Origin: Deltaproteobacteria bacterium
Lineage (GTDB): Bacteria > Desulfobacterota > Desulfobulbia > Desulfobulbales > VMSU01
DNA length: 36,441 nucleotides
NCBI GenBank assembly: GCA_013151175.1
Contig: JAADIV010000143.1
Coordinates: 1 to 36,441, forward strand
Direction: 5' to 3'
Position numbers and translations under genes: made by a program. Shown here in pieces: positions 1 to 36,441 of the stretch (positions are counted from its first letter, which is position 1; each line of letters starts with the position of its first letter). The notes beneath the pieces were generated by a model. The model saw nothing but the letters and a program-made list of their open reading frames with translations. It was not told where the DNA came from and ran no database searches.

Positions 1-10
1 CAGGTTTGTT

Positions 11-121
11 CATTCGGAGTCTACGCTTACCTAGGACTTCGAAGCATACTTTGGTATTCGAGAAGGCCTAGGTAGCGCAGACTCCGAATGGGCGAAGATG
101 GGGTGCTGCTGAATAGTTACC
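11..121. repeat. Intergenic inverted-repeat element, copy 1 (left end probably outside the window)
   Basis: CATTCGGAGTCTACGCTTACCTAGG (11-35) is nearly the reverse complement of CCTAGGTAGCGCAGACTCCGAATG (67-90); ends in GCTGAATAGTTACC (108-121), the inverted form of GGTAACTATTCAGC at 9081 and 13260. Confidence 0.75.
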
Positions 122-133
122 TATTTATAACCC

Positions 134-955
134 TTGCCTGAACCCCAAACAATGAGACAACGATACCAGTTTTCCCCGCTCATAGCGGCTGTAATTCTCT
201 CTACCCTACTGATACCTGGGTGCGCCACCAGAAGAATCAGCCCGCCGCCGGCCTACATTATCTCCAGGCCGGCCGCCAAAAGGATTCCCGCCAGAGCCAG
301 GATCCCGGCCACGCAAAAACCATACCGGGTAGGCGGCAGGACTTATTATCCCATCCCCTCGGCCTATGGTTTTACCCAAACTGGTATTGCCTCATGGTAC
401 GGCAGGAAATTTCATGGCCGCAAAACCTCAAACGGTGAGACCTATAATATGTACGCGGCCACGGCGGCCCATAAAACCCTGCCGATGAATACGCATGTGT
501 TGGTAGAAAATCTTACCAATGGCAAAAGGACTATTGTCAGAATCAATGATCGCGGCCCATTTGTCAGAACTCGGATAATTGACATGACCTATAGCGGCGC
601 GGCAAAATTGGGAATGCTCAGGAATGGCACGGCCAGAGTTAGACTAACTGCCTTGGGTGAGGCCGTGAGGACATCTAGGGGTGGCCGCCGCAGTGAAAGA
701 TTCCTGCCTTACCAAAATTTTAGCAGGGGTGATTTTTTTGTCCAGGTTGGTGCCTTCAGCCGCAAGGCAAATGCTGACCGTCTAAAAGAGAGTCTGTTAT
801 CGCAAGGATACAAGACCATAAGCCGCTTTTACCGGACGGATACCGGCAGCTTTTACCGGGTACAGGTGCGGGCTGGTAAAAGCTTGCAGGCCGCTCACCG
901 GATGGAGACCCGCCTTTCCCCCCGCTTTCCCGGCGCCTTTGTAATTGCCAAATAG
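134..955 (+). CDS. rlpA: Septal ring lytic transglycosylase RlpA-like lipoprotein with C-terminal SPOR domain
   Basis: Lipobox LLIPGC; TQTGIASWYGRKFHGRKTSNGETYNMYAATAAHKTLPMNTHVLVENLTNGKRTIVRINDRGPF (RlpA DPBB fold); C-terminal FFVQVGAFSRKANADRL (SPOR). Confidence 0.93.
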   Translation: MPEPQTMRQRYQFSPLIAAVILSTLLIPGCATRRISPPPAYIISRPAAKRIPARARIPATQKPYRVGGRTYYPIPSAYGFTQTGIASWYGRKFHGRKTSNGETYNMYAATAAHKTLPMNTHVLVENLTNGKRTIVRINDRGPFVRTRIIDMTYSGAAKLGMLRNGTARVRLTALGEAVRTSRGGRRSERFLPYQNFSRGDFFVQVGAFSRKANADRLKESLLSQGYKTISRFYRTDTGSFYRVQVRAGKSLQAAHRMETRLSPRFPGAFVIAK

Positions 956-963
956 GAACCGGC

Positions 964-1455
964 TCAGAAAAATTTATACTCCAATAAATAAAAATCATCG
1001 GCGCCAGGCAGAAAACCCGGAATTTTTTGTACCGTGGTAAAGCCTTGGCCGCTGTACAAGGAGATTAGATGCTGGCGACTGACAACCTGAATCTTATGCA
1101 CCCCATGTTTACGGGCCACAGCCATAACAGAGCCGAGGAGAGTGCTGCCCACCCCCTGCCGCCGCGAATTCTGTTCCACGCCCAGAAAGATTATATAAAG
1201 AACTTTGCCGCCGGAACGATGATGGCAAGCGAAAAAATCCGCGCGAGAATCAAATTCAGGGACACTTAGATCCCACAGGCAGGACTCAACATAACCAACG
1301 ATATGGTCATCTTCCCTGGCAGCCAGAAACCCTGGGCCAAACATCTGCCGCCTGTTTCGCAGGGTCTCCAGACTGGCGGCAGAGTTCCCTTCTATTGCCT
1401 GCTCCAGAAAAAATATCTTGGCCAAGTCATCGGCGCCGGCAGGAGATATCCGCAT
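964..1455 (-). CDS. GNAT-family N-acetyltransferase
   Basis: IIFLGVEQNSRRQGVGSTLLGSVMAVARKHGVHKIQVVS acetyl-CoA binding motif. Confidence 0.8.
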   Translation of the reverse strand: MRISPAGADDLAKIFFLEQAIEGNSAASLETLRNRRQMFGPGFLAAREDDHIVGYVESCLWDLSVPEFDSRADFFACHHRSGGKVLYIIFLGVEQNSRRQGVGSTLLGSVMAVARKHGVHKIQVVSRQHLISLYSGQGFTTVQKIPGFLPGADDFYLLEYKFF

Positions 1456-1468
1456 CTTCAGTCAGCCT

Positions 1469-1954
1469 TTATTTACCGGCCATGTCACTCAGAATTGATT
1501 TTACTAGAGAGCCATCAGCTGTTTTACCAAAATGTTTCATCACCTGGCCCATGGCCTGCATGGGGCTTTTAAATTTGCCGAAATCGATATTCTCCCCAAT
1601 CCAGGCCTCAATGGCGACGCCGTCAAGCATCTGCGGCATATAGCGGCTCAACAACTCCAGATAGGGGGAGCTTATCTCTTTCTTTAACTCCAACACCGTC
1701 TTTTCCGACTTTACCAGGCCGCGGATAATAGCGATTATATCATCATTGGTGATCTCATCGTTATTTTTGCAGCGGGTGGTCTTTTTGCCGCTTTCCAGGG
1801 TTATGGGTATAGTCAGCTTGGGCAATTCGCTGATAACCTGTCTGATGGTATCACGGGCATCGTGATCCTTACCGAGCATGGCGCTCTTGAGATCGACCCG
1901 CAACTTATCCAGAAGGCCAATCTCCATCTCCTTATTCCAACCGTATTCTGTCAT
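1469..1954 (-). CDS. GatB/YqeY domain protein (start may be the internal Met at 1927)
   Basis: LLDKLRVDLKSAMLGKDHDARDTIRQVISELPK...EISSPYLELLSRYMPQML is YqeY-like. Confidence 0.85.
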   Translation of the reverse strand: MTEYGWNKEMEIGLLDKLRVDLKSAMLGKDHDARDTIRQVISELPKLTIPITLESGKKTTRCKNNDEITNDDIIAIIRGLVKSEKTVLELKKEISSPYLELLSRYMPQMLDGVAIEAWIGENIDFGKFKSPMQAMGQVMKHFGKTADGSLVKSILSDMAGK

Positions 1955-1968
1955 TTTTTATCTCCAGC

Positions 1969-3753
1969 CTAGCGTTTTGGTGCCCTGATCTTGCGCAAAC
2001 GAATAGATTTTGGTGTTACCTCGACCAGTTCGTCATCGTTAATGTAGGCAATACAGTCTTCCAGGCTCATCGGCGCAACCGGGGTAAGGACAACCGCTTC
2101 ATCCGAACCTGATGCCCGCATATTGGTCAATTTTTTCCCCTTGGCCGGATTCACCACCATATCCTCCGAACGGCAGTTTTCGCCGACAATCTGCCCGACG
2201 TAGACATTTTCACCGGCATTAAGAAACATCCTGCCGCGCTCCTGGAGATTAAACAGGGCATAAGCCACCGTGGTGCAATTTTCTTTGGCGATCATCACCC
2301 CGTTTTGGCGGTTGATAATATCTCCGGCATATGGCCCGTATTCTGAAAAGACATAATTCATAATTCCCATGCCCTTGGTATCCGTCATAAAACGTGAACG
2401 AAAACCCAAAAGACCACGGGTTGGAATCTTGTAAACCAGGCGGGTCATCTCGTTATGAGTGCCCATCTCCAACATCTGGCCTTTCAGAACGCCGAGTTTT
2501 TCAATTACCGCCCCCTGGAATTGCTCATCAACGTCAATGGTCAACTCTTCGTAAGGTTCCTGGAGAGTACCGTCAATCTTCTTCATGATTACCTGCGGCC
2601 TGGTCACCTGAAATTCAAAGCCCTCGCGCCGCATCCGTTCAATCAGAATAGAGAGATGCAGCTCGCCACGGCCGGCCACCCGATAACCAACGGCATCGGT
2701 AAGCGGCTCCACGTGCAGGGCAACATCGGCCAAGGTCTCTTTGGCAAGCCTGGCCTCAATGTGCCTGGAGGTAACAAATTTACCCTCCAGACCGGCAAAA
2801 GGCGAATCATTGGGGATAAAATTCATGGCCAGGGTAGGTGGATCAATCTCAACTATTGGCAAAGGCGTGGGATTATCCACATCGGTAAAGGTCACTCCCA
2901 CCGTCACATCGTCCAACCCGGCGACCGCCACAATCGCGCCGACACCGGCCTCATCACAGGCCACCTTTTCATTGCCTTCAAAGCGAAATATCTTGGTGAT
3001 TTTAGTGGGGACAATGGCACCATCACGCTTGACCACCGCCACGTCCTTATTGGTTCTCAAAATACCGTTTACCACCTTACCAATCCCTAAACGTCCCAAA
3101 TACGGGGAATAATCGATGGTGTTAACCTGCATCTGCAGGGGGGCATCCTCCGAGCCGCCGGGGGCGGGAATATGATCCACAATCAACTGGGAAATAGGCT
3201 CCATAGTCATATTGTCAGATTTAAGATCATAGCGGGCATAGCCCTCCTTGGCCGAGGCATAAACCACCGGAAAGTCAAGAATATCATCAGGGGCGTTCAG
3301 TTTAACAAAGAGATCAAACACCTGATCAACAACCCATTCACAACGGGCGGCGGGCTTGTCAATCTTGTTTATCACCACGATTATAGGCATCCCGGTTGCC
3401 AGGGCCTTTTTTAAGACAAAATAGGTCTGGGGCATTGGCCCTTCCTGGGCATCAACCAGAAGCAGAGCGCCGTCTGCCATCCGTAAAACACGTTCCACCT
3501 GGCCGCCAAAATCGGCATGTCCAGGGGTATCAACGATATTAATGAAACAATCATTAAAGATGAAGGAACCATTTTTTGAGGTAATGGTAATGCCGCGCTC
3601 CTTCTCCAGATCCATGGAGTCCATCAGCCGTTCGGCAACCGCCTGGTTTTCCCTGAACATACCGCTCTGTTGAAAAAGCTGGTCAACTAAAGTAGTCTTG
3701 CCATGATCAACATGGGCAATGATCGCAACATTTCTGATTTTTTGCTGTTTCAT
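1969..3753 (-). CDS. typA: Translational GTPase TypA/BipA
   Basis: RNVAIIAHVDHGKTTLVDQLFQQSG, VDTPGHADFGGQVERVL, VINKIDKP; full-length TypA architecture. Confidence 0.97.
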   Translation of the reverse strand: MKQQKIRNVAIIAHVDHGKTTLVDQLFQQSGMFRENQAVAERLMDSMDLEKERGITITSKNGSFIFNDCFINIVDTPGHADFGGQVERVLRMADGALLLVDAQEGPMPQTYFVLKKALATGMPIIVVINKIDKPAARCEWVVDQVFDLFVKLNAPDDILDFPVVYASAKEGYARYDLKSDNMTMEPISQLIVDHIPAPGGSEDAPLQMQVNTIDYSPYLGRLGIGKVVNGILRTNKDVAVVKRDGAIVPTKITKIFRFEGNEKVACDEAGVGAIVAVAGLDDVTVGVTFTDVDNPTPLPIVEIDPPTLAMNFIPNDSPFAGLEGKFVTSRHIEARLAKETLADVALHVEPLTDAVGYRVAGRGELHLSILIERMRREGFEFQVTRPQVIMKKIDGTLQEPYEELTIDVDEQFQGAVIEKLGVLKGQMLEMGTHNEMTRLVYKIPTRGLLGFRSRFMTDTKGMGIMNYVFSEYGPYAGDIINRQNGVMIAKENCTTVAYALFNLQERGRMFLNAGENVYVGQIVGENCRSEDMVVNPAKGKKLTNMRASGSDEAVVLTPVAPMSLEDCIAYINDDELVEVTPKSIRLRKIRAPKR

Positions 3754-3861
3754 ATTGTATTTTATACCTTGTGTAAATAATCAACCCGTAAAGGGGGTAG
3801 TGAAAAACCGTCTATCCTAAAGTAAATATGCGTTATTAGCAAGAACAATGACGAAAAAACG

Positions 3862-5460
3862 ATGAAAAACCCTTCAAAAAACAGCGGCCAGATCGCCAAA
3901 TCGGCAGGTGTGGTAAGCCTGGCGATTATGTGCAGCCGCCTCCTTGGTTTGGTGCGTGAGCAGGTCATGGCGGCCTTCTTCGGCGCCGGCACCGCCTACG
4001 ATTCCTTTGTCGTGGCCTTCCGTATCCCCAATCTGTTGCGGGATCTGTTTGGCGAAGGGGCCTTGAGCGCCGCCTTTGTCGCGGTGTTTTCCGACTATGA
4101 CCAAAATAAGGGGGCGGCGGCCACCTGGCGGCTGGCTAATAACGTTCTGGTCTGCATAGGGATTTTACTCTCCGTTATCACCCTGCTAGGTATGTATTTT
4201 GCCCGGCCCCTGGTCATGCTCATCGCCTCTGATTTTTCCCATGTGGCCGGTAAGGTGGAGTTGACCCGCTACCTCACAGTCATCATGTTCCCCTTTCTGA
4301 TTTTTGTCTCCCTGGCTGCCGTGGTGATGGGCATATTAAACAGTAAAAATCGCTTTTTTATTCCTTCTCTGGCCTCTAGTTTTTTCAATATCGGTTCGAT
4401 AATCGGCGGCGTCAGCCTGGCACTGATCATGCCGCGCTTTGGTCAACCGGCCATCGTTGGTATGGCGGTGGGCACATTATTGGGGGGATTTTTGCAGTTT
4501 ATCGGGCAATTGCCCACCCTGTTCAAGTCCGGGTTCAGATTTCGACCAATTTGTGATTTACATGATCCCGGCCTGCGCCGCGTCTTCCTGCTAATGATTC
4601 CGGCGATTGTCGGCCTGGGAGCCACCCAGATCAACATCTTTGTTAATACTAATTTCGCCGCTTCCTGCGCTCCGGGCAGTGTTTCCTGGCTGAATTACGC
4701 CTTTCGGCTGGTACAGTTCCCCATTGGCGTTTTTGGGGTGGCGGTCTCCATCGCCACCATGCCGGTTATATCCCGCTGTGCCGCCAACAAGGACATGAAA
4801 AGCCTGAGAGAGACCTATGTCTCCGCCCTGGTCATGGGCTCCTGCCTGACCATTCCCGCCACCATCGGCCTCTACTGCCTGGCCACCCCGATTATTCACC
4901 TGCTTTTTGAACACGGTCATTTTACGCCCTATGATACCTTGATGACCTCACAGGCCTTGTCTTTTTACGTCCTTGGTTTATTTGGCTACGCCTCGGTAAA
5001 AATCACGGTGCCGGTGTTCTACGCCCTAAATGATACCAAGTATCCGGTGATTGGCAGTTTTCTGGCCGTGGGAACCAATATCACAATGATAGTCCTGACC
5101 ATTGGCAGCCTGCAGCATAGGGCCATTGCCCTATCCACCGCCTGCGCCATGTCCGGTGATTTTATCTTTCTGAGCATTATTTTATACCGGAAATTAAATG
5201 GTTATTCCCTGACATATCTGGCTGTCAATCTAGCCAAAATTTTGTTGGCATCCCTAATCATGTGGCTTTGGCTCACCACGGCCAACAAGTGGCTGACCGC
5301 CTGGATGACCGGCGGCATCTTACAGAATCTATTGGGAATTTCCCTGATAATAGGTAGCAGTGCCCTGCTCTATGGCGTAGTCCTATATATGGTGGGACTC
5401 AAAGAGTTAAGAGTTCTACTGGATAAATTCGGCAGCAGAATATGGCGAGACATATGCTAA
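3862..5460 (+). CDS. murJ: Lipid II flippase MurJ (MviN)
   Basis: MCSRLLGLVREQVMAAFFGAGTAYDSFVVAFRIPNLLRDLFGEGALSAAFVAVFSDY and multiple TM segments. Confidence 0.96.
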   Translation: MKNPSKNSGQIAKSAGVVSLAIMCSRLLGLVREQVMAAFFGAGTAYDSFVVAFRIPNLLRDLFGEGALSAAFVAVFSDYDQNKGAAATWRLANNVLVCIGILLSVITLLGMYFARPLVMLIASDFSHVAGKVELTRYLTVIMFPFLIFVSLAAVVMGILNSKNRFFIPSLASSFFNIGSIIGGVSLALIMPRFGQPAIVGMAVGTLLGGFLQFIGQLPTLFKSGFRFRPICDLHDPGLRRVFLLMIPAIVGLGATQINIFVNTNFAASCAPGSVSWLNYAFRLVQFPIGVFGVAVSIATMPVISRCAANKDMKSLRETYVSALVMGSCLTIPATIGLYCLATPIIHLLFEHGHFTPYDTLMTSQALSFYVLGLFGYASVKITVPVFYALNDTKYPVIGSFLAVGTNITMIVLTIGSLQHRAIALSTACAMSGDFIFLSIILYRKLNGYSLTYLAVNLAKILLASLIMWLWLTTANKWLTAWMTGGILQNLLGISLIIGSSALLYGVVLYMVGLKELRVLLDKFGSRIWRDIC

Positions 5461-5594
5461 TGTTTGGGGATAAGGTGTCCATCGTGGGACTGCCAGTTAA
5501 TAACGCGTCTTTATATGGCTGCCATGTAACTTTTTAGAACTAAAATATTTTTTCTTTGTCAATGATATCTATTTTGAACCAGAACAAATTTATT

Positions 5595-5624
5595 TTGCAT
5601 TCCCCCCTCTTTTTTTGCTACACT
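5595..5624 (+). promoter_or_regulatory. Candidate sigma70-type promoter upstream of the CNBD gene
   Basis: TTGCAT (5595-5600), 18-nt spacer, TACACT (5619-5624), about 65 nt before the ATG at 5689. Confidence 0.3.
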
Positions 5625-5688
5625 GAAACTAAGGACAGTGTAAATGATGAAGTGAGAAAAACAGTAACAAATAACAGCGGAGAACGTA

Positions 5689-6180
5689 ATGCGGGAAACA
5701 AATTATCTTAAGGATAATGAAAAAGTCCTGAGAATTTTAAAAGATGCCGATAAGTTCAGCCCCTTTTCCTCGGCGGACATTATGTCATTCCTGGATCACG
5801 GCAAGCTGCTCGAATACGACCAGGATGAAGAAATTTTCAACGAGAGCAGACATGAGATATTTCTCTATTTTATCATGTCCGGCGGCGTCAGAATCAGCCG
5901 GAACGGCAGGGAGTTGAAAACTTTGAGGCGCACCGGCGAAATTTTTGGAGATATCAGCCATATTAAGCCGTCCGCCCGGCCGGTAACCGTAACAGCACTG
6001 CAAAAGACTCTGGTTCTGCGCCTGGACATTTCCAAGGCTGACGCGGATATTGACCGCAAGGATTTGGCCCTGGGATATACCATATACCGCATCTTTTGTG
6101 AGGTGTTGACCGACAAGCTCCGTGTTTGCTCGACAGAAAACGAAGCCTTGAAAAAACAATTGGCAACCCTCACCGCTTAA
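5689..6180 (+). CDS. Cyclic nucleotide-binding-domain (Crp/PKA-like) protein without an evident HTH
   Basis: CNBD-like pattern LEYDQDEEIFNE...FLYFIMSGGVRISRNGRELKTLRRTGEIFGDISHI. Confidence 0.72.
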   Translation: MRETNYLKDNEKVLRILKDADKFSPFSSADIMSFLDHGKLLEYDQDEEIFNESRHEIFLYFIMSGGVRISRNGRELKTLRRTGEIFGDISHIKPSARPVTVTALQKTLVLRLDISKADADIDRKDLALGYTIYRIFCEVLTDKLRVCSTENEALKKQLATLTA

Positions 6181-6927
6181 ATGCCCCTTAATATCTGTAT
6201 CATCCTGGTAGAGCCTCAGGGCTCATTGAATATTGGCTCGGTGTGCCGGGCCATGCTGAATTTTGGCCTCAACGAACTTCGCCTGGTAAATCCACAGGCA
6301 TCTCATCTCAACGATGAGGCCCGGCGGATGGCGGTGCGGGCCACCCCCCTGTTGGAGAAAGCCCAAATTTATACCAGTCTGGCCCAAGCTCTGGCCGATT
6401 GTCATTTTGCTGTTGGCACTACCCGCCGCTTCGGTAAATACCGCCAGGGGTTTATGCACCCAGACAGTGCGGCCCGCCACATCCTGCCATTGGCCGCCCA
6501 GGATAAGACAGCCCTGGTCTTTGGCCGCGAAGACTGCGGTCTGAGTACGGAGGAGCTAGATCTCTGCCAACGGCTTTTGACGATTCCAGCCCATGCTGAA
6601 ATGCCATCCCTGAACCTGGCGCAGGCGGTTACCGTATGCCTGTATGAATTGCATAAGGCCGAAACATCCTTGCAAAAAACGGCAAAACCGGTAAGAATAC
6701 CGGCTCGGGGCGACAGGCTTGAAACCATGATTCAGCATATGCGGAAGACCATGATTGACCTCAATTTTCTGGATCCGCAGAATCCTGATCACATCCTGCG
6801 CGCTTTCCGGCAAATCTTCGGTCGGGCTCAGTTGAATGAGCGGGAAGTGCAAATCATGCACGGACTGTGGAGTCAAATTGACTGGTTGTACAAATCCAAG
6901 TCAAAAGATAAAGGAGAGTCAAAATGA
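6181..6927 (+). CDS. TrmH/TrmJ-family RNA 2'-O-methyltransferase
   Basis: ICIILVEPQGSLNIGSVCRAMLNFGLNELRLVNP ... ALVFGREDCGLSTEEL ... PSLNLAQAVTVCLYEL (SPOUT/TrmJ motifs). Confidence 0.9.
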   Translation: MPLNICIILVEPQGSLNIGSVCRAMLNFGLNELRLVNPQASHLNDEARRMAVRATPLLEKAQIYTSLAQALADCHFAVGTTRRFGKYRQGFMHPDSAARHILPLAAQDKTALVFGREDCGLSTEELDLCQRLLTIPAHAEMPSLNLAQAVTVCLYELHKAETSLQKTAKPVRIPARGDRLETMIQHMRKTMIDLNFLDPQNPDHILRAFRQIFGRAQLNEREVQIMHGLWSQIDWLYKSKSKDKGESK

Positions 6928-7220
6928 CCAGAACAAGCTACGCCTGTTTCATAGCTCTGCTGCTATTTGCCTGGGCTGTTATCCCGGCGCCTGCCCAGGC
7001 TGCCGGTAATTGTGGGCTTATCCTCAACAGCAAATGCACTCTCTGCCATAATCTAAACAGAATATGCCGGAAATTGGGCGAAAAAGACAAGCTATACTGG
7101 CAGAAGACCATCAAACGCATGGTAAAACAACACAGTGCCCCACTCAATAATGATGAGCAAAAGGAATTGGCGCTCTGCCTCTATAATAAAACAGAAAGCG
7201 TCAAAAACGCCTGCAAATGA
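6924..7220 (+). CDS. Small exported protein with a single CxxCH heme-binding motif (c-type cytochrome-like)
   Basis: Signal peptide LLLFAWAVIPAPAQA; CTLCHNLNRICRKLG; ATGA overlaps with both neighbouring genes. Confidence 0.7.
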   Translation: MTRTSYACFIALLLFAWAVIPAPAQAAGNCGLILNSKCTLCHNLNRICRKLGEKDKLYWQKTIKRMVKQHSAPLNNDEQKELALCLYNKTESVKNACK

Positions 7221-8719
7221 AATTAAAGGGTAAATTAATCGTCAGCTTTACGACGGTTGTTGTGGTAACTCTGGTAACCTTCGCCGCCATAACTTATTAT
7301 TCATTTGCCAGTTCCATCAACGAGAGAACCAGTAATATTGTCGAGTTGCAGGCGGAAAAAACCATTCTTACCACCCACAGTAGGCTCCATCACAAGGTCA
7401 TTGATCTACTCAACCGGCTTGCCCCCAATATTAACCGGTTACTAAGTCACAAAATAGCAGCCAAAGATGCCGGGCAATTATTGGAGAATCTGGCAGCTAA
7501 AGAGCCGTTGGTTAATGCTGTTTATCTTTACAGAAATACCGCCAGAGATTTAATACCCGCAAGCGCCATGCATAATATGCCGTTACTGGCGAAAAAATTG
7601 ACTACAATTAACGCGGCAAGAGACGGCGTCTGGTTTATGGCAGGAAGCAGGCTGTATCTTCTGTTTTTAATGAATCAGCTGCGGGAAGAATCATCGTTCA
7701 TAATAGAGGTCAACCAGGATTACCTCCGTAATCTGCTGAACTCTTCATTCACGATCAATGGCTCCGTCATATATCTGAGTCAGAACAATCGGCTCTTTAT
7801 ACCGCCCGTTACCGGCAGTCATCATCAGACATCTCTCCCAGACCTTGAAGCCGTCAGCAGTTTTATCGGTAAGGGAGTCAAAGAGGGCCAGATCGTCCCT
7901 TATGGCAAAGTATACCGCCCGGCCAACAAATTATTCGGCACCAGAGTTACCTTCTTTGTGCCTAATAATTTCTACAACGCCAATCTCATATCCCTGAAAG
8001 ACCGGCTGATTACCGCCATCCTGATCATTGGTTGGTGTGCCATTTGGATAATCCTTATCCTGGCCAATTCCATTACCAACCCCATACGCAAACTCACCGA
8101 ATTAGTAAAAGACATCATTTCCTTTGACTACTCTTCCGAGTTGGAAATCAAACCGGGCAAGGATGAAATTGGCGAATTAGCCGTCAATTTTGAGACAATG
8201 CGGCTGAAGATCAAAGACCTGGTTACAAAAGACCAACTTACCCATGTCTATAACCGCCGTTTCCTGATGCATGTTTTCGAACTTGCCGTCCTCAAGACCT
8301 TGCGTTTGCACGAGGAGTTGTGCTGCATAATGCTTGACATTGATTATTTCAAAAAGATCAATGACACCTACGGTCACCAGGCCGGCGACACTGTTTTGAT
8401 TGAAGTGAGCAAGACGCTTCTTGACCAGACCAGAGATTATGACACTCCGGCTCGTTATGGAGGGGAAGAATTTTTGCTGATCTTACCGGAAACAGATATT
8501 AAAACCGCCTATGAAATCGCCGAACGAATACGCAAGACAATAGAGAACCAGGTGTTCTGTTTTGAGGGCCAACGGATCAGCTGCACCACAAGCATCGGCG
8601 TATCCCGCCTGGACAAGGACACGGCCAATACCACCGAGCAGATCATCCATAACACCGATGCCGCCCTCTATAAGGCCAAGGAGAGCGGCCGCAACCGGAC
8701 GGTGATTTATCGTAACTAA
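7217..8719 (+). CDS. Membrane diguanylate cyclase: periplasmic sensor, HAMP, GGDEF
   Basis: N-terminal TM, HAMP-like NSITNPIRKLTELVKDI, LTHVYNRRFL, RDYDTPARYGGEEFLLILPETD (canonical GGEEF with RxxD I-site five residues upstream). Confidence 0.92.
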   Translation: MKLKGKLIVSFTTVVVVTLVTFAAITYYSFASSINERTSNIVELQAEKTILTTHSRLHHKVIDLLNRLAPNINRLLSHKIAAKDAGQLLENLAAKEPLVNAVYLYRNTARDLIPASAMHNMPLLAKKLTTINAARDGVWFMAGSRLYLLFLMNQLREESSFIIEVNQDYLRNLLNSSFTINGSVIYLSQNNRLFIPPVTGSHHQTSLPDLEAVSSFIGKGVKEGQIVPYGKVYRPANKLFGTRVTFFVPNNFYNANLISLKDRLITAILIIGWCAIWIILILANSITNPIRKLTELVKDIISFDYSSELEIKPGKDEIGELAVNFETMRLKIKDLVTKDQLTHVYNRRFLMHVFELAVLKTLRLHEELCCIMLDIDYFKKINDTYGHQAGDTVLIEVSKTLLDQTRDYDTPARYGGEEFLLILPETDIKTAYEIAERIRKTIENQVFCFEGQRISCTTSIGVSRLDKDTANTTEQIIHNTDAALYKAKESGRNRTVIYRN

Positions 8720-8937
8720 TCCCCGCAATGCTTCTTGCAGGTACCAATACCAATCAGGGTATAGAGCGGGCAATAGCGCAGCAAGCCGGTAAGAAAGGGA
8801 ATAAAGGCGATATATTTTATAATCGTCTGCGGCGTCCCGGCAGAAATAATGGGGTTGTCGAAAAAACCGATATAAAATAAGCCAATTGAAAGAATAAGCC
8901 TGATTACCATATCAACTAAACCAACATTTTTCTTCAT
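8716..8937 (-). CDS. DUF2892-like small membrane protein (YgaP transmembrane-domain type)
   Basis: KKNVGLVDMVIRLILSIGLFYIGF...FIPFLTGLLRYCPLYTLIGIGTCK. Confidence 0.8.
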   Translation of the reverse strand: MKKNVGLVDMVIRLILSIGLFYIGFFDNPIISAGTPQTIIKYIAFIPFLTGLLRYCPLYTLIGIGTCKKHCGD

Positions 8938-8954
8938 TTCATCCTCCTGAATAG

Positions 8955-9107
8955 TAATTATTTAACGCAATGCCCGAAATAGCAATGCTGATCCTGTATC
9001 TGCCCTGCAGCCGCCTGTACATTGTGGTGGGTTCCCTCAGTTGATTGCCCATGCCCCAGTTTAATTTATCCATATCCCATGGTAACTATTCAGCGTAATG
9101 CCTAAAA
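8955..9107. repeat. Degenerate direct copies of the GGTAACTATTCAGC-type end motif
   Basis: TAATTATTTAACGCAATGCCCGAAA (8955-8979) and TAACTATTCAGCGTAATGCCTAAAA (9083-9107) match at 19/25; GGTAACTATTCAGCG at 9081 is identical over 15 nt to the start of the 13260 element. Confidence 0.5.
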
Positions 9108-9194
9108 GTACAGCTCACGAAGCTCATAAAACGGGCTTGGAGTCCTGAGAAGATAGGCTAGCAGGCGGCAAACAAGATGGTGCCATTATCCTAC

Positions 9195-10166
9195 CTATTC
9201 AAGCCTTTGGTCGATAACAAATGAACTTCCCCTCTTTTTCTTGGCTAGCTTCTTAATTTCCGTACAGGTATCGACCACACTAAGATAATGTTCATACTTC
9301 TGCCCGGTCAGATTGACGCCTGCCATACTGATGCTCATTATTGGGAATTTCTGCATATCACCAAGGCGGTTAACAGAGGTGATATAACCGCTCTTAAGGT
9401 CATCTTCGTAATAAAATCTGCGAATGCCTTCATCGAAACGGACAATTATATTTTTAATAGCTCGATCAATAAACTCCAGCGGCACTAGCATAACAAAATC
9501 ATCGCCGCCGATATGGCCGAGAAACGAACGTTCGGATGGCATGATTTTCATCACATCCTGAAAAACACCGGCAGTGAACATCAGTACCTCATCACCGTGG
9601 GCGAAGCCGTATTTATCATTAAATGACTTAAAATTATCCAGATCGGCGTAGACCACAACTGTACCGGCATTTTCCTTGATCAGCGCATCAATCCTGTTAC
9701 GAATACTGTTGTTGCCAGGGAGGCCGCTGATTGGATTGGCATCCAATGCCACCATGTATAGTTCCTCAAGTTCCTTAATGACCGTACGTAATTTAATCTG
9801 GTTTTTCACCCTGGCTCTTACTGTGACCGGATTAAAAGGTTTGGTTATATAGTCAACAGCGCCGGCCGCAAACCCCTTGGTATCATCCATCACTTCAGAG
9901 ACAGCGGTGATAAATATAACCGGGATATCGGCACTGCCAGGGTTGGCTTTGATTGCCCTGCAGGTTTCATAACCATCCATTTCCGGCATCAAAATATCGA
10001 GCAGCACTAAATCGATATCGAGATTTTCAAGTTTTTCCAGAGCTGCCTTCCCGGATATAGCGGGGATGGTGGCGAATTCATCTTTGAGGATCTCAATCAA
10101 CATCCTGAGATTATCGGGCACATCATCAACTACCAGAATTTTTGCCTTTTTTTTGTCATTGCCCAT
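9195..10166 (-). CDS. Response regulator: REC domain plus GGDEF-family output with variant GGDDF motif
   Basis: [23 protein letters not shown]...[21 protein letters not shown]...FITAVSE (REC); [23 protein letters not shown] and [13 protein letters not shown]. Confidence 0.9.
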
Positions 10167-13100
10167 TTATCGCCTCGCTAATTTTTTGTAATGTCTCTCG
10201 GGCACCGTCTTCGTCAAAACCTTCCAACTGTTCTCCCAGTTTACTGACTTTGACGGATATTTCACTCCCTTTTACCAGTAACCGCAAACTGTCAATTGAC
10301 TCCAGAGCCTCGCCATAATCACTGGAAATCTGCGCCCCAAGCCGCTTGACAACGCGCTTAATTGCGTTGGAGTCAATTTCTCTGACCTCCCGCACATCAA
10401 CCGCCACCGTCTCACATTCATTGGCAAGAGTTGCGAGTATAGCGAGAGTTGCCGTCAGCCGGTTGCCAAAAACCGTTAGTGTCGATTCAATTCCTTCGCC
10501 CACAGCACAGGCTTGTTCTAGCTCTCCGGCCGCCTTATATAGCTCAACAGCACCAAGATTGCCGGCATTACCTTTGATGGCATGGGCAAGATACCGAGCT
10601 TCTTCGTCAAGCTGCCTGCTGACCATATCTTGCAGTGCCTCCAGGGACTGCTGGTGACTGCGGCCAAATTTAAGCAGCAACTCGTAATACAATTTTTTAT
10701 TCCCCGCTACCCTGGAGAGTCCACCCGCCAGATCAAATCCAAGCAGTTTATCCGGCAACAAATCAAAGATTTCTTTATGTTGTGCCTTAGGATCAGGCCC
10801 TGTTGCGGCAGGCCGCCGCTCCCCTGCCTTAATCCATCGAACCAGAACTTTAAGCAGTAACTCCGGATCAATGGGCTTGGCAACATGGTCATTCATCCCG
10901 TTTTGTAAGCACTTCCGACGTTCGCTTTCCATGGCATGGGCAGTCATGGCGACTATAGGCACATTACTTAGCGGGGCGCCAGCCGCCCGTATTTTTCTGG
11001 TTGCGGTATAACCGTCCATAACCGGCATCTGAATATCCATGAAAACAATATCAAACCATTGCGGATTCATTTCCGCACTGATTCGTTCCAGAGCCTGCAG
11101 GCCATTATTGACAATTTCAACCTCGAGACCGGCATCAATCAGCAACTCCGCAGCCACCTGTTGATTGATCTCATTATCTTCGACCAACAGTGCCCTGGCG
11201 CCACGAATAGCAGACAATCCTTCTATCGGCTGCTCCATTCCCCCGGTCTCAACCTCTGTTTCACCGGCAAGAACCATTCCCACTTTCCGCTGTATAACTC
11301 CCTGGTCAACAGGCTTGACCAAGTAGCCGTCGAGAGCGACCTCCTGGGCTTTTTTGACGATTTCTTCATTGCCATATGAGGTGATCATAATGATTTTCGG
11401 CGTTGGTCTAATCATTGTATTCTGCTTAATAACATTTGAGGTCTCAATACCGTCCAACCCCGCCATTTTCCAATCCATGAGAACCAACTGATAGGGGCTG
11501 TCCGCCCGCACGGCATTCTCAAGTTCCACCACCGCCTCGTTCCCAGACGCCACCTGTGATATAGCCAAATTCAAGGGTTTAAGCTGATCTGCGATAATCT
11601 CACGCGCCACAGCATTGTCATCAACCACCAATACCTTCATGCCGATGATCCGGTCACGATAAATTTCGTCCGTGACAATAGCGGCGTTGTTTTTGTCCCG
11701 CTTAAAACTGACAACAAAAGCAAAGGTGCTGCCCTTGCCGGGCACACTTTTACAGGTCATAGAGCCACCCATCAACTCCACTATATTTTTGCAGATGGCA
11801 AGCCCCAATCCGGTTCCCCCATATTTCCGGGTAGTTGAGCTGTCGGCCTGGGAAAATGACTGGAATAATTTTGCCAGTTGTTCCTCGTTAAGACCAATAC
11901 CGGTATCAATCACTGAAAAACACAATTTTTCCAGATTATCATCAGTACAGTCAAAGGACTCGGTATTTATCAGAACATGACCTGTTTCAGTAAATTTAAT
12001 AGCGTTGGTAGTAAGGTTGAGCAATACCTGCCCCAGTCGCAGCGGATCGCCCACAAGCTGGTTGGATACCCCAGGTTCGGTGCGAAAGATCAATTCAATG
12101 CCACGCTCCTCAACCTTCATGGCCACCATTGAATGTAGATTGTCGAGGACATTGTCCAACAGAAAGGGAATGCTCTCCATATAGAGTTTACCCGCCTCTA
12201 TCTTGGAAAAATCAAGAATATCATTGATAATACCAAGAAGCGCTTTAGAGGATAATTGAATTTTCAGCAGATAATCCCGCAATTTGGGACTCAGCTCGAC
12301 CTTCAACGCCAGGTGGCTGAGACCGATAATGGCGTTCATGGGTGAACGGATCTCGTGGCTCATATTAGCCAGAAATTCACTTTTCATCTGTGTTGACGAT
12401 TCAGCAACCGCCCGTGCCTCCTCCAATTCCCTGTTAGTTTGAAAAAGTTGCTCGGTACGCTCAGCAACCCGTTTTTCCAGTCTCTGATTCAGTTCGGCCA
12501 GTTCAAACGACATTTTGTTAAAGGCTTTGGCCATGTCGCCGATCTCGTCTTTACTATGCAATTCAACCTGTTCGCCAACGGCACCGCCCTGAATTTTTTT
12601 AATGGCACCCGAAAGGGCATATACAGGTTTGAGAACCATCTTTGAGAGCAACAGATTGAGCAGGCCGAACATGGCCAGCAAGATTATGCCAAGCGTTGTC
12701 ATATTGATTATTTTGGCGGTTCTAGCCTCCTTCTCAACGTGGCTTAAATTATAATCTACTTCAATAAAGCCGACACTATCCCCAATGACTTCTATCCGCC
12801 TGGCAAGGGTAAGTAGTGGTTTGCCTGCAATAATATGACGAATAAATATGGGCTTCCGAGTTAGCTGCACCAACTGTCTGTGATCGAGATTATGGCCAGT
12901 CGTTTTGCCACCGCTTTTTTGCAGCAAAGTGCCATCGACCAGATAAACGCGAATGGCCGCTATTCCCGGCACCTTCAACAATTCATCAATGGTGATTTTG
13001 GCCGCCTTTTTCTGGCGGCCAAAGATTTCATCGGCAAACTCTGCCTGCCGCTGGGCAACGATGTTTGCTAAATTCATTTCCACCTGTTCAATGACGGTCT

Positions 13101-13203
13101 GCTGGCGCTGCCGCTCAGAAGGAAAAAAAATCGCGGCATAGATCAATGTAATAATGATAAAGGTAAGCAGGATGGCGAGGTTAATTTTAGCTCTAAGCTT
13201 CAT
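10156..13203 (-). CDS. Hybrid sensor histidine kinase: TM sensor, HAMP, HisKA, HATPase, REC, REC, Hpt
   Basis: [58 protein letters not shown] / [16 protein letters not shown]...[18 protein letters not shown]; Hpt [12 protein letters not shown]. Start placed at MKLRAKINL (13203) because the longer ORF start lies in the repeat. Confidence 0.93.
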
Positions 13204-13259
13204 AATTGTAGTAAATAATTGATGCCTGAAAACAGGGTTCAAGGGAAATAGGCTAGGGC

Positions 13260-13411
13260 GGTAACTATTCAGCGAGGTCTGCAAAACGATGGATTTGTAA
13301 ACAGTCCATCGCTAACTAACGATGGCTAAGTCAGCTAAGCGAAGACTCCGATACTCCCTGTACATAAGGAGGACGAAACGGACAAATTTAGGGTACGGCT
13401 GAGTAGTTACC
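13260..13411. repeat. Intergenic repeat element, copy 2, about 152 bp with terminal inverted repeats
   Basis: GGTAACTATTCAGC (13260-13273) and GCTGAGTAGTTACC (13398-13411) are inverted with 13/14 match; contains the 46-bp block 13350-13395 shared with copy 3. Confidence 0.8.
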
Positions 13412-13460
13412 ACCAGGGGCACCATAATAGCTGATACCCCCATAGTTCAAGAAGAGATAA

Positions 13461-14579
13461 TTATGGCCGTAACTCCTCATGAAACAGCAGCCTGCCATCC
13501 TTGATCTCCATAAGCACAGCATTTTTTGTGGGATCGCCCTGCTTATTGAAATTGAATGTTCCCGTTACACCTTTGTAGTTATGAGTCTGGGCCAGCGCAT
13601 CACGAATCGCTTTAGGGTCAATGGAGTTTGCCCTGACAATAGCATTTTTTAACAGATAAACAGAATCATAGGTCAGGGCCGTGGACGATGATAGTTTTAT
13701 ATTGCCCGCTTTCCTGATCGCAGAGACAAAACGCCGCGACGCCTCACTGGCAACCTTTATGTCCCAATGAGTGGTAAAAAAACCTATCTTAATCATCGCC
13801 AGCCCCTTCTTTTCCACAGATGAATAATCCATACCATCTCCAAAGAGAGGAACCGCCGTAACCCCCATCTTCCTTGCTTGTCTGGCAATAAAAACTGACT
13901 CATCATGACCGGGGATAAAAATCACCTCCGGATGAAGAGATTTAATTACCGCCAACTGTTTCGAAAAATCACGTTGGTCATGCGTGTATTGCTGTTCCGT
14001 TATTATTTTGCCACCCATACGGACAAAATTCTTTGTGAAATAATTGGCCAGGCCGATGGAGTAAACACTCTTGACATCAACCATAATCGCAGCCCGTTTT
14101 GCGTGTAATTCTCCTGTGGCAAAACGCGCCAACACCATGCCTTGAAATGGGTCGGTAAAGCAGCTGCGAAATATATACGAGCCAATTGCGGTCACCTGGG
14201 GATTAGTTGAGTCAGGAGACAACATGACGATCCCGGCGTGCTGTAACACCGGGGCTGACGCCAGAGAGTGGGACGACCACGAATTACCAACAACGGCAAA
14301 CACCCCGTTACTAACCGCTTTCTGAGCCGCCATCCTGGCGCCAATTTGCGTACTATGATTATCGTATTCAAGCAATTTTATTTGCCGGCCAAGCACACCG
14401 CCATTGGCATTTATCTCCTTTACGGCGAAACGAAGGCCGGCAAGATGATCCTTATTAGACCCGGCAGCCTCACCGGTTTTGGCAAAAATAGCGCCAAGCC
14501 TGATATCCGCCGCTCCCCGCGCCGGGATGGCGGAGAAAAGCAGGAGCAGAGAGAGAAAACAGATAATATTTTTAAACAT
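13461..14579 (-). CDS. Periplasmic branched-chain-amino-acid-type (LivK/Peripl_BP_6) ligand-binding protein
   Basis: Signal peptide; IRLGAIFAKTGEAAGSNKDHLAGLRFAVKEINANGGVLGRQIKLLEYDN...ALTYDSVYLLKNAI. Confidence 0.92.
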   Translation of the reverse strand: MFKNIICFLSLLLLFSAIPARGAADIRLGAIFAKTGEAAGSNKDHLAGLRFAVKEINANGGVLGRQIKLLEYDNHSTQIGARMAAQKAVSNGVFAVVGNSWSSHSLASAPVLQHAGIVMLSPDSTNPQVTAIGSYIFRSCFTDPFQGMVLARFATGELHAKRAAIMVDVKSVYSIGLANYFTKNFVRMGGKIITEQQYTHDQRDFSKQLAVIKSLHPEVIFIPGHDESVFIARQARKMGVTAVPLFGDGMDYSSVEKKGLAMIKIGFFTTHWDIKVASEASRRFVSAIRKAGNIKLSSSTALTYDSVYLLKNAIVRANSIDPKAIRDALAQTHNYKGVTGTFNFNKQGDPTKNAVLMEIKDGRLLFHEELRP

Positions 14580-14617
14580 AAAATCCCTTTATTTAAAAAT
14601 TCTACCGCTAAAAAATT

Positions 14618-14805
14618 GGTAACTGTTCAGCGAGGGCTACAAATTGCCATTACCTCGCAACCGTAACTGCTCAGGTAAGCGCAGACTCCGGATGTACCCT
14701 AAATTTGTTTGTTTCGGCCACCTAGTCAGGTAAGCGGAGCGGAGCGAAGACGTCCGTCCGATACTCCCTGTACGTGAGGAGGACGAAACGGACAAATTTA
14801 GGGTA
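14618..14805. repeat. Intergenic repeat element, copy 3, composite, with a long potential hairpin
   Basis: GGTAACTGTTCAGCGAGGGCT at 14618; second end-like motif GTAACTGCTCAG followed by GTAAGCGCAGACTCCGGATG; TACCCTAAATTTGTTTGTTTCG (14695-14716) inverted against CGAAACGGACAAATTTAGGGTA (14784-14805), 20/22; 46-bp block 14760-14805 matches 13350-13395 at 44/46. Confidence 0.8.
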
Positions 14806-14806
14806 T

Positions 14807-16102
14807 TCATGAAGCGCTAACAGCCACCAGATTCCGGCCGCTCTCCTTGGCTTCATAAAGGGCTTGATCCATCCGTTTTAACATCGTTCCAGTATCTTCA
14901 TGTTCCTTCATCTGCGCCACTCCGATACTGATGGTCACTGGCAGCGCCGCCCCCTCCCAGGGGAAGATGTGCTGTTCCACGGCCAGGCGCAGTCGTTCCA
15001 TAATATCCCCGGCATGGGCGGTGTTCGTCTCCGGCATAACCAGGAGAAACTCTTCGCCGCCATAACGACAGCAGAAATCATAACCACGCACGATTAACGG
15101 AACTAGCTGCGCCAACTCCTGCAGAACCATATCGCCGGCATCATGGCCATGACTATCGTTGATATATTTAAAGAAATCAAGGTCTAACATAGCCGCCGAC
15201 AAGGGACGTCTCAGGCGTTTATGCTTGACCATCTCCGCCTTCAGGCGATGCAACCCTTCACGCCGGTTAATCATTCCAGTCAAAAAATCGAGAGTTGCAG
15301 CCTTGACAAGTTTCTCCTCAGCACGCCTCAGCCTACCGCCCAAGCAGGTGGACAGCAGGATGAAAACAAAGGCAAAAAGGACGATAACCCCCACAGCCGT
15401 CATCATCAACAGCCAACGGTTCCTGACGATTGCCTTCGCCTCCTCGTCTGCAGGAATGGAGACACTGATGCCGCCGCGGACATCCCCCACATGATAGCCC
15501 ATGATAGCGTGACAGCGCATACACGCCTTGTTGATAAAAAGCGGTGCCATGTACCGAAAGACCTCCTTAGCGCCATTCCGGCGAAAAGCGTAGGTCTCAT
15601 GCACCCCATTTTCGAACGAAATAAGCGCCTTTTTCTCCCAGGCATCCGCTTTATTTGCCGGATTGAACAGCTTTAAGCTAGTGATATGGAAGGCAAAGAG
15701 ACCATCTTTTACCGCAAGTTCAGAAAGCTCGCGGGTTACCAGAGCCGGATTTTTAAGGGTCAGGGCATTGCCCTGCCGGTCGTGAATCACTGCCCTAATT
15801 CCAGGGATCTTTTCCAGAAAAGGATTTACCTTCATCCCTGGCCGCATGAGGACATAGACGCCGCCGTAAGAGGCCACCCATTTACGGTTCAAAACGATCT
15901 CCCGGAAAAAGGCGCGGCCCTGGTCAATAAGCTGATTGCGGATCAGGGTGGTGGTACGAAGATAAAATCCCCAGAATATTGAGACTAGCACCAGTGAAAT
16001 CAGCAGGAGAACAATCAGCAGAAAACGCTGAAAGGTAGAGGCGGAAAATGAGCCAGAACGCCTGCCGGCAGATGTTCTCCGCCCGTTACCCGCTATATCC
16101 AT
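14807..16102 (-). CDS. Diguanylate cyclase with DUF3365/Tll0287-like periplasmic domain containing a CxxCH heme motif
   Basis: RYMAPLFINKACMRCHAIMGYHVGDVRGGISVSIP; LTGMINRREGL; RGYDFCCRYGGEEFLLVMPETN (GGEEF with RxxD I-site). Confidence 0.92.
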   Translation of the reverse strand: MDIAGNGRRTSAGRRSGSFSASTFQRFLLIVLLLISLVLVSIFWGFYLRTTTLIRNQLIDQGRAFFREIVLNRKWVASYGGVYVLMRPGMKVNPFLEKIPGIRAVIHDRQGNALTLKNPALVTRELSELAVKDGLFAFHITSLKLFNPANKADAWEKKALISFENGVHETYAFRRNGAKEVFRYMAPLFINKACMRCHAIMGYHVGDVRGGISVSIPADEEAKAIVRNRWLLMMTAVGVIVLFAFVFILLSTCLGGRLRRAEEKLVKAATLDFLTGMINRREGLHRLKAEMVKHKRLRRPLSAAMLDLDFFKYINDSHGHDAGDMVLQELAQLVPLIVRGYDFCCRYGGEEFLLVMPETNTAHAGDIMERLRLAVEQHIFPWEGAALPVTISIGVAQMKEHEDTGTMLKRMDQALYEAKESGRNLVAVSAS

Positions 16103-16165
16103 AATTTAGTTCTCCTGCCTTAGTAGTTAAAAATAGGCGCGAAATTTAGATTTTTTACGAGATCA

Positions 16166-17545
16166 TCAGAGAATAAAGCGGCTTAAATCCTCATCTTTTG
16201 AGATATCACTAAGCTGTTCAAGTACATATTCAGCGGTAACGGTAAACGTCTTTTCGGTAAGTTCTGGGGCATTAAAGGAAAGATCCTCCAACAGGCGCTC
16301 AAGAATTGTGTGGAGACGGCGGGCGCCGATATTATCGGTTTTCTGATTGACGTGCGCCCCAATACGGGCCATCTCCCGAATGGCCTTATCAGTAAAGTTG
16401 AGGTCAATGCCTTCGGTGGCCATGAGGGCGATATATTGCTTTATCAGGGCATTCTCCGGTTCGGTGAGGATGCGGTAGAACTCTTTTTCCCCTAACGAAT
16501 CAAGTTCTACCCGAATGGGGAAACGCCCCTGCAGCTCAGGAATCAAATCCGAGGGTTTGCAAATATGGAAGGCGCCGCTGGCAATGAACAGAATGTGATC
16601 CGTTTTCACCATACCATATTTTGTATTGACATTTGAACCTTCAACAATGGGCAGCAAATCCCGCTGCACCCCCTCTCTGGAGACCTCACCACCCTGCGCC
16701 CCCTCACTATGGCGGGAAGTAATCTTGTCAATTTCGTCCAGAAAAATAATCCCGGTCTGCTCCGTGCGTCTAACGGCCTTTTGCGTGACAGCCTCATCGT
16801 CAATCAGCTTCTCCGCCTCCTCCGCTGCCAGCACCTGCAGGGCATCCTTAACCCGCAATTTTTTTCTTTTGCTCTTTTTGGGGAACATCCTGCCGAAAAC
16901 GTCCTTGATACCGGAACCCATATCATCCATCCCATCCATCCCGGAATTTGAAAGAACCTCTATCATCGGAATATCTGGCGCCTGACTGACATCTATCTCC
17001 ACCTCTTTAGCCGCCAATTTGCCGTCCCGTAGCATTTGCCGGAACTTCTCTCTGGTGGATGGTGGTGCCGCTGCTTCCGGGGAAGCGGCGGCCACGGCGG
17101 AAGAAGAGTCATAAGACTTGGGCGGCGGCGGTACCAGAATATCAAGCAGCCGCTCCTCGGCCCGCATGGCGGCCTTTTTATCCACCTTTTGCCGCTCCTC
17201 GGCTCGCACCATATTGACGGCCAGACCCGTAAGATCCCGAACCATGGACTCCACATCCCGGCCCACATAACCAACTTCGGTAAATTTAGAGGCCTCAACC
17301 TTCAGAAAAGGTGACTGAGCCAAATTGGCCAGCCGTCTGGCGATCTCCGTCTTACCAACCCCGGTGGGGCCCATCATGATAATATTTTTGGGCGAAATCT
17401 CGTCTTGCAGGGGCTGCTCAACCTGCTGCCGCCGCCAACGGTTTCTAAGCGCTATAGCCACAAATTTTTTGGCATTGTCCTGGCCAATGATATATTTATC
17501 AAGTTCGGCGACAATCTCTTTTGGAGTCAAGGAATGGGCAATCAT
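16166..17545 (-). CDS. hslU: HslU ATPase subunit of the HslVU protease (start [12 protein letters not shown])
   Basis: [50 protein letters not shown]-terminal LSRFIL; ATGA overlap with hslV. Confidence 0.97.
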
Positions 17546-18072
17546 AATTTTTCCAGGGTAAGGTGATGATTTGTATAAATACAGATAGACGCGGCAATAT
17601 CCATGGCCGCCCGGCATATCTCCTCGGCATTCATTTCGGTGTGTTGAATCAGGGCTTTGGCGGCAGCCTGGGCATATGGACCGCCGGAGCCAATGGCCAA
17701 AATACCGTCATCCGCCTCGATCACATCGCCGGTGCCGCTCAGTAACAAGGAACACTCACCATCGGCAGTAACCAAAAAGGCCTCAAGTTTTCTGAGCATC
17801 CTATCGGTGCGCCAGTCCTTGGCCAGCTCAACCGAGCTGCGCAACAGGTTGCCGTTGTACTGCTCCAGTTTAGTCTCCAACCTGGCAAAAAGGGTGAAGG
17901 CATCGGCGGTGGCCCCGGCAAAACCGCAAATGACCTTGCCGTCATACAGCCTTCTAACCTTCTGGGCATTATGTTTCATCACCGTATTGCCCAAAGTTAC
18001 CTGCCCATCGCCGGCCAGAACAACCTCGCCCTTATGCCGTACAGCAATTATTGTCGTTGAATTTATCTTCAT
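17542..18072 (-). CDS. hslV: HslV protease subunit
   Basis: [61 protein letters not shown]. Confidence 0.98.
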
Positions 18073-18095
18073 TGATTTCTGCCCCCTGATTCCTG

Positions 18096-19622
18096 TTACC
18101 TGTCACCTGCTTCCCAGATGATTTCATATTTTTCGACAGAGAGATGTTTATCAGGCTCGATAATGATCTGCCGGTGAATATCGTCTTCCAGCTGATGGAT
18201 AGTTGCGGCCTCCTCTTTCAGCATCATGGCTGCCACCCTTGGATTCACCCTTATCTTTACCTTGCCGCCCACCGTGGTAGTGGCGCCTTTAGATATTTTT
18301 CTGAAAATTTCATAAGATATGGTGCGTCGTGATTTCACATAACCGTCACCGCCGCAACAATTACATGGTTCGCACATAATGCCGCTTAAATCATCCCGCA
18401 TCCTCTTTCTGGTCATCTGGACAAGTCCAAGCTCGGTAACCTTCAGCACATTGACCCGACACCTGTCACGTTTCACCGCTTCCTGCATGATCCTCACGAC
18501 CTCCTCACGGTGAAACTCCTGCTCCATATCAATAAAATCAACAATAATAATGCCGCCGATATTCCGCAGGCGTAATTGGTAGGCAATCTCCCGGGCGGCC
18601 TCCACATTGGCCTTGAAAAAAGTATCTTCCAGGTCATGCTTGCCGACAAAACGGCCGGTATTGACATCAACCACGGTAAGGGCCTCAGTGGCCTCAATAA
18701 TGATATAGCCGCCGCACCGTAACCAGACCTTCTTGTTCAAGGCCCGATTAATATCCATGGCAATACCGTAGGCCTCAAAAACCGGGGTATCTTCGGCAAA
18801 ATAATGTACCTTGTGGGCCAGACGAGGAGCAAAATTTTTGACAAAATTTAATACCCGTTCAAAGGTAGATTTTTCATCTACCACGACCCTGTCAATATTG
18901 GGCGAGAACACGTCCCGCAATACCCTCAGAGTGATGTCCAGATCTTCATACAGCAGACATGGAACCTTACGGGAGACCGCCCTGTCCTGAATTTCACTCC
19001 AGAGGTTGAGCAAAAACTCCATATCCGCCTCAAGATCGGCCCTGGAAGCGTTGTCACCCACCGTCCGGACAATAAAACCGGTATCAGCCGGCCGCAGTTC
19101 CTCGATCATCTCACGCAGCCTGGCCCGTGTTTCTTCGTCTTCTATCTTGCGCGATATACCGATATGGTCGGTCATGGGCATAAAAACCAGGTTGCGGCAG
19201 GGCAGGGTTATATTGCAGATCAGCCTAGCCCCCTTGGTGCCGATAGGCTCTTTGCTGATTTGGACAAGTAACTCCTGACCCTCGACCAGAAGATCATCGA
19301 TATTCATGCCTGGCTCTCTCTTCAGCAGGGATTCCGGCGGCATCTGATCATCATCATTACCAAGGCCATTGGTGGAATTTTCGACCTGCTGGGGCCATGC
19401 CGTAACATCATCAACATAGAGAAAGCCATTACGTTCCAGGCCTATATCAACGAAGGCCGCCTGCATACCCGGCAATACCCGCACCACCCGACCATAATAA
19501 ATATTGCCGACCAGTCCCTTCTCCACCGGCCGTTCCAGGTAGAACTCCACCAGTTCACTATGTTCCACCAAGGCTATTCTCACCTCGTAAGAAGCCGCGT
19601 TTATAATCAGATCAGCTGCCAT
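18096..19622 (-). CDS. rng: Ribonuclease G/E family protein
   Basis: [59 protein letters not shown]. Confidence 0.94.
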
Positions 19623-22092
19623 CTTTCCCCCAACTCAATTTAATAATACCGGCCCGGAGAATATGATCCGCCGTCAAGTCAAACAGGGCCTTGATAAATT
19701 CCAGAGGCTTGACCCCGGCTTTGCTAGTTTCCGTGGCCATACTCAAAATCAGGGTATATGGGTCAAGCAATTGCAAACCCCTGACCTGAGGCCGCGCGTC
19801 AAGCGTCCGCCTCTTCCTTTTGCGCATAAGGCTAATGGGATAATTCCCGGCTGTCCAAAAATCAGCCAGCCGCTCTTCAGAGACCTGGACGGGCAGAGTT
19901 ATGCGATAATCGGTTATGATCCTGGCGGACTGGGACTTTGCCCCCAGACACACCGCAAGTATTCTAAAGCCCTCTGGCATCTGGGCATTAAGCCGTTCCT
20001 GCCAAAGAGGCAAATCAGTCAGCGGCCCGGCAAGTTCGGCGATAAAATATTCAGCCAGGCTTTCCATTCCCACCGGCAGCGCCGGACTAAAGGCAATATT
20101 GGGTGAGGGGTTAAACCCCTGCGAAAATTTTACCGGCAGACCTGCTCTTTTAACCGCCCGAAACAGGGCCTGTAAAAACTCCAAATGCCCGACAAAACGT
20201 GACTTACCCCGGCGTTCATAGGTAAACCAATAATAATAGCTGCCATTTGCTGCCTGCGGTGCCGCCTTGACAACTCCGGCCTTCGGCAACTCACCACGGT
20301 GAATGACCGGCTTGATGGTCTTAAAATCGCAGAGACCACATTTTTGGCAGCCATGTACCCGACAGTCCGGGGTATAGGCCTCTTCTTTGGCCCTACCCAA
20401 CTCTCGGAGGAGAAAATCAGGTTCCAAGCCGTCATCGAGATGCTGCCATGGTAATACCTCATCCAACTCCCGGCCTCTTAGATAATCATCCAGATCAATG
20501 CCAAGAGTACTGGCGGCACCTTGCCAAAGAGACAGATCAAAATGCTCCGACCAGGCATCCAACCGGGCGCCGCGCTGCCAGGCCTCAAGAATCAGAGACG
20601 ACAGACGCCTGTCTCCCCGGGAAAACACCCCTTCCATAAAACTGGTTTGGGGATCATTCCATTTTAATTTTGCGCCGCGCGGCATAGCTTTTTTGAGCGT
20701 ATTGATCCGCTCCCAGGCCTTGGCAATACTTATTTGCGGCTCCCATTGAAAAGGGGTGTGCGGTTTGGGCACAAAGGTACCAACACTGACATTAATATTA
20801 CCGCCACGCCCGGAAATCCGCAGGGCCTTGGCCGCCAGTTCCGGAATGGCAGTTATATCTTCCTCCGTCTCCAAAGGCAAGCCGAACATGAAGTACAATT
20901 TAATCACTTTCCAACCCAGGGCGAAGGCGTTCTGCACCGTATCCAGCAAATCCTCTTCACTGATACCCTTGTTTATAACCCGGCGCAGTCTGTCCGTACC
21001 CGCTTCTGGGGCAATGGTAAAGCCGGATTTTCTCACCCGTTTTACCTGCTCCATAATTTCGGGGGTCAAGGTACCAACCCGCATGGATGGCATGGATACC
21101 GAAACCTTTTGGGCCACAAAGGTATTCATTAACTCCACCAGCAGGGGGGCCAGACAGGAATAATCACCGGTACTGAGCGACAAGAGGGCTAGTTCATCAA
21201 AACCACCGGCCTCTATACCCGCCCTGGCAATCTCCATAACCCTGGCAGGCGCCACCTCCCGCACCGGCCGATAAATCATGCCCGCCTGACAAAAGCGGCA
21301 GCCCCGCGTGCAGCCCCTGGCCAGTTCCAACCCCAAACGATCATGGACAATCCTGGTCAGCGGCACCAAAGGCCTGGAAATTGGCTGGCTGTCAAGCTCC
21401 GCCAACACGGCCCGCCGCACTTTTTTGGCGTGTCCCAGAGATTTAATTTCCCGCAAACGACCATTGGCGTCATATTGCGGCGCGAAAAAGGCGGGAACAT
21501 AGACCCCGGTGATACGACTCAAGCCCTCCAGCGTCTCCATTCTGGAACTTTTTGCCTCCTTGGCGGCCAGAATACACCGGGCAATTTCCAGTACCGCCTC
21601 CTCACCATCGCCCAGGAGAATGGCATCAAAGAAGTCCGCCACCGGTTCAGGATGAAAAGCGCAGGGGCCACCGCCGATCACCAAAGGATGACGGTCACGA
21701 TCACGGCTAAGCAGAGGAATACCGGCCAAATCCAGAATGGTAAGGATATTGGTGTAACACAGCTCATAGGGCAGGGTAATGCCCAACATATCAAAATCGG
21801 CCAAAGGATGCTCTGATTCCAGGGAAAAGAGCGGTATTCCCTTATCGCGCAGGATCTTTTCCATATCAAGATCCGGGGCATAAACCCGTTCGGCCAGATA
21901 GTCATCCTGCCGGTTCAGGATATGATACAAGATTTTCAGGCCCTGATGACTCATGCCAATCTCGTATAGATCGGGAAAGGCCAGAGCGATACGCAGTTTC
22001 ACTGCCTGCCAGTCTTTTTTTATAACATTATATTCATTGCCTAAATAGCGGCTGGGCCGATTGACAAAAGGCAGTATCTCTTCAATATTCAC
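19612..22092 (-). CDS. TIGR03960-type B12-binding-like radical SAM protein with C-terminal TIGR03936/DUF2344 domain
   Basis: ELARGCTRGCRFCQAGMIYRPVREV (CxxxCxxC); PSRYLGNEYN N-terminus; C-terminal FVGHLEFLQALFRAVKRAGLPVKFSQGFNPSPNIAFSPALPVGMES. Confidence 0.93.
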   Translation of the reverse strand: MNIEEILPFVNRPSRYLGNEYNVIKKDWQAVKLRIALAFPDLYEIGMSHQGLKILYHILNRQDDYLAERVYAPDLDMEKILRDKGIPLFSLESEHPLADFDMLGITLPYELCYTNILTILDLAGIPLLSRDRDRHPLVIGGGPCAFHPEPVADFFDAILLGDGEEAVLEIARCILAAKEAKSSRMETLEGLSRITGVYVPAFFAPQYDANGRLREIKSLGHAKKVRRAVLAELDSQPISRPLVPLTRIVHDRLGLELARGCTRGCRFCQAGMIYRPVREVAPARVMEIARAGIEAGGFDELALLSLSTGDYSCLAPLLVELMNTFVAQKVSVSMPSMRVGTLTPEIMEQVKRVRKSGFTIAPEAGTDRLRRVINKGISEEDLLDTVQNAFALGWKVIKLYFMFGLPLETEEDITAIPELAAKALRISGRGGNINVSVGTFVPKPHTPFQWEPQISIAKAWERINTLKKAMPRGAKLKWNDPQTSFMEGVFSRGDRRLSSLILEAWQRGARLDAWSEHFDLSLWQGAASTLGIDLDDYLRGRELDEVLPWQHLDDGLEPDFLLRELGRAKEEAYTPDCRVHGCQKCGLCDFKTIKPVIHRGELPKAGVVKAAPQAANGSYYYWFTYERRGKSRFVGHLEFLQALFRAVKRAGLPVKFSQGFNPSPNIAFSPALPVGMESLAEYFIAELAGPLTDLPLWQERLNAQMPEGFRILAVCLGAKSQSARIITDYRITLPVQVSEERLADFWTAGNYPISLMRKRKRRTLDARPQVRGLQLLDPYTLILSMATETSKAGVKPLEFIKALFDLTADHILRAGIIKLSWGKDGS

Positions 22093-23006
22093 GGAAAGTT
22101 AATCCTTTTAAAATTCGGGGGAATACGCAGCTTAAACTGTTTTTTGGGTAACCGAACCAGGGGATAAGGATCACGAATGGCCAGGGTCATCACCTTATGA
22201 CCGCCAAGTCTCACAGTAACCAGATCTGGAATCGGACAATTTGTAACATTTTTTTCAGTGATCTTCGGGTAATGGTATGCAAGAGCAAGACGGCCGTGGA
22301 CGCCGCCCGCCTCCATCACATAGGCCAACAGTCTCGCAGGCTCACTCCGCCCGCCGCTCGATCGGCCTGGAGAAAATAAAATTCTGGCGGCCCCCTCACG
22401 CCCAGCGGCCCCTGCCACATCACCGGCAGCCAGTTTCAGCCAATAGCCGCCATCGTTATTACGCCGGACAGCAGCAGTAATTTGGATATTGGCCGGCAAT
22501 CGTCCCAACAACCAGGAGGAAATAGATGCCGCCTGTCGGGGGGTAATATATTCCCCGACCTTGCTGCCGGCCAAAAAACCGGTATAGGCTACCTGTCGGC
22601 GAATCAGCAGATAACTGTAACGGCGGCCGTTAATAGTGAAGATATTTTCCGTCAACCCCAAGGGATTCACTCCCTCAAAACGAAGATAGGCAGGCGGGAA
22701 GGTCAATAAATAGCCATTAATGGCAGCAGAGGACAGCAGGTCATAAAATGTCGCGGTAACCTCCGCGTCAATACCCGCCGGGCATTGACGCTGCCGGTGC
22801 TGCATCTCGTGAAAGTCAGCCAATACCCGCACCGCCTCAGGGCCTGGCACCAACTTGCCGACCGGCAAAGCCGCGCAAGCACTCAAAAGAAGCACCAATC
22901 CCAGCAGTACCCCGCAGCCGGCCTGCCTGCGGTCATATTTACACCACCGTATATTAAAGCATTGATGATCGCCAATACCGGCGCCCGCAGACTCGTCAGT
23001 CATCAT
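22089..23006 (-). CDS. Lipoprotein, DUF4292/LolB-like (start adjusted to MMTDESAG)
   Basis: Lipobox LLSACAAL; LRFEGVNPLGLTENIFTINGRRYSYL; overlaps the TPR gene end. Confidence 0.7.
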   Translation of the reverse strand: MMTDESAGAGIGDHQCFNIRWCKYDRRQAGCGVLLGLVLLLSACAALPVGKLVPGPEAVRVLADFHEMQHRQRQCPAGIDAEVTATFYDLLSSAAINGYLLTFPPAYLRFEGVNPLGLTENIFTINGRRYSYLLIRRQVAYTGFLAGSKVGEYITPRQAASISSWLLGRLPANIQITAAVRRNNDGGYWLKLAAGDVAGAAGREGAARILFSPGRSSGGRSEPARLLAYVMEAGGVHGRLALAYHYPKITEKNVTNCPIPDLVTVRLGGHKVMTLAIRDPYPLVRLPKKQFKLRIPPNFKRINFP

Positions 23007-24777
23007 CCCAAATTCCGGACTCTGTATGCTGCCTTTTTTGCAGGGCTTGAATTTTGGCACGCAGCCGCCTCCGGTCAACATTTTTTTCAAACAGGCGTAG
23101 AGACTTACGATAGTTGGCCAAAGCCGGTTTCATTTCAGACCTGGCGCTATACACATCACCAAGATGCTCATGGATGGTGGGGTCGTCCGCCTCGGCACGC
23201 AACGCCTTCTTTAACTCAGCAACGGCCCTCTTTGTTTTGCCAAGTTTAAAATATACCCAACCCAGACTGTCCCTGATAAAACCATCATCAGGCCGGCCAA
23301 CTACCGCTTTTTTGATATATTGCAGGGCCTTTGTCAGTTTAACGCCCCGGTCGGCCCAGGTATAACCGATATAATTCAGGGCCACGATATTATCCGGTTC
23401 CAGTTTCAGGGCTTTTTTCATCTGGACAAGGGCTGTGTCCTGGCAGCCGGTTCGATCCAGAAACATGCCATATCTCAGATGGGTTTTGGCCGAATTAAAC
23501 TGGCTGATAGCGGCCTGAAAAACCGCCGCCGCCTTATCCGCTTGTTTATTCTCTTCGTAAAGTGCTGCCAGGCCAAAATAGAAGTTAAGCTGCTCCTCCC
23601 CCTTGGTACCGGCGATTGCCTCCCGCAAGAGACCGGCCGCCGCCGGATAATCCTTCTCAACCACATAGAATTTTACCAGCAGCAAAACGGCCGCGTCATA
23701 GCCATCCGCGCCAGGCGGAATCTGGAGGAGCAAATCTCTGGCCTGTTCTTTAGCGCCGCTCTTATAATAGGATAAGGCCAATAATAACCGGATTTTCCCA
23801 TCTGCCGGATTCCTGAACCGCATATCCCTGAACAGGGCAATAGCCTTGCCATATTCCTGCTGATCCAGATAAATGCGGCCAATAGTAAAGTCTATCTTCT
23901 GGCTGTCGGCGGTCTTGGCACGCAGTCCCCGCAATAAGGACAGAGCCTCATCCACCTCATTATTTTGTAAATAAATCCGCACTAGCTGACCAGCTGCTCC
24001 TTCATCCCCCTCATCTGCCGCCAAAATCTTTTTATAAATGACAACAGCCTTATTGTCTTCCTTCTGCCCCTCATAAAAGGTGGCGGTCTCCATGGCCAGA
24101 GGCACGGACCAGCTAATCCCCAAGGCCCGCTCGTAAGCATGCGCCGCCTTGTCGGTATAATTTAGCTCACGATAGAGATGGGCCAGATAATACCAGCCGG
24201 AAAATGAATCGGGATTCTCCCCGACTAGCCGCTCCAAAATACGGCGGCTCTTGCTATATTCAAGATTATGGAGATAGAGTTTGCCTAGGCACAGCATCAC
24301 AGCATTGTTTTTGGGCGCAAGCTTCAGGATATGTTCATAGATGTCTACCGCCTTCTTATTCTCGGCAATAGAGGTGTATAATTCCGCCAAGAATATTTTT
24401 GTGCCGATATCATCGGGCCGGGCCGCGATCAGTTTCCGCATCCAGCGGATAGCCGCTTCTCTCTTACCCATTTTCAGTAAAAGAGCAGCCAGACGGCGAA
24501 CTATATAAACGGCTCCACCATCACAGACAATGGCCTTTTCATAGGCCTCCTGCGCTTCGGCATCACGGCCGTTCAGTTCCGCGTCCCTGGCCACTAAAAA
24601 ATAAAAATAGGAACAGGCGGTATCCACATCTTCGTTGGAATCAGGAGCCGCCCCCCGTATTCCAGTATTCATGGATAAATTAGTACGGACACCCGGCCCG
24701 GCGCAGGAAACGCAAAGAACAAAAATCAGGGCGGTGACAAATAACCGCGCTATGGCTTTTTCAGCGATAGGATTCAA
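22996..24777 (-). CDS. TPR-repeat lipoprotein
   Basis: Lipobox VLCVSC; many TPR units such as AHAYERALGISWSVPLAMETATFYEGQKEDNKAVVIYKKIL. Confidence 0.9.
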   Translation of the reverse strand: MNPIAEKAIARLFVTALIFVLCVSCAGPGVRTNLSMNTGIRGAAPDSNEDVDTACSYFYFLVARDAELNGRDAEAQEAYEKAIVCDGGAVYIVRRLAALLLKMGKREAAIRWMRKLIAARPDDIGTKIFLAELYTSIAENKKAVDIYEHILKLAPKNNAVMLCLGKLYLHNLEYSKSRRILERLVGENPDSFSGWYYLAHLYRELNYTDKAAHAYERALGISWSVPLAMETATFYEGQKEDNKAVVIYKKILAADEGDEGAAGQLVRIYLQNNEVDEALSLLRGLRAKTADSQKIDFTIGRIYLDQQEYGKAIALFRDMRFRNPADGKIRLLLALSYYKSGAKEQARDLLLQIPPGADGYDAAVLLLVKFYVVEKDYPAAAGLLREAIAGTKGEEQLNFYFGLAALYEENKQADKAAAVFQAAISQFNSAKTHLRYGMFLDRTGCQDTALVQMKKALKLEPDNIVALNYIGYTWADRGVKLTKALQYIKKAVVGRPDDGFIRDSLGWVYFKLGKTKRAVAELKKALRAEADDPTIHEHLGDVYSARSEMKPALANYRKSLRLFEKNVDRRRLRAKIQALQKRQHTESGIWDDD

Positions 24778-25451
24778 GCCGGTATCCCCGGTAAAATATT
24801 TTGCACCTCAGCCATAATTTGCCGCTGCACATCGTGGACGGCCAATGTCCCGTCCACCCAACGAATATATGGCATTTTCATACTGCGAAAGACCTCGGCC
24901 ACCTTGGCCAGATAGTCCTCGTGCTCAAAAGAATTTAAAGCTTCACCCCGTCCCTGCTGAATCCTTTTGACCGCCTGTTCAGGTGATAAATCAATGATAA
25001 CGGCCAAATCAGGTGGCGGCGCGAAGGCGTTTTTTTGCATAATTATAGCGGGATCAAGGCCGGCGGCCCCCTGATATGCGATCGTTGACAGATAATAACG
25101 ATCCGTGAGAATAATTTTACCGGCCGTAAGAGACGGGGCAATTAATTTACCAATATGCTCCCGCCGATCCGCCAGAAATAGTTCCAGCTCTGCCGCCGGA
25201 CTCACGGAATCGCGGCTTTTATACAGCGCCCTTATCTTTTGGCCATAGCCCCCGTTAGTTGGCTCACAGGTAACAACCACCTCATAGCCCTGCTGCCGTA
25301 AGACCCCGGCTAGCAAGGTTATCTGGGTGGATTTACCGGTGCCGTCAATTCCCTCAAAGGCAATCAGACGGCCCCCGGATTGGGGAATGCCAAGCCCGGC
25401 GTTTTTTGTTATTATTTTATCTGTCACCGTCTGTTTTCTGTCCTCTGCCAC
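24774..25451 (-). CDS. tmk: Thymidylate kinase
   Basis: RLIAFEGIDGTGKSTQITLLAGVLRQQGYEVVVTCEPTNG...ILTDRYYLSTIAYQGA. Confidence 0.96.
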   Translation of the reverse strand: MAEDRKQTVTDKIITKNAGLGIPQSGGRLIAFEGIDGTGKSTQITLLAGVLRQQGYEVVVTCEPTNGGYGQKIRALYKSRDSVSPAAELELFLADRREHIGKLIAPSLTAGKIILTDRYYLSTIAYQGAAGLDPAIIMQKNAFAPPPDLAVIIDLSPEQAVKRIQQGRGEALNSFEHEDYLAKVAEVFRSMKMPYIRWVDGTLAVHDVQRQIMAEVQNILPGIPA

Positions 25452-26463
25452 GATTGTCAGCTATTTGAGCCGCCATCTCATAGGCCGCCAACAGGCTTGC
25501 CGGACTGGCCTTGCCCTGGCCGGCAATATCATAGGCCGTGCCGTGATCCACCGAGGTACGCACAATTGGCAAACCAATGGTAACATTAACTCCATCAGCA
25601 AAATGAAGCAATTTAAAGGGAATCAGCCCCTGATCATGATACATACATACCACCAGGTCAAAATCGCCATTCACCGCCCTGTTAAAGACGGTATCCGGCG
25701 GGAATGGCCCCGCGACCTGCCAACCAGCAGCCTGGGATCTGGCGATGGCCGGGGCAATAAGGCGCTCCTCTTCATCGCCAAAGATACCGCCCTCCCCCGC
25801 ATGGGGATTGAGACCTGCCACCGCCATCCGGGGATGGCTGATGCCAAAATCATCCCGCAGAGAACGGCCGCTCAAACTAATTAATTTGCTGATTTTGGCG
25901 ATATTTAAATCCCGGCTGACGGTTTGCAGACTCTGGTGAATTGTTACCAGAGTAACCTTTAACGAGGAGCCTGCCATCATCATGGCAAAGTCCGGGCAGC
26001 GGCATAAATCGGCAAGCATCTCGGTATGACCGGGATAATGATATCCCGCCGTCTGTAAGGCAGATTTGGTAATGGGACAGGTGGTCATGGCCGCCAAGTC
26101 TCCCGCCTGAATAAGCCGCACCGCAGCTTTTATATAGCCGGCCATAGCTCTGCCCGTCCGCAAATTGGCCTGGCCCCAAACCAGATGAGCGGGATTCAGC
26201 AGAATATCAGGCTCGAAATCGGGAACATTATAGACATTTATTTTATCCGGCAGCCAAACGCCGCCCGGCCGCCATAAATTAATGTCGGCACACCGGCCAA
26301 GCAGGGCCGCGTTTTTTTGCAGGACGCCGGCATCACCAATTATCACCGGCAAATGCCGCCGCCAGCTCTTACTAGCCAGAAATTTCAGCGCCACCTCCGG
26401 GCCAATACCAACCGGGCAGCCCATGGTAATACCGATTATGGAAGTTTGAATTCTCTTTGGCAT
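25417..26463 (-). CDS. pdxA: 4-hydroxythreonine-4-phosphate dehydrogenase PdxA
   Basis: IGITMGCPVGIGPEVALKFL; HYPGHTEMLA; AGLNPHAGEGGIFGDEE; MYHDQGLIPFKLL; IVRTSVDHGTAYDIAGQGKA. Confidence 0.96.
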   Translation of the reverse strand: MPKRIQTSIIGITMGCPVGIGPEVALKFLASKSWRRHLPVIIGDAGVLQKNAALLGRCADINLWRPGGVWLPDKINVYNVPDFEPDILLNPAHLVWGQANLRTGRAMAGYIKAAVRLIQAGDLAAMTTCPITKSALQTAGYHYPGHTEMLADLCRCPDFAMMMAGSSLKVTLVTIHQSLQTVSRDLNIAKISKLISLSGRSLRDDFGISHPRMAVAGLNPHAGEGGIFGDEEERLIAPAIARSQAAGWQVAGPFPPDTVFNRAVNGDFDLVVCMYHDQGLIPFKLLHFADGVNVTIGLPIVRTSVDHGTAYDIAGQGKASPASLLAAYEMAAQIADNRGRGQKTDGDR

Positions 26464-26486
26464 ATTGCAGGACGTCCTTTTTCGTA

Positions 26487-26852
26487 TTATCCAACAAAGG
26501 CGTTGCGAATTAATTCAGCCCCAGGAGGGCCGCTCTTTTTCATCATCACCGCGACCACATCAAAACGAACGGGGGCTTCATGCAGATTATTCTGCGACAT
26601 ATAGACCAGAGCGGTCTTGATGATCTGCTGTTGTTTGTGATGGGTAACGGCCTCGGCTGGGTGGCCAAATCCCGTGCCGGAACGGGTCTTAACCTCAATG
26701 AACACGGTATAATCATCTTCCCTGGCAATAATATCAATTTCACCGCATTTTACCCGAAAATTCTGTTCGATAATACGATAACCCAGGCGTTCTAGATATT
26801 GAGCGGCAAAGAGCTCGCCCCGACGCCCCAATGAAATACGATAATTACTCAT
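26487..26852 (-). CDS. YraN/UPF0102 family endonuclease-like protein (start MSNYRISLGRRG)
   Basis: GRRGELFAAQYLERLGYRIIEQNFRVKCGEIDIIAREDDYTVFIEVKTRSGTGFG. Confidence 0.95.
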   Translation of the reverse strand: MSNYRISLGRRGELFAAQYLERLGYRIIEQNFRVKCGEIDIIAREDDYTVFIEVKTRSGTGFGHPAEAVTHHKQQQIIKTALVYMSQNNLHEAPVRFDVVAVMMKKSGPPGAELIRNAFVG

Positions 26853-27519
26853 GGCCGGCAGCAAAAAATTCCTTAACCCCGGCAAAGGTCTTACGATGCA
26901 GGGGACACGGGCCGTATTGGGCCAAAAGACGGCGATGCTCCGCCGTTGGGTACCCTTTATGTTTATGGAAATTGTACTGGGGATATTGCTGGTGATACTG
27001 CCTCATCAAATCGTCCCTGGTAACTTTGGCAACGATGGAAGCGGCGGCAATAGAGGCGCTGCGGGAATCCCCTTTAATCAGGGGCTGTTGAGAAACGGCG
27101 ACAGGCACGGGAAATTTACCGTCAACAAGGACGAAATCCGGCTCGGTTCGCATGGATTCCAGAGCATTTTTCATCGCCATCAACGAGGCCTGGAGAATAT
27201 TATACCGGTCGATTTGAGCTTCAGCAACAATGCCAATACCAATATCAGCGCCCATTTCCCGCAACACGTCAAAAAGCCTGCCCCTGACCAGGGGAGTCAA
27301 CTTTTTGGAATCATTGAACTGTTGATAATCACAGTCAGGCGGCAAAATCACGCTAGCCGCGACCACCGGGCCGGCCAGGGGGCCGCGGCCAACCTCATCT
27401 GTGCCGGCAATGGCGGAAAACCCCTGCCGCCGCAATTCCCGCTCGAAAGAGAAACGGTCTGTTTCCTGAAATAGGGGGAATAAGCTTTGAGGTGCAGCCC
27501 GTATCCCGCTTTTTTTCAT
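26845..27519 (-). CDS. rnhB: Ribonuclease HII
   Basis: AIAGTDEVGRGPLAGPVVAASVILP; DSKKLTPLVR; YPQYNFHKHKGYPTAEH. Confidence 0.97.
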   Translation of the reverse strand: MKKSGIRAAPQSLFPLFQETDRFSFERELRRQGFSAIAGTDEVGRGPLAGPVVAASVILPPDCDYQQFNDSKKLTPLVRGRLFDVLREMGADIGIGIVAEAQIDRYNILQASLMAMKNALESMRTEPDFVLVDGKFPVPVAVSQQPLIKGDSRSASIAAASIVAKVTRDDLMRQYHQQYPQYNFHKHKGYPTAEHRRLLAQYGPCPLHRKTFAGVKEFFAAGHE

Positions 27520-27584
27520 GCACCAGACCTCAACATCGCCGGATTAACAGACTAAATTAACCTGCCCCGATAGTTACAAAAATC

Positions 27585-27944
27585 TTACAGAGTTTTTCTT
27601 TCCTTAATCCTGGCCGCCTTGCCGCGCAGCTCGCGCAAATAATACAATTTTGAGCGCCTGACCCGGCCCAAAGAATTAACTTCAATTTTTTCTATTTTGG
27701 GCGAGTGCAGGGGAAAAGATTTTTCCACTCCCACGCCATGAGACACCTTGCGAACCGTAAATGATGCCCCCATAGTCCCCCTTTTCTGGGCAATTACCAC
27801 ACCCTTAAATACCTGAATTCGCTCTTTCACGCCTTCAATAATTCGGAGATACACGCTGACCGTATCCCCGGAACGGAACTCAGGAATATCATAACGCATA
27901 CTTTCTCTATCCATTTTTGCCAAAACAGTTGCCATCTTCATCAC
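27585..27944 (-). CDS. rplS: 50S ribosomal protein L19
   Basis: [60 protein letters not shown]. Confidence 0.98.
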
Positions 27945-27984
27945 CTTTTTTAACTATTAACGTAATTGTGAATTTTACAAAAAT

Positions 27985-29286
27985 CTAGCCCAACAAACGA
28001 TCCAAAATGATTGCTGCCGCCGAACGTACTGCCAAATGATTATAGCCCTCACCACCAAGGGGCGGCAGAAAGGCGTCAACCTGTTCCACGGCCTCAGGCG
28101 CCAACCCCCAACCGGTGCCGAACAAAACGAGCATCCTCTCACCGGCCGCAAGCCTCTGACGCACCTTGTGATAGCTCAGGTCAGCCGTCTGTTTGGCCGC
28201 GCTAGTCGCCAAAACCAACGGCCTGCCATGCCATTTTTTGGTAACCGCGCCATACAATTCAGCCAAACTGCCAAGAACCTCTACTCTGCGAAAAGCCTCT
28301 TGCCTGTCTGGATTATAAGCGGCTCCATGGCCGCTCTGCCAATGCGCCATAATCTCACGGGCCAAGGTTTGCTGATCCGCGTATGGGGTAATCACATAAT
28401 ATGTATCCACCCCATAGGTTGCCGAGGCCCTGGCAATATCATGCAGATCAAGATTGGTAATTGCCGAGCCAATAATTTCATTATTTTTATTACTGACCGG
28501 ATAATGCACCAAGGCAATATCCAACCTGATTTTCTGTTTCTGCCGATGCCGCAAGCCCTTGGTATCGGTGCCATCAGCCTTTAGTCCCCGCAGCTCATCT
28601 TCAGAAAACGCAGCCTTCTCCAGGAGATCCGGCCGCCTTACGCGGGTACGATTAACCGACTGCGCCAACCGCCATTTGGCGATGGCACCGTGGTCGCCAG
28701 ATATAAGCACCTCCGGCACCGTCTGTCCCGCAAATACCCTGGGCCGGGTGTATTGCGGATGTTTTAATAATCCACGGCTAAATGAGTCTCCGGCGGCTGA
28801 ATCATCACAGCCCAAAACCCCCGGCAACAGACGGGTGATTGAATCAATAAGCACCATGGCAGGTAGCTCACCACCAGTGAGGACATAATCACCGATGGAC
28901 ACCTCGTCATCAATATACTCCTCCACGCGGGCGTCAACCCCCTCATAACGACCGCAAATAATCACCAGATGCGGCCGCCGGGCCAATTCAGCCGCTAGCT
29001 TCTGGTTATAGGGCCGGCCCTGTGGGGTCATAAAAACTACGTGGCCACCGGGCGTTTTCTTATGCACCGCCTGCAATGCGGCGATAAGCGGCTCCGGCTT
29101 CATCACCATTCCCTCGCCGCCGCCAAAGGGCCGGTCATCGGTGCAGGCATGTTTATCCAGGGCAAAATCGCGGATATTATGCGTCTCTATCTGTAGAGCC
29201 TCCGAGGCTCTGGCTCTCTTTATGATCCCCTCGTTAAGAGGCGAGTCAAGCAACTGCGGAAAAATTGTCAGGAGATCAAAGCGCAT
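27985..29286 (-). CDS. trmD: tRNA (guanine-N1)-methyltransferase TrmD with a C-terminal second SPOUT-like RNA methyltransferase domain
   Basis: MRFDLLTIFPQLLDSPLNEGIIKRA, RPFGGGEGMVMKPEPL, VIICGRYEGVDARVEEYIDDEVSIGDYVLTGGELPAM; residues after about 250 (LDIALVHYPVSNKNNEIIGSAITNLDLHDIARASATYGV...VLFGTGWGLAPEAVEQVDAFLPPLGG) look like PF09936-type. Confidence 0.95.
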   Translation of the reverse strand: MRFDLLTIFPQLLDSPLNEGIIKRARASEALQIETHNIRDFALDKHACTDDRPFGGGEGMVMKPEPLIAALQAVHKKTPGGHVVFMTPQGRPYNQKLAAELARRPHLVIICGRYEGVDARVEEYIDDEVSIGDYVLTGGELPAMVLIDSITRLLPGVLGCDDSAAGDSFSRGLLKHPQYTRPRVFAGQTVPEVLISGDHGAIAKWRLAQSVNRTRVRRPDLLEKAAFSEDELRGLKADGTDTKGLRHRQKQKIRLDIALVHYPVSNKNNEIIGSAITNLDLHDIARASATYGVDTYYVITPYADQQTLAREIMAHWQSGHGAAYNPDRQEAFRRVEVLGSLAELYGAVTKKWHGRPLVLATSAAKQTADLSYHKVRQRLAAGERMLVLFGTGWGLAPEAVEQVDAFLPPLGGEGYNHLAVRSAAAIILDRLLG

Positions 29287-29821
29287 CAGGATCGTTAATC
29301 TCTAAAAGTCCGGGGGGAGGATCAATAACCAGAATGTCATTCTGCACATCAATCTTGACAATTATTTCCTTGGCGGCTGGAACGAGATATTCATAACCGC
29401 CGTCTTTTATAACCAGGACATCGTGACCGCCGGTAGCCATCAGAGAGGCAACCCGCCCCAGGGCGCGGCCATCAACGGTAACCACCCGCAGACCCTCCAT
29501 TTCATGCCAGTAAAACTCATCCGGCGCCAACTCCGGCAAGACATCTTCCGGCGCCCAAACCTCAAAACCAGCCAGGGTCTCTGCCCGATCCCGGTCATCA
29601 ACCCCGACAAATTTTACTACCAGATACCTGCCCTGACTGCGCGACTTTGCTGCCTTAAAATTCCAAGCCTCATGCTCCCGGCGCAGTTCAAAATCGCTAG
29701 CAGTCAGTAAATCGTCAGGGACACCGGAAAAAGGCAAAATCTTAACTTCACCTTTTAGCCCTTGCGCCTTAATAGACTTACCGACCAGAATATAATCAGG
29801 TTTTTTACTGTTTGCGGGCAT
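29276..29821 (-). CDS. rimM: Ribosome maturation factor RimM (start MPANSKKPDY)
   Basis: YILVGKSIKAQGLKGEVKILPFSG...YLVVKFVGVDDRDRAETLAGFEVW...EFYWHEMEGLRVV. Confidence 0.95.
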   Translation of the reverse strand: MPANSKKPDYILVGKSIKAQGLKGEVKILPFSGVPDDLLTASDFELRREHEAWNFKAAKSRSQGRYLVVKFVGVDDRDRAETLAGFEVWAPEDVLPELAPDEFYWHEMEGLRVVTVDGRALGRVASLMATGGHDVLVIKDGGYEYLVPAAKEIIVKIDVQNDILVIDPPPGLLEINDPDAL

Positions 29822-29834
29822 GGTGAACGGCACA

Positions 29835-30065
29835 CTACTCGATAATTTCGAGCCGGGCCTTCTTGTCAATTTTGCTTGCCGAGGCCGTCAACAATGTCCG
29901 AATGGCACGTGCCGTCCGGCCCTGCTTGCCGATAACCTTACCAAGATCCTCATTTGCCACCCGCAGCTCGAAAACCACAAGTCCGTCACGCTCCACTTCG
30001 TCAACCCGTACATCATCGGGTTTATCCACCAGGGCCTTAACTATAAAGTTAACCAGTTCTTTCAT
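29835..30065 (-). CDS. KH-domain RNA-binding protein (YlqC/KhpA-type)
   Basis: [34 protein letters not shown]; between rpsP and rimM. Confidence 0.94.
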
Positions 30066-30082
30066 AACAGGCAGACGAATTA

Positions 30083-30367
30083 TTAAACTGCGGCAGCGGC
30101 ATTACGGGCCAGAAGGCTTTTAACCGTGGTAGTGGGTTGGGCGCCCTTGTCTAGCCACGCCTGTACCTTATCCTGTTTGATATTCAGGACTATCGGATCC
30201 TGCAGAGGGTCATAGGTACCGACAATCTCCAAGAATTTACCATCCCTGGGAGCCTCGGCATTCTGCACAACAATTCGATAAAAAGGTTTCTTTTTCCGGC
30301 CAAACCGGCTTAATCTTATCCTTACCGCCATTATTTGATTCTCCTGTATTTGATTAACGATGCGCAA
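30083..30367 (-). CDS. rpsP: 30S ribosomal protein S16 (start likely [11 protein letters not shown])
   Basis: [42 protein letters not shown]. Confidence 0.97.
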
Positions 30368-30386
30368 CGCACCTTGGCAATCGTTA

Positions 30387-31748
30387 CTAGCGGAAAAGTC
30401 CCTTTGGTCTCTTCCGTCTCTTCATCTTATTGGCGCCACCGCGTATCGGGCCGCGCATTTTCTTCATCATCTTCAACATTTCACTGTAACTCTTCAAAAC
30501 TCTGTTGACATCCTGCACCGAGGTGCCGGAGCCTGCCGCAATCCGCTTACGGCGATTGGCATTGATAATTTGATAACTCCGCCGTTCTTTGGGGGTCATG
30601 GAACTAATGACCGCCTCAATCCTGACCAGATCCCGCTCATCCGGTTTGGGCATATCCTTAATTTTCTTCATCTTATTCAGGCCGGGAATCATTCCCATGA
30701 TCTGCTCAAGACTGCCCATCTTTTTAATCTGTTGAATCTGATCACGAAAATCCTCCAGCGAGAAGGTATTTTTCCGCAACTTTTGAGCCAGATTGGCGGC
30801 CTGCTTCTGGTCAACAACCTCCTCCGCTTTCTCAATAAGTGTCAGAACATCGCCCATCCCCAGGATACGGGAAGCCAAGCGATCCGGGTGAAAAACATCC
30901 AGGGAATCAAGATCTTCCCCCACCCCAACAAATTTTATCGGACACTGGGTAACCTTTTTGATGGATAAGGCCGCCCCGCCCCTGGCATCACCATCCATCT
31001 TGGAAAGGACAACCCCGGTAATTTCCAAATCCTGATGGAATTTATCGGCAACGACAACCGCATCCTGGCCGGTCATGGCGTCCGCCACCAAAAGGATCTC
31101 TGCCGGCTGCACTGCCGCCTTGATCCTGGCCAGTTCGCCCATCAGGTCTTGATCGATGTGCAGACGGCCGGCAGTATCAATAATTACCGTGTCATAATTT
31201 TCATGGCGAGCAACAAGGACAGCGTTTTTACTAATATCAACGGGGTCCTGCTCCACCTTTGACGGATGCACCGGCACATCAACATCACCGGCCAATACCC
31301 GCAACTGCTCAATGGCGGCAGGCCGATAAACATCAGCCGGTACCAGATACGGCCGTCGCCCTTTCTTTTTTAAAACTTTGGCAATCTTGGCCGCCGAGGT
31401 GGTCTTACCAGAACCCTGCAACCCCACCATAAGAATTACCGCCGGCGACGCGCCGCCAAGCTGTAAATCAGATGTTTCACCACCAAGAAGATCGACCAGA
31501 GAATCATGGACAATCTTAATAACCTGCTGACCGGGGGATAGACTCTGCAATACCTCCAGGCCAATGGCCTTTTCGGTGACAGAGGCAATAAACTCCTTGA
31601 CTACCCCGAAGTTTACATCGGCCTCCAACAAGGCCATACGCACCTCGCGCATGGCGTCCCTGATATTGGCCTCTGACAGCTTACCACGGCCGCGCAGCTT
31701 TTTAAAAACCCCTTCCAGGTGGTCAGAAAGATTATCAAACATTAGCAA
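30387..31748 (-). CDS. ffh: Signal recognition particle protein Ffh
   Basis: VGLQGSGKTTSAAKIAKVLKKKGRRPYLVPADVYRPAAIEQL; DTAGRLHID; C-terminal Met-rich M domain. Confidence 0.98.
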   Translation of the reverse strand: MLMFDNLSDHLEGVFKKLRGRGKLSEANIRDAMREVRMALLEADVNFGVVKEFIASVTEKAIGLEVLQSLSPGQQVIKIVHDSLVDLLGGETSDLQLGGASPAVILMVGLQGSGKTTSAAKIAKVLKKKGRRPYLVPADVYRPAAIEQLRVLAGDVDVPVHPSKVEQDPVDISKNAVLVARHENYDTVIIDTAGRLHIDQDLMGELARIKAAVQPAEILLVADAMTGQDAVVVADKFHQDLEITGVVLSKMDGDARGGAALSIKKVTQCPIKFVGVGEDLDSLDVFHPDRLASRILGMGDVLTLIEKAEEVVDQKQAANLAQKLRKNTFSLEDFRDQIQQIKKMGSLEQIMGMIPGLNKMKKIKDMPKPDERDLVRIEAVISSMTPKERRSYQIINANRRKRIAAGSGTSVQDVNRVLKSYSEMLKMMKKMRGPIRGGANKMKRRKRPKGLFR

Positions 31749-31922
31749 TTAAACGCGCTTTAGCGCTTTTATTTTTTTTGGTCTTTGTTGATTAAAAATC
31801 CAATAACTAAAAAAACCGGAGTGACAACAAAAATTAAACGTCCAATGAACCCGCCAAATTACTGCCATTCACAAAAAATGTCAAGCAGATATCGTGTCAG
31901 GGGGCAGGGGGCAACGTATCAT

Positions 31923-31943
31923 GGGCAGGTTTAAAACCTGCCC
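31923..31943. repeat. Near-perfect palindrome in the fetB-like/ffh intergenic region
   Basis: GGGCAGGTTTAAAACCTGCCC: 10-bp arms around one central base; possible hairpin downstream of the fetB-like gene. Confidence 0.7.
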
Positions 31944-31962
31944 CTACACTATCCGAAACCTG

Positions 31963-32661
31963 TCACCTGCTTTGCAAGCGGAGAAATACCGCGCTAGATA
32001 TACCTGCCGCGCCAAATACCATACACATCACCATGATCTGATAGCGCACGGCGATAAGAGGCGATATACCGGAAAGTATCTGGCCGGTCATCATGCCGGG
32101 CAGAGATACAAGGCCCACGGCAAAGAGGGAATTGGTAATAGGAATAAGGGAGGTCTGCAGGGCCTGAGCCCTGGCTTGCTGATAATCTTTACCGCCTTCG
32201 ATCTCCGACTCAAATCGTTCGGCTCCCAGACTCACGGCGTTCATGGCATTGGCAAAGATCATCCCGGCAAGAGGAATAATGTAGCGCGAATTGAAGGTTG
32301 GCGAGAGGGATAATACCAGACCCACAACTATGGCAAGAGTAAATATACCACCAGTGGCAATGGCCAGTAACGCCTTGCCATATATCTGTTTATCCCTGTG
32401 CCTCATGGGCCGGAGAGCAATGAACCCCGCTGCCGCCAACATAAAGCTGAGGACGGCAATAACAAAAACAGGCTGATCATTGGAGAATATATAAGTTAGG
32501 GCGTAGCCGATCAGGAGAAGCTGCAACACCATGCGGATCAGGCCGTGAATAGTCGAGGAAATACTTATTTTCCAACGGATAAAGGTGACTATTACCAATA
32601 TTACAGGTATAAATGACAGCAGCAGATTGGCAATACTGATCTGGTATATTGAATGATTCAT
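31963..32661 (-). CDS. FetB/YbbM-like (UPF0014, TIGR00245 type) ABC transporter permease (start MNHSIYQISIAN)
   Basis: LLLIGYALTYIFSNDQPVFV; IIPLAGMIFANAMNAVSLGAERFESE; SLPGMMTGQILSGISPLIAVRYQIMVM. Confidence 0.88.
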   Translation of the reverse strand: MNHSIYQISIANLLLSFIPVILVIVTFIRWKISISSTIHGLIRMVLQLLLIGYALTYIFSNDQPVFVIAVLSFMLAAAGFIALRPMRHRDKQIYGKALLAIATGGIFTLAIVVGLVLSLSPTFNSRYIIPLAGMIFANAMNAVSLGAERFESEIEGGKDYQQARAQALQTSLIPITNSLFAVGLVSLPGMMTGQILSGISPLIAVRYQIMVMCMVFGAAGISSAVFLRLQSR

Positions 32662-32877
32662 GGCTTTTTGTTTTGCTCTAAAAAGATGTCGACCGGCATT
32701 ATAGTCATATCTATCATAAAATAACAGCGATTCATCGATAATTAAACCGGAATCTACCAGTAATGCCGCCTGGTGACCGTGCAAATCCAACGGGTGGAGT
32801 AGAGCCAAATCAGGAAAACATAGAGAAAAGGCGGACAATTGAACTATCAGCACGGACATCTTTACCGGACAATAACC

Positions 32878-33873
32878 ATGCAAAATATTGGCCCTATGCT
32901 TACCAGAGGCCTTCTGATTAGCGGGCTGAGCATGATGGTTTTATTGCTCGGGCAGCCCGCCGCCGCGTCCAATTTTGGCCACTGGCTAACCGCTCTTAAA
33001 CAGCAGGCCAGAGCCGAGGGAATATCGGAGACCACAATTAACAAGAGCCTTAATGGCGTATATCCCAACAAGTTGGTGCTTAAACTTGACCGGAATCAAC
33101 CGGAATTCAAATTGAGCCTGGCTGAGTATTTAAAACGGGTTATACCTAAAAGTCGGATTCGGGCCGGCCGCAAAAAGATGCGGGAGAACCGGCAGCTACT
33201 GCATAATATTGCCGGTCGTTTTAAGGTACAGCCCCGTTTTCTGGTTGCCCTGTGGGGAATTGAGACGGACTTCGGCAGGGTGACAGGAAGCCTGCCAGTG
33301 GTGGAGGCCTTGATAACATTGGCCTATGATCCGCGCCGTAGCGACTTTTTCAGACGGGAGCTGTTGGCGGCCCTGCATATTATTGATGACGGCCGGGTGG
33401 GTAATAACCATTTGCGTGGCTCATGGGCCGGCGCCTTTGGCGGCCTGCAATTTATGCCCTCTGTATTTTTAAAATACGCGGTTGACTTTGATAACGATGG
33501 CACGATCGACCCATGGCATGACAATGGTGATCTTTTCGCCTCTGGCGCCAATTATCTGGCCAAATCAGGTTGGCACTTTAATGAGACATGGGGCCGTGAA
33601 GTTCATCTGCCGCCAGGCTTCGATTTTAGCTTAACAGGTCTGGCCAACCACAAAAAAATACCAACGTGGCAAGCTATTGGCGTGCGGCAAATAGACGGTT
33701 CTGACCTGCCAACCCGCGCATTGTCGAGTTCAATTATTATGGTCGATGATAATCGCAGGTCGTTTATGGTTTATAATAATTTCGGGGTATTGCTGAAGTG
33801 GAACCGCTCAATTTATTACGCTCTGGCGGTCGGTCTATTGGCCAATCAGCTAAAAAACGGCACTGGAAAATGA
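32878..33873 (+). CDS. MltB-like lytic murein transglycosylase (start uncertain; ORF opens at 32839)
   Basis: RFLVALWGIETDFGRVTGSLPVVEALITLAYDPRRSDFFRRELLAAL; GSWAGAFGGLQFMPSVFLKYAVDFDNDGTIDPW. Confidence 0.93.
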   Translation: MQNIGPMLTRGLLISGLSMMVLLLGQPAAASNFGHWLTALKQQARAEGISETTINKSLNGVYPNKLVLKLDRNQPEFKLSLAEYLKRVIPKSRIRAGRKKMRENRQLLHNIAGRFKVQPRFLVALWGIETDFGRVTGSLPVVEALITLAYDPRRSDFFRRELLAALHIIDDGRVGNNHLRGSWAGAFGGLQFMPSVFLKYAVDFDNDGTIDPWHDNGDLFASGANYLAKSGWHFNETWGREVHLPPGFDFSLTGLANHKKIPTWQAIGVRQIDGSDLPTRALSSSIIMVDDNRRSFMVYNNFGVLLKWNRSIYYALAVGLLANQLKNGTGK

Positions 33874-33913
33874 AAGGGAAATAGGGTACAATCTCCCTGC
33901 GGTTTGAGACTGC

Positions 33914-33990
33914 GCGCCCGTAGCTCAGCTGGATAGAGTACCGGACTTCGAATCCGAGGGTCGCCCGTTCGAATCGGGCCGGGCGCACCA
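33914..33990 (+). tRNA. tRNA-Arg (anticodon TCG), CCA encoded
   Basis: Acceptor GCGCCCG/CGGGCGC; anticodon loop CTTCGAA; T arm GCCCG-TTCGAAT-CGGGC; 3' ACCA. Confidence 0.95.
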
Positions 33991-34186
33991 GTAAAATCAA
34001 GGGGTTTCAGCCTTTATTAAGATTAACCCCCCTTTCTTTTTGCTCGTCAGCCCCCCCCACCCATCCTCACGCCCTAAATCCATAAAGTTAAAAAATAATT
34101 TATTTTAAAAGGGGACGTAGAATCAATTAGTTATACGATTTCATAATTTCATGGCAAAAATAATATTAATTGCTATATATAGAAAT

Positions 34187-34417
34187 ATGAGTTCATTAAA
34201 TCAGATACTACAAGAAGCAAGCCACTTGCCAGAAGACCAACGGTTTACTCTTGCCCACAGACTGTTAACAATTGGAGAGCCTTCCCTTTCCGAAAACGTT
34301 AAGCATGTCTGGGATGTCGAAATTCAAGACCGTATTGCTCGTTATGACCGGGGGGAAATACGGTCACGTCCAGTAGGTGAGGTTTTTTCTGAATTAGACC
34401 GGCGATTAAAAGCATGA
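34187..34417 (+). CDS. Addiction-module antitoxin-like protein (TIGR02574-type); ORF opens at 34151
   Basis: MSSLNQILQEASHLPEDQRFTLAHRLLTIGEPS...VWDVEIQDRIARYDRGEIRSRPVGEVFSELDRRLKA. Confidence 0.65.
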   Translation: MSSLNQILQEASHLPEDQRFTLAHRLLTIGEPSLSENVKHVWDVEIQDRIARYDRGEIRSRPVGEVFSELDRRLKA

Positions 34418-34488
34418 TCGTTGAGTTCCTCGCAGATGCTGAACAGGAACTGGTCGAAGCGGCACAATTCACCAATTTTGCCCATTGA
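34414..34488 (+). pseudogene. Truncated ParE/RelE-type toxin remnant (24 codons)
   Basis: ATGA-coupled start; MIVEFLADAEQELVEAAQFTNFAH* resembles the N-terminus of a ParE-like toxin, then stops. Confidence 0.5.
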
Positions 34489-34526
34489 TATACCTGTTCA
34501 TATAGCCCTTGCAAAAGGCTCCATAG

Positions 34527-34862
34527 TTACTTAAATTTTTTCCGGGCCGCGCCCGGCGGCTGGCTCAAAGGCTTGGGCTTGGCGTTTTTCGTAACCTTCC
34601 GCACCTTAAAATATACCTTGCTGTCTGGCACGCCCAACGTGTAGCTGACGCTTACCATATCTCCGTTTTGCAAATCATTGAGTGCAATACCTGCTCTGGC
34701 GGGGGTATAGGTCGTACGATTATCCAGGGTGATTGAGTGATTAGCATTTATTGCCACAATTCGTCCGACATCCACCCCGATGGGAACAAACATTCTGGCC
34801 TGGCTTAAAGCCGGCAACAAACAAAAAACAGCGCCAAAAAATAAAACTATCTTTAATTTCAT
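34527..34862 (-). CDS. Small exported hypothetical protein downstream of the PilY1-like gene
   Basis: Signal peptide MKLKIVLFFGAVFCLLPALSQA; GRIVAINANHSITLDNRTTYTP...NGDMVSVSYTLGVPDSKVYFKVRKV. Confidence 0.55.
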   Translation of the reverse strand: MKLKIVLFFGAVFCLLPALSQARMFVPIGVDVGRIVAINANHSITLDNRTTYTPARAGIALNDLQNGDMVSVSYTLGVPDSKVYFKVRKVTKNAKPKPLSQPPGAARKKFK

Positions 34863-35010
34863 GCTTATTCTCCAAAGTATATAAATGCTCACAGGACACC
34901 ATATCTTTCCGTGATTAGCCTGGTTTACGTATGACTAATACGCCGCGCCAGTCTGCTCACAAAAATCTCCGGCACCCTGTAAACACTTACAAGGATTGTG
35001 GTTAATGGCG

Positions 35011-35796
35011 CTAGTTGGAATTACCTTCCCGCCAATAATAGAGTTCCAGTCCGGAATCAGGTGACGGGATTTTATAAGGTGGGCTGCCGCCGCCAATTTC
35101 TCCCGGCCCAATGACCTTCCCCCCCATAGCCGCCATAGCCCCGACCTCACCATTACGAACAACAATATTAAAACCAGAGGGGATACCATATATATGGGCA
35201 TATTTACGGTATCGATCCGTAACGTCTTTTTGTTGGTTTATTTTATTGTTTACCACCGTATCGTTACCAGTATTTAAGTTAAGGGCGCTAGAGCCATCAC
35301 TATAATCAAGGGCATAGGCAAAACCGTTCCCCTGCGGATTACATGGATTGGCAGAATCAGGCTGATAGGTGGTGAAATAAATAGTGCCGTAAAAGAGGCT
35401 GAGCTTACTCAAAACCTTTTCGCCGCTATGAAGTTCATCGGTATAACCTGCCGGGTATGAGCAATGCGAACAGACGGTAGAGTCTCCCTGATCCGGCAGA
35501 ATAATATACCAACCCTTGGCATCATTCTCGTGCAGACGGCCCTCCTCAAGATAATCCAGACCATCAGTCAAATCGGTGTAAACCGCGTCATCAAAAAGGT
35601 CTTCCTGAAGAAATTTTTTCAGAGCATTATCTCGGTCAACAGGATTTGTGATGGTGGTTGAATGGCTAGGAAGAGAACTAACGGTAGTGCTGTCGTCCAA
35701 CTCATCACAGGTCAAATTGAGCAAATCATTCTCGGTGTAGGGTGATGACGAAACGGCAGCCGGGAAGCTTAGCTTACCGAAGCGCCGCTGCTGTCT
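35011..35796 (-). pseudogene. PilY1-like C-terminal part, frame 2 (open up to 35796), downstream of a frameshift
   Basis: KLSFPAAVSSSPYTENDLLNLTCDELDD...LFYGTIYFTTYQPDSANPCNPQGNGFAYALDYSDGSSAL...LELYYWREGNSN*. Confidence 0.7.
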
Positions 35797-36441
35797 TTAA
35801 CCGGCGTAGTAGGGTCTATCTGGCTTGTGGTAATATCCGAATCATCATAAATCGCGTAAACTCGGTTTCTAATCATGCTGTATGTGGGATGCTCACGGTC
35901 GCCTGTCCCCATAAATAAACTGTATATTGAATTAAGATTAGCAAAAGTCACATTGTCATAGTGATAGTTATGGCTGTCGAAATAGCTCCCCGCCCCGCCT
36001 GAAGAAACTGCCGGAGGATAAAAAGCCTTGCGGCCGGTATCCAAGGTATCCAGTCCGACCCGCATATCTCCGCTGCCGCTTAAACTGCCAGGATTGGCAG
36101 AAAAGATTTTCTTCACCACCCAGGAATGCGCACTGACCTGCCAGTTAGGCGCAGTCTTGGTGCCGTTATTCTGAACCGCAAAATCCCACTGCAATTTATA
36201 GATATTACTGTAAATATCCGTAAAATAAACAACTTGCAGATCCCGATTTATGTGTTCTGTCTGCACGACCCCGCTAGTGTCGGTGTATGAGTAATTGTAA
36301 TTACCATAAACAATAGAAGGATCGGCGGGGAAGCAAAATTTCATTCCGGTCAAAGTTTGCGCCAGACCGGTGGTGAAAACGCTGCAACAACTTTCAGAAT
36401 ATTTTGGAGAAACAAGGAAGTGTTGTGTGTGCAGGGAATTG
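35769..36441 (-). pseudogene. PilY1-like beta-propeller part, frame 1; open to the window edge (partial)
   Basis: INRDLQVVYFTDIYSNIYKLQWDF...YSLFMGTGDREHPTYSMIRNRVYAIYDDSD; frame stays open upstream (NSLHTQHFLVSPKYSESCCSVFTTGLAQTLTG) to 36440. Confidence 0.7.

What the first reader, a model, noticed from the sequence alone, without database searches (positions are those of the whole stretch)
13260..14805. TIR-bounded intergenic repeat family between signalling genes
The 152-bp element at 13260-13411 has 14-bp terminal inverted repeats (GGTAACTATTCAGC / GCTGAGTAGTTACC, 13/14). A 46-bp block inside it (13350-13395) recurs 44/46 at 14760-14805, and the first 27 nt recur with about 4 mismatches at 14618. 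The 14618 copy also has a second internal end-like motif. The layout suggests a MITE-like or REP/BIME-like mobile repeat, with copies in consecutive gaps of one signalling block. No family assignment was possible by reading.
Basis: partly seen in the sequence, partly recalled or inferred. Interest (0 to 1): 0.6.

Follow-up and report, generated by a model that had tools for sequence, protein, structure and literature searches.

The report
Hairpin MITE carrying tiny 17-letter inserts
The repeat is a non-autonomous transposon about 150 bases long, shared by bacteria of the order Desulfobulbales and apparently moved by an IS66-family transposase, and it often carries a 17-base sequence that looks like a separate, even smaller mobile element.

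Summary
The 13260-13411 repeat and its 14618 relative belong to a dispersed family with 92 exact ends in this 2.2 Mb genome (0 in the reversed control). Complete members are about 152 bp, begin GTAACTATTCAGC, end in its complement, and are flanked by 8-bp target duplications (51 of 97 pairs exact). Intact single-gene IS66-family (ISBst12-type) insertion sequences elsewhere in the order have the same ends and 8-bp duplications. So it is an IS66-type MITE, not REP/BIME. Its anatomy is unusual: three transposon ends (45-nt cap plus 107-nt core), the core being one long hairpin with strong covariation (28 of 41 pairs changed on both sides) and G·U bias on one strand. Both copies in the finding are damaged: one lacks a duplication, the other its right end. 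Unexpectedly, members carry a 17-nt unit, GGTAAGCGNAGACTCCG (variants of 18-27 nt). It is inserted precisely, mostly after CA, without target duplication, at many positions in this MITE and in unrelated repeats. It occurs in 91 of 194 genomes of the order, independently of the MITE. It resembles the cyanobacterial small dispersed repeats but is shorter. What moves it is unknown.

The parts
13261..13410 (+). MITE copy A, rearranged: outer ends present, no intact 8-bp duplication, inner end and left hairpin arm replaced
13261..13273 (+). left terminal inverted repeat GTAACTATTCAGC
   Evidence: same end on intact IS66-family elements
13398..13410 (+). right terminal inverted repeat GCTGAGTAGTTAC
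13297..13331 (+). piece of another repeat family, 92% identical to C142:3197-3232
13334..13350 (+). 17-nt module with one mismatch (GCTAAGCGAAGACTCCG)
13351..13397 (+). right arm of the core hairpin, the block shared with copy B
   Evidence: D1
14619..14805 (+). MITE copy B: cap, inner end, core, with the right terminal repeat missing; abuts the stop codon of the GGDEF gene
14619..14631 (+). left terminal inverted repeat GTAACTGTTCAGC
14663..14673 (+). inner (third) end GTAACTGCTCA, 44 nt downstream of the outer end
14674..14690 (+). 17-nt module GGTAAGCGCAGACTCCG, exact; the homologous site in C186 is empty
   Evidence: listed as L001:2935 against L032
14729..14760 (+). expanded module-like insert GGTAAGCGGAGCGGAGCGAAGACGTCCGTCCG (my reading of the sequence)
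1..120 (+). third MITE copy, cut by the contig start, with modules at symmetrical places in both hairpin arms
15..31 (-). 17-nt module GGTAAGCGTAGACTCCG in the left arm
71..86 (+). module GGTAGCGCAGACTCCG (16 nt, one A lost) in the right arm
9082..9110 (+). cap-only fragment of the MITE

Best explanation
[quoted passage not shown] Shown: complete members start GTAACTATTCAGC, end with its complement, are too short to code for a transposase, and are flanked by exact 8-bp, AT-rich target duplications. Intact IS66-family elements with the same ends and 8-bp duplications exist in the same order. Shown: most members have three ends, an outer end with a 45-nt cap in front of a 107-nt core that begins with its own inner end. 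The core is one long hairpin kept by compensatory changes, and a core-only copy with a duplication exists. Inferred: the transposase binds the outer pair, or sometimes the inner pair, of ends and inserts the element into AT-rich DNA. The hairpin is kept because it forms in RNA or single-stranded DNA of the cap-first strand; the G·U bias points that way. Shown: members carry precise insertions of a 17-27-nt sequence (GGTAAGC...GACTCCG) that also sits in unrelated repeats and varies independently of the MITE. Inferred: that sequence is a second, very small mobile repeat for which MITEs are harmless landing places. The two copies in the finding are old and rearranged.
For: Dispersed family. 8-bp duplications: 51 of 97 end pairs exact and 17 with one mismatch, none at 0-1 mismatches in the shifted control; 7- and 9-bp exact matches 0 and 1 (elements listed). 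Partner IS with the same ends and duplications: L325, L326, L327, L329, L347, L350-L352, proteins PF03050/NF033517 with DUF6444 in several. The published ISBst12-group element ISDge4 has near-identical ends and an 8-bp repeat (PMC12898284). Hairpin: 94.3% of cells paired, 28 of 41 pairs with changes on both sides, 0 of 500 shuffles as high; G·U to A·C 178:17. Module: 42 of 50 empty-site junctions gapless, distribution over genomes.
Against: No intact partner IS was found in this genome, only a fragment; the assembly is fragmentary, so one may be missing or lost. The MITE and the intact IS share the ends but little of the interior. The two copies in the finding lack a duplication or an end. Transposition was not observed. 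Copying between the hairpin arms could produce part of the covariation without selection for a folded strand.
Confidence: 0.9

Rival explanations
1. REP/BIME- or REPIN-like repeat moved by a RAYT (Y1, HUH) transposase.
For: Intergenic hairpins in many copies; Y1 transposase genes occur in most genomes of the order (173 of 194).
Against: Exact 8-bp duplications and IS66-type ends; members are about 152 bp. G005 has 122 exact ends but no PF01797 match, though it is 84% complete.
Confidence: 0.03
2. A conserved regulatory RNA or terminator hairpin that spreads by recombination, its resemblance to a transposon being secondary.
For: Strong covariation and one-strand G·U bias.
Against: Exact target duplications show insertion by a transposase. 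No Rfam family matches the element. This does not exclude that individual copies have been taken into service.
Confidence: 0.05
3. The 17-nt unit is not mobile by itself but is spread among repeats by homologous recombination or template switching between MITE copies.
For: Symmetrical copies in both arms of one hairpin (window 1-120; L106) suggest copying between arms; modules also occur in forms that lack the hairpin (L286, L288).
Against: Exact insertion at many different positions with unlike flanks, in unrelated repeats and a group II intron, and high numbers in genomes almost without MITEs (G183, G193, G129, G189).
Confidence: 0.25

Closest known systems
IS66 family, ISBst12 group (for example ISDge4 of Deinococcus geothermalis, PMC12898284)
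   Same: Ends GTAACT(A/G)(C/T)TCAGC, 8-bp target duplication, single transposase gene in the autonomous partners
   Different: The element here has no gene, is about 152 bp, has a third inner end and a covarying hairpin core
MITEs in general
   Same: Short, non-coding, terminal inverted repeats, target duplications, many copies, ends shared with an autonomous element
   Different: Cap-plus-core design with three ends kept across many genera; sequence of the arms free to change while pairing is kept
REP/BIME/REPIN repeats with RAYT (PMC3116915)
   Same: Hairpin repeats in many copies between genes
   Different: Target duplications, IS66-type ends, larger size
Small dispersed repeats (SDR) of cyanobacteria (Elhai et al. 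2008, doi 10.1101/gr.074336.107; not held, content from memory)
   Same: For the 17-nt unit: tiny, embedded in minitransposons, nested in itself, present through one group of bacteria
   Different: 17 nt instead of 21-27, unrelated sequence, a different phylum, insertion mostly after CA

Membership tests
MITE of the IS66 family (ISBst12 group) | Terminal inverted repeats beginning GTAA | tested here: met
MITE of the IS66 family (ISBst12 group) | 8-bp target duplication | tested here: met
   51 of 97 exact, control 0; not preserved at the window copies
MITE of the IS66 family (ISBst12 group) | Same ends on an autonomous IS66-family element with a single transposase gene | tested here: met
   in other genomes of the order, not in this assembly
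MITE of the IS66 family (ISBst12 group) | Mobilised in trans by that transposase | not testable with these tools
   needs a transposition assay
REP/BIME/REPIN | No target duplication; short palindrome of about 20-40 bp | tested here: not met
   8-bp duplications, 150-bp elements
REP/BIME/REPIN | Linked RAYT (Y1) transposase in the genome | tested here: inconclusive
   PF01797 in 173 of 194 genomes, but none found in G005 despite 122 ends; linkage to the repeat was not examined
Small dispersed repeats of the Elhai 2008 kind (17-nt module) | Tiny repeat found in diverse contexts, including minitransposons and itself | tested here: met
Small dispersed repeats of the Elhai 2008 kind (17-nt module) | Clean empty sites showing insertion | tested here: met
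   42 of 50 gapless
Small dispersed repeats of the Elhai 2008 kind (17-nt module) | Predicted hairpin (reported for three SDR families; from memory) | tested here: inconclusive
   weak 4-bp hairpin on one strand of the 17-mer (-1.0 kcal/mol), 6 bp in the 24-nt form (-6.3)
Small dispersed repeats of the Elhai 2008 kind (17-nt module) | Same sequence or common descent with the cyanobacterial families | not tested
   the paper and its sequences were not held

The most novel reading that the evidence does not exclude
GGTAAGC-N(3-13)-GACTCCG is an independently spreading family of repeats whose basic unit is exactly 17 nt, which would be smaller than the smallest mobile repeats I know of. It inserts precisely, mostly 3' of CA, without target duplication, by an unidentified mechanism in at least 38 of 62 sampled genera of Desulfobulbales, with MITEs and other repeats as tolerated landing sites.
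Probability: 0.6. Interest if true: 0.75.

Novelty: new member of a known kind. Interest (0 to 1): 0.5.

Why it matters
The MITE family is a common and, as far as I could find, undescribed source of hairpins between genes of Desulfobulbales. It ties to the poorly studied ISBst12 group of IS66, for which a trans-mobilisation assay becomes possible. The 17-nt insert matters more: how DNA units of about 20 nt spread has been open since the cyanobacterial small dispersed repeats. A second, apparently unrelated case with clean empty sites, a target rule and presence/absence across many genomes makes a search for the enzyme testable.

Tried and rejected
REP/RAYT origin: rejected by the 8-bp duplications; genomes with many ends or modules but no PF01797 match (G005: 122 ends, 149 modules; G193: 118 modules) also speak against it, though absence from incomplete MAGs is not proof. 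Canonical IS66 elements (L299) end GTAAGCGACA and are not the partners. Rfam matched no part of the MITE. Module sites are not more structured than random sites in the same loci by folding energy (p = 0.70), so 'prefers hairpins' was dropped; they do avoid reading frames (6 of 36 against 188 of 300, p = 1.4e-7). The module was not searched outside the order. In one search the empty-site BLAST failed on a setting (only its flank counts are used), and let in self-matches; one search replaces both.

Full report
OBSERVATION. The repeat is present as described. The natural borders are 13261-13410, because family members with intact target duplications begin at GTAA. The window is contig C51 of a 2.2 Mb, 236-contig assembly. 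The first copy has 56 BLAST matches in that genome and the second 49. The end GTAACTRTTCAGC occurs 92 times exactly against 0 for the reversed pattern, and 162 times with one mismatch against 3.

ANATOMY. The named records include Desulfosediminicola flagellatus and Desulfogranum marinum, both of the order Desulfobulbales. Others bear names such as Candidatus Desulfobia, Desulfocapsa sp. and Desulfurivibrionaceae, and some are named only to a high rank. The standard member is 150-156 bp. It reads: outer end GTAACTATTCAGC, a 45-nt cap, an inner end GTAACTGTTCAG in the same direction, then a 107-nt core ending GCTGAATAGTTAC. A core-only 107-bp copy (L216) and 51-65-bp deletion forms also have duplications, so the inner end can probably serve as an outer one. 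Of 97 end pairs spaced 140-200 bp, 51 have exact 8-bp flanking duplications and 17 have one mismatch, whereas a shifted-flank control has none at 0-1 mismatches. Exact 7- and 9-bp matches number 0 and 1, so the duplication is 8 bp. The duplications are 77% A+T.

THE TWO COPIES OF THE FINDING. Copy A (13261-13410) has no intact duplication. Its inner end and left hairpin arm are replaced by a piece of another repeat (92% over 35 nt to C142). Copy B (14619-14805) runs from the outer end to the right arm but lacks the right end, stopping at the end of the neighbouring GGDEF gene. Both are old, rearranged copies. Two more pieces are in the window, at 1-120 and 9082-9110.

PARTNER. The own genome has only one short IS66 fragment. 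In another genome, IS66-family remnants have the same ends beside them (L316, L323). A search of 194 genomes of the order with the L316 fragment found intact elements. Their ends are GTAACTATTCAGC or close variants (GTAACTATCCAGC, GTAACTACTCAGCC), with perfect 8-bp duplications: L325, L326, L327, L329, L347, L350, L351, L352. The MITE subfamilies show variants of the ends of the same sort, including GTAACTATCCAGC and GTAACTACTCACC. The partner proteins match PF03050, the four scanned match NCBIfam NF033517, and several have DUF6444; the elements are 1.6-1.73 kb. A published ISBst12-group element, ISDge4, has ends GTGACTACTCAGCA/GTAACTGCTCAGCA, an 8-bp repeat and observed transposition (PMC12898284). 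Filing the family as IS66/ISBst12-type MITEs is therefore supported by tested features; mobilisation itself is inferred.

HAIRPIN. Thirty non-redundant members were chosen and aligned (A1). The consensus fold covers the whole core with 41 pairs. 94.3% of cells pair, 28 pairs have changes on both sides, and none of 500 shuffles or six slid versions comes near. Imperfect pairs are G·U 178 times and A·C 17 times on the cap-first strand; leaving out columns where G·U is commonest, 65 to 14. A DNA inverted repeat with no strand preference should give about equal numbers, so the fold seems to matter in that strand as RNA or single-stranded DNA. Copying between arms may add to the covariation.

THE 17-NT UNIT. 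Inside the members lies GGTAAGCGNAGACTCCG, at different places in different copies. In the own genome it has 31 matches with up to two mismatches against 0 for the control. The ends GGTAAGC and GACTCCG are constant; the middle is 3 nt (GTA, GCA, GAA and others) or 4-13 nt (for example GAGCCTGCGA). When the unit is taken out in a script and the flanks are compared with all held sequences, 50 of 88 sites find a module-free homologue, and in 42 the junction has no gap. So insertion is exact, without target duplication or loss. The base before the unit is A in 85 of 88 sites, with C before that in 64; the base after is A or G in 82. These sites are not all independent, since many lie in related MITEs. 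The unit also lies in unrelated repeats, such as L360 (empty site in L009 of the own genome), L374/L375 and L241, and next to an Rfam group II intron match in L383. It nests inside its own longer form (L122, L167). Head-to-tail copies with a period of exactly 17 (G076, L381) fix the unit length. It occurs exactly in 91 of 194 genomes and 38 of 62 genera of the order, up to 149 copies, with no control hits. It does not follow the MITE: G183 has 107 units and no ends, G193 118 and 1, G189 52 and 0, while G035 has 0 units and 81 ends, G087 0 and 59, G008 0 and 52. Sites avoid reading frames. Y1/RAYT genes do not explain it (none detected in G005 and G193).

COMPARISON AND NOVELTY. The MITE is a new member of a known kind with an unusual three-ended, covarying design. 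The 17-nt unit is closest to the small dispersed repeats of Nostoc (Elhai et al. 2008; the paper is not held, and I rely on memory for its content) in being embedded in minitransposons, nested, and present through one group, but it is shorter and, as far as I know, unrelated in sequence. I found no paper on MITEs in Desulfobulbales, within an open-licence library only.

VERDICT. Observation confirmed; the MITE-like reading is correct and now assigned; the REP/BIME reading is rejected.

Noticed in passing
window 1-120; L106 (C29:8556-8911): Modules sit at symmetrical places in both arms of one MITE hairpin. In L106 about 250 nt lie between them, with an open frame of about 48 codons by eye, perhaps a cargo or a chance ORF.
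   Followed up: partly
L009, L354, L360, L368, L369: A second hairpin repeat family (GATGGCGTCGTAAAAAGTCC...GATGGCTAAG...AAAAA) occurs in several genomes, with and without the 17-nt module; a piece of it is in window copy A.
   Followed up: partly
L024 (C97:1735), L007 (C215:14046): A related hairpin family with ends GTAAGAGTTCAC/GTGAACTATTAC; L024 has an apparent 8-bp duplication AAAAAAGA.
   Followed up: no
L088 (C1), L114 (C39), L168 (C206); window start: Runs of N lie in the hairpin apex of several copies and the window's contig begins inside a copy, so these repeats probably break the assembly and copy counts are lower bounds.
   Followed up: no
L381:1501-1551; G076:C23:154413-154463: Three head-to-tail copies of the 17-nt module, with a single copy at the homologous place in L241.
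   Followed up: partly
L383 around 1501: A 17-nt module directly beside a group II intron D1-D4 match (RF02001).
   Followed up: no
window 16166-18072: AAA ATPase and proteasome-fold (PF00227) genes, probably HslU and HslV, next to the signalling genes.
   Followed up: no
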